Part shown: piece after piece, positions 1 to 64,000 of the stretch
How the letters are laid out: every line of letters begins with the position of its first letter
Numbering within the stretch: the stretch's first letter is position 1
Assembly: GCF_003143755.1 (NCBI RefSeq)
Contig: NZ_QFRI01000001.1
Location: forward strand, 496,001-560,000
Direction of reading: 5' to 3'
Origin: Algibacter marinivivus
GTDB taxonomy: Bacteria; Bacteroidota; Bacteroidia; Flavobacteriales; Flavobacteriaceae
Length of the DNA stretch: 64,000 bases
Made by a program: the position numbers and the translations under genes
Notes under the pieces: model-generated
Told to the model about the DNA's origin: nothing
The model's input: only the letters and a program-made list of their open reading frames with translations
Databases searched by the model: none

Positions 1-188
1 AGGACATGACTGCGGGTGATATTGCTGATGCATTTAATATTTCGAAACCTAGTATCTCACATCATTTGGATATTTTGAAGCGTGCTGATTTGGTGACGAG
101 TGAAAAGAGCGGACAGTTTATTACATACTCAATAAACACAACAATTCTGGAAGATGTATTGCAATGGATTTTAACCTTAAAAAAATAA
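1..188 (+). CDS. ArsR/SdpR-type HTH regulator, 5' end outside window
   Basis: C-terminal part of a small winged-helix repressor. The visible residues carry a helix-turn-helix (AGDIADAFNISKPSISHH) followed by a wing and a dimerisation helix, as in ArsR-family proteins. The reading frame is open to the left edge, so the Met at position 6 is probably internal. It ends 4 bp before an SdpI-like gene. The pair SdpR (autorepressor) plus SdpI is a known arrangement, so autoregulation of the pair is inferred. No SdpC-like toxin gene is visible. Confidence 0.8.
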   Translation, partial: DMTAGDIADAFNISKPSISHHLDILKRADLVTSEKSGQFITYSINTTILEDVLQWILTLKK

Positions 189-192
189 AATA

Positions 193-834
193 ATGAATTT
201 TAAAAGAGAAATACCATTGATAATTATTGTTTTAATTCCGTTTATTTATTTGGCCTATATCTGGAGTTCGCTACCAGAAACGGTGCCAACACACTGGAAT
301 TACAAAGGTGAAATTGATGATTGGGGTAGTAAAAATTCGCTGATACTTATTACTTTTTTACTATCGGCAGTTACTTATATTTTATTTACAATTATTCCAT
401 TAATAGACCCGAAAAAACGCATACAAACCATGGGCAATAAATACCATAACTTAAAGTTTTTGATGGTGTTATTTATGTCTGCTTTAGCTATATTTATAAT
501 TTACAGTGTAAAAGAACAATCTATAACCAACCCATCACTTGTAATTTTTGCTATTGGTATTTTATTTATGCTTTTAGGGAATTACATGAAAACCATAAAG
601 GCGAATTATTTTATTGGGATAAGAACACCTTGGACTTTAGAAAACGAAAGTGTTTGGAAGCGTACTCATAAACTAGCTGGCAAATTGTGGTTTGTTGGTG
701 GATTAGCTATTGCAATATCTAGCCTTACAGCTAGTAAGAAGTTTAATAGTATATTCTTTATTAGTGTTACACTATTAATTACTTTAATACCTTTTGTGTA
801 TTCGTATTTAGAGTATAAAAAAATTAGGAAGTAA
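193..834 (+). CDS. SdpI/DUF1648 family integral membrane protein
   Basis: 213 residues with about six hydrophobic segments. The N-terminal part holds the DUF1648 signature (LPETVPTHWNYKGEIDDWG, near residues 27-45), and the second half holds the SdpI signature (GIRTPWTLENESVWKRTHKLAG, split here around residues 142-163). In Bacillus, SdpI gives immunity to the SdpC toxin and acts as a signal receptor with SdpR. In Bacteroidota such pairs are common without the toxin and their role is unknown. It follows the ArsR-type gene by 4 bp and is surely cotranscribed with it. Confidence 0.85.
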   Translation: MNFKREIPLIIIVLIPFIYLAYIWSSLPETVPTHWNYKGEIDDWGSKNSLILITFLLSAVTYILFTIIPLIDPKKRIQTMGNKYHNLKFLMVLFMSALAIFIIYSVKEQSITNPSLVIFAIGILFMLLGNYMKTIKANYFIGIRTPWTLENESVWKRTHKLAGKLWFVGGLAIAISSLTASKKFNSIFFISVTLLITLIPFVYSYLEYKKIRK

Positions 835-864
835 TTATTTTGTTTAAAACAGATAAGATATATC

Positions 865-1863
865 TTAATTGTTTAGCATCTTCCAGAGCATATCTTTTAA
901 CTCAGTAATACCTTTTTGAGCAACAGATGAGATGAATATATATGGAATTGGTAGCTCATTATCTAGTTCAGTTTTTAATTCTGCTTGAAGTTCATCATCC
1001 AGCATATCGCTTTTTGAAATGGCAATGATACGCTCTTTATCAAGCATTTCTGGGTTATATCGCCTAAGTTCATCAAGTAAAATATCATACTGTTTTTTAA
1101 TATCTTGAGCATCGGCTGGAATTAGAAATAACAATATGGAGTTACGCTCAATATGTCGTAAAAAATAATGACCTAAACCTTTACCCTCTGCAGCACCCTC
1201 TATAATTCCAGGGATATCTGCCATAACAAAAGTTTGAAAATCTCGATATTTTACAATACCTAAATTAGGTTTAAGCGTGGTAAACTCGTAATCTGCAATT
1301 TTTGGTTTTGCAGATGTTACAACCGATAATAAAGTTGATTTCCCTGCATTAGGAAAGCCCACCAAACCAACATCTGCTAGCACTTTAAGTTCCATGGTTA
1401 CATACTTTTCTTCCATAGGAATACCAGGTTGCGCGTAACGTGGTGTTTGGTTTGTAGAACTCTTGAAATGCCAGTTTCCAAGACCGCCTTTACCCCCTTC
1501 AGCTAAGATTTGCTCTTCACCATCTTCGGTAATTTCAAAAAGGACATTATTAGTTTCGGTATCTCGGATAACAGTTCCTAAAGGCACATCTATGTATACA
1601 TCTTCTCCATCTGCACCAAAACTTCTTCCACTACTACCATGCTCTCCATGGCCAGCTCTCGAATGCTTTTTGAATTTTAAGTGCAATAAGGTCCAAAGAT
1701 TTGCTTTTCCTCTAACTATAACATGACCTCCACGACCACCATCTCCGCCATCTGGACCACCTTTTGTGATATATTTTTCGCGATGTAAATGAACAGAGCC
1801 TTTTCCTCCATTTCCGGAAGACACAAACATTTTTACGTAGTCTACAAAATTACCTTCAGTCAT
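865..1863 (-). CDS. obgE: GTPase ObgE/CgtA
   Basis: 332 residues, the usual length for Obg. The glycine-rich Obg fold fills residues 1-160 (repeated GGxGG stretches such as [12 protein letters not shown]). The G domain follows with the P-loop GFPNAGKST at 169-177, DIPG as G3 and a SKSD variant of the G4 motif. Obg proteins bind the 50S subunit and act in ribosome assembly and stress control. It lies downstream of hpt-adk on the same strand with a 106 bp gap, an order often seen in Flavobacteriaceae. Confidence 0.97.
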
Positions 1864-1869
1864 TTTAAT

Positions 1870-1962
1870 GTTTATTTGTTAATCCGTGGATTCGTTTATT
1901 CGATTCTAAATCATTAACCTTTTAACTTTTTTATTAAAAGATAGACGAATAAACAAATAAAC
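1870..1962 (-). repeat. AT-rich inverted repeats between hpt-adk and obgE
   Basis: GTTTATTTGTT (1870-1880) is the exact reverse complement of AACAAATAAAC (1952-1962). A second pair, GTTTATTCG (1894-1902) with CGAATAAAC (1946-1954), overlaps it. AGACG/CGTCT closes a small hairpin at the right end. It may be a weak terminator or processing structure between hpt-adk and obgE. There is no clear U-tract, so the function is uncertain. Confidence 0.3.
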
Positions 1963-1969
1963 GTCTCTA

Positions 1970-3079
1970 TTATAATTTATCAATAACTGCGTTTAAACGT
2001 TGTGTAATATCTTCGATACTTCCAACGCCATCCACTCCAAAATATTTATCTTGAGCCGTATAAAAGTCTTTTAGTATAGCCGTTTCGTCGTAGTAAACTT
2101 TAATTCTGTTTCTAATTACATCCTCATTAGCATCATCTTTTCTTCCGCTTGTTTTCCCTCTTTCAAGCAAACGTTTTACTAAAACCTCATCATCAACTTC
2201 TAGAGCTATCATAGCATTAATTTGAGAGTCTTTACTATCCATTAATTTATCTAAAGCTTCGGCTTGTGCGTTAGTACGTGGAAAACCATCAAAAATAAAT
2301 CCGTTGGCATCAGCATTTTTATCAACTTCTGCATTAAGCATATCTATAGTAACTTGATCTGGTACCAAAGCACCTTTCTCAATGTATGACTTAGCCAACA
2401 TTCCTAAAGCAGTATCATTTTTTATGTTGTATCTAAAAACATCGCCTGTTGAAATATGTACTAAATTATACTTCTCTTTTAAGAATTCCGCTTGCGTTCC
2501 TTTGCCTGCTCCTGGAGGGCCAAATAGCACTAAATTTGTCATGTGTTGTGTGTCTTTTATTTGATATACTTCTGGTAAATGTCGTCCTAATCCATCATAA
2601 TCTAAGCCATAGCCTACTATAAATTTGTTAGGAATTTCAATACCTACATAATGTAATTTAAAATCTTTCTTGTATGCTTCGGGTTTATAAAAAAGTGTAG
2701 CAATTTTTAATGCTTTTACGTTTTCATTTTTAAATATTCTGTGAACTTCATGCAATGTATTTCCAGTATCAATGATATCTTCTAAAATAATTACTGTTCT
2801 ATTTGTTAAATCTTGAGTTAAACCAATAAGTCTTTGAATATCTTCGGTAGATTTAACACCTTCATAAGATGCTAATTTGATAAAAGTTACCTCACATGTA
2901 TTGGGGTATTTTTTAACAAAATCGCTAGTTAGCATGAACGACCCATTTAAAATACCAACAAATACAGGAATTTCATCACCTACATCTTCAGCAATTTCAT
3001 CAACTAGACGCTGTAATGCATCATCGATTTCTTTAGCAGAAATAAAGGGTTTGAAATATTTGTCGTGTAGCTTTATCAC
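1970..3079 (-). CDS. adk: Fused hypoxanthine phosphoribosyltransferase-adenylate kinase
   Basis: 369 residues made of two complete enzymes. Residues 1-178 are a type I phosphoribosyltransferase with the PRPP loop VIILEDIIDTGNT at 96-108, as in Hpt, which salvages hypoxanthine/guanine to nucleotides. Residues 180-369 are a short-form adenylate kinase starting MTNLVLFGPPGAGKGT with the P-loop at 187-195 and the usual ADP/AMP interconversion role. Met180 sits where a stand-alone Adk would start, so internal initiation is possible. No stop or frameshift separates the halves. Fused forms are, as far as I recall, known in Flavobacteriia. It makes both steps of purine salvage available in one chain. 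Confidence 0.95.
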   Translation of the reverse strand: MIKLHDKYFKPFISAKEIDDALQRLVDEIAEDVGDEIPVFVGILNGSFMLTSDFVKKYPNTCEVTFIKLASYEGVKSTEDIQRLIGLTQDLTNRTVIILEDIIDTGNTLHEVHRIFKNENVKALKIATLFYKPEAYKKDFKLHYVGIEIPNKFIVGYGLDYDGLGRHLPEVYQIKDTQHMTNLVLFGPPGAGKGTQAEFLKEKYNLVHISTGDVFRYNIKNDTALGMLAKSYIEKGALVPDQVTIDMLNAEVDKNADANGFIFDGFPRTNAQAEALDKLMDSKDSQINAMIALEVDDEVLVKRLLERGKTSGRKDDANEDVIRNRIKVYYDETAILKDFYTAQDKYFGVDGVGSIEDITQRLNAVIDKL

Positions 3080-3100
3080 GGGTTATAAATTTTAAAGATG

Positions 3101-3108
3101 CAAAGATA
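3101..3108 (-). promoter_or_regulatory. -7 box of hpt-adk
   Basis: On the minus strand this reads TATCTTTG, an exact match to the Bacteroidota -7 consensus TAnnTTTG. It lies 21 bp before the hpt-adk ATG. No good TTG -33 element is visible at the usual spacing. Confidence 0.5.
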
Positions 3109-3173
3109 ATCAATAGATTAGGTATTACCCATTTTTTGATTTATGATTTATGGAGTATTTTAAGATTTAAGTG

Positions 3174-3181
3174 TATTTTTG
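3174..3181 (+). promoter_or_regulatory. -7 box of purK-purE
   Basis: TATTTTTG matches TAnnTTTG and lies 35 bp before the purK ATG in the divergent hpt-adk/purK spacer. No clear -33 TTG at 17-23 bp was found. No purine riboswitch fold was recognised. Confidence 0.45.
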
Positions 3182-3216
3182 CCTATCGATATTCTGTTTT
3201 AGCTAAAAGCATTTAA

Positions 3217-4371
3217 ATGAATTACTTTTCTTCAAATTTTAAACTTGGTATTCTTGGTGGTGGTCAATTGGGTAAAATGTTGCTTTACAACACTAGAAAA
3301 TTTGATATTCATACTTCTGTCTTAGAAGCCAGTAATGAAGCGCCTTGTAAAATAGCTTGTGATGAATTCCATTTAGGGGATTTATTGGATTATGATGCAG
3401 TTTATAATTTTGGAAAACAAGTAGATGTTTTAACTATTGAGATAGAAAACGTAAATATTGATGCCCTTGAAACTCTTGAAAAAGAAGGTGTAAAAGTATA
3501 TCCTGCTTCAAAAACATTGAGAAGTATTCAAAATAAAGCAAAACAAAAATTATTTTATAGAGATAACGAGATACCAACTTCTGATTTTTCACGATTTGCA
3601 TACTTATCTGAAATTGAAGACGCTATTGAAAACGGTGGTTTAGAATTTCCATTTGTATGGAAAGCGGCACAATTTGGTTATGATGGTAATGGCGTTAAAG
3701 TGGTTAGAAAGCTTTCAGACTTAGAAGGTTTACCTGCTGGTGAATGTATTGCTGAAGATTTAATACCTTTTAAAAATGAATTGGCGGTTATAGTGGCAAG
3801 AAACCCTTCCGGTGAAACAAAAACCTATCCTGTTGTGGAAATGGAATTTCACCCTGAAGCTAACCAAGTAGAGTATGTAATATGTCCTGCTAGAATTTCA
3901 AACGAAATAGCTACAAAAGCTGAAGCAGTTGCTTTAAAAACATCCAAAGCATTTAATCATGTTGGATTATTGGCTGTTGAAATGTTTCAAACTAAGGACG
4001 ATGAAATATTAGTTAACGAAGTTGCTCCAAGACCCCACAATTCAGGTCATCAAACTATTGAAGCAAGTTATACTTCTCAGTTTGAGCAACATATTAGAGC
4101 TATTTTAGATTTACCTTTAGGACGAACCGACAATAAAGTTGGAGGTGTTATGGTTAATCTTGTTGGTGCTGAAGGTTATACTGGTAATGTAGTTTATGAA
4201 AATATTGAAACCATTATGAAAATGGATGGTGTTACACCACATATTTATGGTAAAAAGCAAACAAGACCGTTTAGAAAAATGGGACATGTAACCATTGTGA
4301 ATGAAGATTTAAATGAAGCAAGACGGATTGCTGAAGAAGTAAAGAAAAGTATTAAAGTTATAAGCGAATAG
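3217..4371 (+). CDS. purK: 5-(carboxyamino)imidazole ribonucleotide synthase PurK
   Basis: 384 residues, an ATP-grasp enzyme that carboxylates aminoimidazole ribonucleotide with bicarbonate and ATP to N5-CAIR in purine synthesis. The N-terminal LGILGGGQLGKML (residues 10-22) and the ATP-grasp core NEVAPRPHNSGHQTIEA are diagnostic. It ends 2 bp before purE, which uses its product, so the two are translationally linked. It is divergent from hpt-adk. Confidence 0.97.
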   Translation: MNYFSSNFKLGILGGGQLGKMLLYNTRKFDIHTSVLEASNEAPCKIACDEFHLGDLLDYDAVYNFGKQVDVLTIEIENVNIDALETLEKEGVKVYPASKTLRSIQNKAKQKLFYRDNEIPTSDFSRFAYLSEIEDAIENGGLEFPFVWKAAQFGYDGNGVKVVRKLSDLEGLPAGECIAEDLIPFKNELAVIVARNPSGETKTYPVVEMEFHPEANQVEYVICPARISNEIATKAEAVALKTSKAFNHVGLLAVEMFQTKDDEILVNEVAPRPHNSGHQTIEASYTSQFEQHIRAILDLPLGRTDNKVGGVMVNLVGAEGYTGNVVYENIETIMKMDGVTPHIYGKKQTRPFRKMGHVTIVNEDLNEARRIAEEVKKSIKVISE

Positions 4372-4373
4372 AT

Positions 4374-4853
4374 ATGAACAAAGTAGGCGTTATTATGGGA
4401 AGTAAAAGTGATCTTCCTGTTATGCAAGATGCAATAGACATCTTAAAAGGTTTTGATATTGAAGTTGAAGTTGATATTGTTTCTGCGCATCGTACACCTG
4501 AAAAATTATTTGATTATGGTAAAAATGCGCATACAAGAGGTTTTGCTGTAGTAATTGCAGGTGCTGGTGGTGCTGCACATTTACCAGGAATGATAGCTTC
4601 TTTATCTCCGCTTCCTGTTATTGGTGTTCCTGTAAAAAGTAGCAACTCTATTGATGGTTGGGATTCTGTGCTCTCCATTTTACAAATGCCAGGTGGTGTT
4701 CCAGTAGCAACAGTTGCTCTTAATGGTGCAAAAAACGCTGGAATTTTAGCAGCTCAAATTATTGGATCTAGTGATAAGTGTGTTCTAGATAAAATTGTTG
4801 CTTATAAAGAAGGCTTGAAAATAAAAGTAAACGAATCAGCTAAAAATTTATAA
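4374..4853 (+). CDS. purE: N5-CAIR mutase PurE
   Basis: 159 residues, class I PurE. It moves the carboxyl group of N5-CAIR to give CAIR. MGSKSDLPVMQDA (residues 8-20) and the active-site SAHRTPE are present, with the glycine-rich AGAGGAAHLPGM. The 2 bp gap after purK makes a two-gene operon. A hairpin 8 bp past the stop ends the unit. Confidence 0.98.
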   Translation: MNKVGVIMGSKSDLPVMQDAIDILKGFDIEVEVDIVSAHRTPEKLFDYGKNAHTRGFAVVIAGAGGAAHLPGMIASLSPLPVIGVPVKSSNSIDGWDSVLSILQMPGGVPVATVALNGAKNAGILAAQIIGSSDKCVLDKIVAYKEGLKIKVNESAKNL

Positions 4854-4860
4854 TAAAAAA

Positions 4861-4885
4861 AGCCCCGAAGTTATTCAGGGCTTTC
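4861..4885 (+). terminator. Terminator of purKE
   Basis: AGCCCcGAA pairs with TTCaGGGCT around a GTTA loop (one mismatch), flanked by A and T runs, starting 8 bp after the purE stop codon. The A-run upstream would let it work on the other strand too. Confidence 0.7.
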
Positions 4886-4949
4886 AGCTATTAACAAATA
4901 ATTCTCATGAGTTAGTCACTCTTCGCATTATTGACGGCAAAAATATAAA

Positions 4950-4979
4950 AAAATATACTATGCATACATAGTATATTTT
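4950..4979. promoter_or_regulatory. Perfect 13-bp-arm palindrome upstream of M3 peptidase gene
   Basis: The arm AAAATATACTATG (4950-4962) and its exact reverse complement (4967-4979) surround a CATA loop. A TTTTT run follows after one base. It ends 24 bp before the peptidase start codon. It could be a second terminator after purE or an operator for the peptidase gene; the sequence does not decide between these. Confidence 0.5.
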
Positions 4980-5003
4980 ATTTTTAACACATTCTTTAAA
5001 GAA

Positions 5004-7049
5004 ATGATAAAAAAAACATTAATTACTCCATTTAATACTAAATATAACACCGCTCCTTTTAGAATAATTCAAAATGAAGATTTTTTACCAACAATTAAGG
5101 AATCCATAAAATTGGCTAAGAAGGAGATTGATGAGATAGTAAATAACCCAAAAAAGCCTTCTTTTGAAAACACTATAGAGGCTCTTGATTTTTCTGGAGA
5201 ACAACTAGATAGAATTTCTAGTATTTTCTTTAATCTGAATTCTGCTGAAACTAATGAAGATATTCAGAAAATAGCTCAAGAAGTTTCACCACTACTTTCA
5301 GAGTTTAGCAATGATGTTACTTTAAACGAGGACTTATTTAAACGTGTTAAAGCTGTCTATGATTCTAAATCTGAGCTAGATTTAAATACAGAGCAAACCA
5401 CATTGTTAGATAAAAAATATAAAAGTTTTTCTAGAAATGGAGCTAATTTATCTGAAGATGAGAAAACTCAGCTTAGAGAAATTGATAAAAAATTAAGTCA
5501 GTTAAAGTTAAAGTTTGGTGAAAATGTTTTAGCAGAAACTAACAAGTTTGAGATGTTAATTACTGATGAAACAGATTTATCTGGATTACCTGATGGTACA
5601 AAAGAGGCTGCAAAACAATTAGCTGAATCAAAAAAGAAAGAAGGGTGGTTATTTACTTTAGATTATCCAAGTTATATTCCTTTTATGACATATGCTGATA
5701 ATCGTGAGTTAAGAAAAAAACTTTCTCTTGCTGCTGGAGCAAAAGCTTTTAAAGGTGATGATTTAGACAACCAAAATAATGTGCTTCAAATTGTTAAACT
5801 AAGGCATGAACGTGCAAATATATTAGGCTATAAAACGCATGCACATTTTGTTTTGGAAGAGCGTATGGCCGAAACACCTGAAACTGTTCTAAAGTTTTCA
5901 AATGAATTATTAGAAAAAGCAAAACCAGCTGCTGAACGTGAATTTAAAAATCTTGAAAATTTTGCAAAGGATTTAGACAATATTGATAGGTTAGAAAAAT
6001 GGGATGGCGCGTATTATTCTGAAAAATTAAAACAAAAACTCTTTAGTTTAGATGATGAAAAGTTGAAACCATATTTTAAACTTGAAAACGTTATTGATGG
6101 TGCCTTTACTATTGCAAATAAATTATTCGATTTAAATTTTGAAGAAATTAATACCATTGATAAATATCATGACGATGTTTTAACTTATAAAGTTACTGAC
6201 AACAAAGGCAACTTTGTTTCTGTTTTTTATGCTGATTTTTTTCCTAGATCTGGAAAACGTAATGGCGCGTGGATGACATCATACAAACCACAATACATTA
6301 AAGATGGTGAAAATAGCAGACCCCATATTTCTATAGTTTGCAACTTTACGAAACCTACCAACACAAAGCCATCATTATTAACTTTTAATGAAGTGACTAC
6401 GCTATTCCATGAATTTGGACATGCATTACATGGTATGCTAGCAAATACGACCTACCCTAGTTTGTCTGGAACAAGTGTATTCTGGGATTTTGTTGAATTA
6501 CCAAGTCAGGTCATGGAAAATTGGTGTTTTGAAAAAGAAGCCTTAGAGTTATTTGCTACACATTATGAAACTGGAGAAGTCATTCCGATGGATTTAGTCG
6601 AAAAAATAAAAGAATCGGCTACCTTTCATGAAGGTATGCAAACACTCAGGCAATTAAGCTTTGGTTTACTAGATATGAATTGGCATGCTGGTGAGTCGCC
6701 AGAGACTATACAAGATGTAAAGGCTTTTGAAAGTGAAGCGTTTAAAAACACAGCGTTATACCCTGAAACAAAAGAAACATGTATGAGTACATCTTTTTCT
6801 CATATTTTTCAAGGTGGTTATTCTTCTGGCTATTATAGTTATAAATGGGCAGAAGTTTTAGATGCTGACGCTTTTGAATATTTTAAAGAAGAAGGCATTT
6901 TCAATAAAACGGTAGCTAATAAATTTAAAGATAACGTGTTAAGTAAAGGTGGAACTGAAAACCCAATGACGCTTTACAAGCGTTTTAGAGGACAAGAACC
7001 AAAGCCTGAGGCACTACTTAAACGAGCAGGTTTAATAGAATCAAACTAA
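5004..7049 (+). CDS. M3 family oligopeptidase (Dcp/OpdA type)
   Basis: 681 residues, the usual length for cytosolic M3 zinc peptidases that trim short peptides. The zinc site HEFGHALH starts at His469 and the third ligand lies in the downstream ELPSQVMENW segment. C-terminal FQGGYSSGYYSYKWAEVLDADAF (split: FQGGYSSGYYSY then KWAEVLDADAF) is typical of the substrate-binding region. There is no signal peptide, so it acts in the cytoplasm. It is a single-gene unit with a terminator at 7055-7084. Whether it is a dipeptidyl carboxypeptidase or an oligopeptidase A cannot be told from sequence alone. Confidence 0.93.
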   Translation: MIKKTLITPFNTKYNTAPFRIIQNEDFLPTIKESIKLAKKEIDEIVNNPKKPSFENTIEALDFSGEQLDRISSIFFNLNSAETNEDIQKIAQEVSPLLSEFSNDVTLNEDLFKRVKAVYDSKSELDLNTEQTTLLDKKYKSFSRNGANLSEDEKTQLREIDKKLSQLKLKFGENVLAETNKFEMLITDETDLSGLPDGTKEAAKQLAESKKKEGWLFTLDYPSYIPFMTYADNRELRKKLSLAAGAKAFKGDDLDNQNNVLQIVKLRHERANILGYKTHAHFVLEERMAETPETVLKFSNELLEKAKPAAEREFKNLENFAKDLDNIDRLEKWDGAYYSEKLKQKLFSLDDEKLKPYFKLENVIDGAFTIANKLFDLNFEEINTIDKYHDDVLTYKVTDNKGNFVSVFYADFFPRSGKRNGAWMTSYKPQYIKDGENSRPHISIVCNFTKPTNTKPSLLTFNEVTTLFHEFGHALHGMLANTTYPSLSGTSVFWDFVELPSQVMENWCFEKEALELFATHYETGEVIPMDLVEKIKESATFHEGMQTLRQLSFGLLDMNWHAGESPETIQDVKAFESEAFKNTALYPETKETCMSTSFSHIFQGGYSSGYYSYKWAEVLDADAFEYFKEEGIFNKTVANKFKDNVLSKGGTENPMTLYKRFRGQEPKPEALLKRAGLIESN

Positions 7050-7054
7050 TACTC

Positions 7055-7084
7055 AAAAGGTTGAATTATATGGTTCAACCTTTT
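7055..7084 (+). terminator. Terminator of the M3 peptidase gene
   Basis: AAAAGGTTGAA and TTCAACCTTTT form an 11 bp perfect stem with an 8 nt loop, 5 bp after the stop codon. It insulates the peptidase from the following GbsR unit. Confidence 0.85.
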
Positions 7085-7093
7085 AATAAAAAA

Positions 7094-7140
7094 TAAACTT
7101 TCAATAATTATTGAAAGTTTAGAAATTATTTATATCTTTG
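7094..7140 (+). promoter_or_regulatory. GbsR-type promoter with 28 bp palindromic operator
   Basis: A perfect palindrome (7094-7121; half TAAACTTTCAATAA) overlaps a well-formed Bacteroidota promoter. TTG at 7111-7113 lies in the palindrome, then a 19 bp spacer, then TATCTTTG (TAnnTTTG) at 7133-7140. The ATG is at 7145, so the transcript should have almost no leader. A repressor bound here would cover the -33 element. A nearly identical site lies after the regulator gene at 7661. Confidence 0.75.
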
Positions 7141-7144
7141 CTGT

Positions 7145-7648
7145 ATGGAATACCAAGAAGCAAAAGATAAGTTTATTAGCACATGGGGAAGTTTAGGCAC
7201 ATTATGGGGCATAAATAAAGCTATGGCACAAATACAATCTTTACTTTTTATTTCAACAAAACCACTTTCTATGGAAGACATCATGGAAGAACTAAAAATT
7301 TCTCGTGGTAATACCAGTATGAATTTAAGACAGCTCATGGATTGGGGTATAGTTACTAAAGAATTAATTCCTGGAGAGCGTAAAGAGTTTTTTACGACTG
7401 AGAAAGATGTTCAAGAATTAGCAAGACATATTGCTAAAGAACGTAGTAGAAGAGAAATTAAACCTGTTATTAAGATTTTAAAAGATGTAAGCTCTATTAA
7501 AGATGATGGGACAGCCAAAACAAAAGAGCTTATTAAACAAACCAAAGCATTACACGATTTAGCTGAAACAGCAGATACTATGATGAACAAAATTGTAAAT
7601 CAAGAACAAAACTGGATTACTAAATCTTTATTGAAATTGATCAAATAA
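7145..7648 (+). CDS. GbsR/MarR family transcriptional regulator
   Basis: 167 residues. Residues 20-75 form a winged helix-turn-helix (PLSMEDIMEELKISRGNTSM), and the C-terminal helices would dimerise. This matches the GbsR branch of the MarR superfamily common in Bacteroidota. The start at 7145 fits the conserved family N terminus (EYQEAKDKFISTWGSLG) and lies 5 bp past the -7 box, implying a leaderless mRNA. Palindromes before and after the gene suggest autoregulation and control of the downstream membrane-protein genes. The inducer is unknown. Confidence 0.9.
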   Translation: MEYQEAKDKFISTWGSLGTLWGINKAMAQIQSLLFISTKPLSMEDIMEELKISRGNTSMNLRQLMDWGIVTKELIPGERKEFFTTEKDVQELARHIAKERSRREIKPVIKILKDVSSIKDDGTAKTKELIKQTKALHDLAETADTMMNKIVNQEQNWITKSLLKLIK

Positions 7649-7660
7649 AAAATTTAAAAT

Positions 7661-7686
7661 ATACTTTCAATAATTTCTGAAAGTTT
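7661..7686 (+). promoter_or_regulatory. Second copy of the GbsR-type operator
   Basis: This 26 bp site (ATACTTTCAATAATTTC...) matches 23 of 26 positions of the palindrome at 7095-7120. It lies between the regulator stop codon and the first membrane-protein gene, 12 bp before its ATG. The right half-site TGAAAGTTT is kept intact. It probably lets the regulator set downstream expression separately from its own gene. No clear -7 box follows it. Confidence 0.7.
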
Positions 7687-7698
7687 AAAAATAATAAA

Positions 7699-8049
7699 AT
7701 GAATTATAATATTATCTCATATATCATTTACATTCCAATCATATTTTTTATTATGATTTATGTTGGATGGTTATTTTATAAACATGGCGAATTATTTTTA
7801 TTGAATCTATTTCAGGATGAAGCAATAGTAAAGAGTATTAATAACATTCTACTAATTGGTTACTATTTAGTAAACCTAGGTTATGCAATAATTACAATTG
7901 CCTATTGGGAAGTTATAAATTCTATTCCGGAGATGCTAAATACTTTAAGTCATCACTTAGGAATCATAATAATTGGTCTTGCCGTATTGCATTACAACAA
8001 CGTACTATGTCTTACCTATCTCGTAAAATCAAAATCATTAAAACAATAA
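7699..8049 (+). CDS. Small membrane protein, paralogue of the next gene
   Basis: 116 residues with three hydrophobic segments (about 5-25, 50-70 and 85-110). I do not recognise a named family. It aligns with the next gene along most of its length: YIIYIPIIFFIMIYV here against YLIYLPIVIALTIYV there, then LFYKHGELF against LFKNGRLF, then GYYLVNLGYA against GFYLINIGWA. It is the first gene after the second GbsR-type operator and ends 3 bp before its paralogue. Role unknown. Confidence 0.75.
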   Translation: MNYNIISYIIYIPIIFFIMIYVGWLFYKHGELFLLNLFQDEAIVKSINNILLIGYYLVNLGYAIITIAYWEVINSIPEMLNTLSHHLGIIIIGLAVLHYNNVLCLTYLVKSKSLKQ

Positions 8050-8052
8050 ATT

Positions 8053-8439
8053 ATGGAAAATTCAAAAATCATTATCGGTTATTTAATCTATTTACCAATA
8101 GTTATAGCACTTACTATTTATGTATCTAAAATGCTTTTTAAAAATGGAAGGTTATTTATGATAGATATTTTTAAAGGAAAAGAAGATATAGCTATTGCCA
8201 CCAATAAATTATTTGAAATAGGTTTTTACCTTATAAATATTGGGTGGGCAATGTTGATTCTTAAAATCTCTTACTATAGTATTAACGGTATGAGTTATCA
8301 AACGCTTATTGAAATATTGAGTAAGAAAATTGGCGGATTTTCAATCTATTTAGGTGTCATGCTATTCATTAATTTATTCTTCTTTTTTAGAGGAAGACGA
8401 ATTTCTAGACAGTCATTAAAAATACAAACTGAAGTTTAA
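8053..8439 (+). CDS. Small membrane protein, paralogue of the previous gene
   Basis: 128 residues with three predicted membrane spans and a basic C-terminal tail (FRGRRISRQSLK). It is a tandem duplicate of the preceding gene, 3 bp away, with conserved FKNGRLF and GFYLINIGWA segments. Pairs like this often form hetero-oligomers, but nothing here proves it. It is followed after 15 bp by a methyltransferase gene in the same unit. Function not recognised. Confidence 0.75.
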   Translation: MENSKIIIGYLIYLPIVIALTIYVSKMLFKNGRLFMIDIFKGKEDIAIATNKLFEIGFYLINIGWAMLILKISYYSINGMSYQTLIEILSKKIGGFSIYLGVMLFINLFFFFRGRRISRQSLKIQTEV

Positions 8440-8454
8440 TAGAAATATTTAATC

Positions 8455-9330
8455 ATGAAATCAATAACAATAAGCCATATAAAAGACAGAGAAACCAATC
8501 GTATAGAAATGATTGACTTCTATAATGAAGCGACTGAAGATTATGAATTCTGGAGCAACGATTTCAATATGCATTTTGGATATTTCATCCCTTTTAGAAC
8601 CAATATTTTAAAGAGAGATACGATGCTTAATCAAATGAATAATCAGGTTATTAAACGTTTAGGAATTACTGAAGGCAAAAAAACTTTAGCCGATTTAGGC
8701 TGTGGTATGGGAGGCACTATGCGATATGCTTTAAAAAAGAATAAAAAACTTTCTGCATTTGGTGTTACATTATCAGAATTTCAAACTAAAAAAGGAAATG
8801 CTTTATTAAAAGGTTTTAATGGTACTATTTTAAAAGAAAATTATAATAATACTTCATTTTCTTCAAACAGTTTTGATACAGCATTGGCCATTGAAAGCTT
8901 TTGCCATTCAGGACATAGTAGTAATTCATTAAAAGAAGCATATCGAATTCTTAAGCCAAATGGAAAATTGGTAATTGCTGATGCTTTTTTGAAAAAAGAA
9001 CCTGCTAAACTTTGCCATGGGAGTTCTTATGCCTACCAAAAAATTTGTAACCATTGGAGTTTGGAAAAACTAGAAACAATTGATAATATGACTACCAAAT
9101 TGAAGCAGCAAGGGTTTTCTGAAGTTAAAATTGAAGACGCTTCGTTTAAAGTTGCGCCATCTGTATTACATGTGCCATTTGCGATTATTGGATTTGCGCT
9201 TAAAAAACTTTTGAAAACTAAAACTTTAAAACGAGAGAGTTTACACAACTTAAAAGGGTCTTTTTACGCGTTAATTTCTGGGTTGCACATGAGAAGTTTT
9301 GGGTATTATATAATTACTTGTACTAAATAA
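8455..9330 (+). CDS. Class I SAM-dependent methyltransferase
   Basis: 291 residues. SAM-binding motif I is LADLGCGMGGTMRYA around residues 78-92. The later ALAIESFCHSGHSSNSLKEA and LKPNGKLVIADAF stretches match motifs II/III of UbiE/sterol-methyltransferase-like enzymes. The C-terminal hydrophobic VPFAIIGFALKKLL segment may contact membrane or a lipid substrate. It is the last gene of the GbsR-controlled unit, so it probably modifies a lipid or osmolyte under that regulator. The substrate is unknown. Confidence 0.85.
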   Translation: MKSITISHIKDRETNRIEMIDFYNEATEDYEFWSNDFNMHFGYFIPFRTNILKRDTMLNQMNNQVIKRLGITEGKKTLADLGCGMGGTMRYALKKNKKLSAFGVTLSEFQTKKGNALLKGFNGTILKENYNNTSFSSNSFDTALAIESFCHSGHSSNSLKEAYRILKPNGKLVIADAFLKKEPAKLCHGSSYAYQKICNHWSLEKLETIDNMTTKLKQQGFSEVKIEDASFKVAPSVLHVPFAIIGFALKKLLKTKTLKRESLHNLKGSFYALISGLHMRSFGYYIITCTK

Positions 9331-9366
9331 CAAAATACATTAAGCAATATTATAGTTTGCAGGTAT

Positions 9367-9464
9367 GCGCGTTAAGGATAGAAGTGGATAGCCCACAGCT
9401 TTTGCGCCTTAGCGCAGAAGCGAGGACTTGTAACGGATAGCCTAACCCTTTTCGGGTAACGCCC
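9367..9464 (+). ncRNA. Structured intergenic repeat, copy A (putative RNA)
   Basis: One of three copies in this window (others at 56757 and 62491). GCGTTA (9369-9374) pairs with TAACGC (9457-9462) to close the element. Inside are GTGG-ATAGC-CCAC, a 10 bp hairpin (9398-9407 with 9412-9421, CTTA loop), the conserved GAGGACTTGTAACG block and ACCC/GGGT. Copy A has its own hairpin sequence where the other two carry the TCCCGAT palindrome. It could belong to the Flavo-1 RNA class, which I cannot verify. It fills most of the gap between the methyltransferase and sigma factor genes. Confidence 0.65.
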
Positions 9465-9553
9465 AAAAAAAATTTACCCGGTAGTAAAATAACATTTATA
9501 TAAATTCATTTTTTTAGCTTATTTTTGGAATTCAAAAAAAATTTGCTTCGCTA

Positions 9554-10105
9554 ATGCCAAACCATCTAATTGATCCGAATAAATGGATTGACTTATATTC
9601 TGATTACCTCTTCAACTACACCATTACTAGGGTTAGTGATAGAGAGATTGCTCAAGATTTGGTTTCTGAGACTTTTTTGGCTGGTTTAAAATCTATGAAA
9701 AACTTTAAAGGTGAGGCCAGCGAGCGCACCTGGTTAATTTCTATTTTAAAAAGAAAAATAATAGACCATTACAGAAAAATTAACTCTAACAAAGGGAAAG
9801 CTGAGGTTAGAATTAATTATAATGATGCTGAAAGTGAAGGTGATTGGTTAGAGGAACGTGTTGCAGACCCTTATGATAAAACTGCTGAAGACACGCTACA
9901 AAACAACGAGTTAGGAGATGCTATACATAATTGCTTAGGAAAACTACCTAAAAAACAAGCTGATGTTTTTAAAATGAAAACCATTTTAAATTATGAAACT
10001 GAAGTTATTTGTAATGAATTAAATATTACGGCGTCTAACCTCTGGGTAATCATTCATAGAGCTAGAACAGCTATGGCAGATTGCTTAAAACAAAATTGGT
10101 TTTAA
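9554..10105 (+). CDS. ECF-type RNA polymerase sigma factor
   Basis: 183 residues. Region 2 is at about 15-80 (DLVSETFLAGLKSMKNFKG, then the -10 contact segment RTWLISILKRKIIDHYRK), and region 4 is at about 120-180 (KLPKKQADVFKMKTI). Region 4 has NITASNLWVIIHRARTAM, typical of the flavobacterial anti-sigma-paired ECF group. TATTTTTG at 9520-9527 is a possible -7 box. The gene ends 2 bp before a zinc-type anti-sigma gene, giving the usual sigma/anti-sigma pair. Confidence 0.93.
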   Translation: MPNHLIDPNKWIDLYSDYLFNYTITRVSDREIAQDLVSETFLAGLKSMKNFKGEASERTWLISILKRKIIDHYRKINSNKGKAEVRINYNDAESEGDWLEERVADPYDKTAEDTLQNNELGDAIHNCLGKLPKKQADVFKMKTILNYETEVICNELNITASNLWVIIHRARTAMADCLKQNWF

Positions 10106-10107
10106 TT

Positions 10108-10362
10108 ATGAGTAAGATGATTATTCCTTGTGAAGAAGCAAATCATGTATGTGATAAAACACAGTACAAAGAGGCTACATTATGGGAAAAAATAAAACTA
10201 AACATCCATTTGATTTATTGTAGAGCTTGCAGAAAGTACACTGCAAATAATAGCAAGCTTACAAAAGTGATAAAGAAATCTGATGTAGAGTGTTTAGACA
10301 AGACTTATAAAGATGCTATGAAAAAAGACTTTGAAAAGGCTTTAAAAGAAGTTTCTAATTAA
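10108..10362 (+). CDS. Small zinc-finger anti-sigma factor
   Basis: 84 residues from the ATG at 10108. A longer ORF starting at 10081 overlaps the sigma gene, and its extra residues are just out-of-frame sigma sequence. The HLIYCRAC segment fits the H-x3-C-x2-C zinc-binding anti-sigma motif, with more Cys at CEEANHVC. No membrane segment is present, so it would be a cytoplasmic redox- or zinc-sensitive anti-sigma. The 2 bp spacing after the sigma gene supports partnership. Its end overlaps the convergent UbiA-like gene by 8 bp. Confidence 0.8.
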   Translation: MSKMIIPCEEANHVCDKTQYKEATLWEKIKLNIHLIYCRACRKYTANNSKLTKVIKKSDVECLDKTYKDAMKKDFEKALKEVSN

Positions 10363-11173
10363 AGTATAGCAATAAAATTAGCCATAATATTGGCAAACTT
10401 TCTACCCAAAAAGAACTGTAATATTTTTGTTGTTCAATTTTACTAAAGAATACAAAAAACCCAGTGATTATCAATACTATTAGTAATACAACTATATAAC
10501 CTTCATTAGTTGTATTCTTAAAAAATTCTAATAAAAAAACTATTACTAAAAATAGTACTCCAAGGCCTTTTGTCTTTTTCAAACCTAATTTTTGTGGTAT
10601 GGTTGATAATTTCAAATTATCATACTTTAAGTCTCTTATTTCAAAAGGAAGCATTAACACTAATACATATAAAAAACGTTGTGCTCCTAGAATAACAACA
10701 TCTGAATCTATGCTATAATTCGAATTAATTAGTGGTATAAAAACTGTTACTCCTGTCCAAACTAATGCAATAATATATACTTTTAAACCTCCTATATTTC
10801 TCAAGGTGTTATTCTTTTTTGAAAAAACTGGGATGGCATATAAAACAGTTAATAATGCAAAACAGAATATAAAGATGTGTGTATTTAATTTAAGTTTAAT
10901 AGCATAATAACACATTAAAATGAAACAAATAAAAGATAGTATTTGAATTAATTTTAGCCAATTTGCTAAGCGTCTATGACGAAATTTTGCAACTCCAAAA
11001 TATTTAACAAAATTGTACCCAGTTATAGAAGCATAAAACACAAAGTATAAAACCGATTCTGAGTAGCTCAAATCGAGACTTAAAAGTGTAATCCATGTTA
11101 AAGAAAACACAGATAAAGCTACATGTATACTACTGTTTATATAAAAATTTAAAAGCTGTCTTAAAAACGTCAT
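10355..11173 (-). CDS. UbiA-like polytopic membrane protein
   Basis: 272 residues from the ATG at 11173, with about eight membrane segments. An upstream ATG at 11332 would run into gcvP and its promoter, so it is rejected. RDLKYDNLKLSTIPQKLG matches the second Asp-rich motif of UbiA prenyltransferases. The first motif position (NFVKYFGVAKFR) lacks the expected aspartates, so normal prenyl-diphosphate chemistry is doubtful. It may be a divergent or inactive UbiA relative. It converges on the anti-sigma gene and is divergent from gcvP. Confidence 0.7.
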   Translation of the reverse strand: MTFLRQLLNFYINSSIHVALSVFSLTWITLLSLDLSYSESVLYFVFYASITGYNFVKYFGVAKFRHRRLANWLKLIQILSFICFILMCYYAIKLKLNTHIFIFCFALLTVLYAIPVFSKKNNTLRNIGGLKVYIIALVWTGVTVFIPLINSNYSIDSDVVILGAQRFLYVLVLMLPFEIRDLKYDNLKLSTIPQKLGLKKTKGLGVLFLVIVFLLEFFKNTTNEGYIVVLLIVLIITGFFVFFSKIEQQKYYSSFWVESLPILWLILLLYFN

Positions 11174-11292
11174 ATAGCAAAAATAACCAAAGTGTTGATA
11201 ACGTTTATGAATAGTTAAAAACTTTCCTTTTTCTTCAATAAAACACATCAAATATTGCGTATTTTTGCGAATTATATAAATAAATCCTGATA

Positions 11293-14142
11293 ATGAATAC
11301 AAATGCTTTCGCTTTGCGTCATATTGGTCCAAGAGAAAACGACCAAAAACTCATGTTAGAATCTTTAGGTTTAAAAACATTAGATCAATTAATTTTTGAG
11401 ACTATCCCTGATGATATTCGTTTAAAAAATGGATTAAATTTAGACGAACCTATGACAGAACATGAGTATTTATTACATATTCATGATTTATCTAAAAAAA
11501 ATAAAGCTCGCAAAACATATATTGGTTTAGGGTATCACCCAACTGTATTACCAGCTGTCATTCAGAGAAATATTCTAGAAAACCCAGGTTGGTACACTGC
11601 TTACACACCTTATCAAGCTGAAATTGCTCAAGGAAGATTAGAAGCTCTTTTGAATTTTCAAACTATGGTTATAGACCTTACAGGAATGGAAATTGCAAAT
11701 GCTTCTTTACTTGACGAAAGTACAGCCGTAGCAGAAGCTATGAGTTTACTTTTTTCTGTAAGAGAGCGCGATCAGAAAAAAGCGGGTGTCAATAAATTTT
11801 TTGTTTCTGAAAATATATTACCTCAAACATTGTCTTTACTTAACACAAGGGCTAATCCAATAGGTATTGAGCTTATTATTGGTAAAGAAGAAGCCTTTGA
11901 TTTTTCTGAAGACTTCTTTGGAGCTATTCTACAATATCCTGGAAAAGACGGTCAAATTACCGACATAAAATCATTTATATCAAAAGCTAATGATGCTAGA
12001 ATTAAAGTTGCTGTTGCAGCAGATATTCTAAGTTTAGTCAAATTAGAGGCTCCGGGGAAATTTGGAGCTGATGTTGTTGTTGGTACTACACAACGCTTTG
12101 GAATTCCAATGGGTTATGGCGGTCCGCACGCGGCATATTTTGCTACTAAAGAAGCTTATAAACGAGATTTACCAGGTCGTATAATTGGTGTTACTAAAGA
12201 TGCAAATGGCAATCGTGCATTACGTATGGCATTACAGACTAGAGAGCAACATATTAAACGAGATAAAGCAACTTCCAATATTTGTACAGCCCAAGTTTTA
12301 CTTGCTGTTATGGCAAGCATGTATGGGGTTTATCATGGTCCACAAGGGTTGAAGTTTATAGCTAACAAGGTTCATAACAAAGCAGCTTCTTTAGAAAACG
12401 CACTTCAAAAATTAGGATATAGTCAAGTAAATACCTCATATTTTGATACACTTCAAATAAAGACTAAAGCAAAAGCTATAAAGAAAATAGCTATTGAAAA
12501 GAAAGTAAACCTATATTATCCAGATAAAAATACAGTTACTATCTCAATAAATGAAACTACATCAATAAGGGATATTAACTATTTGATTTCAATTTTTGCT
12601 GAAGCTGCACAAAAAGAGACCATAGTAATTTCATCTGTTGAACAAGCAAATAATATTTCTGAATCTATTCAAAGACAATCAGATTTTTTAACTGAACCTG
12701 TTTTCAATACCTATCATTCTGAAACAGAATTAATGCGTTACATCAAGTCTTTAGAACGTAAAGATTTAGCATTAAATCATTCTATGATTTCATTAGGATC
12801 TTGTACCATGAAGTTGAATGCAGCATCAGAGATGTTACCTCTTAGTTGGTTTAAATGGGGAAACATTCATCCATTTGCGCCTCTAAAGCAAGCTAAAGGG
12901 TATTTAACTGTATTAAAAGAATTAGAAGATCAGCTTACAGAAATTACAGGTTTCGCAGCTACATCATTACAACCAAACTCTGGAGCTCAAGGCGAGTTTG
13001 CTGGATTAATGGTTATCAAAGCATATCATGAATCTCGTAGTGACCATCATAGAAACATTTGCTTAATTCCTTCTTCTGCTCATGGTACAAATCCAGCCAG
13101 TGCTGTAATGGCAGGTATGAAAGTTGTGGTAACAAAATCAACCGAAGAAGGTAATATTGACGTAGAAGATTTACGAGAAAAAGCAGAACTTCATAAAGAA
13201 AACCTATCGGCTTTAATGGTAACATATCCATCAACGCATGGTGTTTATGAATCTGCTATTAAAGAAATCACCCAAATTATTCATGATAATGGCGGGCAAG
13301 TATATATGGATGGAGCCAATATGAATGCTCAAGTTGGATTAACAAATCCAGGTAATATTGGCGCAGACGTTTGTCATCTTAACTTGCATAAAACATTTGC
13401 TATTCCACATGGCGGTGGAGGCCCAGGAGTAGGCCCAATTTGTGTAGCTAAACAACTCGTACCGTTTTTACCTGGAAATCCTTTGGTTAAAACTGGTGGA
13501 GACAAAGCAATTACAGCTATTTCAGCTGCACCTTTTGGATCTGCTTTAGCTTGCTTGATTTCTTATGGCTATATAAAAATGCTTGGAAATAAAGGTTTAA
13601 CAGAGTCAACAAAAATTGCCATTCTTAACGCCAACTATATAAAACATAGATTAGAGGGCTATTACGAAACTTTATATTCTGGTGAAAGAGGTCGTGCAGC
13701 ACATGAAATGATTATAGATTGTCGTCCTTTTAAAACTCATGGTATTGAAGTTACAGATATTGCTAAACGTTTAATGGACTATGGTTTCCATGCACCAACA
13801 GTATCTTTCCCAGTAGCTGGAACTATGATGATTGAGCCTACAGAAAGTGAAAGTAAGGCTGAAATGGATCGTTTTTGTGATGCTATGATTTCAATAAAAA
13901 AAGAAATAGATAACGTAACTAAAGAAGAAGATAATAATGTCTTAAAAAATGCACCCCACACTTTAGATATGATTACCGCTAACGAATGGTACTTCCCTTA
14001 CAGTCGTGAAGAAGCTGCATTTCCTTTAGATTATATAAGGGATAACAAGTTTTGGCCAAGTGTAAGACGTGTTGATGATGCATATGGCGATAGAAATTTA
14101 ATTTGTTCGTGTGTGCCAATTGAAGCTTATGCTGAAGCCTAA
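11293..14142 (+). CDS. gcvP: Glycine dehydrogenase (decarboxylating), P-protein
   Basis: 949 residues, a full-length single-chain P-protein of the glycine cleavage system. It decarboxylates glycine with PLP and passes the aminomethyl group to the H-protein. The PLP lysine is Lys700 in NLHKTFAIPHGGGGPG. The N-terminal half (RHIGPRENDQKLML) and the C-terminal half are the two ancestral lobes. The other gcv genes are not in the window. TATTTTTG at 11260-11267 could be the -7 box. No glycine riboswitch was recognised in the 120 bp upstream. Confidence 0.98.
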   Translation: MNTNAFALRHIGPRENDQKLMLESLGLKTLDQLIFETIPDDIRLKNGLNLDEPMTEHEYLLHIHDLSKKNKARKTYIGLGYHPTVLPAVIQRNILENPGWYTAYTPYQAEIAQGRLEALLNFQTMVIDLTGMEIANASLLDESTAVAEAMSLLFSVRERDQKKAGVNKFFVSENILPQTLSLLNTRANPIGIELIIGKEEAFDFSEDFFGAILQYPGKDGQITDIKSFISKANDARIKVAVAADILSLVKLEAPGKFGADVVVGTTQRFGIPMGYGGPHAAYFATKEAYKRDLPGRIIGVTKDANGNRALRMALQTREQHIKRDKATSNICTAQVLLAVMASMYGVYHGPQGLKFIANKVHNKAASLENALQKLGYSQVNTSYFDTLQIKTKAKAIKKIAIEKKVNLYYPDKNTVTISINETTSIRDINYLISIFAEAAQKETIVISSVEQANNISESIQRQSDFLTEPVFNTYHSETELMRYIKSLERKDLALNHSMISLGSCTMKLNAASEMLPLSWFKWGNIHPFAPLKQAKGYLTVLKELEDQLTEITGFAATSLQPNSGAQGEFAGLMVIKAYHESRSDHHRNICLIPSSAHGTNPASAVMAGMKVVVTKSTEEGNIDVEDLREKAELHKENLSALMVTYPSTHGVYESAIKEITQIIHDNGGQVYMDGANMNAQVGLTNPGNIGADVCHLNLHKTFAIPHGGGGPGVGPICVAKQLVPFLPGNPLVKTGGDKAITAISAAPFGSALACLISYGYIKMLGNKGLTESTKIAILNANYIKHRLEGYYETLYSGERGRAAHEMIIDCRPFKTHGIEVTDIAKRLMDYGFHAPTVSFPVAGTMMIEPTESESKAEMDRFCDAMISIKKEIDNVTKEEDNNVLKNAPHTLDMITANEWYFPYSREEAAFPLDYIRDNKFWPSVRRVDDAYGDRNLICSCVPIEAYAEA

Positions 14143-14245
14143 AAATGAAGTTTGAACATCGTAAAAAATTAATAAAGGAAATTATTTTTTATTAGAAAGA
14201 TTTTATATTGCTTCTGTTGAATAAATTAAAGGCTATCTCTCTTAT

Positions 14246-15304
14246 ATGAATATTAAAATTACTGGCACAGGAAGCTATATCCCAGCGAATATTGAAAAGA
14301 ATGAAGATTTTCATAAAAATGAGTTCTTAAACAGTGATGGTTCAGCAATTAATGCTCCTAGCGAAGTTATTGTGAAAAAGTTTAAAGCCATAACTGGGAT
14401 AGATGAACGCCGTTATGCTAAAAGCCATTTAAACACCTCTGATATTGCTTCTTTTGCAGCTGAAAAAGCCATAGAAAATGCTAAAATAAATCGTGAAGAT
14501 TTAGATTATATCATTGTTGCTCATAATTATGGAGATGTAAGACACGATAGCCAACAAAGTGATACGGTACCAAGTATTGCTTCTAGAGTTAAACACTTAC
14601 TAAGAATTAAAAGCCCAAAATGTGTAGGATATGATTTGCTTTTTGGTTGCCCTGGATGGGTTGAAGGTGTAATACAAGCCAATGCTTTTATAAAATCTGG
14701 AATTGCAAAAAAATGCCTCGTAATTGGTGCAGAAACCTTATCACGAGTTATAGATCCTTATGATAGAGACTCTATGATTTATAGCGATGGCGCTGGTGCT
14801 GTTGTTATTGAATCTACAGATAATGAAGGAGGAATTATTGCTCATGAGTCTGCTACTTTTTCTTTAGACGAAGCGCATTTTATATATTTTGGAGAAACTA
14901 ATAATCAAGATTCTGATGATGCTCGTCGTTACATAAAAATGTACGGTCGTAAAATTTACGAATTTGCATTAACCAATGTGCCTTTAGCCATGAAATCTTG
15001 TTTAGATAAAAGTGGTGTTAATATTTCGGAGGTGAAAAAGATTTTAATTCACCAAGCTAATGAAAAGATGGATGAAGCTATTGTAAAACGCTTTTATGAA
15101 CTTCATAATTTAGAAATGCCGGAAGGCATTATGCCAATGAGTATTGGAAAATTAGGAAATTCCAGTGTAGCCACTGTACCAACGCTATACAATATGATTT
15201 TAAATGGTGAACTTGATAATCAAGAAATAAATAAAGGTGACGTTATTATTTTTGCTAGTGTAGGTGCAGGCATGAATATTAATGCTATTGTTTACAAACA
15301 GTAA
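14246..15304 (+). CDS. 3-oxoacyl-ACP synthase III (FabH-like)
   Basis: 352 residues with the KAS III triad: Cys135 (GCPGWVEG), His269 (IHQAN) and Asn305 (GNSS). The enzyme condenses an acyl-CoA or acyl-ACP with malonyl-ACP. It stands apart from other fatty-acid genes and starts a three-gene unit with a methyltransferase (2 bp gap) and a glycosyltransferase. This suggests a specialised lipid rather than bulk fatty-acid synthesis. It is somewhat longer than typical FabH (about 320). Confidence 0.88.
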   Translation: MNIKITGTGSYIPANIEKNEDFHKNEFLNSDGSAINAPSEVIVKKFKAITGIDERRYAKSHLNTSDIASFAAEKAIENAKINREDLDYIIVAHNYGDVRHDSQQSDTVPSIASRVKHLLRIKSPKCVGYDLLFGCPGWVEGVIQANAFIKSGIAKKCLVIGAETLSRVIDPYDRDSMIYSDGAGAVVIESTDNEGGIIAHESATFSLDEAHFIYFGETNNQDSDDARRYIKMYGRKIYEFALTNVPLAMKSCLDKSGVNISEVKKILIHQANEKMDEAIVKRFYELHNLEMPEGIMPMSIGKLGNSSVATVPTLYNMILNGELDNQEINKGDVIIFASVGAGMNINAIVYKQ

Positions 15305-15306
15305 TC

Positions 15307-15828
15307 ATGTACGAGAAAACCTTTCCGAATAAGCGTTTTAAACACACTATTGAATTTTTAGAAAAACATGTTTCAGGCACTGAATCAATCTTAGATTTAG
15401 GTGTTGAAAATCCGTTCAGTTCGATTATGAAAGAACATGGATATTCTGTTGAAAACACAAAAGGTGAAGATTTAGATATTGATACGTCTACCATTGAAAA
15501 TTCTAAAGCAAGTGTTATTACAGCTTTCGAAATTTTCGAACACTTACTCTCCCCGTTTACTGTTTTAAAATCTATAAAAGCGGATAAATTAGTGGCTAGC
15601 ATCCCACTTAAATTGTGGTTTTCTTCTGCTTACAGAAGTAAAACAGATATGTTAGACAGACACTATCATGAGTTTGAAGACTGGCAATTTGATTGGTTAT
15701 TAGAAAAGTCTGGATGGAAAATTATTGATAGTCAAAAATGGACTAACCCTACTAAAAAGATTGGCATTCGTCCAATTTTAAGACATTTCACTCCAAGATA
15801 TTATATTGTTTATGCTGAAAGAGTTTAA
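15307..15828 (+). CDS. Methyltransferase-domain protein
   Basis: 173 residues. ILDLGVENPFS (about 25-35) stands at the SAM motif I position but lacks the usual GxGxG. TAFEIFEHLLSPF matches the type 11 methyltransferase EvxEHl segment. The C-terminal HYHEFEDWQFDWLLEKSGW resembles small flavobacterial methyltransferases. It is 2 bp after the KAS III gene, so it should act on the same product. The weak motif I leaves the possibility that it binds SAM poorly or not at all. Confidence 0.7.
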   Translation: MYEKTFPNKRFKHTIEFLEKHVSGTESILDLGVENPFSSIMKEHGYSVENTKGEDLDIDTSTIENSKASVITAFEIFEHLLSPFTVLKSIKADKLVASIPLKLWFSSAYRSKTDMLDRHYHEFEDWQFDWLLEKSGWKIIDSQKWTNPTKKIGIRPILRHFTPRYYIVYAERV

Positions 15829-15852
15829 CTTTACGTTTTAAACTTTAAAACT

Positions 15853-16704
15853 TTGGATTTTTACATCATTATTCCAGCACACAACGAAGAACGCTTCATT
15901 GGACTCACTTTAAATTCTTTAGCAACTCAAACGCATTTACCAAAACGTCTTATTGTTGTGAATGACAATTCCACTGATAAAACTCAAGATATTGTTGAGG
16001 CTTATGCTGAAAAACACCCTTGGATAACGTGTATAAATTCAAAATCATCCAATAAACATTTACCTGGTTCAAAAATCATAAATGCATTCTATAAAGGCTT
16101 TGAAGTTTTAGATAATTCATACGATGTGATTTGCAAGTTTGATGCAGATTTAATTTTCCCAAACAACTATTTAAAACAATTATCAAATCATTTTATCAAA
16201 AATGAAAAATTAGGAATGGCTTCAGGGTTTTGTTATATCGAAAAAGACGCACATTGGGTTTTAGAAAATTTAACTAGAAAAGATCATATTCGTGGCGCTC
16301 TAAAGGCTTATAAGAAAGATTGCTTTTTACAAATAGGCAAATTGAAAACGTCTATGGGTTGGGATACTGTTGATGAATTACTTGCCAAATATTACGGTTG
16401 GGAAATTTTAACCGATGAGAATCTACATGTAAAACACTTAAAACCAACTGGTATTAGCTACAATAAAGCTTCTAAGCATTTACAAGGAGAGGCTATGTAC
16501 AAAATGCGCTATGGTTTTATTATTACATTAATTTCAGCATTAAAACTAGCTTACAAAAAGAGTAAATTAAGTTTATTCAAAGATTATATGGCTGGTTATT
16601 TTAAAGCTAAAAAAGAAAACATTGATTTCTTAGTTTCTGAAGAAGAAGGTAAGTTTATTAGAGATTTACGTTGGAAAGGAATGTTTAATAAGTTTAAACT
16701 TTAG
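15853..16704 (+). CDS. Family 2 glycosyltransferase
   Basis: 283 residues with a GT-A fold: IIPAHNEERFIGLTLNSL (about 5-22), VVNDNSTDKT, and the metal-binding FDADL. It starts with TTG at 15853. An in-frame stop at 15826-15828 and no ATG in between make this the only sensible start. The C terminus is basic and without membrane spans. Placed after KAS III and a methyltransferase, it probably glycosylates a lipid made by them. Confidence 0.85.
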   Translation: MDFYIIIPAHNEERFIGLTLNSLATQTHLPKRLIVVNDNSTDKTQDIVEAYAEKHPWITCINSKSSNKHLPGSKIINAFYKGFEVLDNSYDVICKFDADLIFPNNYLKQLSNHFIKNEKLGMASGFCYIEKDAHWVLENLTRKDHIRGALKAYKKDCFLQIGKLKTSMGWDTVDELLAKYYGWEILTDENLHVKHLKPTGISYNKASKHLQGEAMYKMRYGFIITLISALKLAYKKSKLSLFKDYMAGYFKAKKENIDFLVSEEEGKFIRDLRWKGMFNKFKL

Positions 16705-16743
16705 ATGCTTAGAACACATTCAGCATGACATGAATGCTATTTA

Positions 16744-17553
16744 TTAATTAAAACTCCAATCTTTATAACTGCTTGAAGCTTCCAACTTATTTTCTAATGA
16801 ATCTTCCAATTCAGGAAAAAAATCTATCCCAGTTAATTTTTCAATTTCATCAACTGAAACAACAAAATCATATAAAGGTTTTCTAGAATCTTTATGAGGC
16901 ATCAAAAAAGCAATCATTTTAGTTTTTCCTGTATTGTTATCAATTAAAACTTTATAAAATTGATTAGGAACTGAAACTTCTTCTGTTCCAATAGTTTTCA
17001 TATGCCCTTTTAAAACACCACCTGTTACTACAAAAACACCATCGTATTTTCTAGCCCAATAACGTACCTTTTGTTCCAAAGTATTCCAAATACCAGAATT
17101 GAATTGATGTTCCTGCGGACTAATATTACTGGTTAAAAATGTTTCGTCATGAGCATCTTTACTAAATCTTCTATCTCCTGCAGGACACAAATGTCCTCTA
17201 TCATAACCAGAGTTCTTGTAATTTCTCCAGCTAGCAGCTCCAGTTTTTATTGCTTTATCAATTTCAAAATAAGGACGTTTATGATTCACACTTGAAAGAT
17301 GTGCTTTTTTTAACTCATATGCTACCCATTCAGCTTGTTCGTGCTTTTCATTATATGATAATGAATACCCTTCGTGGTGCACAATTTGGTTTGTTGTACT
17401 AGTTGGCAAAAAATATTCATTGGTATCAGATTTAGTTGCTTTTCCCTCTTCAACAACTTCACTTTTTTCTTCTTCAGATAAAAACCGTTCATAACCATAA
17501 ACTCCAAGAACTATTAATATAGCAACAACATAATATAAAGTTCTTTTATTCAT
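16744..17553 (-). CDS. DNA/RNA non-specific endonuclease (NUC1 family)
   Basis: 269 residues. An N-terminal membrane anchor or signal (about residues 5-20) precedes the nuclease domain. The catalytic DRGH motif is at residues 118-121 (YDRGHLCPAGDRR), and the metal-binding Asn lies in the NSGIWNTLE segment. Such enzymes cut DNA and RNA outside the cytoplasm. Its start codon overlaps the stop of the upstream PafA-type phosphatase by 1 bp. Together they could release phosphate from extracellular nucleic acid. Confidence 0.92.
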   Translation of the reverse strand: MNKRTLYYVVAILIVLGVYGYERFLSEEEKSEVVEEGKATKSDTNEYFLPTSTTNQIVHHEGYSLSYNEKHEQAEWVAYELKKAHLSSVNHKRPYFEIDKAIKTGAASWRNYKNSGYDRGHLCPAGDRRFSKDAHDETFLTSNISPQEHQFNSGIWNTLEQKVRYWARKYDGVFVVTGGVLKGHMKTIGTEEVSVPNQFYKVLIDNNTGKTKMIAFLMPHKDSRKPLYDFVVSVDEIEKLTGIDFFPELEDSLENKLEASSSYKDWSFN

Positions 17554-19175
17554 TATTCTAAAACAAATTCTAGAGGTTCTCCTGTAGCTCCATTTGGAAA
17601 ACTAATACCTAACAAAGCAGACATTGTTGGTGCTATATCTGGAATAACTGTTTTAATATATGTTTCACCTTTTTTAATGCCCTTACCAAAAAACAGCAAA
17701 GGAACATGAGTATCGTATTTTAGACCACTTCCATGAGTTGTTCCTGTTTTACTATATGAAATATAAGCCGGATCATTAACTAAAATAATGTCACCAGAGC
17801 GCTTTTGATTAAAACCATTTTGTAACGAAGCTTCTATACCATCGGTATAATTAACAGAATTCATTGTACTTGCAGTATAAGCCTTAGCGATATTTAAATA
17901 GGTAATTTGCTCATTTAAAATAGACTTTTGAACATCATCTAATTCTAAATTGAGCTCTTTTATTTTTTCTTTATTCAAAAAAATCTGATTATTACTAATG
18001 TTTTCAACAACATCAATAGTACCATAAGTATCTATCAAAAAGGTATTAAACTTTTCTTTTCGTTCTTCATTGTTTAAATACCCTGCTGGAATTTTTACAG
18101 ATTGTAAATATGCGGGAACATAAACTGCACCATGATCTGCTGTTAAAAATACAGTATACTCACCAACGCCCACCTTATTATCTAAAACCTTAAAAAGCCT
18201 CTCTAAATCTTTGTCTAAACGAATATATGTATCTTCCGTTTCTTTAGAATTTACACCAAAATTATGTCCTACATAATCAGTACTTGAAAAGCTTACTGTT
18301 AAAACATCAGTTATATCATCTTCTCCTAATCGCTCAGCTTGTATTGCTTCAATAGCAAAATCTGCAACAATGCTATTTCCAAAAGGTGTACTTTTTAAAA
18401 TCCCTAGTCCGCCATTATCATTACTCAATAACTCCAAATTATATGGAAATGATGCAGTTTCTTTTCCTTTGAAACCTCCTTCAAATACATTTATATCATC
18501 TCCACTTTCGGTATAAGTTTTAATATCATATAATGTATTCCAAACTTTTAAATAAGATTCAACAGTATTTGATTTATTAAAATCTACAACCCATTTAGGT
18601 AACTCATTCATGTAAAACGAACTTGAAATAAAATCCCCATTTTTCCCTCCATCAAACCAATATGCTGCATTTGCTGTATGTCCTGCAGGTAAAATAGCAC
18701 CTCTGTCTTTAATGGAAATTCCAATAGTCTTTCCTCGCATTTGGGTAAACAACCTATTCTCGTCTGTAAATGTTGTTGTTTTCATTCTATGCGGAGACAT
18801 TTGACCTGAACTTGCCATGGTTCCAGTAGATTTCATAGTATCATCACTAGTACAATACACCATTTCTTTAGTTTCTTTATCATACCAATGATTAGCTATA
18901 ACACCATGATATTTAGGCGTAGTACCTGTATAAATTGAAGCATGACCTGGGCCTGTATAAGTTGGTATATAATTAAAATGATTGTTCTTACAATTAAAAC
19001 CTTCTCTAATCATACGCTTGAATCCTCCTTCACCATACTTAGATTCAAAACGAGTTAAATAATCATAACGCATTTGGTCTACCACGATGCCAACAACTAA
19101 TTTTGGCCTTTCGTTCTGAGCCAATACAGATAGCGTTATAAAAAAAACAAAAAATACTGATAGAAAATACCTCAT
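17553..19175 (-). CDS. PafA-like alkaline phosphatase, periplasmic
   Basis: 540 residues. A signal peptide (MRYFLSVFFVFFITLSVLAQ) precedes an alkaline phosphatase superfamily domain. The nucleophile is Thr74 in PTYTGPGHASIYTG. Metal ligands lie in VGIVVDQMRYDYL, SSTDYVGHNFG and TADHGA. This is the phosphate-insensitive PafA type found in Flavobacteriia. It is upstream of the nuclease with a 1 bp overlap, so the pair is an operon for nucleic-acid phosphorus use. Confidence 0.92.
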   Translation of the reverse strand: MRYFLSVFFVFFITLSVLAQNERPKLVVGIVVDQMRYDYLTRFESKYGEGGFKRMIREGFNCKNNHFNYIPTYTGPGHASIYTGTTPKYHGVIANHWYDKETKEMVYCTSDDTMKSTGTMASSGQMSPHRMKTTTFTDENRLFTQMRGKTIGISIKDRGAILPAGHTANAAYWFDGGKNGDFISSSFYMNELPKWVVDFNKSNTVESYLKVWNTLYDIKTYTESGDDINVFEGGFKGKETASFPYNLELLSNDNGGLGILKSTPFGNSIVADFAIEAIQAERLGEDDITDVLTVSFSSTDYVGHNFGVNSKETEDTYIRLDKDLERLFKVLDNKVGVGEYTVFLTADHGAVYVPAYLQSVKIPAGYLNNEERKEKFNTFLIDTYGTIDVVENISNNQIFLNKEKIKELNLELDDVQKSILNEQITYLNIAKAYTASTMNSVNYTDGIEASLQNGFNQKRSGDIILVNDPAYISYSKTGTTHGSGLKYDTHVPLLFFGKGIKKGETYIKTVIPDIAPTMSALLGISFPNGATGEPLEFVLE

Positions 19176-19286
19176 TTTAATATATAATTTATTGTATTCA
19201 AAAATACGCTTTTTAAGATATCATAATTTAAATTTAAGGTTAAATTGGTATAACTTTTTTTTACTTTAGCAATTACAAATTTATAC

Positions 19287-20024
19287 ATGACGTACCTGCA
19301 CAACATAGGCGCTTATTTTTTAATGATTATTGAGATGTTTCGGAAACCCACAAAATGGGCAGTTATGAAACAATTAATTCTTAAAGACATAGACGATTTA
19401 ATTATTGGTTCATTAGGCATTGTAGCCTTTATATCATTTTTTGTTGGTGGTGTAGTTACTATACAAACAGCATTAAATATTGATAATCCATTAATTCCTA
19501 AATATCTAGTTGGTTTTGCAACAAGACAATCTATAATTCTTGAGTTTGCTCCAACATTTATGTCTATTATTATGGCTGGAAAAGTAGGGTCGTTTATTAC
19601 ATCAAGCATAGGTACTATGCGTGTAACAGAGCAAATTGATGCTTTAGAAGTTATGGGTATTAACTCTTTAAACTATTTAGTTTTCCCAAAGTTTATCTCC
19701 ATGATGCTCTATCCTTTTGTTATCTCAATAGCCATGTTTCTAGGTATTTTAGGAGGAATGGCAGCTTGCGTTTATGGCGGTTTTAGTACGTTAGAAGATT
19801 ATATTGTTGGTATTCAAAACGATTTTGAAACTTTCCATGTTGTATATGCTTTTATTAAAACTTTTGTTTTTGCATTTGTGTTAGCAACAATCCCATCCTT
19901 TCATGGTTTTTATATGAAAGGTGGCGCTTTAGAAGTTGGTAAAGCAAGTACAACATCGTTTGTTTGGACTAGTGTGGTTATCATTATTTTAAATTATTTC
20001 TTAACTCAAATGTTATTAAGCTAA
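19287..20024 (+). CDS. mlaE: MlaE-family ABC transporter permease
   Basis: 245 residues with about five membrane spans. It carries the MlaE signatures GKVGSFITSSIGTMRVTEQ and IDALEVMGIN. MlaE permeases carry phospholipids between inner and outer membranes. The stop codon overlaps the start of the ATPase gene by 1 bp. No MCE-domain gene follows here, so in this organism the substrate-binding protein must be encoded elsewhere. Confidence 0.93.
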   Translation: MTYLHNIGAYFLMIIEMFRKPTKWAVMKQLILKDIDDLIIGSLGIVAFISFFVGGVVTIQTALNIDNPLIPKYLVGFATRQSIILEFAPTFMSIIMAGKVGSFITSSIGTMRVTEQIDALEVMGINSLNYLVFPKFISMMLYPFVISIAMFLGILGGMAACVYGGFSTLEDYIVGIQNDFETFHVVYAFIKTFVFAFVLATIPSFHGFYMKGGALEVGKASTTSFVWTSVVIIILNYFLTQMLLS

Positions 20025-20791
20025 TGATTGAAGTTAATAATTTACATAAATCGTTTGGAGATGTTGAAGTTTTAAAAGGCATAAGCACCTCTTTTGATAA
20101 AGGAAAAACCAATCTTATAATAGGACAAAGTGGTTCTGGTAAAACAGTATTTTTAAAATGTTTATTAGGACTTTTTGAATATGAGGAAGGGACTATCTCT
20201 TATGATGGTAAAATATTTTCGCAACTTACCGAAGATGAAAAACGTAATATTAGAGCAGAAATTGGTATGGTATTCCAAGGAAGTGCTCTATTTGATTCTA
20301 TGACGATTGCTGAAAATGTGATGTTCCCGCTTCAAATGTTTACCAAACAAAGTAAAAGCGAAATGGAAGATCGTGTAGATTTTGTTTTGAAACGTGTAAA
20401 TTTACCTGAAGCACACAATAAAATGCCTAGTGAAGCGTCAGGAGGAATGCAGAAACGTGTAGCAATTGCACGGGCTATTGTAAATAATCCTAAATATTTA
20501 TTTTGCGATGAACCAAACTCTGGTTTAGACCCTAAAACGGCTATTGTTATTGATAACTTAATTCAAGAAATAACTGACGAATACCAAATTACTACTGTTA
20601 TAAATTCTCATGACATGAACTCAGTCATGGAAATTGGAGAAAAAATTGTTTTTCTGCGACATGGGTTAAAAGCCTGGGAAGGCTCTAACAAAACCATATT
20701 CAAAACCGATAACGAAGTAGTTACTGATTTTGTTTACTCTTCAAATTTATTTAAAAAAGTACGTAAAATGTACATTGAGGAAAATGAGTAA
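20024..20791 (+). CDS. mlaF: MlaF-type ABC transporter ATP-binding protein
   Basis: 255 residues. The Walker A is GQSGSGKT, the Q-loop is GMVFQGSALF, the signature ASGGMQKRVAIARA, and the Walker B FCDEP, all in order. NSGLDPKTA is the typical D-loop. It partners the MlaE-type permease encoded immediately upstream with a 1 bp overlap. The pair drives lipid movement to or from the outer membrane; direction cannot be read from sequence. Confidence 0.95.
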   Translation: MIEVNNLHKSFGDVEVLKGISTSFDKGKTNLIIGQSGSGKTVFLKCLLGLFEYEEGTISYDGKIFSQLTEDEKRNIRAEIGMVFQGSALFDSMTIAENVMFPLQMFTKQSKSEMEDRVDFVLKRVNLPEAHNKMPSEASGGMQKRVAIARAIVNNPKYLFCDEPNSGLDPKTAIVIDNLIQEITDEYQITTVINSHDMNSVMEIGEKIVFLRHGLKAWEGSNKTIFKTDNEVVTDFVYSSNLFKKVRKMYIEENE

Positions 20792-20811
20792 TCTTAATAT
20801 TAAAACTTAAA

Positions 20812-22293
20812 TTAATTGATTCGTTTTACAACCAAGGTATCTAAATCAAGTTTAAGTTTTAGCCACTTTTCAAGTTTCTCCTTATCTTTCTTACGTAATT
20901 CTTCCTTAGCTAAAGAATCTACCCATTTTACAGAAAACACAGATAATGTATCCGTTTTTTTAAAGTTTGAATTGATAACATTAGCGTATGAAAACTGCTC
21001 TATAGTTTCGTAATTTATCTTCACCTCTTGGGTCAATTCATCAAAAGCAATATAATTTTTTTCAAGTTTTGAAAGTTGCAACACTTTACTTTCTAAATAT
21101 GCTATTTTTTGAGTTTGTGTTAATAAATCTAGGGAATCTCTTGTTCTAAGTTCTTCCATGTATTTAAAATTGTCAAGGTTTTTAGATCTATTCTGATTAA
21201 CAACTAACTTACTACTTTCTAAAGCTCCATAGTCTCTCATTCTACTCTTTAACAAAGCAATTGTAGATTCAGGTATTTCATCTAAGCCAAATGTATTCAG
21301 TTCAATTTTACTATTCCCATCATCTCCATATTTAAAAATAGCATTGTTTTTAATATACTCTGCATGCGGTAAAGCACTCAACTCTTTATCCACAAATAAA
21401 CCAGCATCACGTTTAAAATTACTTTCTTTATAAACTTTTACAAAAGTAAATCCCGCAGGCACCATAACTACAATAGCTAGTAAAGTTGCCATTCTAGATA
21501 TAAACAATCGTTTTTTAGAATTGGCATATTTAAGCATTGGAAATCTTAACAATTTAAGCACTAAAAACGTTGCCAAAGCAATGAAAATAGTATTGATTGT
21601 AAAAAGGTACATAGCTCCTCCAAAATACACAAAGTTGCCTTTGGCTAATCCATAACCTGCTGTACAAAGTGGCGGCATTAAAGCGGTGGCGATTGCAACT
21701 CCAAAAATTACCGAAGCAATTGTTCCCTTTTTAGTTCGCGCGATAATTAAAGCTAAACCTCCAAAAAACGCAATAAGAACATCACGTATATCGGGTTTGA
21801 CACGTCCCAAAAGCTCATTAGTATCTTCACTTAAAGGAAAAAATTTAAAGAATAAAAAAGCCGTTAATAAACTCAATACAATCATTGTTGCTAAGTTTAT
21901 TAAAGAGCGTTTAAGCGTATCAATATCATTAATGGCAATAGACAATCCTACACCTAAAATAGGGCCCATAAGTGGAGAAATTAACATGGCACCAATAACA
22001 ACAGCTGTAGAATTAGCGTTTAATCCGACTGAAGCCACAAAGATGGAACACACCAAAATCCATGCTGTAGCACCTTTAAATGGTATATCACTTTTTATAG
22101 CCTGTACAGTAGCATCTCTATCTGTATCATCTCTAAAATCTAAAAGCTCTTTTAAAAATTTCTTTGTACTTGCAAGAAGTCCTTGAGCACCTTTTCGAAC
22201 CTCTTCTTTTGATTGCTCAACAGTCTGTTCTTTTTTTAGAATCTCAGCTTTAGATTCTTCTTCAGAGAAATTAAACTTACTTTCTTCACTCAT
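20812..22293 (-). CDS. DUF389 membrane protein
   Basis: 493 residues. A charged N terminus (about 1-75), then six or so spans with the DUF389 core (SVGLNANSTAVVIGAMLISPLMGP, split: SVGLNANSTAVVIG then AMLISPLMGPI) and TALMPPLCTAGYGLAKG, then a long soluble C-terminal region with coiled-coil character. DUF389 proteins are widespread but have no agreed function. It is 2 bp downstream of manC on the same strand. The C-terminal extension is longer than in minimal DUF389 proteins. Confidence 0.88.
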   Translation of the reverse strand: MSEESKFNFSEEESKAEILKKEQTVEQSKEEVRKGAQGLLASTKKFLKELLDFRDDTDRDATVQAIKSDIPFKGATAWILVCSIFVASVGLNANSTAVVIGAMLISPLMGPILGVGLSIAINDIDTLKRSLINLATMIVLSLLTAFLFFKFFPLSEDTNELLGRVKPDIRDVLIAFFGGLALIIARTKKGTIASVIFGVAIATALMPPLCTAGYGLAKGNFVYFGGAMYLFTINTIFIALATFLVLKLLRFPMLKYANSKKRLFISRMATLLAIVVMVPAGFTFVKVYKESNFKRDAGLFVDKELSALPHAEYIKNNAIFKYGDDGNSKIELNTFGLDEIPESTIALLKSRMRDYGALESSKLVVNQNRSKNLDNFKYMEELRTRDSLDLLTQTQKIAYLESKVLQLSKLEKNYIAFDELTQEVKINYETIEQFSYANVINSNFKKTDTLSVFSVKWVDSLAKEELRKKDKEKLEKWLKLKLDLDTLVVKRIN

Positions 22294-22295
22294 AA

Positions 22296-23375
22296 TTAGC
22301 CATATTGTTCTCCAAACTTATCTTTAACGTGTTGGAGTGTTTTCTTTATATCTTGTTCCTTCGACTTAGGAAAGATAAGCAAAACTTCGTCTTTATCAAC
22401 AATAATATAATCACTCAAACCATCAACTACTACAATTTTATCATCTTTAGTTCTTATCATATTACCAGATGCATCTTCTGCTAAAGTTCTAGCATGCACC
22501 ACTGCATTATTAGATTCATCTTTATCCAACTTATCATATAAACTCCCCCAAGTTCCTAAATCGTTCCAATCAAATTCAGCAGCAATAACATATACATTAG
22601 TTGATTTTTCCATGATGGCATAATCCACCGAAATGTTTTCTGCCTTTGGATAATTATCTCGAATAAAATCATCTTCAAAATCTGTATTATAAACAGATAT
22701 CCCGTTTTCAAATAAGGCATATAATTCAGGTTGATTATTCTGAAACGCTTCAATTACGCTTTTAACACTCCACATAAAAATCCCAGCATTCCATAAAAAA
22801 TTTCCTTGTTCAATAAATTCTTTTGCAGTTCCGTAATCTGGTTTTTCTCTAAATTGATTTACAGATTTTATCGCTTCCGCGGATGACTTATCAAATTCGA
22901 TATAACCATAACCTGTGTTTGGAAAAGTAGGTTGAATACCTAAAGTCATTAGAGCATCATTTTCTGAACAAAAATCGAAAGCTTGCTGCACATTTTTTGA
23001 AAACATTTTTTCATCTTCAATCCAATGATCACTTGGTGCTACAATCATAACAGCATCAGGGTTTTCTTTTTGGATTTTTAATGACGCATATAAAATACAA
23101 GGTGCTGTATTTCGCATTGCAGGTTCTAAAACTACTTGTCGTTGTTCTACTTCTGGTAATTGTTCTAAAACTAAATCATTATAACGTTCATTAGTTAAAA
23201 TGAAAATATTTTCCTTTGGAATTAAATCCGCTAAGCGATGAAATGTTTTTTGTATTAAAGTGTCTCCAGTTCCTAACATATCATGAAACTGTTTTGGAAA
23301 ATCTTGCGTACTTACTGGCCAGAACCTTGATCCTACACCTCCAGCCATTAATATGGCATAATAATTTTTATTCAT
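22296..23375 (-). CDS. manC: Mannose-1-phosphate guanylyltransferase
   Basis: 359 residues, the short form without the phosphomannose-isomerase domain. The nucleotidyltransferase signature is MAGGVGSRFWPVS (residues 10-22), and APSDHWIED and FLWNAGIFMW are typical of the family. It makes GDP-mannose for glycans. It sits 4 bp after the SprT-like gene and 2 bp before the DUF389 gene. Confidence 0.95.
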   Translation of the reverse strand: MNKNYYAILMAGGVGSRFWPVSTQDFPKQFHDMLGTGDTLIQKTFHRLADLIPKENIFILTNERYNDLVLEQLPEVEQRQVVLEPAMRNTAPCILYASLKIQKENPDAVMIVAPSDHWIEDEKMFSKNVQQAFDFCSENDALMTLGIQPTFPNTGYGYIEFDKSSAEAIKSVNQFREKPDYGTAKEFIEQGNFLWNAGIFMWSVKSVIEAFQNNQPELYALFENGISVYNTDFEDDFIRDNYPKAENISVDYAIMEKSTNVYVIAAEFDWNDLGTWGSLYDKLDKDESNNAVVHARTLAEDASGNMIRTKDDKIVVVDGLSDYIIVDKDEVLLIFPKSKEQDIKKTLQHVKDKFGEQYG

Positions 23376-23379
23376 TTTA

Positions 23380-23976
23380 CTAATTTATCAATTCTACTTC
23401 TGCATTTGGATTAAACAAATATAATCTTCCTGTTTTAACCTCTGTACATTCATAACGTTTTACTCTCTTTTTTCCCATTTTAAATACTTTTCCATTATGT
23501 AATTTAAAAGTACTGCCCAAAGGTACCTGAAAAACATAGGTCTTGTTATTGTGTTCGTCGAATTGCTTTAAAGCTAAGGCCAATGGCGCATCTGTATCGC
23601 TAGAGGCTTTTGGGTTTTTAAAATGTTTAGCTAATAAAGGTAATAATTCATTTGGGAAAATTTCTGGGTTTATAAAAGGCAACATTAAATGCTGAAATGT
23701 ACGCTTCCATTCTAAACCATGTGGTTTAATAAATCTTCCGTAGTTTTTATAAGCCTCAAAATGAGCTATTTCATGAATTAATGTGATTAAAAAACGGTAC
23801 TGGTTCAAATTTGAATTTATAGTAATTTGATGTTTACCATTTGGTAACGGTTTATAATCGCCATGGCGTGTTTTACGTTCCTTTTTTATTTTAACAATAA
23901 GATTATCATGCTCTAAAAACGAAATAACTTTCGGGATTGCATGTTCTGGAATATACGCTTGAAGTTGTGATTGCAT
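23380..23976 (-). CDS. SprT-like zinc protease domain protein
   Basis: 198 residues with HEIAH at 68-72, the zinc-binding motif of SprT/Spartan-type proteins, and a second part with a basic GKKRVKRYECTEVKTGRLYLF zinc-ribbon-like tail that has lost most cysteines. Spartan relatives cut DNA-protein crosslinks, but the bacterial SprT role is not settled. It precedes manC by 4 bp. Confidence 0.85.
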   Translation of the reverse strand: MQSQLQAYIPEHAIPKVISFLEHDNLIVKIKKERKTRHGDYKPLPNGKHQITINSNLNQYRFLITLIHEIAHFEAYKNYGRFIKPHGLEWKRTFQHLMLPFINPEIFPNELLPLLAKHFKNPKASSDTDAPLALALKQFDEHNNKTYVFQVPLGSTFKLHNGKVFKMGKKRVKRYECTEVKTGRLYLFNPNAEVELIN

Positions 23977-24037
23977 TACTGCTAAAATAATAGATTTCTC
24001 AAGAAAAGGTAATTCATTTCATTAGATATTTTAAGCT

Positions 24038-24673
24038 CTACAACATTCCTAAAAGGTCATCCATACTACCAAAAGTTTTATTAACTAAGGTTTCAAGTTC
24101 ATTATTATAATCGTGCTCTGTATAGCCATAAACATCAAAACCTCCAGTTTTGGCTGCTTTTACTCCAGAGACACTATCTTCTATAACTAAACATTCGCTT
24201 GGTATAAATCCCATAGTTTTGGCCGCCCAAAGAAAAATATCTGGTTCTGGTTTCCATTTTTGAATGGCGTAGCAACTAAAAATATTCCCTTCAAAAAATG
24301 GCAACAAATCTGTGATTTCTAAATTAAGACGAATTTTATTTTCTGGTCCACTAGAAGCCACACAAAAAGGCACATTCAAACTCTGAACGACGTCTTTAAT
24401 GCCCTTTATAGGTTGAATATCTTTACGAAATGCTTCAAATGTATTAATACGATAATCTTGTTCAAAATGAATTGGTAATGGATTATTAATACGTTTAGAA
24501 ATAACATCCATACATAAATTAAGTGCTTTTCCTTTTAAACTAATAAGAGACTCTTTAAAATCCATATTAGCACCCAAATCATTAGCCATATCCACTAAAA
24601 CCTTTATGGCTATAGATTCGCTATCAATTAAAACACCATCACAATCAAATATGATGCATTTGTATTTACTCAT
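24038..24673 (-). CDS. HAD-IA hydrolase (beta-phosphoglucomutase-like)
   Basis: 211 residues with all four HAD motifs in order: DCDGVLIDSE (about 9-18), VASSGPENK, WKPEPDIF and VIEDSVSGVKAAK. A helical cap lies between motifs I and II. Such enzymes are phosphatases or phosphomutases for small sugar phosphates; the substrate cannot be named. It lies 21 bp after the secreted haloperoxidase-like gene and 62 bp before the SprT-like gene on the same strand. Confidence 0.9.
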   Translation of the reverse strand: MSKYKCIIFDCDGVLIDSESIAIKVLVDMANDLGANMDFKESLISLKGKALNLCMDVISKRINNPLPIHFEQDYRINTFEAFRKDIQPIKGIKDVVQSLNVPFCVASSGPENKIRLNLEITDLLPFFEGNIFSCYAIQKWKPEPDIFLWAAKTMGFIPSECLVIEDSVSGVKAAKTGGFDVYGYTEHDYNNELETLVNKTFGSMDDLLGML

Positions 24674-24693
24674 TAAATTTATATTTATGAATA

Positions 24694-27600
24694 TTAATCT
24701 TTAATTATAAGAGCCTTTGAAGTGTTATTTGTTCTTAATATATATATACCCGAAGTTAAAAACATAGGTAAACTTATGCGCGTTTCTTTGGTGTATTCAT
24801 TATAACTTTTATCAATAAAATTTATCAGTCTACCACTAATATCAAAAATATCAAAAGTATCTTCAGCGCTAGTATTGGTTATAAATAATTCCTTATTAAT
24901 AATTGGGTTTGGATACACGATACTTGAAAGGTCATCACCTGAATTAGATGTTTTCCCAAAAAAATATGGCACTGCAAAATTAAATGCATCTACTCCCACT
25001 TTTTTACCAATTTTTCTTCCTGAAATATCATCAGCTGGTGGATGAATGCCTCCCCAAATTCTAGATAAGCTACATTGATCTGAGGCATCTCTATAGGTTG
25101 CCCATTGCAAAACAATATCTGTTGAAGGTCCTTCTTCAAATACTAAAAATTCGTTCTTTCTTGCTACAAACTCACCCATACCCCCAGGGAAATATTCATC
25201 ACCTGTTATTAGTGTTAAAACCTCTGCTGCTGCTCTTGAATAGGTAGAATGACCAGAAACATATCCTGCAAATGGTGGTGTTACAAAAGATGGCCGTTGA
25301 TATGGCCACCAATCTTCAGCTAATATCCAGCCTACTCCAGCTTGATCCGTTTCTACATTACCAATATAATCATGACCTTTCCAGGAATACACTTTAATCT
25401 TTCCTAAGTTTTGCGAATTAAATCCAACTAAAGGATCATTTTCTTCTACTGTTTCAATGTAACCATCAAATAATTTAACACCCTCAGGATGAAAATTAGA
25501 TGCAGATGGGTCTGAACTTTGGCCTTTATCTGCCATATATCGAATAGCTGAAATAGGGCGTATATAATCATACCAACCTTTTATGCTCCAAGCAGAAATA
25601 GCTGAATCGTGCATAGCACCTCCTAAAATAAAATATGATTTCACATCCCATTCTATTGGAGAAAGAGATTCCCCTTCTCCTCTAAACTTTTTTGTTGACA
25701 ATGGATGGTCACTTACATAATTAAGCAATGAAAACCAATGCCCTGGTGGTGTTTCAGAATCAGGTCCATCTGCCCAAAACTCTGCTAATACTCTAGCATA
25801 ATCTCCTCTAGGGACTAATTGCTCATCGTATGCAATATTTGTTATAGGGTTTATGGTTCTACCTGTACCAACATCCCCACCTTCCAAGAGCTTATAAAAT
25901 TGAGGATAGTCTTCAAAATTATCTGGTAAAGATTCAAAATCTATATTTCCAATCGATTTTGGTGAAATATCCCATAACACACCATCACTTGAATCTAAAT
26001 GCGACGCCCATACTGATACTAACGAAAACCCCCACTTATATGCTTCACTTGATGCTGTTGTATTACTATCATCTAAGTAAGGTGGTGATAAAGGATCGTT
26101 ATATACTAAATAATCATTTCCATCCCGTTGATAACTTGTTAAGTCATCATTTTTTAAAGAAAAAGGCAAAACATTTCCCCACTCAGGGTTTAAAAAATCT
26201 AGCACATTCCCTTCTATAGGATTTCCACTTTGATCTATAAACGTTTCTAAACTCAAAGGTTGCCATCTGTTTGGGTTTTCAATAAATTCATTACCTGAAA
26301 AATCTGGAGCCATAGGATTGTTTATAGGCTCATAATAAGCATTATCATAATTAGATGCTTCTCTAGAACCATCAGTGTTTCCGTAATTAATAATTTCTTG
26401 AGCAATGTAATTTCCTAATGCTGCTGCATTACCAGTTTCATAGTCTGTAGCGGTATAATTAGTATCATATCCTAATTGATTCATGATTAAATTGAACTTT
26501 TCCCCAGACACCTTAAATCCTGGCGAGCTGGAGAAACGATAATTAAGTAATCTATAAGCCGCATAACTTATTGCTTTGTTTATAGATTCCTCTTTACTTT
26601 CAAGAGGACTAAAATCTAAAAGTTCGCTATTATAGTTATTTATGGTATTACCCACTAAGTACGGTCTAGCAATCTCATCATAAATAGCCCAAGCATCATA
26701 TAACGCTATACTGGTATGAAATAAATTTCTAGCATGAACTGTAGGGCGCGCAAAATCATTTCTAATAGCATCTAAAAGGGCTTCGTTCCATATTCTAGCA
26801 ATTGATTTATCTAATTCAACATCATCAATACTTAAATCGACTTCTAAACTAGCTGTTAAACTAGAACAACTAGCTGTAATTTCTATAACAGATATAGTTC
26901 CAATTGCATCTACTCCCCATTTCACTTTAACACTATCGGTTCCTTGTCCTTCAAGTATTTCTCCTCCTACGATACTCCACTGCGTTGTTGAACTTGGTGG
27001 TATAGGGTAGCTATATGTTTCTTCTTTTAAAAAACCTGAAGCCATATTACCCGAAATGTTTTTAACTTCTAGATAAGTACAAGACCCATCATCAACATAC
27101 GCATTTGGGTTGAAGGAACATGAAAGTGGATCTGTGCATCCAGAAATTTTTTCGCTTGGTTGAATATTTAAAACTTGATATCCTTGGCCTTCAATAGCCT
27201 TTATAGTCCTATTTGAATTTAGATTTTGATAGGTTTCAACCAAACCAGAGGGCCACTTAATAACTAATTCTGTAATATCAGTAGCATCATTTAATCCAAA
27301 ATGAACGGGTGTTAAACTCTGACCTAAAAAACCTATTCCTGAATAGTGCCTTTTTATAGTTCTATTTGCTGTTGTTAAAGTTAATTGGGTTCCAATAGCA
27401 TCTCTATTAGATTGAGTTCCTTGCAATATAACTTTAAACCAATTTAGACTATTGGTTTCATTAAAATTTAAAGTCTTATTTTCATAAAAATAAGATGGTC
27501 TATCATTATTAGTAACAAAAAGATCTATATCACCATCATTATCAAAATCAAAATCTACAGCGCTAACGCTAATCGTTAAATCCTTTAAATTTATACTTTC

Positions 27601-28719
27601 TGAAATCTCTTCAAATTCATCTTGACCTTCAACTAATAAATTTTTAAAATAGGCATTTTTCTCAGCACCAGAAAAGGAAAAAGAAAAGCCATTAACTACA
27701 AATAAATCATCATCTCCATCAAGATCAAAATCTGCAAATTTAGCATCCCAAGACCAGCCTACATCTTGTACATTTTTCTCTAAAGCTATATCAGTAAAAG
27801 TATTATCGCCATTATTTTCGAGCAAAATATTTTCGTTTATGTTTGTGACATAAAAATCAAAAAAGCCATCTCCATTATAATCTCCAATAGTAATACCCAT
27901 ATCATCTCCAGTATTAGCCAAACCATACGATTGAGCATCTTCAATAAATTGATTTCCAGATTGATTAATTAATAGTGGATTTGGGTTTTTTAAGTCATCT
28001 GAAATATACAGGTCCATCCATCCATCATTATTAAAGTCATAAGGGAAAGCTGAATATAGATTTTGTTTGCCTACTACTGGAAGTTTATCTGAAATATTAG
28101 TAAAAGTACCATCCTGATTATTCTCATAAAGTTTATCACTTTCGCAAGGTCCCCAAGTTGTAATGTGTAAATCTAAAAAGCCATCGTTATTATAATCAAA
28201 CCATGTTGAACTAGGATTAATACAGCCATTAAAGCCTTCAATTCCCGAGCTCATTGTAACATCCTGAAAATTTTGACCTCCGTCATTTAAGAATAACTGA
28301 ACTCTATTTGATGAGCTTACTAATATATCAGGAAAGCCATCATTATTATAATCTCCCCATGAAGCACCAAATTTATCTCCATTTAGAGCACCAGTTGGTA
28401 TGGTTTCTTGTTGACTTAGAGTTGCAATTAACCCTGTAGCTTGGGTAACATCTGTAAATGTTCCGTCATTATTATTTCTAAAGAGTTTACTATGTGATTT
28501 TTCAACTCCATCAATATCTACACTTTTTGCAACAACATATATATCTAAATCATTGTCGCCATCATAATCTGCAACAGATGCTCCATTGTTTTCCTCTAGT
28601 GCATTTAAGGCAGCAATACTTTCTACGCGTTTAAAAGATTGCGCAGTAATTATATTATTAAAAACAAGGAGAAGTAGTAAACTACTCAAAAAGCGTAGTA
28701 TATGCTGTTTACTTTTCAT
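24694..28719 (-). CDS. Secreted FG-GAP/ASPIC-vanadium haloperoxidase-like fusion
   Basis: 1341 residues. In order: signal peptide (about 1-26), seven FG-GAP/VCBS repeats (for example DYNNDGFPDILV, DYNGDGFFDFYV, DFDLDGDDDLFV) to about residue 410, an ASPIC/UnbV domain, a GCTDPLSCSFNPNAYVDDG calcium-type motif, a PKD-like stretch, then a PAP2/vanadium haloperoxidase-like domain with WDVKSYFILGGAMHDSA, GYVSGHSTYSRAAAEVL and RIWGGIHPPADDISGR, and a type IX sorting domain (YPNPIINKE...). The haloperoxidase class oxidises halides with peroxide. Substrate and metal use here are inferred. The beta-propeller may anchor or target the enzyme outside the cell. Confidence 0.88.
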   Translation of the reverse strand: MKSKQHILRFLSSLLLLLVFNNIITAQSFKRVESIAALNALEENNGASVADYDGDNDLDIYVVAKSVDIDGVEKSHSKLFRNNNDGTFTDVTQATGLIATLSQQETIPTGALNGDKFGASWGDYNNDGFPDILVSSSNRVQLFLNDGGQNFQDVTMSSGIEGFNGCINPSSTWFDYNNDGFLDLHITTWGPCESDKLYENNQDGTFTNISDKLPVVGKQNLYSAFPYDFNNDGWMDLYISDDLKNPNPLLINQSGNQFIEDAQSYGLANTGDDMGITIGDYNGDGFFDFYVTNINENILLENNGDNTFTDIALEKNVQDVGWSWDAKFADFDLDGDDDLFVVNGFSFSFSGAEKNAYFKNLLVEGQDEFEEISESINLKDLTISVSAVDFDFDNDGDIDLFVTNNDRPSYFYENKTLNFNETNSLNWFKVILQGTQSNRDAIGTQLTLTTANRTIKRHYSGIGFLGQSLTPVHFGLNDATDITELVIKWPSGLVETYQNLNSNRTIKAIEGQGYQVLNIQPSEKISGCTDPLSCSFNPNAYVDDGSCTYLEVKNISGNMASGFLKEETYSYPIPPSSTTQWSIVGGEILEGQGTDSVKVKWGVDAIGTISVIEITASCSSLTASLEVDLSIDDVELDKSIARIWNEALLDAIRNDFARPTVHARNLFHTSIALYDAWAIYDEIARPYLVGNTINNYNSELLDFSPLESKEESINKAISYAAYRLLNYRFSSSPGFKVSGEKFNLIMNQLGYDTNYTATDYETGNAAALGNYIAQEIINYGNTDGSREASNYDNAYYEPINNPMAPDFSGNEFIENPNRWQPLSLETFIDQSGNPIEGNVLDFLNPEWGNVLPFSLKNDDLTSYQRDGNDYLVYNDPLSPPYLDDSNTTASSEAYKWGFSLVSVWASHLDSSDGVLWDISPKSIGNIDFESLPDNFEDYPQFYKLLEGGDVGTGRTINPITNIAYDEQLVPRGDYARVLAEFWADGPDSETPPGHWFSLLNYVSDHPLSTKKFRGEGESLSPIEWDVKSYFILGGAMHDSAISAWSIKGWYDYIRPISAIRYMADKGQSSDPSASNFHPEGVKLFDGYIETVEENDPLVGFNSQNLGKIKVYSWKGHDYIGNVETDQAGVGWILAEDWWPYQRPSFVTPPFAGYVSGHSTYSRAAAEVLTLITGDEYFPGGMGEFVARKNEFLVFEEGPSTDIVLQWATYRDASDQCSLSRIWGGIHPPADDISGRKIGKKVGVDAFNFAVPYFFGKTSNSGDDLSSIVYPNPIINKELFITNTSAEDTFDIFDISGRLINFIDKSYNEYTKETRISLPMFLTSGIYILRTNNTSKALIIKD

Positions 28720-28786
28720 TAATTTTTTTTGATAAAGATACTAATTTGAGTGCTCCTTAAAAATGCACTTTACATATTCATTTTTT

Positions 28787-29470
28787 TTAGGGTGTAGAAT
28801 TAGAAACTTGTAGTAGTTTGCCGTTGTAATATTTATTCCCATTAAGTGAAAAATCAAAAATATATTCTGCCATTTCTAAAGCTGTTGTAGGTGCTTGATA
28901 CCCCGGAAAAGCTTCTTCTAACATTTCGGTTTGAACCGCTCCTAAAGCCAATACATTAAATGAAATCCCTGATTCTTTATACTCTTCAGCTAATAATTCT
29001 GTTAAAGTAATTACAGCTGCTTTACTAGAACTGTAAGCGGCAAGTCCTGGGAATTTCATACTGCCTTGAACACCGCCCATGGAGCTTATGGTTACAACAT
29101 GGCTTGTTTTATTCATAAATGGTAAAACAACCCTTGTTAATTCTGCTACACCGTAAACATTAGTTTTATAAACACGCTCAAATTCAGACATAGAAGTTTC
29201 AGCAAATGGTTTATTTAAAAGTGCACCAGCATTGTTTATCAAAATATCTACATGTTTCCAATTCTCATTGATAAAATCTTCAACTTTCTTATAAGCTTCA
29301 TTGTCATTCAAATCAAAAGAAAAGGATGTAACGTTCTTTAAATTTAAATTTTGAATCGGTTTTTCATTCCGCGAAAGCGCTAATACTTTATGTCCTGATT
29401 TAGCAAATAATTGTACCAACTCAAAACCAATACCTCTACTCGTTCCTGTAATTATGATGTGTTTACCCAT
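28787..29470 (-). CDS. Short-chain dehydrogenase/reductase
   Basis: 227 residues. The NAD(P) motif TGTSRGIG is at 8-15, NNAG at 79-82, Ser130, and the YSSSK motif with Tyr146 and Lys150. It is a classical SDR with an intact catalytic site; the substrate is unknown. It overlaps the M28 peptidase gene by 8 bp, so the two are co-translated. Confidence 0.93.
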   Translation of the reverse strand: MGKHIIITGTSRGIGFELVQLFAKSGHKVLALSRNEKPIQNLNLKNVTSFSFDLNDNEAYKKVEDFINENWKHVDILINNAGALLNKPFAETSMSEFERVYKTNVYGVAELTRVVLPFMNKTSHVVTISSMGGVQGSMKFPGLAAYSSSKAAVITLTELLAEEYKESGISFNVLALGAVQTEMLEEAFPGYQAPTTALEMAEYIFDFSLNGNKYYNGKLLQVSNSTP

Positions 29471-30485
29471 TATTCATTTTAATTTCCTTAGTAGGAGTAT
29501 TAATCATGCCTTCTAGCGCAGGAATCATTTTATTGATAAAGTTTGTCATGTGATTAAAATCCATTTTATCAGCCTCGTCATCTACGTGATGATAATATTC
29601 AAAATTAGTGAAATCAAAAGTAGAAATTGCATGTGCTGGCACTTTAAATTCCTTATAAAATGGATAATTATCTGATCTCATAAATAAGTTGAATTCTTTA
29701 GCTTTAGGAAAGAAACCAATCATTTCATCACCTCCATAGGCATTAAGTTTTTTAGCTAAATTAGACTTTCCATACCCAGACATATAAGCCATAATTTCGT
29801 TTTCAGCTCTTGGAACTCCAATCATTTCAAAATTAATCATGGTATAAAGGTCTAGATTTTGTTTTTTAAGGCGTTCTGCTAAATGCCCTGAACCTTTTAA
29901 ACCCATTTCTTCTGCTGAGTACAATGTAAATAATATACTTCTTTTATTACTTTTAGTTTTAGAGAAGTGTTTTGCCCATTCTAAAACAGCCACAGTTCCA
30001 GAAGCATCATCATTGGCGCCATTTGCAATTTTATCTCCATTCACCTCTTTTGCTGTTCCTATATGATCATAGTGTGCACCAAGAATAACAAATTCGTCTT
30101 TCAACTTTGGATCATTCCCTTCAATATAGCCAACTACGTTATAGCCAACAATTTTCTTTACATTAAAACTGTCTCTATAAGTTTCAAAATAGGGTTTTAT
30201 ATTATTTTCTTTAAAAAGCTTCTCAATATAAACAGCTGCTTTTTCTATGCCTTCAGTTCCTGTATTTCTGCCTTCTAATTCATCTGAAGCTAAATACTCT
30301 AAACTTGTTTTTACATCTTTAAGATTGACATGTTTTTTTATTTCAATTGCTTTATTTTCAGCGATTTTTGTTTGTACTTCAGAAGTATTTTGAACTACTG
30401 TTTCAGGATTGGTTTCAATAATTTGCTTTTGTCCGCCACAGCTTAAAATGAAAACTAAAACGAGTAAACTGAATATTCTTTTCAT
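29463..30485 (-). CDS. M28 family zinc aminopeptidase, lipoprotein
   Basis: 340 residues. A lipobox (FILSCGG, Cys16) marks it as a lipoprotein, probably in the periplasm or outer membrane. M28 zinc ligands lie in LGAHYDHIG, GANDDASGTVAVLEW, YSAEEMGLKGS, NFEMIG and YYHHVDDEAD. It removes N-terminal amino acids from peptides. It overlaps the SDR gene. A strong terminator-like hairpin lies 31 bp upstream, marking the edge of the neighbouring two-component cassette. Confidence 0.92.
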   Translation of the reverse strand: MKRIFSLLVLVFILSCGGQKQIIETNPETVVQNTSEVQTKIAENKAIEIKKHVNLKDVKTSLEYLASDELEGRNTGTEGIEKAAVYIEKLFKENNIKPYFETYRDSFNVKKIVGYNVVGYIEGNDPKLKDEFVILGAHYDHIGTAKEVNGDKIANGANDDASGTVAVLEWAKHFSKTKSNKRSILFTLYSAEEMGLKGSGHLAERLKKQNLDLYTMINFEMIGVPRAENEIMAYMSGYGKSNLAKKLNAYGGDEMIGFFPKAKEFNLFMRSDNYPFYKEFKVPAHAISTFDFTNFEYYHHVDDEADKMDFNHMTNFINKMIPALEGMINTPTKEIKMNNG

Positions 30486-30515
30486 AAGTTTTAAATATTA
30501 ATTTTTAAAGATAAA

Positions 30516-30549
30516 AAAAACCTGCTTCAATTAATTGAAACAGGTTTTT
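30516..30549 (-). terminator. Terminator of the ELWxxDGT-1 operon
   Basis: A long near-perfect hairpin: AAAAACCTG pairs with CAGGTTTTT around a TTCAATTAATTGAA palindrome, with one mismatch. T runs on both strands make it bidirectional. Nearly the same hairpin stands at 39905-39940, at the other side of the two-cassette block. Confidence 0.85.
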
Positions 30550-30573
30550 AAATTTGAGGACTTAACTACCAAC

Positions 30574-30666
30574 CTAACTTAAAGCCAAAAAGATTAAACT
30601 GATTATAATTCCATAGAAAAAAAGAAAAAATAGTTCTAGCTTATATTTTTTAAATTTTGAAACCAT
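30574..30666 (-). CDS. 30-residue membrane micropeptide (paralogue of 35502-35585)
   Basis: A 30-codon ORF starting 2 bp after the stop of the cadherin-like lipoprotein gene. It has a charged N terminus followed by one hydrophobic helix. It aligns without gaps from the start Met with the 27-residue ORF at 35502-35585, sharing KYKLELF and FY at the same positions. Within that KYKLELF block four of seven codons differ and all four differences are synonymous, which indicates selection on protein. Both genes end an ELWxxDGT operon. No known family was recognised. Probably a single-span inner-membrane peptide. Confidence 0.7.
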   Translation of the reverse strand: MVSKFKKYKLELFFLFFYGIIISLIFLALS

Positions 30667-30668
30667 AA

Positions 30669-31052
30669 TCAGCCATTTTCATTAACATCTAAAATATTGA
30701 TAACTAATCTTGATTGCGTTTCTGATACACCATCTGAAACTTCAATGATAACTATGATAGATGTATTTTGCTCATAGTCAAAAGCACTTGCGTTAGCAAT
30801 GTAAATCTCTCCATTTGTTGAGTTTATAGTTACGCTATTTGCTGGTGTTTGTGATACTATTGAATAAGTTAATACATCTTCATCTCTATCTGTTGCTATA
30901 ATTGTAGTTAATAAATCTGATGTTGGATTTTCATCCATATTCATGGTTTGATTCTCAACTTCTGGTGCATTATTTTTTGGACTATCATCATTACTACAGC
31001 CTACTAGTGTTACTATTATAATTAATAGTATTAAGTTTTTAATTGTGTTCAT
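30669..31052 (-). CDS. Small cadherin-domain lipoprotein
   Basis: 127 residues. The lipobox is LVGCSND. One cadherin-like domain follows (MDENPTSDLL at the start, DRDEDVLTYSI, GEIYIANASAFDYEQ, DVNENG at the end). The acidic sites suggest calcium binding. It lies between ELWxxDGT protein 1 (29 bp upstream) and the micropeptide (2 bp downstream), so it is in the same operon. The second cassette has no counterpart. Confidence 0.85.
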   Translation of the reverse strand: MNTIKNLILLIIIVTLVGCSNDDSPKNNAPEVENQTMNMDENPTSDLLTTIIATDRDEDVLTYSIVSQTPANSVTINSTNGEIYIANASAFDYEQNTSIIVIIEVSDGVSETQSRLVINILDVNENG

Positions 31053-31081
31053 AATTTTAAGATTTGGGGTTATTATTTATT

Positions 31082-32716
31082 TTATTCTTTAATGAGTTTT
31101 TTGGTGACAGTTCCTTTATCGGTTTTAATTCTAACAAAATAAACTCCAGAAACTAAGGTTTGGATATTATAACTATTAATATTCTTTTTGAAGAGCTTTA
31201 ATTGCTTTCCTGAAATATCTAGAACTTCAACAGTTTCAATATTAGATTCTGTGTCAATTGAAAAACTATTTAATGTTGGATTTGGATAAAGTGAAATTGT
31301 ATTTCCTAAGTCTATTTCTCTCACAGATAATAATGGATCTTTATACCTCCATAATTCATTACCTGCAGAACCATTATCTGCTGAAAAGAATAATAAATTA
31401 TTAGCTACAATTAAATCTGTAGGGTTACTATTTCCTGATGGGTTTATATTACTAACCATAGTAGTTCCCGCATTTGTTCCATCAGTAACCCAAAGTTCTA
31501 CACCATTAGTTCCATCTGTCGCAGAAAAATAAACTTTACCATTATACTCGGCAAAATCTGTAGGGTTACTATCTGGTGAAGAAGGAGATGTATTAATGTT
31601 CTTTACCAAATTTGTGGTAGCAGGAAACCCAGTAGTGGACCACAACTCAATTCCACTAATATTATCATCAGCTGAAAAATACAATCTTCCTGAGGAGGCA
31701 TAAAGGTTTGAAGGGTTACTGCTACTACTTCCTGAAGCTATATTCTTCATATTAGTAAACGTTGTTCCACCCAATTTAAAGATTTCTGTTCCCAAAGATG
31801 GATGGGTTGCCGTGAAATAAAGTGCATTATTAAAAACAGTTAAGTTTTCTGGATTGTCCAAATCTTCAGCAACTGCATTTACATTTGCCATACGTTGAGT
31901 TCCAGCCAATGTCCCATCAGAAACCCAAAGTTCCCTACCATTCACACCATCATCTGCAGTAAAATATAAATTGCTGTTAAGAACAATTAAATCCATTGGA
32001 TTAGAACTAGCACCACCGGAATTAATATTAATCAACATATTTGTTCCAGCATTTGTCCCATTGGTAACCCACAACTCCCTTCCATTTGTTCCGTCATCTG
32101 TTGCAGCGAAATATAGCAGATTATTAAAAACAGTATATGAATCTGGCGACGAGCTGTTTCCTAAAGGGTTTATATCCTTTATCATTATTTGGTCTCCTCC
32201 ACCAGTCCAAGCATTCCCATTAAATCCGAGAATTTCCTCTCCATAAAATGGCGTAGATTGATTAAAAGCTGAAGGTCTTGCACTAAACACTAACAAATTC
32301 CCGAAAGTCGTAAGTAATCTTGGTGATGCTGAACCCGTACCACTTCTTATTGCTGGATAAGAGGAAATGGTTGTACCATTAGTAGAAAAAATATTGAACT
32401 TATTTTGTACACCAGCAGCTGAAAAATAAAGTTGAGAGTTAAATTCATGAAATCCATTTGGACTTGAATCGAGACCCCCAGATCTTACGTCGCTTAAAAG
32501 AATAGTTCCGGTACTCGTGCCGTCAGATTCCCAAAGTTCCATTCCATCTGCACCGTTATCGGCGGCAAATATGAGCTTCCCACCAAAAGCAATTCTATTT
32601 TTAGCATACGAAGGCATGCTACTTGGGAAACCCAAATTTATATCCTTAACTAAACTCTGCGCTTGAATAAAAGTATATGTCAATAATGACATAAAAAGTA
32701 ATGTTCTTTTCATCAT
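31082..32716 (-). CDS. Type IX-secreted ELWxxDGT-repeat protein 1
   Basis: 544 residues. A signal peptide (cut near TFIQA-Q) precedes a beta-propeller-like array of about nine repeats near 45 residues each, carrying ELWESDGT, ELWVTNGT, ELWVSDGT, ELWVTDGT and degenerate forms. The C terminus (SLYPNPTLNSF... ending VTKKLIKE) is a type IX type A sorting domain, so the protein should be exported and attached to the surface. Its promoter carries the CTACCC-n4-GGGTAG operator. It is a paralogue of the protein encoded at 35582-37165. Ligand unknown. Confidence 0.88.
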   Translation of the reverse strand: MMKRTLLFMSLLTYTFIQAQSLVKDINLGFPSSMPSYAKNRIAFGGKLIFAADNGADGMELWESDGTSTGTILLSDVRSGGLDSSPNGFHEFNSQLYFSAAGVQNKFNIFSTNGTTISSYPAIRSGTGSASPRLLTTFGNLLVFSARPSAFNQSTPFYGEEILGFNGNAWTGGGDQIMIKDINPLGNSSSPDSYTVFNNLLYFAATDDGTNGRELWVTNGTNAGTNMLININSGGASSNPMDLIVLNSNLYFTADDGVNGRELWVSDGTLAGTQRMANVNAVAEDLDNPENLTVFNNALYFTATHPSLGTEIFKLGGTTFTNMKNIASGSSSSNPSNLYASSGRLYFSADDNISGIELWSTTGFPATTNLVKNINTSPSSPDSNPTDFAEYNGKVYFSATDGTNGVELWVTDGTNAGTTMVSNINPSGNSNPTDLIVANNLLFFSADNGSAGNELWRYKDPLLSVREIDLGNTISLYPNPTLNSFSIDTESNIETVEVLDISGKQLKLFKKNINSYNIQTLVSGVYFVRIKTDKGTVTKKLIKE

Positions 32717-32739
32717 AAATAGGTTTTAAAAGTTTAATG

Positions 32740-32785
32740 TAAAAGTAAATTGGAGAGTAAAAGCATGTACTACCCAATTGGGTAG
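32740..32785 (-). promoter_or_regulatory. Operator/promoter of ELWxxDGT operon 1
   Basis: A perfect 16 bp palindrome CTACCCAATTGGGTAG (32770-32785) lies 22 bp upstream of TACTTTTA (minus strand, 32740-32747), which fits the -7 box position. The ATG is 23 bp further. The half-sites TACCC/GGGTA fit the TACyy/rrGTA form bound by NarL-type response regulators. Its place, overlapping the -33 region, suggests activation by the adjacent regulator. Confidence 0.72.
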
Positions 32786-32811
32786 AAGTAAAAAAAGTAT
32801 TTTTTAATGTG

Positions 32812-33435
32812 CTACAGCAAGTTTTCTTTATTTGCTTTCTGAACAGCTTCGATATTAGAGTTTACCTGAAGTTTAATATAAATGTTCTTTAAGTGAAATT
32901 TGATGGTATTTCTACTGATAAACAGTTGTTCAGCAATACTATCGTAAGTATTTCCCCGAGATAGCAGAGATAATACTTCTTTTTCTCTAGGAGATAATTC
33001 TATTTTACTAGGTTTTATTTGAAAAGAGCTTACCACCATTTTAGCAATTTTAATGCTCATTGGTGCTCCACCAGCTACACATTCGTTAAGTGCATCTTGA
33101 AGTTCTTTGGGACTTATGCTCTTTGTTAAATACCCTGATGCCCCAGCACATAATGCTTCAAAAACGATTCCAGAATTTTCAAAAACTGTAACCATTATTA
33201 TATTAGCCTTTGGCGAAGCTTTTTTAATACGTTTTGTACCCTCTACACCATTCATTCCAAGTAATTCAATATCCATCAAAAAGATATTAGCATTATCGTA
33301 TTTCAATCGCTCAATAGCTTCTTCACAATTATCATAACAGTTAATGAGTTCAAAATTATCAGTAGCTTTTATTACTTCCGCAAACCCATCTCTTAAAGGA
33401 ATATTATCTTCAATTATTACTACCCTATGCTTCAT
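32812..33435 (-). CDS. NarL/LuxR-type response regulator 1
   Basis: 207 residues. The receiver domain (1-120) has Glu9-Asp10, the phospho-acceptor Asp55 (FLMDIELLG) and Lys105 (LTKS). The LuxR HTH at 145-207 contains LSPREKEVLSLLSRG and ISRNTIKFHLKNIY. It overlaps the kinase gene by 11 bp, as expected for a cognate pair. It should bind the palindromes at 32770 and 35460. It shares about the whole length with regulator 2 at 37248. Confidence 0.95.
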   Translation of the reverse strand: MKHRVVIIEDNIPLRDGFAEVIKATDNFELINCYDNCEEAIERLKYDNANIFLMDIELLGMNGVEGTKRIKKASPKANIIMVTVFENSGIVFEALCAGASGYLTKSISPKELQDALNECVAGGAPMSIKIAKMVVSSFQIKPSKIELSPREKEVLSLLSRGNTYDSIAEQLFISRNTIKFHLKNIYIKLQVNSNIEAVQKANKENLL

Positions 33436-35413
33436 CTTTTAATTTACCTATAAAAATTATGGTAGTCCCTTTTCCAATACTTGAATCAACATAAAGTTTA
33501 CAATCAATTTTATTTGCTCTATCTTTCATATGAGATAACCCATTTAATGATTCCAAATCACTTTCTAAAACACCCACACCATCATCTTCACAAACAATTC
33601 TAAGTTCCATATTTTTATAATTAAACGAAAGTGTTACCACACTACTATTAGAATGCTTTAAGGCATTCGTAAGCGCTTCCTTAAAAATAAAAATCAACTG
33701 TTTACTCCAATGGTAAGGCAACTTTATATTATCAGAAATATTTTTGTTTACGATAAACTTAACTTCAGTTTTATTAAACATGTCTCCTCCAAAATCAGAC
33801 AAATAAGTAGCAACCTCTTCTAAGTAATTACTATTAGATTTCAAAGAAAATATAAAATCTCTAGTTCCTTTATAAAGTCCATTAGCATCTTCACTAATTT
33901 GTTGAATCTTTGATTTTACTTGTGGATTTTTTATAGAAATTTCTCCACTTATTAAATTTGATAGTAGAGATATTCTTGCTAGTTTATTTCCAAGGTCATC
34001 ATGAAAATCTTTGGCTATCTCATCTCTAACATCTGATAGTTCTTTTTCTAGTTTTAGTCGTTTTTCAATTGACAGTTTTAATTCTTGGTTCTTTCTTTGT
34101 GTTTTCTTTAATTGTATTCTTGTTCCAACAAATAAAATACATACAATTACTAATAATGCTATTATTAGCAATACTATTAGTCTTTTAATTTGAGCTTGCT
34201 TATTTTGAATTTCTAAAGTATTAATTGTTTTTTGCTGATTTAGACTTCTAATTTCGGCATCCTTCAATTCAGTTTCATATTTAGTTTCAAGCTCTTTAAT
34301 TGACTTTATTCGCTCCAAATCATTTAATTCTCTAACAAATTGTTCTTTTTCTTCTAATGCTATTAATGCTAAATTAGAATTATTAAAGTGCTTATAAACT
34401 TCATGTTTAAAATTTGAAATTTCTATAGCAAAATACGGATCAGACTTAATTTTTAATAGATTTAACGAATCTATAAATGCTATGGCTTCACTCCTTTTAT
34501 TTAATACCTTATTTACTCGCCCTAAAAGACAATAGGCATTTAAGATTAAAGGCTCTGTAATTAACTCTCTATTTTTTAATATTGAATTAGAGTAAGTAAT
34601 AGCCTTTCTATAATCTCCATTTAAAAAACTGTGTTCACCTAAAACACAAAAACTAACTGGCTTTGTATAATCAAAGTTATTTTCTTCGGCAATTATTAAT
34701 GCTTTTTCAGCATATCTCTTTGCTAAATCAGCTTCTTTAGCATATTTGTTTTTTTTTGATGCCTCCATATACTGCTCTGCAGCATAATTATATATAAGCG
34801 TTTCTAACAAATCATCTTGTATATCATTTTTTTCTATAACATCAACCGCTTTAGAAATATATTCTAATTGCTTTTCGTATTCTCGTTGTGCAGTATAAAC
34901 CAAAGAAATACCGTAATAAGCATTTGCTTCTGATTTATAACTCTGCGTTTTATGTGAAGCCTTAGCTGCACTAAGGAAATGCTTAATTGCTTCGAAAAAG
35001 TTGTCTTGATTTTGATATAAAGTACCTAGTTTATTATGAAAATCCGTTTTTTTGACAATATCATTTATATGAGATGCTTTTTTAAGTCCCCTTTTGAAAT
35101 AAGTTTCTGCTTCTTTGAAGTTTTGCTCAACTAAATGCCCTACGCCATTATATTTTAATGCTTCTATTTCTAAAGGAATATGTCTTATGGTCTGTGACAG
35201 CTTTAACGCCTTTCTTCCATAAAGAATAAGTGAATCTCCTTTCCCTGTAGTTTGATAATAATACTTAGCTAAATCTAAATAAGCATTTACCAGTAATGAA
35301 TCATTAGACACTTCAATTTTCTTGCGTAGTTCAGACTCTAAGCTTTGAGAAAAAGTGAAATTTATTGCTAAAAGAAATAAGCAATGTCTAAAAAAACTAT
35401 GTAAATACACCAT
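33425..35413 (-). CDS. TPR sensor histidine kinase 1
   Basis: 662 residues from the ATG at 35413. The longer start at 35467 would begin inside the operator palindrome and upstream of the -7 box, so it is rejected. In order: signal peptide, TPR repeats (to about residue 330), coiled coil, one membrane span (about 410-430), and a HisKA_3-type transmitter with phospho-acceptor His471 in FHDDLGNKLARI and HATPase motifs KEALTNALKHS and CEDDGVGV. TPRs lie outside the cytoplasm and probably sense a peptide or protein signal. It is transcribed with its response regulator. Confidence 0.92.
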   Translation of the reverse strand: MVYLHSFFRHCLFLLAINFTFSQSLESELRKKIEVSNDSLLVNAYLDLAKYYYQTTGKGDSLILYGRKALKLSQTIRHIPLEIEALKYNGVGHLVEQNFKEAETYFKRGLKKASHINDIVKKTDFHNKLGTLYQNQDNFFEAIKHFLSAAKASHKTQSYKSEANAYYGISLVYTAQREYEKQLEYISKAVDVIEKNDIQDDLLETLIYNYAAEQYMEASKKNKYAKEADLAKRYAEKALIIAEENNFDYTKPVSFCVLGEHSFLNGDYRKAITYSNSILKNRELITEPLILNAYCLLGRVNKVLNKRSEAIAFIDSLNLLKIKSDPYFAIEISNFKHEVYKHFNNSNLALIALEEKEQFVRELNDLERIKSIKELETKYETELKDAEIRSLNQQKTINTLEIQNKQAQIKRLIVLLIIALLVIVCILFVGTRIQLKKTQRKNQELKLSIEKRLKLEKELSDVRDEIAKDFHDDLGNKLARISLLSNLISGEISIKNPQVKSKIQQISEDANGLYKGTRDFIFSLKSNSNYLEEVATYLSDFGGDMFNKTEVKFIVNKNISDNIKLPYHWSKQLIFIFKEALTNALKHSNSSVVTLSFNYKNMELRIVCEDDGVGVLESDLESLNGLSHMKDRANKIDCKLYVDSSIGKGTTIIFIGKLKDEA

Positions 35414-35428
35414 TAGATTATTAAAACT

Positions 35429-35479
35429 TAAAAGTACAAAAACCTTTAAAAGCGAAAACCTACCCAATTGGGTAGGTTT
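35429..35479 (-). promoter_or_regulatory. Operator/promoter of kinase-regulator operon 1
   Basis: A perfect 24 bp palindrome (35456-35479) contains the same CTACCCAATTGGGTAG core (35460-35475) as the ELWxxDGT-1 promoter. After 23 bp comes TACTTTTA (35429-35436), and the kinase ATG is 15 bp further. The core-to-box distance is the same as in the other three promoters within 1 bp, which supports autoregulation by a NarL-type protein. Confidence 0.75.
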
Positions 35480-35501
35480 AAAAAATCAATTCACAGTTTT
35501 C

Positions 35502-35585
35502 TTATGCTAAAAAGTAAAACAAAAGCATACTATAAAAAAGTGCTAAGAATAATTCTAGTTTGTATTTTTCAAAATAAGTCATCAT
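35502..35585 (-). CDS. 27-residue membrane micropeptide (paralogue of 30574-30666)
   Basis: A 27-codon ORF whose first ATG overlaps the stop codon of ELWxxDGT protein 2 (ATGA), so translation is coupled. It begins MMTYFEKYKLELF and ends in one hydrophobic helix. Aligned with the 30-residue peptide from the other cassette, residues 5, 7-13 and 17-18 are identical, and the shared KYKLELF codons differ only synonymously. The first ATG is preferred because it keeps this alignment gap-free. Function unknown. Confidence 0.7.
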   Translation of the reverse strand: MMTYFEKYKLELFLALFYSMLLFYFLA

Positions 35586-37165
35586 ATTTTCACTAACTTT
35601 TTAACACTTTTACCATTAATAGTCTTTATTGATACAAAATAAATTCCAGCGTCTAAACTTTCAATATCATAATAGTTCAAGTCGTTTTTGAAAGATATCA
35701 TCTTTTTTCCTTCAAGATTTAATATATCTACTCCTTTTACAATCGCTTTCGTTTGAATAGTAAATCCTTTTTGAGAAGGGTTTGGGTATAAATTAAATTC
35801 ATTTAATTCAGTATTGCTAATCGATAATGTAGGGTCTTTATACTTCCAAAGTTCTCTTCCAGACACGCCATCATCTGCAGAGAAAAACAATTCATTATTA
35901 TATACAGTTAAACCTATTGGATCGCTGTCTGATCCTGCATTAATATTTGCAACCATAATCGTCCCATTTGTAGTACCATCAGTTACCCAAAGTTCTCTTC
36001 CATTTGTGCCATCATCTGCATTAAAATAAAGTTTTCCATTATATTCTGTAAAGCCCATTGGCGTGCTTTCTCCTATTGGGTCAATATCTTTAGTCATTAC
36101 TGTTGTGAATGATGTTCCTGAAGTTTCCCACAATTCTATTCCATTTACACCATCATTTGTAGAAAAATAAAGCTTACCGTTAAAAACCGTTAAATTATTA
36201 GGAAAACTATCTGCTGCTCCAGGATTAATATTAGCTGCCTGAGTAATGTTCCCGTTAGTTCCAACGTAAAATAACTCATTCCCTACAACAGCGCTAGTAG
36301 CTGTAAAATAAAGCCTATTATTGTATATAGTTAAATTTTGAGGATTACTATCAACACTTCCTGGGTTTAAATCTAATACTAATTGTGTGCCACTAACCGT
36401 TCCATCTGTTTCCCATAGCTCACGTCCAGTTGTGCCGTTATCAGCTGTAAAGTATAATTTATTATTAAAGACAATTAAATTTTGAGGCCTACTATCATCA
36501 TTTGGGTTAATATCAATTAGCAACTGTGTTCCTGATGTAGTTCCATCGGTAAAATAAAGCTCAATTCCTTCAGTAGCTATAGAGGTTCTGGCGGCAAAAT
36601 AAAGCAATCCATTATACTCTGTAAATCCATCAGGATTGCTATCTGTGGTAGAAGTTGATGTATTTATATCTTTCAATCTTGTTGTTCCTGCATTAGTACC
36701 ATCACTAATCCAAAGTTCACGTCCTGCGATACCATCAAATGCAGAAAAAATAAGATTTCCGTTATACTCTGTATAATATAATGGAGTTGAATTTGACGAA
36801 CCAGGGTTAATATCTTTTAAAACAGAAAACGAAAGCCCGTTCCCTTTCCAAATTTCTTTGCCATCTGTATTGTTCTCGGCTGTAAAATACAAATTTCCAT
36901 TATATGATATCAATCCAGTTGGCGAGCTATCTGCCGCTCCAGGATTATAATCTGCCACTCCATTTACAAACGCACCATTAGAATAAGACAATTCTTCACC
37001 TGTTAAACCAGTTACGGTAGTTGTAAAATATAACGTACCATTATGTACATGAAACTTTTGTGGAAAAGTACCTACTGACCCTGGAAAAAAATCATCTACA
37101 AGGCTTGCCTGCGAATTAGAATAAATTGATGTTAGAATAAAACATAAAAGTAATAATTGTTTCAT
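35582..37165 (-). CDS. Type IX-secreted ELWxxDGT-repeat protein 2
   Basis: 527 residues. A signal peptide (cut near SNSQA) precedes about nine propeller-like repeats with ELWISDGT, ELYFTDGT, ELWETDGT, ELWVTDGT and similar, then a type IX sorting domain (NLYPNPSQKGF ... KSVKKLVKI). Paralogue of the protein at 31082-32716. Its promoter has a degenerate copy of the CTACCC-type palindrome. The stop codon overlaps the micropeptide start. Confidence 0.88.
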   Translation of the reverse strand: MKQLLLLCFILTSIYSNSQASLVDDFFPGSVGTFPQKFHVHNGTLYFTTTVTGLTGEELSYSNGAFVNGVADYNPGAADSSPTGLISYNGNLYFTAENNTDGKEIWKGNGLSFSVLKDINPGSSNSTPLYYTEYNGNLIFSAFDGIAGRELWISDGTNAGTTRLKDINTSTSTTDSNPDGFTEYNGLLYFAARTSIATEGIELYFTDGTTSGTQLLIDINPNDDSRPQNLIVFNNKLYFTADNGTTGRELWETDGTVSGTQLVLDLNPGSVDSNPQNLTIYNNRLYFTATSAVVGNELFYVGTNGNITQAANINPGAADSFPNNLTVFNGKLYFSTNDGVNGIELWETSGTSFTTVMTKDIDPIGESTPMGFTEYNGKLYFNADDGTNGRELWVTDGTTNGTIMVANINAGSDSDPIGLTVYNNELFFSADDGVSGRELWKYKDPTLSISNTELNEFNLYPNPSQKGFTIQTKAIVKGVDILNLEGKKMISFKNDLNYYDIESLDAGIYFVSIKTINGKSVKKLVKI

Positions 37166-37196
37166 AGTATATTAAGTTTAAAAGTTTTGAGTGCTA

Positions 37197-37242
37197 CAAA
37201 ACTATACCTAAGAAACATCTTTTCCGCCACCCCTCAGGGTAG
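37197..37242 (-). promoter_or_regulatory. Operator/promoter of ELWxxDGT operon 2
   Basis: On the minus strand, CTACCCTGAGGGGTGG (37227-37242) is an imperfect copy of the palindrome in the other promoters. It is followed after 22 bp by TAGTTTTG (37197-37204), an exact TAnnTTTG -7 box. The site begins 5 bp after the stop codon of response regulator 2. Confidence 0.7.
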
Positions 37243-37247
37243 AATTT

Positions 37248-37871
37248 CTATATCAAATTTTCTTTATTTGCTTTTTGAACTGCCATAACATTAGAGTTTA
37301 CTTGAAGTTTAGCGTAAATTTTTTTTAGATGAAACTTAATTGTGTTTTTACTAATAAAAAGCTTGTTTGCTATAACACTATAACTATTTCCATCAGATAA
37401 CATCATTAGGACTTCCTTCTCTCTTTCAGAAAGTGAAATTTCACTTTGTTTTTTTTGAAAGGAACCTACAACCATTTTTGCAATTTTTATGCTCATTGGC
37501 GCTCCACCTTCAATTGTTTCGTTTAAAGCATTGATTAATTTTTCTGGTGATAAACTTTTGGTAAGATACCCTGTTGCGCCAGCACATAAAGCATCAAAAA
37601 CCATTGTAGAATTTTCATGAACCGTAACCATTAAAATATTACAATTAGGTTGCATGCTTTTAATTTGTTTTGTGCCTTCAACACCATTAATACCCGGCAA
37701 ATCAATATCTACAAGATATATATCAGCATCATCCTTTTTTATATTTTCTATGGCAGTTTCACAAGTTTCGTATATACTAACAACATGAAAATTTTCTGTT
37801 TTATTTATACTGGTAGCAAAACCATGACTTAGCGGAATATTGTCTTCAATAATAACAACTTTATATTTCAT
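37248..37871 (-). CDS. NarL/LuxR-type response regulator 2
   Basis: 207 residues, the same length as regulator 1 and homologous throughout. Receiver domain with Asp55 (YLVDIDLPG), acidic pair at 9-10, Lys in LTKS. The HTH has LSEREKEVLMMLSDG and ISKNTIKFHLKKIY, close to regulator 1 in the recognition helix, so the two may bind overlapping sets of sites. The gene follows kinase 2 by 12 bp. Confidence 0.95.
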   Translation of the reverse strand: MKYKVVIIEDNIPLSHGFATSINKTENFHVVSIYETCETAIENIKKDDADIYLVDIDLPGINGVEGTKQIKSMQPNCNILMVTVHENSTMVFDALCAGATGYLTKSLSPEKLINALNETIEGGAPMSIKIAKMVVGSFQKKQSEISLSEREKEVLMMLSDGNSYSVIANKLFISKNTIKFHLKKIYAKLQVNSNVMAVQKANKENLI

Positions 37872-37883
37872 TTTTATTCTTAT

Positions 37884-39818
37884 TTATTCTGTTTTACCCT
37901 CAAAAGAAATAGTAGTTCCTTTATTTTCCACACTTATTATCTGTAGTTTTCCGCCAATTTTTTCAGCTCTTTTTTTCATGTTCAATAGTCCGTTTTTAGA
38001 GTCTAACAAAGCAGATTCAATACCAACCCCATTATCTTCACAACTAATTTTCAGCACTTCTTTAGCATACTCAAATTTTAAGATTAAAGTATCACTTTTT
38101 GAATATTTGAAAGCATTAGTCATCGCTTCTTTGAATATGTAAATGAGTTGTTTACTCCAATAATGAGGTAACTTTTTATTTAGATTGATATTTTTATCTA
38201 AAATGAAATTGATATTAGTTTTATCAAAATAATCTTCTGCAAAATCAGATAAATACGTAATTACTTCTTCCAAATAATCACTATTTGGTTTTAATGAAAA
38301 AATAAAGTCTTTAGTCCCTACATATAAACTTACTGTATCTTCTTTTACCTGTATTACTTTTTCTTTTACAGCGTTATTTGCTTCTGATAACTCATCTTCA
38401 ACCAGTCTGGTTAAAAAAGAAATTCGAGCTAACTTATTTCCTAAATCATCATGAAAGTCTTGAGCTATATTATTTCGTACATTCATAAGCTCTTTTTCTA
38501 ATTCTAATTGTTGCGTGATAGCTCGCTTTAATGCACGATTTTTTCCACGGCTTTTTTTAAGTTGAGTTATTTTTAGTATTAATCCTCCTAATAAAATAAT
38601 GGCTATTGCAATTATTAATAACGTCCACAATCGCTTTATTTCAGCATCTTTTAGTTCAGTTTGGTATTTGGTTTCAAGTTCATTTATAGCCTTATTTTGC
38701 TCAATTTCTTTCTTTTTATTTTCAAAATCGAAATAACTATCTAAAGCTTCAAAAGCTAAATCAAAATCATTAAAAGTTTTATATGAAGTATACCTATACT
38801 TTTCAATTATTGAACCATAATAAGGACGTTCTCTTAGTTTTAAGTTATGAAGCGAATCCAAATAAATATAACATAATTCTTTTTCATTTTTTGATCTATG
38901 AATATGAGCTAAAGTCATAAAAACATTAAGCTTAGTATCCTGCTTCATATATTCCGTATAACCTAACGCTTCTTCTGAATATTTTTGAGCTAAATCAGAA
39001 TTACCTACATTAATATGATGGGAGCTTAACACTATCAAATCTGATGGTATACGTTGATTCAATTGATTTTCTTTGGAAATTTTTAAAGCTTTTTGCGCAT
39101 ATACAAGTGAAGAGTCTTTATAATTTTCATATTCAGGTTCAGACCCTAAAACAGAATATTGTTGTGCTGCAGAACCATAAATAATATTTTTAGCCAAAGG
39201 TGAAATATCATTTTTAATACTACAAAAATTTATAGCCTTTGATAAGTAATGCAGCTGCTTTTCAGTTTGATTTTGAGTTGAATAAATTACTGAAATACCA
39301 TAGTAAGCCATGGCAGCAGTTTTAAAATCCGATGTTTTTTCTGCATATTTACTAGCCTTTAACAAATGATTAATGGCTTTAGCTAGCTTATCTGTATTTT
39401 GATAAAGGCCTCCTAATCTATTATGGGTCTCTGCAAGTTCTTTTAAATTATTATTAGACTCAGCTAAACTTAAACTTTGATTTAAATAATTCTCAGCTTT
39501 ATCATAATCCCTGTTAATCATATAACCAGAACCAATAAGTCTTAAACTTCCAATTTCATTATCAATATCATTTTTAATTTTAGATAACTTATATATTTTT
39601 TTACCAAAACCAATCATAGAATCTCCTTTTCCTGTAGACTCATAATAATGGTTTGCCAAATTGAAATAAGTTTTGATTTTAATTGAATCCGAAGAACTAT
39701 TTAATTGACTTCTTAACTCAAATTCTTTATTTTGAGCATCAATAGGTATAGATAGAAATAAAAAGACAGTAAGAATGTAAAGGTTTATTCTACAATATTT
39801 TTTGAAAACAATAATCAT
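37884..39818 (-). CDS. TPR sensor histidine kinase 2
   Basis: 644 residues. Signal peptide (cut near IDAQ), TPRs to about residue 330, coiled coil, one membrane span (about 397-416), HisKA_3 transmitter with His456 in FHDDLGNKLARI, then HATPase motifs KEAMTNAFKYS and CEDNGVGIE. Homologous along its length to kinase 1. Its ATG lies 13 bp after the -7 box, the same arrangement as the corrected start of kinase 1. Confidence 0.93.
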   Translation of the reverse strand: MIIVFKKYCRINLYILTVFLFLSIPIDAQNKEFELRSQLNSSSDSIKIKTYFNLANHYYESTGKGDSMIGFGKKIYKLSKIKNDIDNEIGSLRLIGSGYMINRDYDKAENYLNQSLSLAESNNNLKELAETHNRLGGLYQNTDKLAKAINHLLKASKYAEKTSDFKTAAMAYYGISVIYSTQNQTEKQLHYLSKAINFCSIKNDISPLAKNIIYGSAAQQYSVLGSEPEYENYKDSSLVYAQKALKISKENQLNQRIPSDLIVLSSHHINVGNSDLAQKYSEEALGYTEYMKQDTKLNVFMTLAHIHRSKNEKELCYIYLDSLHNLKLRERPYYGSIIEKYRYTSYKTFNDFDLAFEALDSYFDFENKKKEIEQNKAINELETKYQTELKDAEIKRLWTLLIIAIAIILLGGLILKITQLKKSRGKNRALKRAITQQLELEKELMNVRNNIAQDFHDDLGNKLARISFLTRLVEDELSEANNAVKEKVIQVKEDTVSLYVGTKDFIFSLKPNSDYLEEVITYLSDFAEDYFDKTNINFILDKNINLNKKLPHYWSKQLIYIFKEAMTNAFKYSKSDTLILKFEYAKEVLKISCEDNGVGIESALLDSKNGLLNMKKRAEKIGGKLQIISVENKGTTISFEGKTE

Positions 39819-39831
39819 AAAATTAAAAAAA

Positions 39832-39878
39832 CCAAGTTACAAAAAGCTAAAACAAAAATAAGCTACCTTAAAGGGTAG
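39832..39878 (-). promoter_or_regulatory. Operator/promoter of kinase-regulator operon 2
   Basis: An imperfect palindrome, CTACCCTTTAAGGTAG on the minus strand (39863-39878), is followed by 23 bp and TAACTTGG (39832-39839), one base off TAnnTTTG. Spacing matches the other three cassette promoters. Confidence 0.65.
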
Positions 39879-39904
39879 TAATATGTAAGGGAAGGGATGA
39901 AATA

Positions 39905-39940
39905 AAAAAACCTATTTCAATTAATTGAAACAGGTTTTTT
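39905..39940 (-). terminator. Terminator of the pdhA-pdhC unit or cassette boundary
   Basis: A hairpin with the same TTTCAATTAATTGAAA centre and CCT/AGG arms as the one at 30516-30549, with A and T runs. It lies 45 bp downstream of pdhC, so it should end that unit on the minus strand. Its match with the hairpin at the far side of the two-cassette block is notable. Confidence 0.8.
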
Positions 39941-39984
39941 ACTGTATGGTTATATCCCCTCATTCGAAGGAATGACAAAATATT

Positions 39985-41619
39985 CTATACTAACATCGTC
40001 ACAGGATTCTCAATATAACCTTTCAAAGTTTGAAGAAATTGTGCTCCTGTTGCTCCATCAACTGTTCTATGGTCACAAGCTAATGATAATTTCATAGTAT
40101 GTCCAACAACAATTTGACCATTTTTAACCACTGGTTTTTCAACAATATTTCCAACAGAAAGAATTGCTGAATTTGGTTGATTTATAATCGATGTAAATGT
40201 ATCTATACCAAACATTCCTAAGTTAGAAACCGTAAACGTGCTACCTTGCATTTCGTCTGGTTTTAACTTTTTGTTTCTTGCTTTTCCTGCTAAATCTTTT
40301 ACAGCAGCTCCTATTTGTGGTAATGTTTGCTCATTGGCAAATCTTACTACAGGCACAACTAATCCATCAGGAACAGCAACAGCAACTCCAACATGCACAT
40401 GATTATTCAAACGCATTTTATCTGCAAACCATTGTGAGTTTACTTGAGGATGTTGTTTTAAAGCCAATGCACATGCTTTAACTATAATATCGTTATAAGA
40501 AATTTTAGTATCTGGAATCGAGTTAAACTGTGTACGGAATGCCATAGCATTTTCCATATCAAACTCAACACTTAAATAATAATGTGGCGCAGAGAATTTA
40601 GAATTTGTTAAAGCTTTTGCAATAGCTTTACGCATTTGCGAGTTATCAACATCATCAAAATCTTCTTGTCCAGATGGTACAAACTTACCAACCGCTGCTG
40701 CTCCTGCTACTGGTTCGTAATTTTCTATATCACGTTTAACAATACGTCCGTTTTCTCCAGAACCTTGAACTTTAGTTAAGTTAATACCTTTTTCCTCTGC
40801 TAATTTTTTAGCTAAAGGCGACACATATACACGTCCATTTTCTGTTACTGGAGTTGGTGCTGGTGCTTTTGATTTTGTTTCCGTTTTAGCTGGAGTAGCT
40901 TTTGGAGCTTCTACCTTAGCTTCAACTTTAGGTGCTTCATTTTTTGCTGGTGCAGATGATACCGAAAAATTAGCAGCAGCTCCAGAAACATCTGTTCCTG
41001 CAGGACCAATAATTGCTAATAACGCATCTACTTTTGCAGATTCACCTTCTTGTAACCCTATTTCTAATAAAGTACCAGATTGGAATGATTCAAATTCCAT
41101 AGTCGCTTTATCCGTTTCTATTTCGGCTAAAATATCACCTTCTTCAACTGTATCACCAACCTTTTTTAACCAAGTTGCTACGGTACCTTCTTCCATGGTA
41201 TCACTTAAACGTGGCATGGTTACAACTATAACGCCTTCTGGTAAATCAGCAGATGCAGCTGGTGCATCGTCAGCAACAGAAGCTTCTTCTGAACTTGACT
41301 CAGCAACTTCTTCTTTATTATCTTCTTTCGCTTCCGTGGAAGCACTACCACCTCCACTTAAAATACCAGAGATATCTTCACCTTCATCACCAATAATGGC
41401 TAATAGCTCATCTACTTTTGTAGTTTCTCCTTCTTGAACTCCAATATGAAGCAATGTTCCTTCATTGAAAGATTCAAACTCCATAGTAGCTTTATCAGTT
41501 TCTATTTCTGCTAAAATATCGCCTTCTTCAATCTTATCGCCTACTTTTTTTAACCAAGCAGCAACGGTTCCTTCTTCCATTGTGTCGCTTAATCGCGGCA
41601 TGTTTACTACTATTGCCAT
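39985..41619 (-). CDS. pdhC: Pyruvate dehydrogenase E2, dihydrolipoamide acetyltransferase
   Basis: 544 residues. Two lipoyl domains (lipoyl lysines Lys43 and Lys171, each in ETDKATMEFESF), an Ala/Pro-rich linker, a peripheral-subunit-binding domain (VYVSPLAKKLAEEKGINL, about 266-285), and the catalytic domain ending with the active-site His in CDHRTVDGATGA. It moves the acetyl group to CoA in the pyruvate dehydrogenase complex. It follows pdhA by 3 bp. Two lipoyl domains is usual for flavobacterial E2. Confidence 0.97.
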   Translation of the reverse strand: MAIVVNMPRLSDTMEEGTVAAWLKKVGDKIEEGDILAEIETDKATMEFESFNEGTLLHIGVQEGETTKVDELLAIIGDEGEDISGILSGGGSASTEAKEDNKEEVAESSSEEASVADDAPAASADLPEGVIVVTMPRLSDTMEEGTVATWLKKVGDTVEEGDILAEIETDKATMEFESFQSGTLLEIGLQEGESAKVDALLAIIGPAGTDVSGAAANFSVSSAPAKNEAPKVEAKVEAPKATPAKTETKSKAPAPTPVTENGRVYVSPLAKKLAEEKGINLTKVQGSGENGRIVKRDIENYEPVAGAAAVGKFVPSGQEDFDDVDNSQMRKAIAKALTNSKFSAPHYYLSVEFDMENAMAFRTQFNSIPDTKISYNDIIVKACALALKQHPQVNSQWFADKMRLNNHVHVGVAVAVPDGLVVPVVRFANEQTLPQIGAAVKDLAGKARNKKLKPDEMQGSTFTVSNLGMFGIDTFTSIINQPNSAILSVGNIVEKPVVKNGQIVVGHTMKLSLACDHRTVDGATGAQFLQTLKGYIENPVTMLV

Positions 41620-41622
41620 ATC

Positions 41623-42621
41623 TTATAATTTGTGTTGAATAAATGGATAATCTTCTTGCTCATAAACCATATCATAAAGTTGTTGCTTTTCAGGATATGG
41701 AGATTCGTCTGCAAACTTCTCACATTCAGCAACACGATCTTTAACACTTTTATCAATTGCTTTAATATCGTCTTCAGAAGCATATTTCTTTTCAAGAATT
41801 ATATCCTTCACTTGAGTAATAGGATCTATTTTCTTGTATTCTTCAACTTCATCTTTAGTTCTATAATGTTGAGCATCACTCATTGAATGCCCTCGGTAAC
41901 GGTATGTTTTTAATTCTAAAAATGTTGGTCCGCCACCTTTTCTTGCTCTTTGGATAGCTTCATCAAAAGCTTCAGCCACTTTTACAGGATTCATCCCGTC
42001 AACAGGTCCACATGGCATTTCATAACCTAAACCTAATTTCCAAATATCATCATGATTTGCAGTACGCTCAACTGAGGTACCCATAGCATATCCGTTATTT
42101 TCACAAACAAATACTACTGGTAAATTCCAAAGCATTGCTAAATTAAACGTTTCATGTAAAGAACCTTGTCTAGCAGCACCATCACCAAAACAACAAAGAG
42201 TTACAGCATCTTTATCGTGATATTTATCTCCAAAAGCAATACCAGCTCCTAAAGGAATTTGACCTCCAACAATACCATGACCACCATAAAAACGGTGTTC
42301 TTTAGAAAATATATGCATTGAACCTCCCATACCTTTGGAAGTTCCAGTTGCTTTTCCATATAACTCTGCCATAACACGTTTTGGATCTACACCCATACCT
42401 ATAGGTTGGACGTGGTTACGATAAGCAGTAATCATTTTGTCTTTTGTCAAATCCATCGCATGTAAAGCGCCTGCTAAAACTGCTTCTTGACCGTTATATA
42501 AATGAAGAAACCCTCTTACTTTTTGTTGAATGTAAACTGCAGCTAGTTTGTCTTCAAACTTTCTCCAGAATAACATGTCTTCATACCATTTTAGGTATAC
42601 CTCTTTTGTGATTTTTTGCAT
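41623..42621 (-). CDS. pdhA: Pyruvate dehydrogenase E1 alpha
   Basis: 332 residues. The thiamine diphosphate motif GDGAARQGSLHETFN...CENN and the conserved YRYRGHSMSDAQHYR phosphorylation-loop region identify E1 alpha. E1 beta (pdhB) is not adjacent; in Flavobacteriaceae it is usually elsewhere. It is followed by pdhC after 3 bp. The 177 bp upstream up to cdd shows no clear features apart from AT-rich sequence. Confidence 0.97.
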   Translation of the reverse strand: MQKITKEVYLKWYEDMLFWRKFEDKLAAVYIQQKVRGFLHLYNGQEAVLAGALHAMDLTKDKMITAYRNHVQPIGMGVDPKRVMAELYGKATGTSKGMGGSMHIFSKEHRFYGGHGIVGGQIPLGAGIAFGDKYHDKDAVTLCCFGDGAARQGSLHETFNLAMLWNLPVVFVCENNGYAMGTSVERTANHDDIWKLGLGYEMPCGPVDGMNPVKVAEAFDEAIQRARKGGGPTFLELKTYRYRGHSMSDAQHYRTKDEVEEYKKIDPITQVKDIILEKKYASEDDIKAIDKSVKDRVAECEKFADESPYPEKQQLYDMVYEQEDYPFIQHKL

Positions 42622-42798
42622 CTGCTACTATTAAGTTTTTAATTTCGCGAAATACAAAAGTAATACATTGTGATGTATTGCAAAAACGCAACCTCATTAA
42701 AGTAACAAAATTGTGAAAAAAAGGACTCTAAACGGCTTCAATTAACTAATTATTAATTTTTATAATGAATACTTAAATAATTAAAATTATAGTATAGA

Positions 42799-43287
42799 TT
42801 AAAGCACTGATTTATCAAACCCTAATGGCAATAAATCTGCAAGTGAGCTTACTTTTGCTACCTCGCCAATTTCTCCCATAAAATAAATCTCTATTGGTGT
42901 CTCTTGCTTTATCTCATACTCCGCAATAGATTGTCTACAGGCACCACAAGGCGGAATTGGTTTTGTTGTTTGATTTCTTTTTGAACCCGCAGAAATAGCA
43001 ATACGAATAATCTTTGCATTAGGAAATTGAGAACCTGCATAGTAAATAGCTGTACGTTCGGCACATAATCCTGATGGGTAAGACGCATTTTCTTGATTAT
43101 TTCCTGTTATAACTTTTCCATTATCTAACAGAATTGCAGCACCTACATTGAAATTGGAGTAAGGTGCATAAGCTTGTCCTCTAGCTACAATAGCTCTTCT
43201 CATTAATGAAATAACATCTTCTGGTAATACCTCTAGGCTTTCAAAAAGATACAGAGTGGACTCAATTTTTATTTCCTTCATAATCAA
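42799..43287 (-). CDS. cdd: Cytidine deaminase
   Basis: 162 residues, small homotetrameric form. The zinc site is CAERTAIYYAG with PCGACRQSI. It converts cytidine and deoxycytidine to uridine forms in pyrimidine salvage. It is separated from porV by a strong terminator. Confidence 0.96.
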   Translation of the reverse strand: MIMKEIKIESTLYLFESLEVLPEDVISLMRRAIVARGQAYAPYSNFNVGAAILLDNGKVITGNNQENASYPSGLCAERTAIYYAGSQFPNAKIIRIAISAGSKRNQTTKPIPPCGACRQSIAEYEIKQETPIEIYFMGEIGEVAKVSSLADLLPLGFDKSVL

Positions 43288-43322
43288 ATGTATTCAATAA
43301 ATATAAGAAACGTCTGTAAACA

Positions 43323-43353
43323 AAAAAACTATTGCGTATTGCAATAGTTTTTT
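43323..43353 (-). terminator. Terminator of porU-porV
   Basis: AAAAAACTATTGC and GCAATAGTTTTTT form a perfect 13 bp stem with a GTATT loop, 23 bp after the porV stop on the minus strand. Confidence 0.88.
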
Positions 43354-43375
43354 GTTTTAATATATTTTGAATTGT

Positions 43376-44578
43376 CTAGTATTCAACATACTCTCCTGCT
43401 CCAATATTGAACGTTAAAGAAAAACGTAATGTATTCTCTAAAGGGCTTTGTACTTTTGAGGCTGAAAATAAATACGATAAATCTATGTTAACCACATTTG
43501 CCTTAAATCCTGCACCCAAAGCTAAAAATTTTCTAGCGCCTTTATCTTCACTTTCATTAAAATAACCAGCTCTAAAAGCAAAAGAATCTTGATATAAATA
43601 CTCTGCTCCTAAAGCCCAAGTAAATTCTTTTAATTCTTCACTAAACCCATCTGGTGCATCACCAAACGACTGAAACATCCCTGATAAAAAGCTTACATCT
43701 GGGTCTTTCCCTTCAACAATTATTGTTGGTTCATCACTATCTTGGTTTTCATCACCATCAGTATCAACATAACCTAAAACCGGTGGTGTTGGCACTAATA
43801 ATTTTGCAACTTCTAATGTTAATCCGATTTTATTGTAATCATCAAATATGAAATCAAACCCTGTCCCTAATCTTAAGTTGGTTGGCTGAAAGTTCTCTTG
43901 TCCTCCTTCATCATATTTGAATTTAGGTCCGATATTTTGAATTGCAAATCCTGCTCTCCATCGTCCGTTAAAATCTGAATAAGCTTCTTCTTCACTTTGA
44001 TAATACCCAGAAATATCCACACCAAATGTACTTGCCGGAGTAGCATCTCCATCTACACCATCTAACCTTAAATCTGAACGTAGATATCGCATAGCAACAG
44101 ACATTGCAAATTGATCTGTTAAACGTAACGCATAAGATGCATCAATTGTTAACTCATTAGGTCTTTGTATTAACGCTTCAGAAAACTCATCAGTTACAAA
44201 TTCTATATCTCCTAATGAGAAATACTTTAAACTAGCTGCAAAAGCACTTCGTTCATCAATTCTATTAAAGTAAGTAACATTTCCTAAAAAAATATCATTT
44301 ACTAACTTACTTAAGTAAGGTGTATAACTTACCCCAATACCAGATTTAGTTTCAGAGAAAGCATATTTAGAGGAATTCCATTGTTGAGAAAAAGCATCTA
44401 CAGATGTAGCTACACCCATATCTCCCATTGCAGCTGCACGAGCATCAGGAGCAATTAACAAAAAAGGCACTCCTGTTGTGATAACTCTTCTATCTTGATT
44501 AGGAAAAACAATTGTTTCTTGAGCATTAACTTTTAAAATAAAAGCAAAAGCCATTAATAGCAATATTCTATTCTTCAT
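43376..44578 (-). CDS. porV: Type IX secretion outer-membrane protein PorV
   Basis: 400 residues from the ATG at 44578, where a normal signal peptide begins (MKNRILLLMAFAFILKVNAQ); a start 21 bp upstream would add seven polar residues before it. The outer-membrane beta-barrel begins TGVPFLLIAPDARAAAMGD, the PorV/LptO signature. PorV shuttles cargo from the translocon to the PorU sortase. It follows porU by 95 bp. Confidence 0.95.
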   Translation of the reverse strand: MKNRILLLMAFAFILKVNAQETIVFPNQDRRVITTGVPFLLIAPDARAAAMGDMGVATSVDAFSQQWNSSKYAFSETKSGIGVSYTPYLSKLVNDIFLGNVTYFNRIDERSAFAASLKYFSLGDIEFVTDEFSEALIQRPNELTIDASYALRLTDQFAMSVAMRYLRSDLRLDGVDGDATPASTFGVDISGYYQSEEEAYSDFNGRWRAGFAIQNIGPKFKYDEGGQENFQPTNLRLGTGFDFIFDDYNKIGLTLEVAKLLVPTPPVLGYVDTDGDENQDSDEPTIIVEGKDPDVSFLSGMFQSFGDAPDGFSEELKEFTWALGAEYLYQDSFAFRAGYFNESEDKGARKFLALGAGFKANVVNIDLSYLFSASKVQSPLENTLRFSLTFNIGAGEYVEY

Positions 44579-44673
44579 GAATTCTATTTTAGTTAGCAAA
44601 TATAAATTTTATTTTGAGACTTGTTTTTTATTTCTTTAACATGTCAAAATTTTCGATTACAAACACTTATCAA

Positions 44674-47600
44674 TTAAAGTATAACAAGTTTTTCTATTTT
44701 TTCTACTGTTTTATTTAACAAGTTAGAATGTACTTTTAACTTATAAATATAAACTCCTTTTCCTATTTTATCTCCAAAATCATCTCGTCCATCCCAAACT
44801 AAATCTCTAGACAAGGAGCTTGTTGCCTTAATACCTCCAGAAGTTTGTCCATTCAAGGTTCTTACTAATTTCCCTGAAACAGTGAATATCTGTATTGAAA
44901 CGTCTAAAGGTTCTGAACTATTGTGATTAAACCAAAATTCTGTGTAATTAACAAATGGATTAGGGTAATTTAAGACATTATTTATAGCTAAACTTTGATC
45001 TTTATCAAAAACAACAAACTGAATTTCAGATATTGATGAATTATTATAAACATCCCATGCTTTTAAACTTAATGTATGCAACCCAGGTTCTAAATCTCTG
45101 AAAGGGAAACTCACAGTTCCTTTTGTATAATCATCAACGTCTGTTTGATAATAATCATTTAGCACAACTGGATTAGTTTCATCCCCATCAATAATTGCAA
45201 CAATATCATGACCAATTCCACTAGCTGTATTTATACCATTTGCGTCTTCCATTTTAGCTAATAAAGTTGGTGATTCATTAGTAATTCCACCAGTAACAAA
45301 ATTTTCATCATTCATATATAAAGTTATAACTGGACCTGTGTTATCTTCTGGAGCATTTTCATTTAAGCCTCCAATCCTAACAGAGTTTATATTTGCACCT
45401 GCTTGATCTTGAGTTAGAGCTTCGTTTTTTGAATAAAAACTAACTTTACCAAAACCTACTTGAATTCCAATATCTTTTGGCACAACAAAATCAAATTCAA
45501 ATTGACCGTTTTCAACAGAAGCCTGCCCTCTAAATATAATTTCTCCAAGTGTTGTAAAGTCTAACTTTATAACCCCATTACTATCACTAATACCATCATT
45601 AGCTAACGTTTGTCTATTAATAACTTTATCATATATGGTAGTTGACAACGTACCTTTATAATTATTTAAAAGATTTCCTGCCTCATCCGTTACTTCACCT
45701 GCCAACTTAACATAACTTAATGCTTTGAGAGTATCTGTTGCTGTTTCTATTGGTGTGTCATTTATTCTTGTAAGCCTTATATTTGGTTTTGAAAATGCCA
45801 ATTTCATAGCAGGATCTCCAATGTAGAATACCAAATTTTTCTGGCTATTCCCTGATACAGCTGGATCATTTTTTGCTAACCTCAAAGCTTCAGCTGCCGA
45901 AGGATATTCATTATCTCCATAGGTATCATTATCACTATATGAAAATAAATATTGACCTAATTCCCTATTAAAAGTAATTCCGAAATTAACAAAAACTTGT
46001 CTTGTGGTTGTAATTAAACCTACTGCACCAGTATCTTTATTCCAAAATGTAAACTCTCCTGCCGTTTCCCTGAAAGGATTATCAAATCTTGTAAATTCAC
46101 AAGTAACTGTAACAAAACAATTTAGTTTACAGAAATTACGGAAGCCCACAATATCTGGCTTTACTAAAATGCGTTCTTCTGCAAGACCTTCTTCTCCTCC
46201 GTGTCCGAAATAATTAATCACTAATGCACCGTTATCTATTGCGTTAACTATTTCATTAGTAACAATAGGATATCTATTTCCTCCTGCTGAAGATTCTTGT
46301 TGAAAGGCATCAGAATGTATTTTTGTAACATTCAAAAATGGCTTTTCTTGAGAAATCAAATCACCAATATCATTTGTTGTAAATTGTAAATCGCCTTTTA
46401 ATTTGTCATCATTATCATCAGAAATAACCACAACATTATTACGCCAACTACCAAAGGTTTCTTTAATGTAGTAAGATTCAATTTTATCAACCATTTCTTT
46501 ACCTCTTTGAGGCGTATCAGCTAAAATTCTACCTACGGCAATATCTAGCTTATCACTAGAATTCATGGTACCTTCGTTATCATCCATCATACCATAAAAA
46601 TCATCTGAAACAAATGAGGTTGCTAAACTAAAACTGTTATAAGAATACCATGAAGGGACAATATTTGTGTTATTTCTAATCCTATCTTTATAATCATAAG
46701 AGCCATCTCCGAATAAACACAAGTATTTTATTCTATTTTCTGGAGTGCTTGCATTATCGTAAACATACTTTACTAAATTCCTAATAGCTCCAACATCTTG
46801 ATTTCCTGAACTAAACTCATTATATATTTCATCTAAACCAACAACTTTTACATTTATACCATACTGATTTCTGTTGATTTGAGCTAAACGTTCCGCATCT
46901 GAAAACATATTATTTGGTGTCACTATTATATAATCAACATCTTGAAAATTACCTTGTGAATTTTGAAAAATAGTTCCTTTTATATTCTGATTATTAATTA
47001 TTGTTTGTGAATCAAATTTGGGAGTATAATAATCTGAAGAAGAAACCGCAACATAACTTTTTAAAGTACCAAGAACATCAGTAAAACTTAAAGTTGAAGC
47101 TTCATCAGTATTCTCATAGTTTGATACATTATATAAATCTGTTACATTCCAAATTTCTGATAGCTGAGTAGCATTTTCAATATTATATTGAACAGTTCCT
47201 GATGCTGTAGCTACATTATTGTTTTTAAATAAAAATTGCTTATTATCAAAATTCAACTTTCGTGTAGCTTCAATCGCAATAAAATCTAAATACCCTATAG
47301 TACTGGGATTACCTAAGTTATCAAAATCTAAATCTATTGAGATATTTGAAGAGTTAACATCAACATTTCCGAAAAACTCTCTTCCATTAGCCAAACTTGG
47401 CGTGGTAACTCCACCTATAAATAATGAAGAAACCTCAACATTATTTACACTAACTTTCATTTGACTATCACTTCTAGATGCAGTAGCTACAGAAACTCTT
47501 AAAGTTACAGGTTCTGATGTAACCAAATCCGGAAATTCAAATTCAAATTTTTTGGAACTATCTATATCAAATTTATCACCAAACCAGCGCCTACCTAATG

Positions 47601-48555
47601 ATATTAAATTATAGGTGTCAATTTCATGAAATAAATAATCTTGATAAGTATCAACAACCATATCAACAGCACCTTCTGGTTGATTAAAATGCTGTATTCG
47701 CTTACCATTACCAGAGCTTACATTTATATAATAATATGTTTTATCAGTGTAACAATTAATATGTGTTCTACTTTCTTCGTTATATTCTTTAGGGCCTTGA
47801 GCATAAAACAATAAATAATCATTATTATCAAAGCTCCCATCTTCTTCACCAATAAATTTTATAGCATTTTCTGGAACATCATAAGGATATGCTATAGCGT
47901 TTGAATAAGGAATCATTCGTCCTCCATGACCATATAACTTAATGGTTCTAGGGTCTACACTATTAACTTGAACACCTAAACGCTGTAAAAAACTTTTAGA
48001 CAACTTAAAAACTCCAGTTGTATCAACATAAAAACGAAACCACTCTCCAGAATTTAATACTGAATTAGTTATGACTCTTGATCCATTATTCCGTTTTAAT
48101 AATGAAGACCTACTATCTGATCCATTTTTATAATTTATTTGAAAAGAAGTTACTTTTTTATAGTTGCCATTTTCATCCTTTATTATAGGAGACAGTTGAA
48201 AAAATGCATAAGTCTTATTTCGTGAAGTTGAATTTTTTAGGCTATACCTTAATTTAGCTGGTATTTTATTAACATCCAAGTCCTTTAAATCTGTTTTAGA
48301 TACTGTTTGATATAAAACATTTGTGAGAGAAACTGAAGACTCATTTATTACAGTTTTAGATTCCCATTGGTCTACAAACAATATACCTTCATCCAAACTG
48401 TAATTAAAATAAGGTTTATTAAATGCAGGAACTTCCACAGAAAAACTATCTCCAGAAAGCTTTTGAGATTCACCCCAAACTATATTATATTGTTTTTGTT
48501 GTGCAAACACTCCTGCCGAAATAATCAACAGTAAAAATAAAATCTTCTTTTTCAT
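44674..48555 (-). CDS. porU: Type IX secretion sortase PorU
   Basis: 1293 residues. Signal peptide (MKKKILFLLLIISAGVFAQ), then a C25 gingipain-like peptidase domain with catalytic His in NYFGHGGEEG and Cys in FVTVTCEFTRFDNP. The C terminus is an Ig-like and sorting domain (NYPNPFVNYTEFWFNHN). PorU cuts the sorting domain from type IX cargo and attaches the cargo to the surface. Divergent from gldJ, same strand as porV. Confidence 0.97.
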   Translation of the reverse strand: MKKKILFLLLIISAGVFAQQKQYNIVWGESQKLSGDSFSVEVPAFNKPYFNYSLDEGILFVDQWESKTVINESSVSLTNVLYQTVSKTDLKDLDVNKIPAKLRYSLKNSTSRNKTYAFFQLSPIIKDENGNYKKVTSFQINYKNGSDSRSSLLKRNNGSRVITNSVLNSGEWFRFYVDTTGVFKLSKSFLQRLGVQVNSVDPRTIKLYGHGGRMIPYSNAIAYPYDVPENAIKFIGEEDGSFDNNDYLLFYAQGPKEYNEESRTHINCYTDKTYYYINVSSGNGKRIQHFNQPEGAVDMVVDTYQDYLFHEIDTYNLISLGRRWFGDKFDIDSSKKFEFEFPDLVTSEPVTLRVSVATASRSDSQMKVSVNNVEVSSLFIGGVTTPSLANGREFFGNVDVNSSNISIDLDFDNLGNPSTIGYLDFIAIEATRKLNFDNKQFLFKNNNVATASGTVQYNIENATQLSEIWNVTDLYNVSNYENTDEASTLSFTDVLGTLKSYVAVSSSDYYTPKFDSQTIINNQNIKGTIFQNSQGNFQDVDYIIVTPNNMFSDAERLAQINRNQYGINVKVVGLDEIYNEFSSGNQDVGAIRNLVKYVYDNASTPENRIKYLCLFGDGSYDYKDRIRNNTNIVPSWYSYNSFSLATSFVSDDFYGMMDDNEGTMNSSDKLDIAVGRILADTPQRGKEMVDKIESYYIKETFGSWRNNVVVISDDNDDKLKGDLQFTTNDIGDLISQEKPFLNVTKIHSDAFQQESSAGGNRYPIVTNEIVNAIDNGALVINYFGHGGEEGLAEERILVKPDIVGFRNFCKLNCFVTVTCEFTRFDNPFRETAGEFTFWNKDTGAVGLITTTRQVFVNFGITFNRELGQYLFSYSDNDTYGDNEYPSAAEALRLAKNDPAVSGNSQKNLVFYIGDPAMKLAFSKPNIRLTRINDTPIETATDTLKALSYVKLAGEVTDEAGNLLNNYKGTLSTTIYDKVINRQTLANDGISDSNGVIKLDFTTLGEIIFRGQASVENGQFEFDFVVPKDIGIQVGFGKVSFYSKNEALTQDQAGANINSVRIGGLNENAPEDNTGPVITLYMNDENFVTGGITNESPTLLAKMEDANGINTASGIGHDIVAIIDGDETNPVVLNDYYQTDVDDYTKGTVSFPFRDLEPGLHTLSLKAWDVYNNSSISEIQFVVFDKDQSLAINNVLNYPNPFVNYTEFWFNHNSSEPLDVSIQIFTVSGKLVRTLNGQTSGGIKATSSLSRDLVWDGRDDFGDKIGKGVYIYKLKVHSNLLNKTVEKIEKLVIL

Positions 48556-48821
48556 TGGTAAAATAACGTAGTTAACGCATTGTTATTATTAAAAAAACAA
48601 CAATTTTAAAAACAGTTTCAAAAATACAATAATAAATTAGGAAAACACACGTTAATACAACACAAAACTATGGTTTAAAAGGCTAAAATCATCGTTGTAA
48701 TGCATAAAAATAGGACGAAATACACTATTTTTTGGTTAAAATGCAAAAAACAGCTTGCGTTATTGGGTTTAATTCTTATATTGCAGCTCCAAAATTAATT
48801 AGCTTACTTAAAAGTATGGAT

Positions 48822-50507
48822 ATGAAAAAAATAGTAGCATTCAAGGTTTTATTAGTTTTAGCACTAACAGTAGCTTCAACTAGTTGTAAAAAATCTTCGA
48901 GTTCAAAAAATAGCTCCAGAGCTACTGGATGGAACATCAACGACAGAAATGGTGGTTTCCAGTACAATACAGATTTTAAAGAACAAGAAACTGCTCCAGG
49001 TTTAGTTTTTATAGAAGGTGGTACGTTTACAAAAGGACGTGTCCAAGACGATGTTATGCATGATTGGAACAATAGTCCTAATCAACAACATGTACAGTCT
49101 TTTTATATGGATGAAACTGAAGTTACCAATGCTATGTACATGGAGTACTTAGATTGGATCAAGCGTGTTTACCCACCATCAGATGAAAACTTCAGAGCTA
49201 TATATCATGGCGCTTTACCTGATACTTTAGTATGGAGAAACCGTTTAGGTTTTAACGAAGTAATGACAAACAACTACTTACGTCACCCAGGTTACGGTGA
49301 ATACCCTGTAGTTGGAGTTAGCTGGATTCAAGCAGTTGAATTTGCAAATTGGCGTTCAGATCGTGTAAACGAGTTTAACTTAGAAAAAGCAGGATACTTG
49401 AAACGTGATGCTAAATTAACAGACGTAAATTCTGAACAAACTTTTAGTACAGATACTTATATTAATGCACCTACGCTAACTTATGGTGGTAATGAAGAAA
49501 TTATCAACGGAGATGGTCGTAGAAAAAGAAATACTCAAGTTGATGCTGATGGCAATGAAACAGGAATATATGCTACACGTCAAACTGGTATCATCTCACC
49601 AAAATATAGACTACCAACTGAAACAGAATGGGAATATGCTGCTTTAGGTTTAAGCGAATTGAGAAGCTATAATTTATACCGTGGTAGAAAAAAATACCCA
49701 TGGGATGGACAATATACACGTTCTGGTAAACGTAAAATACGTGGAGACCAATTAGCTAATTTTAAACAAGGAAAAGGTGATTACGGTGGTATTGCAGGAT
49801 GGTCTGATGATGGTGCTGATATTACAAACGCTGTAAAATCTTATGACCCTAATGATTTTGGGTTATATGACATGGCTGGTAACGTTGCCGAATGGGTAGC
49901 TGATGTTTACAGACCTATAGTAGATGATGAATTTAACGATTTTAACTACTACCGTGGAAATGTTTATACCAAAAATGCATTAAATGAAGATGGTACCGTA
50001 AAAGTTGTAACATCTGACGATATTGTTTATGACACTTTATCTAATGGTAAGGTAGTTGCAAGAAACTTACCAGGTGAAATTTTACAAGTACCTGTTGATG
50101 AAAACGAAACCTATCTACGTACCAACTTTGATAAAAGCAACCAGATTAACTTTAGAGATGGAGACAAACGTTCTTCGCGTTATTTTGAAAGCTTTAATGA
50201 TGATGAAGAAGTAGAAGGAGAAGAATCTTCAACTAGAAAAATGTACAACTCACCAAAACATAATATTACTAGAGATTCTTTAGGAAATATTGTTAGAGAA
50301 TATGACAAGAGAAATAACAGAACATCTTTAATAAATGATGAAGTAAGAGTTTACAAAGGTGGTTCTTGGAAAGACAGAGAGTACTGGTTAGACCCTGCTC
50401 AAAGACGTTACTTCCCGCAAGATATGGCAACAGACTATATTGGTTTTAGATGTGCAATGTCTAGAGTTGGATCAAAAAGTAAAGGAAAAGGTAAAAAGAA
50501 GAACTAA
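48822..50507 (+). CDS. gldJ: Gliding motility lipoprotein GldJ
   Basis: 561 residues from the ATG at 48822, which gives a proper lipoprotein signal (MKKIVAFKVLLVLALTVAST then SC, Cys22). An upstream ATG at 48732 adds 30 residues before the signal and is rejected. The rest is an FGE-sulfatase-like fold (FIEGGTFTKGR, DETEVTNAMYMEYL, RLPTETEWEYAA, DMAGNVAEWV, FRCAMSR). GldJ is needed for gliding and type IX secretion and stabilises GldK. It is divergent from porU, the conserved order in Flavobacteriaceae. Confidence 0.96.
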   Translation: MKKIVAFKVLLVLALTVASTSCKKSSSSKNSSRATGWNINDRNGGFQYNTDFKEQETAPGLVFIEGGTFTKGRVQDDVMHDWNNSPNQQHVQSFYMDETEVTNAMYMEYLDWIKRVYPPSDENFRAIYHGALPDTLVWRNRLGFNEVMTNNYLRHPGYGEYPVVGVSWIQAVEFANWRSDRVNEFNLEKAGYLKRDAKLTDVNSEQTFSTDTYINAPTLTYGGNEEIINGDGRRKRNTQVDADGNETGIYATRQTGIISPKYRLPTETEWEYAALGLSELRSYNLYRGRKKYPWDGQYTRSGKRKIRGDQLANFKQGKGDYGGIAGWSDDGADITNAVKSYDPNDFGLYDMAGNVAEWVADVYRPIVDDEFNDFNYYRGNVYTKNALNEDGTVKVVTSDDIVYDTLSNGKVVARNLPGEILQVPVDENETYLRTNFDKSNQINFRDGDKRSSRYFESFNDDEEVEGEESSTRKMYNSPKHNITRDSLGNIVREYDKRNNRTSLINDEVRVYKGGSWKDREYWLDPAQRRYFPQDMATDYIGFRCAMSRVGSKSKGKGKKKN

Positions 50508-50530
50508 ATTTAAGGTTCTAAAATATATTA

Positions 50531-50561
50531 AAGGTTCTAACCATGGTTAGAACCTTTTTTT
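50531..50561 (+). terminator. Terminator of gldJ
   Basis: A perfect palindrome (half AAGGTTCTAACCA) runs into a T-tract 24 bp past the stop codon. An extra AAGGTTCTAA half-copy lies at 50512. Confidence 0.85.
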
Positions 50562-50594
50562 ATACTTTTATTTTCATAAAAAAAAATTTAATTT

Positions 50595-51869
50595 TTGAAA
50601 ACAGAAAAGCTCCATAAACTCTTCCTAGAGTGTCATTCAGTATCAACTGATACAAGAAAAATTGTTAAAGATGATATGTTTTTCGCTCTTAAAGGCGAAA
50701 ATTTTAATGGTAATAAATATGCTGAAGTCGCATTAAATAATGGTGCTAAATACGCCATAGTAGATGAAGCTGAATTTAATAATTCTGCTCAAACTATTTT
50801 AGTAGATAACGTTTTAGAAACACTGCAAACATTAGCTACATTTCATAGAGATTATTTAAACAAGCCTATTATTGCTCTTACAGGTAGTAATGGTAAAACA
50901 ACTACGAAAGAATTAATAAATTCTGTCCTATCTGAAAAATATATCACGACTGCTACAATAGGCAACTTAAACAATCACATAGGCGTTCCGTTAACTTTAT
51001 TATCTCTAACAAATGAAACCGAAATTGGCATTGTAGAAATGGGCGCTAATCATCAAAAAGAAATTGAATTTTTATGTAGTGTAGCAAAACCAGATTATGG
51101 ATACATAACAAACTTTGGAAAAGCTCATTTAGAAGGTTTTGGTGGAGTTGAAGGTGTAATTAAAGGAAAAAGCGAAATGTATGATTATTTAATTTTTGAG
51201 AAGAAACACATTTTCGTTAACGCTAATGACCCAATTCAGGTTAAAAAAACAGAAAATGCTAATATATATACTTTTGGAAACCAAATTAACCAATGTGATG
51301 TTACGATTAATTTTATTGAAGCAAAACCTTTTGTTAAATGTTCATTCAATAATATAGAAATTCAAAGTCAACTTATAGGTGATTATAATTTTAACAATAT
51401 TGCTATTGCTATAACAATCGGTAAATATTTTAAAATTGATGATTCTGCTATAAAACGAGCTATAGAAAGTTATATCCCAACAAATAATCGTTCTCAAATT
51501 ATAGAGAAAGCTACAAACAAGATAATTCTTGATGCATATAATGCTAACCCAAGTAGTATGCATGCTGCACTATTAAATTTTGAAAAGCAATCAGGAAAAA
51601 AAACAGCTATTCTTGGCGATATGTTTGAACTTGGTGAAAACGCTAAATTAGAACATCAGAATATTACTGATTTAGCTTTATCTCTTGATATTGATGAAAT
51701 TATTTTAATTGGAGAAAATTTTTATCGAACAAAATCAAATAAGGCTAAACAATTTAAATCTTTCGACTATTTTAAAAATGATTTTGATTTTTCAAAAATA
51801 AATAATAGAACATTATTAATTAAGGGTTCTAGAGGTATGGCATTAGAACGCTTATTAGATTTATTATAA
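50595..51869 (+). CDS. murF: UDP-MurNAc-tripeptide--D-Ala-D-Ala ligase MurF
   Basis: 424 residues. The Mur ligase ATP site is TGSNGKTTTKELI, with EMGANHQKEIEFL and DAYNANPSSM conserved. It adds D-Ala-D-Ala to the peptidoglycan precursor. The start is TTG at 50595 (frame begins LKTEKLHKLFLE); no ATG precedes it in frame. It is followed by a terminator at 51878. Confidence 0.95.
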   Translation: MKTEKLHKLFLECHSVSTDTRKIVKDDMFFALKGENFNGNKYAEVALNNGAKYAIVDEAEFNNSAQTILVDNVLETLQTLATFHRDYLNKPIIALTGSNGKTTTKELINSVLSEKYITTATIGNLNNHIGVPLTLLSLTNETEIGIVEMGANHQKEIEFLCSVAKPDYGYITNFGKAHLEGFGGVEGVIKGKSEMYDYLIFEKKHIFVNANDPIQVKKTENANIYTFGNQINQCDVTINFIEAKPFVKCSFNNIEIQSQLIGDYNFNNIAIAITIGKYFKIDDSAIKRAIESYIPTNNRSQIIEKATNKIILDAYNANPSSMHAALLNFEKQSGKKTAILGDMFELGENAKLEHQNITDLALSLDIDEIILIGENFYRTKSNKAKQFKSFDYFKNDFDFSKINNRTLLIKGSRGMALERLLDLL

Positions 51870-51877
51870 TAAACAAA

Positions 51878-51909
51878 AAAAGTGTCAGTTTAAATTAAAC
51901 CAACACTTT
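51878..51909 (+). terminator. Terminator of murF
   Basis: AAAGTGT and ACACTTT form the outer stem, GTTTAA and TTAAAC the inner, with two small mismatches, 8 bp after the stop codon. Confidence 0.75.
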
Positions 51910-52005
51910 ATTTAATATAATTCTCCCTAAGAACTAATTAATAGCACTGTAAAGATGCACAATAAATTCCATTAACGCAATACTCAAATTGAGTATTTAA
52001 ACATT

Positions 52006-52776
52006 TTAAATGAGATTTTTGTTTATTTTCAGCATTCCTATAAGTTCTCCTGTAGAAGATATATTTAGTTTCTTAAGTATATTTCTTCTATGCGTATCAA
52101 CAGTATTTGCTGCTATATTAAGTTTTTCAGCAATTTCTTTACTAGAATAATTCAAAACTAATAGTCTTATAACATCTCGTTCTCTATTACTTATACCTGT
52201 TGACAGTAATTTTTGTGAAAAGTTATTAAAATAAACAGTTTCGTATTCATTCTTTTTATTCAATAACTTAGCTGAAGCGCATATTTGCATCTCAACATTT
52301 GTAGAAAGTACCGTGTAGTGTGCTAAACCTATAATGGGTTTATTCTCACTATCAAACTCTAAAGGTGTTGTATTCTGAACTATATTAACGTAGTTTCCCT
52401 TGCCGTCTTTAAGCCTATAATTCCAAGTATAGCTCATAAGACTCCTATCTGAAACAGAAATCTCCGTTAGTGTAAAATTCATGAGTTCATTTAACGCCTT
52501 TAACCATATATCCAAATCATCTGGATGCATTCTACTCCATAAGTAACGCATCCCTTTTATATCTAATTCATTACGATCTATACCAAGACAGGCACTCATG
52601 TTTTTACTGATATATTCAAAAGATAGATTTTGCGTGTTTGTTATACAGAAAAATGTAGAACTATAAGGTAAATAAGTATCTAGCTCTATTATTTTTTCGA
52701 TATGTTTTTTGAGTGATGGATTGTCGTGAGATTTAAATATTTCTTTGTAAGTATCTTTAATGCGACTTTTATCCAT
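52006..52776 (-). CDS. PAS-LuxR transcriptional regulator
   Basis: 256 residues. A PAS-like domain (about 35-155, FEYISKNMSACLGIDRNELDIKG and YTWNYRLKDGKGNYVN) is followed by a LuxR HTH (190-250: ISNRERDVIRLLVLNYSSKE, IAANTVDTHRRNILKKL). No receiver domain, so it probably senses a small ligand or redox state directly. It stands alone between murF and the tRNA region. The target genes cannot be read from the sequence. Confidence 0.88.
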   Translation of the reverse strand: MDKSRIKDTYKEIFKSHDNPSLKKHIEKIIELDTYLPYSSTFFCITNTQNLSFEYISKNMSACLGIDRNELDIKGMRYLWSRMHPDDLDIWLKALNELMNFTLTEISVSDRSLMSYTWNYRLKDGKGNYVNIVQNTTPLEFDSENKPIIGLAHYTVLSTNVEMQICASAKLLNKKNEYETVYFNNFSQKLLSTGISNRERDVIRLLVLNYSSKEIAEKLNIAANTVDTHRRNILKKLNISSTGELIGMLKINKNLI

Positions 52777-52841
52777 GTACGAGAGATTTCTTTAAAAATA
52801 GAAAAAAAATCTGAATAGTATGTTTAGTTATTGAGTATAAA

Positions 52842-52870
52842 AAAATCCTAAAGTAAAACTTTAGGATTTT
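52842..52870 (-). terminator. Terminator after tRNA remnant 1
   Basis: AAAATCCTAAAG and CTTTAGGATTTT form a perfect 12 bp stem with a TAAAA loop. It is a diverged copy of the terminator after the intact tRNA-Val (53208-53238). Confidence 0.8.
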
Positions 52871-52873
52871 TTG

Positions 52874-52940
52874 TGGGCGCGAAGGGATTCGAACCCCTGA
52901 CCCTCCCGATGAAAATCGGGATGCTCTAACCTGAGCTATC
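52874..52940 (-). pseudogene. tRNA remnant fused to the end of the GIY-YIG gene
   Basis: On the minus strand the 3' half is identical to the intact tRNA-Val nearby (GGGTCAGGGGTTCGAATCCC, then TTCGCGCCCA). The D-arm is short (GCTCAGGTTAGAGC), the anticodon arm is the palindrome TCCCGATTTTCATCGGGA (minus strand) with a loop of abnormal size, and the 5' acceptor strand is replaced by unrelated sequence. It cannot fold a proper acceptor stem. The GIY-YIG stop codon falls inside its D-arm. Confidence 0.8.
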
Positions 52941-53186
52941 AGATTTTTCAATGAGACTTTCAATCATCTTTCTACTTTTCCATTTTTTTATCTGAAATTC
53001 TCGCCTTATTGATTCACTTTTAGAATCATACGTCTCTGTATATTTTAAAACCCAATCTTTTGCTTTTCCTGTAAAGCCTTTATGGCTTTGCAAATGCTTA
53101 TCTAACCTAATATTTACATCCTCAGAAGAACCTACATAATATTTATTTAGCTTTGAAGAATAAAGAATGTAAACATAGTAAGACAT
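52926..53186 (-). CDS. GIY-YIG domain nuclease
   Basis: 86 residues, a single complete GIY-YIG domain: YVYILYSS and YYVGSS at the start, catalytic Arg in NIRLDKHL, and Glu in RREFQIKKWKS. This resembles the YhbQ/UPF0213-type small nucleases common in Bacteroidota. The last seven residues (EKSDSSG) and stop come from the D-arm region of a tRNA remnant. It lies between an intact tRNA-Val and this remnant, which fits a mobile or homing ORF that targets tRNA genes; mobility is inferred. Confidence 0.82.
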   Translation of the reverse strand: MSYYVYILYSSKLNKYYVGSSEDVNIRLDKHLQSHKGFTGKAKDWVLKYTETYDSKSESIRREFQIKKWKSRKMIESLIEKSDSSG

Positions 53187-53207
53187 TACTGAAATAGGTT
53201 TAAATAA

Positions 53208-53238
53208 AAAATCCCAAAGTAAAAAACTTTGGGATTTT
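53208..53238 (-). terminator. Terminator after tRNA-Val
   Basis: AAAATCCCAAAG and CTTTGGGATTTT form a perfect stem. It is followed (on the plus strand) by the same GTGGGCGCGAAGGGATTC word found after the other copy at 52873. Confidence 0.8.
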
Positions 53239-53241
53239 CTG

Positions 53242-53316
53242 TGGGCGCGAAGGGATTCGAACCCCTGACCCCTTGGGTGTAAACCAAGTGCTCTGAACCA
53301 ACTGAGCTACGCGCCC
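53242..53316 (-). tRNA. tRNA-Val (anticodon TAC)
   Basis: 75 nt with all arms intact: acceptor GGGCGCG/CGCGCCC, D-arm GCTC/GAGC, anticodon stem CTTGG/CCAAG with loop TTTACAC (anticodon TAC), T-arm AGGGG-TTCGAAT-CCCTT and discriminator A. The CCA is not encoded. Confidence 0.96.
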
Positions 53317-53327
53317 GAATATTTTTT

Positions 53328-53402
53328 AAAAGGATTCGATACCTTTTTTGACCCTCCCGATAGTAAATCGGGATGCTCAGAACTAACCGAGCTTGATGCC
53401 CT
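53328..53402 (-). pseudogene. Second decayed tRNA copy upstream of tRNA-Val
   Basis: On the minus strand: GGGCATCA, a D-arm AGCTCGGTTAGTTCTGAGC, an anticodon arm that is again the TCCCGAT...ATCGGGA palindrome (loop containing TTTACT), then a disturbed T-arm (AAAAGG-TATCGAAT-CCTTTT). The acceptor strands do not pair. It ends 12 bp before the intact tRNA-Val gene. Confidence 0.75.
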
Positions 53403-53463
53403 CTAAATTGGACTGCAAATATAACCTAGTTTTTAATATTGCAAAAACTTTTTCAATAAAAAT

Positions 53464-54681
53464 TTAAATTATTTCAGCTACAACAAATGTACTACCTCCA
53501 ACAAAAATAAAATCGTCTTTACTAGCCGTATTTAATGCTGTTTTGTAAGCTTCACTTACAGATTTATAATCACTTCCTTTTAAATTATACTCAGAAAACT
53601 TTTCCCTTAATACTTTAGCATCTAAACCTCTTGAAATATTAGGTTTGCAAAAATAGTATGTCGCTTCTTTTGGCAATAAGTCAACTATAGATCTTAAATC
53701 CTTATCACTTACTACCCCAAAGACCATATGCAACGAATCAAATTTTTCATTTTTAAGCTGTTGCATTACATAGGTTAGCCCTTCCCTATTATGCCCTGTA
53801 TCGCAAACTACTTTTGGTTTGTCATTCAGAATTTGCCAACGCCCTAACAAACATGTGTTTTTAATAACGCTTAAAAGCCCAACTTTTAAGTTTTCATCAG
53901 ATATACTAAAACCTTGTTTTCGAAGCTCTTTTATTGATTGAATAGTAGTTTTTATATTCTTTGATTGATAAGTACCAACTAAATCTGATTTGTAATGTTC
54001 TTTAATAACTTTATCTGCAAATACAAGTTCTGTTTTATTCTTTTCAGCTAGAGTCTTAAAAACGTGGGTTGTTTCATCTTGAGTTTCTCCAATAACTACT
54101 GGAACATTTGGTTTTATAATTCCGCCTTTTTCGAAAGCAATAAGTTCTAAGGTATCGCCTAAGAACTGTGTATGATCTAATCCTATGTTTGTAATTACTG
54201 AAACTTTAGGTGTTATAATATTTGTAGAATCTAATCGACCTCCCAAACCAACTTCAATAACAGCAATATCAACCTTTTGTTTAGCAAAATAATCAAATGC
54301 CATTCCTACAGTCATTTCAAAGAAAGACAGCTTGTTCTTTTCAAAAAAAGGTTTATTACGCTTTATAAACCCAATAACAAATTGCTTACTTACTTCTTCT
54401 CCATTGATTTTAATACGTTCTCTAAAATCTTTTAAATGTGGAGACGTGTACAATCCAACTTTATAGCCTGCTTCTTGTAAAACAGATGCTAACATGTGAC
54501 TTGTAGACCCCTTACCATTAGTTCCTGCAACATGAACTGTATTAAATGTATTTTCTGGATTTTTTAAATGCGAAGCTAGCTTTATAGTATTAGATAAATC
54601 TTTTTTAAAAGCTATTTTGCCTTGGCGTTGATACATTGGCAGTTGAGAAAACATCCAATTGAGCGTATCTTGATAGGTCAT
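53464..54681 (-). CDS. folC: Folylpolyglutamate/dihydrofolate synthase FolC
   Basis: 405 residues, Mur-ligase-like fold. The ATP site is VAGTNGKGSTSHML (about 50-63), with EVGLGGRLDSTN and VCDTGHNREG. It adds glutamate to folates. It is 3 bp downstream of the TonB-type gene, so it is the last gene of the exbB-exbD-tonB-folC unit. Confidence 0.95.
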   Translation of the reverse strand: MTYQDTLNWMFSQLPMYQRQGKIAFKKDLSNTIKLASHLKNPENTFNTVHVAGTNGKGSTSHMLASVLQEAGYKVGLYTSPHLKDFRERIKINGEEVSKQFVIGFIKRNKPFFEKNKLSFFEMTVGMAFDYFAKQKVDIAVIEVGLGGRLDSTNIITPKVSVITNIGLDHTQFLGDTLELIAFEKGGIIKPNVPVVIGETQDETTHVFKTLAEKNKTELVFADKVIKEHYKSDLVGTYQSKNIKTTIQSIKELRKQGFSISDENLKVGLLSVIKNTCLLGRWQILNDKPKVVCDTGHNREGLTYVMQQLKNEKFDSLHMVFGVVSDKDLRSIVDLLPKEATYYFCKPNISRGLDAKVLREKFSEYNLKGSDYKSVSEAYKTALNTASKDDFIFVGGSTFVVAEII

Positions 54682-54684
54682 TTA

Positions 54685-55542
54685 CTATTGACTTAATTTG
54701 AAATTAACACTAACAAATCCAATTTGACGTGTTGGTGCTTTGGAATCTGATGGCCATTTATGAGACATGGCAATTTTTTTTGCTGGTTCTAATAAGCATT
54801 GTGCGGTATTTGTTGTACCACGAACTCCAGGAGTAGCTTCAACAACATTTCCACTTTGATTTACCACAATTTTAACGATAACCATTCCTGATTCGTTACA
54901 ATCTTGTTTTAATCTTTTAAAAGATGCTTTACCTCTTCCGTTTAAACCATATCCAACACCTCCACTACCTGTACCTTGTCCGCCAAAATAACTAGGCGCA
55001 TATGAGTTACCATCTAACTGTCCTTTATCGCCAGCTTTATTATCGTTGCCTTGACTCCCACTTTCGGTACCTTCAGATTTACTTACACCTCCAATTAAGG
55101 CATCCAGTTTTTTCTTTTTTTCTTCTTGTTCTCGCTTTTCTTTAGCAATTCTATCTGCTTCTGCTTTCGCTTTCGCTTCTGCAACAGCTTTTGCTCTAGC
55201 TTCAGCTTGCTTTTGCTTTTTTATAGCTATTTCTTCAGCGTTATCAGCAGTTAAAACCTCTTCTTTAGCTTCTGTAGATTTTGCTGGTTCTGGCTCAGAT
55301 TTTGACGCTTCTGGTTGTGGTGGTTCTTCAACCTTTCGAGGCTCAGATTTAACTGGTGCTTTAGGTTGAACATTCCCTTTTCCAAAATTCGAATTACCAA
55401 AATTTACAGCTACACCGTACTCTTCTGGCGGATCCATATATGTTGTACCTACTACAAACAACAAAAGCAACAAAATAACAGCTATAAGCCCTGTTAATTT
55501 TGCTGAGTTTCTCTCGTGTTTTGTTTTAAAGTACTTTTTCAT
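54685..55542 (-). CDS. TonB/TolA-type energy transducer
   Basis: 285 residues. One N-terminal membrane span (about 16-36), a Pro/Glu/Lys-rich and Ala/Lys/Glu helical middle region (AEARAKAVAEAKAKAEAD), then a C-terminal TonB-like domain with a disulfide pair (QDCNESGMVIVKIVVNQ ... NTAQCLLEPAKK). Couples the proton gradient to outer-membrane events. It directly follows exbD (1 bp gap). Confidence 0.87.
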   Translation of the reverse strand: MKKYFKTKHERNSAKLTGLIAVILLLLLFVVGTTYMDPPEEYGVAVNFGNSNFGKGNVQPKAPVKSEPRKVEEPPQPEASKSEPEPAKSTEAKEEVLTADNAEEIAIKKQKQAEARAKAVAEAKAKAEADRIAKEKREQEEKKKKLDALIGGVSKSEGTESGSQGNDNKAGDKGQLDGNSYAPSYFGGQGTGSGGVGYGLNGRGKASFKRLKQDCNESGMVIVKIVVNQSGNVVEATPGVRGTTNTAQCLLEPAKKIAMSHKWPSDSKAPTRQIGFVSVNFKLSQ

Positions 55543-55543
55543 A

Positions 55544-55936
55544 CTACTTTGGTTTTACCGCTAAAATAACTTTAAATTTATTTCTGTTAGCGATGTCCAT
55601 CACTTTAACTACGTTTTCAACAGGTACTGATTTTTCGGCCCTTAATACAATTGTTGGTTTTTCTTGAGATGATAATGCTGCCAATAACTCATTCTCTAAA
55701 ACACTAACACCAACACGCTTTTGATCTATGTAATAGGTTAAATCTTTCTTTATGCTTACTGCAACAGACTTTTTATTTTCTGTTTTACCACTTGCTTTGG
55801 GTAATAAAATATCAATAGCATTTGTGGTAACTAATGTAGAAGCAATCATAAAAAAGATAAGTAACAAGAATACAATATCCGTCATAGAAGACATATTGAA
55901 TTCTGGTGTAACCTTATTTCTTCCTCTAAAATTCAT
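55544..55936 (-). CDS. exbD: ExbD/TolR biopolymer transport protein
   Basis: 130 residues. One membrane span carrying the essential Asp (MSSMTDIVFLLLIFFMIAST) and a periplasmic domain. It pairs with ExbB to drive the TonB-type protein. One bp separates it from exbB and from the TonB-type gene. Confidence 0.93.
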   Translation of the reverse strand: MNFRGRNKVTPEFNMSSMTDIVFLLLIFFMIASTLVTTNAIDILLPKASGKTENKKSVAVSIKKDLTYYIDQKRVGVSVLENELLAALSSQEKPTIVLRAEKSVPVENVVKVMDIANRNKFKVILAVKPK

Positions 55937-55937
55937 A

Positions 55938-56639
55938 CTACGTTGGCTCGTTTAAGTGATCTAAAAATTCTAATGAATTAGCTTCCATTTGATACACCAC
56001 TTTATCAGTTTTTACTACCAAGTGATTGTATGCCATATAAGCCACAATACCTACAATTAAACCTGCAACTGTGGTTGTCATAGCTGTATATAAGCCACTT
56101 GCTAAGACATCCATCTGAATGGTGCCTCCTGCGTTTGCTAATTCGAATATTGCTAATATCATTCCAATTACCGTACCAAGGAATCCTATCATTGGTGCTG
56201 CTCCTGAAATGGTTGCTAGAATACTAACGTTTTTTTCTAGTCCGTAAATTTCTAAACGACCTGCGTTTTCAATAGCTGTATTGATATCTGCTAATGGTTT
56301 TCCTATTCTAGAAATCCCTTTACCAATTAATCTTGATACAGGCGAATTTTGTTGTGCACATAGCATTTGAGCAGAATCTATTTTACCATTACTAACATGG
56401 TCTTTAATTTGATTCATGAAATTAGCATCTACTTTTGATGCTGCTTTTATAGCGAAAATGCGTTCGAAATAGATATAAATAGCACCTACTAGCAGTAAAA
56501 ATAATACAGCGATAATGAGTTGTCCTGCAAGACCTCCGCTACTTATTAATTCTATAATTGAAAGTGTTTTTTCAACAGATTCAACATCAGTAAGAACTTC
56601 TGTTCCTTCTTGAGTGTTTTGTAATAATGTATTTAGCAT
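55938..56639 (-). CDS. exbB: MotA/TolQ/ExbB proton channel
   Basis: 233 residues. Three spans; the last two have the TolQ/ExbB signature (GAAPMIGFLGTVIGMILAIF and LYTAMTTTVAGLIVGI). With ExbD it uses proton flow to energise TonB. First gene of the exbB-exbD-tonB-folC unit. Confidence 0.93.
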   Translation of the reverse strand: MLNTLLQNTQEGTEVLTDVESVEKTLSIIELISSGGLAGQLIIAVLFLLLVGAIYIYFERIFAIKAASKVDANFMNQIKDHVSNGKIDSAQMLCAQQNSPVSRLIGKGISRIGKPLADINTAIENAGRLEIYGLEKNVSILATISGAAPMIGFLGTVIGMILAIFELANAGGTIQMDVLASGLYTAMTTTVAGLIVGIVAYMAYNHLVVKTDKVVYQMEANSLEFLDHLNEPT

Positions 56640-56756
56640 ATATTAATAATTTATTGCAAATGTATAACGTTTCGTTTTTTATTAAAGTATAATGGATAAT
56701 TTAATATGCACCGTAAACATGATATTTTGTTAAAACTCTAGATAGAATCTGGATTT

Positions 56757-56856
56757 GCGTTAGGGATTGCAGTGGAAAGCCCACAGTCCGATCCCGATAG
56801 CTATCGGGAGAGGTGCGAGGACTTGCAACGTAAAGCCCGACCCTTGGGTAACGCCC
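56757..56856 (+). ncRNA. Structured intergenic repeat, copy B (putative RNA)
   Basis: GCGTTA (56757-56762) pairs with TAACGC (56849-56854). Inside are GTGG-AAAGC-CCAC, the 18 bp palindrome TCCCGATAGCTATCGGGA (56792-56809) and the conserved GCGAGGACTTGCAACG block. It lies on the plus strand, opposite to both neighbours (exbB and nhaD). Its upstream flank TCTGGATTT also matches copy C. Confidence 0.65.
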
Positions 56857-56876
56857 AAATAACTTTTATTTAAATT

Positions 56877-58268
56877 TTAAAACATGGTTCTGGTAACCAT
56901 AAACGCCGCAGAGCCTACAAGGAAACCTACAAGCGCTAACCAAGCGATTTTTTTTAAGTACCAAAAGAAATCTATTTTTTCCATACCCATAGCAACTACG
57001 CCCGCAGCAGAACCAATGATTAACATACTACCACCTGTACCTGCAGAAAAGGCTATAAAGTGCCATAGCTCGTGATCTATAGGCTCTGAGAACATACCTA
57101 AACTAGCTGCAACTAGTGGCACATTATCAATTACCGCAGAACCAACACCGAGTAATAAAACTACTAAATCTGAAACTCCTCCAGAGTGTATTTCTGTACC
57201 TAATTGAGGCATAGAATCTTGCAATGAAGTTGCGAAATTGAATAGAATACCCAGAGATTCTAAAGCGGCAACTGCCATTAAAATACCTAAAAAAAATAGA
57301 ATACTTGGTAATTCGATTTTTGCTAAAGCACTATGTACTGGACTATGGTGAGCGTGAGCGTCACTCTCTTCTGAATCGTGACTTGACATACTAAATTTAG
57401 AACTACTGTATATCTCAGCAAATGTTGCAACAATACCTAAAGACAACATCATACCCACGTAAGGTGGTAAATGAGTTACCATCTTGAAAATTGGCACAAA
57501 TACTATAGCACCTAAGCCTAAATATAACATGGTTGCACTGAACCTAGATTTTGGCTTATTGTCACTTTCTTCCATTTGCAAATCACCTTTGAAAGCAGGT
57601 AAGAATGAAGCTATTAACGTTGGTACTGCCATACATAAAAATGATGGTAATAATAGGTAACCTATTAAATGTCCTGTAGTTACTTTTTTACCAATCCAAA
57701 GCATGGTTGTTGTAACATCTCCAATTGGAGACCAAGCACCACCAGCGTTTGCAGCAATAATTATTAAACCTGCGTACCAAATACGAACATTTCTATCTTT
57801 TACAATTTTTTGAAGAATTGAAATTAAAACTATAGTAGCTGTAAGATTATCTATTATAGCTGATAAAATGAAGGCTAGTATGGCGAAAATCCAAAGAATT
57901 TTACTTTTCTTTTTTGTTTTTATAAAGTTTTTTATAGTTGCGAAACCGTCGAAATAATCAATAATTTCAACAATAGTCATAGCTCCTAAAAGAAACACTA
58001 AAATCTCAGAAGTTTTACCTAAATGGTGGAGCAATGTTTCCTCCATCATATGCACTTTTTCTTCGTGTCCAAGCAATCCAAAATTTTCTAAGAGTGCGTG
58101 TTTTCCAGAATCAAACCACTGTGGAAAAGCATCCAACCCCAAAGCAATTAAAGCCCAACAAATAGCCATCATGACTAGTGCCGGAATAAGTTTGTCAATT
58201 TTTATACTATGCTCTAAAGTAATGGCTAAATAGCCCATGACGAATACTAAAATAATTGCTGTTTCCAT
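56877..58268 (-). CDS. nhaD: Na+/H+ antiporter NhaD-type
   Basis: 463 residues, about 11-12 spans. NhaD signatures include AIIDNLTATIVLISIL, ANAGGAWSPIGDVTTTMLW and GVGSAVIDNVPLVAASLGMF. Exchanges sodium (or lithium) for protons, fitting a marine habit. It follows the amino-acid dehydrogenase gene by 12 bp on the same strand. Confidence 0.93.
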   Translation of the reverse strand: METAIILVFVMGYLAITLEHSIKIDKLIPALVMMAICWALIALGLDAFPQWFDSGKHALLENFGLLGHEEKVHMMEETLLHHLGKTSEILVFLLGAMTIVEIIDYFDGFATIKNFIKTKKKSKILWIFAILAFILSAIIDNLTATIVLISILQKIVKDRNVRIWYAGLIIIAANAGGAWSPIGDVTTTMLWIGKKVTTGHLIGYLLLPSFLCMAVPTLIASFLPAFKGDLQMEESDNKPKSRFSATMLYLGLGAIVFVPIFKMVTHLPPYVGMMLSLGIVATFAEIYSSSKFSMSSHDSEESDAHAHHSPVHSALAKIELPSILFFLGILMAVAALESLGILFNFATSLQDSMPQLGTEIHSGGVSDLVVLLLGVGSAVIDNVPLVAASLGMFSEPIDHELWHFIAFSAGTGGSMLIIGSAAGVVAMGMEKIDFFWYLKKIAWLALVGFLVGSAAFMVTRTMF

Positions 58269-58280
58269 ATTATAAATTGG

Positions 58281-59507
58281 TTATAAAAGTTGGTTTAGTG
58301 CTATTTCAAATGCTGTAGCACTGATCTCAGTTTTTGATTTATTTTTATTGTGAACTTTTTCTAAAGCTTGTCTGATTATATTTGATGTGTCTTTAAAAAT
58401 GGCTTCATCAGTCATTTGTACTTTGCGCTCCATAAAATACGCAAAAACTCTGGCCATTCCACAATTTGAAATAAAATCTGGTATTAAACTTACTTTATAA
58501 TCGGTATGTTCCATAATTGGACCAAAGAAAATCTCTTTATCTGCAAAAGGAACGTTAGCACCACAAGATATAATTTCTAGACCGCTATCAATCATTTCAT
58601 CTATTTGATGAATAGTAATAAGTCTAGATGCCGCACATGGTGCGAAAATTTCGGTTTTTAGAGCCCAAATGTTTTTATTTATCTCTTCAAAAGGTATTAA
58701 ATTGTCTGCTATTAATGTATTTCCTGTTTTGGCTAAAAATAATTCAGTGATTTCTTCGAAAGTAAATCCATCTTCATTAATCAGACCTCCAGCAATATCA
58801 ATAATTCCAACAATTTTTGCTCCCATTTGAGATAAATAGAAAGCTGCTGCGGCTCCTACGTTCCCAAAACCTTGAACAACTGCTCGTTTCCCTTTTACAT
58901 CGCCTCCATAAATATTATAATATTGCTTTACAGCTTCGGCAACCCCAAAGCCCGTAATCATATCTGCTATAGTATATTTTTTAGATACACTTGGTGAAAA
59001 ATCAGGATTTTCAATAACCTTAATAACCCCCTGGCGTAACTGCCCAATTCTGTTTATTTTATCAGCTTCAGTGGGTTTAAAATGCCCATTAAAAACACCT
59101 TCTTGCGGATGCCAAACACCACTTTCTTCAGTTATAGGAATAACCTCGTGAATTTCATCTACGTTTAAATCACCACCTGTTCCGTAGTAACTTTTTAGTA
59201 ACGGTGAAACAGCTCCATACCAACGCTCTAGAACGCCTTTTTTTCTTGGATCTTTGGGATCAAAATTGATTCCAGATTTAGCGCCACCAATAGCAGGACC
59301 AGAAACCGTAAACTTGATTTCCATAGTTTTTGCTAGAGATAAAACTTCATTCATATCAAGTCCTTTACGCATTCTTGTTCCTCCACCTGCAGCACCTCCA
59401 CGAAGAGAGTTTATTACCACCCAACCTTCAGCTTCTGTTTCAGAATCTTTCCAATTAAAGACAATTTCTGGTGTTTTATTTTCGTATTTTTTTAATAATT
59501 CTTTCAT
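58281..59507 (-). CDS. Glu/Leu/Phe/Val family dehydrogenase
   Basis: 408 residues. The dimerisation domain has GGAAGGGTRMRKGL and GPAIGGAKSGINFDP (substrate Lys), and the NAD(P) domain has AVVQGFGNVGAAAAFYL. Oxidatively deaminates an amino acid; whether glutamate or a branched-chain/aromatic amino acid is preferred is uncertain. It precedes nhaD by 12 bp. Confidence 0.9.
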   Translation of the reverse strand: MKELLKKYENKTPEIVFNWKDSETEAEGWVVINSLRGGAAGGGTRMRKGLDMNEVLSLAKTMEIKFTVSGPAIGGAKSGINFDPKDPRKKGVLERWYGAVSPLLKSYYGTGGDLNVDEIHEVIPITEESGVWHPQEGVFNGHFKPTEADKINRIGQLRQGVIKVIENPDFSPSVSKKYTIADMITGFGVAEAVKQYYNIYGGDVKGKRAVVQGFGNVGAAAAFYLSQMGAKIVGIIDIAGGLINEDGFTFEEITELFLAKTGNTLIADNLIPFEEINKNIWALKTEIFAPCAASRLITIHQIDEMIDSGLEIISCGANVPFADKEIFFGPIMEHTDYKVSLIPDFISNCGMARVFAYFMERKVQMTDEAIFKDTSNIIRQALEKVHNKNKSKTEISATAFEIALNQLL

Positions 59508-59661
59508 TTTTTCTTGTTGATTCGTTTGTATAGCTTTCTTATAATTTATCCGGAGGTAAGTTTAAGTGAAGTTATAATTGAGTCATTGGAAAAAAATTTA
59601 AATTATTAATATAACAAATATAAAAAACTAAAAACCTTTTGTTATTAATTTATCATGAATT

Positions 59662-60726
59662 TTAAGGAAGATATATCCTACCAGAACTATGATCTTTAGA
59701 AGCGCCAGTAACGCTTTTTAAACAATTAACTTCGTTTCTTATTTTTAAAACCCCTAAAAAACCAAAAATTAATGCTTCTTTAAATTCTACAATATTATTT
59801 GATGGGATAATTATTTCAGTGTTTGATAAATGCTTTATTCTTTCTATTAAAAATGTGTTATAGACCCCACCACCAGTAATCAAAACTGTAGCCTTTTCTA
59901 TCTTTTTTATTTCTGAAGCTATTTGATATGCAATATGTTCCAGAAAGGTTCTTAAAACAGTTTTTGTTTCAAGTTGAAAATTATTTATTATTGGAAAAAC
60001 ATTTCGATTCACCCATTCTAAACCTAAAGATTTTGGGTAGTTTTCTTTGTAAAAATCTAGCTTATTTAATTGATTAAGCAAGTTTTCATTAATAGTTCCA
60101 GTTGATGCAATTCCACCTCTATCATCATAATCGAATCCCAACTTATTCACATAATGATTCATTACAATATTAACAGGGCAAATATCATAGGCAATTCTTT
60201 CATTATTTAAATGCATTGAAATATTAGCAAATCCGCCCAAGTTCAAACAAAAATCGTATTCAGAAAACAACAGTTCATCACCAATGGGAACTAAAGGAGC
60301 TCCTTGTCCACCATGTTCAACGTCTTGAACTCTAAAATCACAAACTACTTTTTCATTTAATATTTTTGCCAATAAAGGTCTATTTCCTATTTGATAAGTT
60401 AATTTGTTTTCTGGTTGATGCAATGCTGTGTGTCCATGTGAGCATACAGCATCAATATGTTTTATTTGGTTTTTATTAATAAAACCCTTTATTACATTAG
60501 CTAGATATTCAGTATAGTTAGCATCAATGTTTTTTAATTCTTCAAAAGAAAAAGAAACTAAACGCTTTAAAATATTAAACCATTTTGCATCATATTTAAT
60601 GGTTTCAGCATAAACAATCTCAAAACCCCAAACCTCATCATAATAAAAATTAGCATATACTAGGTCTATTCCATCTAATGATGTTCCAGACATCACTCCA
60701 ATAACACTATATTTTGATTTTGACAT
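59662..60726 (-). CDS. anmK: Anhydro-N-acetylmuramic acid kinase
   Basis: 354 residues. GVMSGTSLDGIDLVY (about 10-24), the catalytic DFRVQDVEHGGQGAPL and GGGVYNTFL motifs identify AnmK. It opens and phosphorylates 1,6-anhydroMurNAc in cell-wall recycling. Single gene, divergent from the acyl-CoA dehydrogenase. Confidence 0.94.
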   Translation of the reverse strand: MSKSKYSVIGVMSGTSLDGIDLVYANFYYDEVWGFEIVYAETIKYDAKWFNILKRLVSFSFEELKNIDANYTEYLANVIKGFINKNQIKHIDAVCSHGHTALHQPENKLTYQIGNRPLLAKILNEKVVCDFRVQDVEHGGQGAPLVPIGDELLFSEYDFCLNLGGFANISMHLNNERIAYDICPVNIVMNHYVNKLGFDYDDRGGIASTGTINENLLNQLNKLDFYKENYPKSLGLEWVNRNVFPIINNFQLETKTVLRTFLEHIAYQIASEIKKIEKATVLITGGGVYNTFLIERIKHLSNTEIIIPSNNIVEFKEALIFGFLGVLKIRNEVNCLKSVTGASKDHSSGRIYLP

Positions 60727-60817
60727 AGAAAGTAAAAGTAATAATCTTGTATAAATAAATGAAAAGATTCAACACGTAATATCAGTACTTAATTTTTAAG
60801 AATTCACACTAAAAAGC

Positions 60818-60825
60818 TATATTTG
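60818..60825 (+). promoter_or_regulatory. -7 box of acyl-CoA dehydrogenase
   Basis: TATATTTG is an exact TAnnTTTG match, 39 bp before the ATG. No strong -33 TTG at normal spacing. Confidence 0.45.
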
Positions 60826-60864
60826 TAAACATTTTTTACCAAAACAACATTTTAATTACGAATT

Positions 60865-62007
60865 ATGAATTTTAATCTTTCAGAAGAACATATAATGATT
60901 CGCGATGCAGCTCGCGATTTTGCCAGAACAGAATTACTCCCTGGTGTTATAGAACGTGATAACAAACAGGAGTTTCCTAAAGAACTCGTTAAAAAAATGG
61001 GTGATTTAGGTTTTCTAGGAATTATGGTTGACCCAAAATATGGAGGAAGTGGAATGGATGCCATTTCTTATGTTCTAATTATGGAAGAACTTTCTAAAAT
61101 TGATGCTTCAGCTTCAGTAATTGTTTCAGTTAACAATTCATTAGTTTGCTATGGTTTAGAGGCATATGGATCAGAAGATCAAAAACAAAAATATTTAACA
61201 AAGTTAGCAACAGGAGAATTTGTTGGTGCATTTTGTTTAAGCGAACCAGAAGCTGGTAGTGATGCCACATCGCAGCGTACAACTGCAATTGACAAAGGCG
61301 ACCATTATATTATAAATGGCACAAAAAACTGGATTACTAGTGGTGGTCGTGCTGATGTTTACTTAGTTATTGCACAAACCGACAGAGATAAAGGATCTCA
61401 TGGCATCAACGCATTCATTGTTGAAAAAGGCACTAAAGGTTTTGATATTGGCCCCAAAGAAGATAAATTAGGTATTCGTGGAAGTGATACACATACACTC
61501 CAATTTAACGATGTTAAAGTGCCAAAAGAAAATAGAATAGGTGTAAACGGTTCTGGTTTCCGTTTTGCTATGAAAACACTTTCTGGTGGACGAATTGGTA
61601 TAGCAGCACAAGCTTTAGGTATAGCTTCTGGTGCTTACGAGTTAGCTTTAAAATACTCTAAAGAGCGAAAAGCTTTTGGAACCGAAATATGTAACCATCA
61701 AGCCATTGCATTCAAATTAGCCGATATGTATACTGATATTGAAGCTGCAAGAATGCTAGTTATGAAAGCCGCTTGGGATAAAGATCAAGGCAAAAATTAT
61801 GACAAATCTAGCGCCATGGCTAAACTATACGCCTCTAAAGTAGCTATGGAACACACCGTAGAAGCAGTTCAAATACACGGAGGTAATGGGTTTGTAAAAG
61901 AATACCATGTTGAACGTCTAATGCGCGACGCCAAAATCACACAGATTTATGAAGGCACTTCAGAAATTCAAAAAATAGTTATTTCTAGAAGTTTAATTAA
62001 AGAATAA
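60865..62007 (+). CDS. Acyl-CoA dehydrogenase
   Basis: 380 residues. The three-domain fold with FCLSEPEAGSDATSQRT and WITSG for FAD/substrate contact, and the catalytic Glu in IYEGTSEIQK. Oxidises acyl-CoA to enoyl-CoA; a short-chain (butyryl-type) preference is likely from the overall similarity but is not proven. Terminated by the hairpin at 62045-62080. Confidence 0.94.
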   Translation: MNFNLSEEHIMIRDAARDFARTELLPGVIERDNKQEFPKELVKKMGDLGFLGIMVDPKYGGSGMDAISYVLIMEELSKIDASASVIVSVNNSLVCYGLEAYGSEDQKQKYLTKLATGEFVGAFCLSEPEAGSDATSQRTTAIDKGDHYIINGTKNWITSGGRADVYLVIAQTDRDKGSHGINAFIVEKGTKGFDIGPKEDKLGIRGSDTHTLQFNDVKVPKENRIGVNGSGFRFAMKTLSGGRIGIAAQALGIASGAYELALKYSKERKAFGTEICNHQAIAFKLADMYTDIEAARMLVMKAAWDKDQGKNYDKSSAMAKLYASKVAMEHTVEAVQIHGGNGFVKEYHVERLMRDAKITQIYEGTSEIQKIVISRSLIKE

Positions 62008-62044
62008 ACATATAGTTTCTCCATAAACTATTATCTACTTTATA

Positions 62045-62080
62045 AAAAATCGCCATTTAATATATTATTTGGCGATTTTT
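62045..62080 (+). terminator. Terminator of acyl-CoA dehydrogenase
   Basis: AAAAATCGCCA and TGGCGATTTTT form a perfect 11 bp stem around an AT-rich loop, 37 bp past the stop codon. Confidence 0.88.
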
Positions 62081-62146
62081 GTTAAGTTGCGTTAAACCTT
62101 CCGACTTAATAAATTAGATTTCTATCTTTAGACAAAAATATTTTCA

Positions 62147-62482
62147 ATGTCAAAAACATATTACGATCCAGCCGACTTAAGAAAGTTTGGAAAAATAACA
62201 GAATGGAGTGAAGAGCTCGGAAACAAGTTCTTTGATTATTATGGTAAAGTTTTCGAAGAAGGCGCGCTTTCCGCAAGAGAAAAATCTTTAATAGCACTGG
62301 CCGTTGCCCATACAGAGCAATGTCCATATTGCATAGATGCATACACGAAAGATGGTTTGCAACGCGGTGTTACAAAAGAAGAAATGATGGAAGCCATACA
62401 TGTAGGCGCAGCCATAAAAAGCGGTGCAACTTTGGTACATGGCGTACAAATGATGAATAAAGTGAATAAGTTAGACGGTTAA
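62147..62482 (+). CDS. AhpD-like protein of arsenosugar cluster
   Basis: 111 residues of the carboxymuconolactone decarboxylase/AhpD superfamily, with the redox pair CPYC in HTEQCPYCIDAYTKDG. The family found next to ArsS is called an arsenosugar-biosynthesis-associated peroxidase-like protein, and the gene order here fits it. It is separated from arsS by copy C of the structured repeat. Confidence 0.85.
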   Translation: MSKTYYDPADLRKFGKITEWSEELGNKFFDYYGKVFEEGALSAREKSLIALAVAHTEQCPYCIDAYTKDGLQRGVTKEEMMEAIHVGAAIKSGATLVHGVQMMNKVNKLDG

Positions 62483-62487
62483 TATTT

Positions 62488-62584
62488 TGGGTGTTACCAC
62501 AAGGGTCGGGCTTTTCGTTACAAGTCCTCACTCTCCCGATAGTTATCGGGATCGCTGTGGGCTTTCCACTGCAATCCCTAACGC
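62488..62584 (-). ncRNA. Structured intergenic repeat, copy C (putative RNA)
   Basis: On the minus strand it begins GCGTTAGGGATTGCAGTGG and continues AAAGCCCACAGC as in copy B. The palindrome lies at 62534-62551 (TCCCGATAACTATCGGGA, minus strand). The GAGGACTTGTAACG block follows and the end is GGTAACACCC, so the closing stem has one mismatch. It lies antisense between the AhpD-like gene and arsS, both on the plus strand. Confidence 0.65.
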
Positions 62585-62637
62585 AAAACCAGAACTCTAA
62601 TTTTACCGTAGTAACTATATATTATTAAAAATAATTA

Positions 62638-63693
62638 ATGGCAACAAAGTCTCTACATAAACGAGAAAGCGATTTAGCAAACAGCAATAGGCAGTTAGAA
62701 ATTCTATCAAACGGTATTTTTCAAAACGGAGAATTACCAACCTTTAAAAGTAAAATTGCCGAAACAAATCAATTTCCTCTTAAAGCAAAAAAATTGGAAA
62801 TTCTACAAATCAATGTAGGCTACATGTGTAATCAAGTTTGCGACCATTGTCATGTAGATGCTGGTCCAGATCGAAAAGAAATCATGACGCGAGACACCAT
62901 GCGTCAATGTTTGGACGTTATAAAAAATACAGGTGCACACACCTTAGATTTAACAGGAGGTGCTCCAGAAATGAATCCAGATTTCCGTTGGTTTGTTGAA
63001 GAAGCTGCAAAAGCAGGAATTAAAGATTTTATAGTTCGCTCTAACTTAACAATCATCAGAGCCAATAAAAAATATTACGATTTACCAGAGTTTTTCAAAA
63101 AGCATAATGTTCATGTGGTTAGTTCTATGCCACATTGGACTCGAGGAAAAACTGACAAACAACGTGGCGACGGTGTTTTTGATAAATCTATAAAAGCACT
63201 TCAAGAATTAAATGCAGTAGGTTACGGTATGCCAAATAGTAATTTAAGATTAGATTTGGTTTACAATCCTTCAGGGGCCTTTTTACCAGCAGATCAAATG
63301 TCTATGGAAAAAGATTTCAAAAAAGCTTTAATGGAAGATTTTAGTATTCACTTTCATAATTTGTTTGCCATAACAAACTTGCCTATTTCTCGTTTTCTCG
63401 ATTATTTAATAGCTTCAGAAAACTATGAAGATTACATGTACGCACTTGTTGAAGCCTACAATCCAACAGCTGTTGAAAACGTCATGTGTACCAATACACT
63501 TTCTGTAAGTTGGGACGGATATTTATACGATTGCGATTTCAACCAAATGCTTGAACTTCCTGTAAATAGCAAAGCAAAACACATTTCAGAATATAACGAA
63601 GATTTACTTGAAGGCAGAAACATTGTTATTTCACAACATTGCTACGGGTGTACTGCAGGAGCAGGAAGTAGTTGTCAAGGAACAGTAGCATAA
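62638..63693 (+). CDS. arsS: Arsenosugar biosynthesis radical SAM enzyme ArsS
   Basis: 351 residues. The radical SAM cluster motif is CNQVCDHC (Cys64, Cys68, Cys71). The C-terminal region has HCYGCTAGAGSSCQG, typical of the ArsS family. The family makes the 5'-deoxyadenosyl-arsenic precursor of arsenosugars. There is no in-frame TGA, so this copy has Cys, not selenocysteine. A secreted rhodanese gene follows after 9 bp. Confidence 0.93.
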   Translation: MATKSLHKRESDLANSNRQLEILSNGIFQNGELPTFKSKIAETNQFPLKAKKLEILQINVGYMCNQVCDHCHVDAGPDRKEIMTRDTMRQCLDVIKNTGAHTLDLTGGAPEMNPDFRWFVEEAAKAGIKDFIVRSNLTIIRANKKYYDLPEFFKKHNVHVVSSMPHWTRGKTDKQRGDGVFDKSIKALQELNAVGYGMPNSNLRLDLVYNPSGAFLPADQMSMEKDFKKALMEDFSIHFHNLFAITNLPISRFLDYLIASENYEDYMYALVEAYNPTAVENVMCTNTLSVSWDGYLYDCDFNQMLELPVNSKAKHISEYNEDLLEGRNIVISQHCYGCTAGAGSSCQGTVA

Positions 63694-63702
63694 AACAACC
63701 AC

Positions 63703-64000
63703 ATGAAAAAGGTATTACTCTTTATTTGTATTGGGATTTCAATTTCTGGATTTGCTCAAAAAACGCTTTCAAAATTATTGAAGCAGCAAAACAAAGAGAG
63801 TATTCCTTATATTTCGGTCGAAGATTTAAAAACTGAGAAAGCGTCTGTTATTCTATTAGATTCAAGAGAACAAAAAGAGTTTAATACAAGTCACTTACAA
63901 AATGCTATTTGTGTAGGTTATGATTCCTTTAACTTGGATATTGTAAAACCCAAACTACCAAATAAAAACTCAAAAATAGTAGTGTATTGCTCTTTAGGTA
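63703..64000 (+). CDS. Secreted rhodanese-like protein, 3' end outside window
   Basis: The first 99 residues are visible. A signal peptide (MKKVLLFICIGISISGFAQ) precedes a rhodanese domain with VILLDSREQKEFNTSHLQNA and the active-site start VVYCSLG, where Cys would carry the persulfide. It follows arsS by 9 bp, so it is probably part of the same unit, acting in the periplasm. The ATG at 63703 is the only start preceding the signal peptide. Confidence 0.85.
   Translation, partial: MKKVLLFICIGISISGFAQKTLSKLLKQQNKESIPYISVEDLKTEKASVILLDSREQKEFNTSHLQNAICVGYDSFNLDIVKPKLPNKNSKIVVYCSLG

Follow-up and report, generated by a model that had tools for sequence, protein, structure and literature searches.

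Two adjacent cassettes of sensor kinase, NarL-type regulator, type IX cargo and micropeptide in Algibacter marinivivus, likely self-contained regulatory islands for single surface proteins

Gene content of the two cassettes

The window analyzed here, a stretch of 64,000 nucleotides from Algibacter marinivivus, contains two cassettes (A and B) arranged head to tail on the minus strand, each encoding in the same order a TPR kinase with a HisKA_3 domain, a NarL-type regulator, an ELWxxDGT protein and a micropeptide (Table 1). A preliminary description of this DNA had claimed two tandem minus-strand cassettes with one gene order, and all four parts were indeed found twice. Absent from its list was an extra gene between cargo B and micropeptide B, which encodes a cadherin-like putative lipoprotein.

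Table 1 Features of the two cassettes and their flanks, in window coordinates
Feature	Position	Strand	Length	Remarks
Gene read as pdhC	41619-39985			Name from sequence; flanks the cassettes on the cassette A side
Terminator-like hairpin	39904..39939	(-)		Before cassette A, after the pdhC-like gene; z -6.1
Palindrome CTACCCTTTAAGGTAG	39863..39878	(-)		Upstream of kinase A; nearest -10-like box TAACTTGG at 39839-39832, imperfect
Kinase A	37884..39818	(-)	644 aa	TPR repeats, HisKA_3, HATPase_c
Regulator A	37248..37871	(-)	207 aa	Response_reg and GerE (NarL/LuxR type)
Palindrome CTACCCTGAGGGGTGG	37227..37242	(-)		One mismatch; upstream of cargo A; putative -10 box TAGTTTTG at 37204-37197, 22 bases after the palindrome
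Cargo A	35582..37165	(-)	527 aa	ELWxxDGT repeats and T9SS type A sorting tail
Micropeptide A	35502..35585	(-)	27 aa	Overlaps the cargo A stop codon (ATGATGA)
Palindrome CTACCCAATTGGGTAG	35460..35475	(-)		Upstream of kinase B; putative -10 box TACTTTTA at 35436-35429
Kinase B	33425..35413	(-)	662 aa	Counted from ATG 35413; TPR, HisKA_3, HATPase_c
Regulator B	32812..33435	(-)	207 aa	Response_reg and GerE
Palindrome CTACCCAATTGGGTAG	32770..32785	(-)		Upstream of cargo B; putative -10 box TACTTTTA at 32747-32740
Cargo B	31082..32716	(-)	544 aa	ELWxxDGT repeats and T9SS type A sorting tail
Cadherin-like putative lipoprotein	30669..31052	(-)	127 aa	PF00028, E 8e-09; lipoprotein signal read from sequence
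Micropeptide B	30574..30666	(-)	30 aa	
Terminator-like hairpin	30514..30549	(-)		End of cassette B; z -5.9
Gene read as M28-type peptidase	30485-29463			Name from sequence; flanks the cassettes on the cassette B side

The domain search returned HisKA_3 and HATPase_c for both kinases and a receiver and a GerE domain for both regulators, and by these domains the cassettes are HisKA_3/NarL two-component systems. Among 26 related kinases, HisKA_3 was found in all 26 and HATPase_c in 25, with six matching a Reg_prop propeller sensor in place of TPR. Residue H456 is invariant across the 26 kinases and D55 across seven regulators; we take these to be the conserved histidine and the phospho-acceptor aspartate, respectively. 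Kinase A is predicted from its sequence to carry a signal peptide and one membrane segment. The frame of kinase B is open from TTG 35467, and its start is probably ATG 35413 instead, because the palindrome and the -10 box of this gene fall within the longer frame.

Both cargos exceed the 65-bit cut-off of the ELWxxDGT model (TIGR04534; 385.3 and 336.4 bits) as well as the cut-off of 23 bits of the T9SS sorting domain (TIGR04183; 39.2 and 54.8 bits), the E-values for cargo A being 4.1e-118 and 4.9e-10, respectively, and both are predicted to be exported to the surface via T9SS. None of the nine solved chains listed as cargo matches covers the ELWxxDGT repeats, all of them matching the sorting-tail region. 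The two micropeptides are hydrophobic, with 27–30 residues.

A third module was found on another contig of the same genome (L035), comprising a kinase, a regulator (L035:5233-5853) with 61% identity to regulator A, a T9SS-tailed cargo, a micropeptide and a lipoprotein. We read its kinase as having a long N-terminal Reg_prop propeller sensor, its cargo as leucine-rich and its lipoprotein as LamG-like. Sites of the form CTACAT-N5-ATGTAG lie before the kinase and before the cargo.

A micropeptide family that goes with type IX cargo

When genome contigs were scanned with the regulator alignment, 79 loci were obtained, 45 of which served for the micropeptide search alone. Searching the loci with a profile of 14 micropeptide seeds gave 20 matches at E ≤2.7e-5, representing 17 distinct places of which 14 are the seeds themselves, compared to 0.38 for the best decoy. 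Micropeptides A and B, both seeds of the model, were matched at E 9.7e-11 and 4.4e-13, respectively, and the three non-seed places are L076, L083 (almost identical to a seed) and the second place in L077. Across five chosen pairs, 52.5 of 90.2 synonymous sites were changed versus 56.5 of 341.8 nonsynonymous sites (0.58 vs 0.17 per site); two pairs were saturated at synonymous sites, and a sixth was left out of the pool as it shares a member. The profile matches compared to the decoys, together with the purifying selection, rule out a chance open frame: the micropeptides form a genuine family that evolves under purifying selection, and are very likely translated and selected. Micropeptide B had no match in Pfam or NCBIfam, and no description of the family was found among the literature matches listed.

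Thirty of 397 family genomes held a micropeptide match at E ≤0.01, and the total of 41 matches is an upper figure, as three lie inside frames of ~460 residues and five have an internal stop. Neighborhoods were read for 20 of the 41, mostly stronger matches, excluding those of the window, those of the other known modules in G085:C28 and G240, and the weakest matches; one of the contexts read (L179) lies on the same contig as L073. A frame with a T9SS tail ends within 3 kb upstream of the micropeptide in 18 of the 20 contexts, compared to a background of 188 of 3330 positions (5.6%) taken from own-genome stretches only, and at L187 and L194 no T9SS-tail gene was found within that distance. Eight tails from seven of the contexts all pass the NCBIfam cut-off. 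Two-component genes were recognized in eight contexts, with a NarL-type regulator at L179, LytTR regulators at L184, L186, L188 and L189 (and at L197, assigned by likeness only), an AraC-type hybrid at L191 and an OmpR-type regulator at L198. None was recognized in the stretch read at 11 contexts, where motif labels and not models were used, and the context of L180 is cut by a contig end.

The micropeptide had previously been counted as a part of the cassette. It is present in both cassettes, but it goes with type IX cargo generally rather than with this kinase, and the varied or unrecognized regulators around it weaken the idea of a fixed part of the kinase circuit. We regard it as a short, probably single-span peptide, with a predicted location in the membrane, that is made together with a type IX cargo. 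A tentative suggestion is that KYKLELF micropeptides are accessories of their cargo, which might either aid its hand-over to export or report its transit to the controlling sensor. A feedback regulator of the neighboring sensor kinase, comparable to MgrB or SafA for PhoQ, seems unlikely: small membrane proteins acting on kinases are described in the source excerpts, and the micropeptide would be made under the same regulator as the kinase, but most contexts have no recognized two-component gene, the eight that do span four regulator classes, and the nearly constant neighbor is the type IX tail gene. As far as the excerpts describe them, MgrB, SafA and KdpF are likewise short membrane products made with a signaling or transport system; the micropeptide, likened to them by description, differs in that it follows T9SS cargo genes and occurs with several regulator classes. 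Its distribution points to the cargo and not to kinase contact.

Palindromes, promoters and regulators across relatives

All four palindromes that the preliminary description had reported in the window exist where it had located them; its wording that one precedes each unit needs correcting, as there is one per kinase gene and one per cargo gene. Two of the four are CTACCCAATTGGGTAG, and the other two each carry a single mismatch among the twelve fixed bases. Clean -10 boxes were found in the window for kinase B and cargo B, and none for kinase A. A loose count in the window alone (≤3 mismatches) gave nine sites against 5.2 expected, with as many in six of 100 shuffles, and is not convincing by itself, in contrast to the comparison across loci.

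Gene order and sites were analyzed for 38 regulators, namely those of 34 loci (L070–L103, the first listed of the 79), the two modules of the window, L035 and a second L077 module, and the gene-order counts by class accept sites with up to one mismatch. By site, 15 regulators belong to a gap-6 class (CTACC-N6-GGTAG), 11 to a gap-7 class and three to a CTACAT class, and nine, all distant, have no exact assigned sites. The proposed order recurs in other Flavobacteriaceae: each of the 15 gap-6 regulators has an adjacent kinase, a site before the kinase and a site before a downstream gene, and 12 have a micropeptide. The loss of gene order in other genomes, named in the preliminary description as a refutation, was thus not observed. 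A T9SS motif gene lies within 6 kb of 14 of them, and all 15 have one by a tail model built partly from these same cargos. Among the gap-7 regulators, nine have an adjacent kinase, six a site before the kinase, nine a site before a downstream gene (one of these set by hand) and three a micropeptide; a T9SS gene was found for four by motif and for six by the tail model, and four of the five lacking one have <3.6 kb of contig left. The CTACAT regulators all have the kinase and both sites, with a T9SS motif gene in two (three by the tail model) and a micropeptide in two. Of the nine regulators without sites, seven have a kinase, one a T9SS gene and none a micropeptide.

Site type follows the regulator tree, in which the 15 gap-6 regulators form one clade and the three CTACAT regulators another (support 100/99 each). 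The gap-7 label requires three changes on the tree and is a looser class than gap-6. The recognition helix reads NTIKFHLKNIYIKLQVNS in most gap-6 regulators, NTIRFH[IV]KNIY in all three CTACAT regulators and NTIKYH[IV]KNIYDKLQVH in seven of the 11 gap-7 regulators. A regulator at E ≤1e-55 was found in seven of 299 family genomes (the window's own included), and the regulator family is thus patchy.

The exact palindrome CTACC-N6/7-GGTAG occurs 61 times in 36 loci (560,176 bases), compared to a mean of 0.53 and a maximum of two for 19 permuted half-sites in the same loci. These sites, which leave out that of cargo A for its one mismatch, comprise 37 with gap 6 and 24 with gap 7, and gaps of 0–5 and 8–15 together gave only four. 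A TAnnTTT box begins 21, 22 or 23 bases past the palindrome at 6, 29 and 13 sites, respectively, i.e. at 48 of the 61 with no double counting; the kinase A site is not among them. As the flavobacterial -10 box spans -12 to -5 according to the excerpt used (PMC9723704), the dyad would be centered near -42, which agrees with the geometry of class II activators (dyad near -41.5, beside promoter elements). The comparison supports the predicted binding of the regulator to the dyad and a putative activation from there.

Sorted by target, a clean TAnnTTT box at 21–23 bases is found at nine of 12 regulator sites, 27 of 34 sites before a downstream (cargo-type) gene and just 16 of 27 kinase sites, with kinase A of the window among those without, an observation that speaks against the activation model. 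An apparent lack of TTG (a possible -33 box) after any palindrome proved to be an effect of a cut-off at ≤6 bases, as TTG appears within ≤10 bases at 12 of 27 kinase, four of 12 regulator and one of 34 cargo-type sites. The near-absence at the last group fits cargo promoters that need an activator. Negative autoregulation, with the regulator repressing the operons, would by itself be compatible with the position of the palindrome, and an operator beside the -33 region can also block polymerase; it is nevertheless quite improbable, because the cargo-type promoters seem to be weak unless activated, and activation from near -42 is common among NarL-type regulators.

That the palindromes act as terminator or attenuator hairpins in the RNA, and not as operators, is very improbable. 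They can fold, as seen for the kinase B site (-15.4 kcal/mol, z -4.5) and the cargo B site (z -3.1), and sites at kinase promoters often have extended arms (13/27) and four consecutive T within 12 bases (14/27). The sites before downstream genes, however, have a T run in four of 34 cases and an extended arm in none, many shuffled sequences fold at least as well as the two remaining window sites (z -0.7 and -1.6), and the excess over permuted arms means that the sequence is conserved beyond pairing. The distance to the -10 box is moreover nearly constant, and the palindrome sequence shifts with the regulator clade. On conserved sequence, geometry and folding, a terminator function is thus mostly rejected. 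A dual operator/hairpin role at kinase promoters is possible, and the kinase B palindrome, whose extended arms form a stem of 10 bp, might also serve as a terminator.

The sites are also nearly confined to the module. The ten genomes that carry a gap-6 module have 33 exact gap-6 sites, of which 24 fall inside the module and the remaining nine compare to 13 for a reversed control pattern. Six other genomes contain 10 gap-6 sites versus 12 for the control pattern; five of these are without a regulator at E ≤1e-55 and the sixth (G392) lay outside the regulator search. The A. marinivivus genome outside the window holds 25 near-matches (up to two mismatches), of which 21 were examined: ten belong to a dispersed intergenic repeat, ten lie in coding frames and one between convergent genes. 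On these 21, a genome-wide regulon of the window's regulators was rejected, which supports that there is hardly any other target in the genome.

Proposed circuit, known systems and origin of the cassettes

On the comparative evidence, we consider each cassette likely to be a self-contained two-component island with positive autoregulation, dedicated to one surface protein. The TPR domain of the kinase would be located in the periplasm, as suggested by the signal peptide and membrane segment, and on a signal the kinase would phosphorylate the adjacent NarL-type regulator, as the intact domains and the adjacency of the genes suggest. The earlier idea that the TPR domain senses the surface or the cargo itself found no support here, and six of the 26 related kinases have a Reg_prop match in its place. 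A regulator dimer would bind CTACC-N6-GGTAG just upstream of the -10 box, centered near -42. Activation of a first promoter would yield kinase and regulator in a positive feedback, and activation of a second would yield the type IX-exported ELWxxDGT repeat protein and the micropeptide; we infer the activation of both promoters from site identity, position and co-variation. Regulators A and B belong to the same site class, with probable cross-talk between them, and the L035 module with its CTACAT-N5-ATGTAG sites should be insulated from both. The earlier proposal that the regulator controls its own operon as well as the cargo is very likely correct, given that the same palindrome precedes both, in most cases at a fixed distance from the -10 box, and it is further backed by the agreement of site type with the regulator tree and by the near-confinement of the sites.

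The nearest described analogue, a TPR sensor kinase with the regulator of a surface structure, is FimS/FimR from Porphyromonas gingivalis; as described in the excerpts available, it consists of a periplasmic TPR sensor, an inner-membrane kinase and a cognate regulator that activates surface fimbriae, with FimR binding the mfa1 promoter (PMC11053733, PMC1974823). Residues 11–200 of kinase A match the NCBIfam FimS model (NF053520) with an E-value of 1.7e-6 and 26.6 bits, far below the cut-off of 600 bits for membership, and no FimS match was among the NCBIfam matches listed for kinase B; by analogy, the cassettes may work like FimS/FimR. The targets differ, being fimbriae in FimS/FimR and ELWxxDGT T9SS cargo here, and the excerpts mention no such palindrome or micropeptide. 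NarXL, DesKR and VraSR, systems of the HisKA_3/NarL class, have the same transmitter and regulator domains, whereas the systems described here combine them with TPR or Reg_prop sensors and apparently target the neighboring T9SS cargo gene. PorX/PorY is also a two-component system tied to type IX secretion (PMC8050853). It governs secretion-machine genes among others, in contrast to the one apparent cargo target and the GerE-domain regulator found here. The preliminary description had stated that it knew of no described system with such a make-up; the principle is known from FimS/FimR, while a system with all four parts, or a combination of ELWxxDGT with these genes, is not described among the literature matches listed. 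The cassettes are thus a variant of a known two-component principle, joined by a micropeptide family without description among those matches.

The switching of individual type IX cargos is, to our knowledge, poorly understood. The cassettes allow base-resolution predictions of the regulator, its DNA site, the promoter geometry and the target, in variants expected to be mutually insulated, and the binding specificity and cross-talk of the site variants are thus open to direct testing. The very short, selected micropeptide that goes with type IX cargo offers a handle on a possible new step of surface display. If true, accessory micropeptides together with closed islands of swappable sensor, regulator and cargo would amount to modular, one-at-a-time surface display in flavobacteria.

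As to origin, cassettes A and B are adjacent and identical in order, but a merely recent tandem duplication of A from B is exceedingly improbable and was rejected on the low identities between them (kinases 43%, cargos 44%, regulators 68%) and on the tree, where regulator B forms a group with regulators from Hyunsoonleella aquatilis and an uncultured Flaviramulus (100/96) that does not include A. Cassette A therefore either split off before those lineages or arrived from elsewhere. Four relatives were examined, two congeneric genomes and two from the genus to which G240 belongs. In none of them does a cassette lie between the pdhC-like and the peptidase-like gene, and the gap measures 100–125 bases. 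G240 has one cassette.

Tandem modules in Lacinutrix

In a Lacinutrix record two modules lie in tandem, one of the gap-6 and one of the gap-7 class, named for the spacer of their CTACC-N6/7-GGTAG palindromes, and each has a separate kinase, regulator and micropeptide. The pair represents a natural case for insulation between modules.

Regulators beside cargo and Sus-like genes

In other flavobacteria (loci L184, L186, L188, L189, L191, L197 and L198), LytTR, AraC-type hybrid or OmpR-type regulators were found near micropeptide-bearing T9SS cargo genes, with TPR or Reg_prop sensors in several of these loci. The layout appears to be the same as in the cassettes, arrived at with different regulators. 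Distant relatives of the regulator at L088, L091 and L099 are without CTACC sites and adjoin genes resembling SusC/SusD pairs, a likeness judged from length and lipoprotein signal only.

Other features in the window and genome

An exact-site search found no exact palindrome of the cassette class upstream of the gene for a further, putatively T9SS-tailed protein in the window. A dispersed intergenic repeat, containing TTACCCTAAAGGGTCGGGCT with CAATCCCTAACGC-like ends close by, was found at 10 of the places read among near-matches to the palindrome in the A. marinivivus genome.

Positions of the additional features
Feature	Position	Strand	Remark
1341-residue protein	window 24694-28719	same as cassettes	downstream of both cassettes; putative PNP-type T9SS tail motif
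Possible remote micropeptide	L085 near 1116	minus	profile match, E 9.2
Tandem gap-6 and gap-7 modules	L077:6013-15830		Lacinutrix
Dispersed repeat (examples)	L036:8657, L037:2945, L038:3091, L049:2071, L050:2277		intergenic
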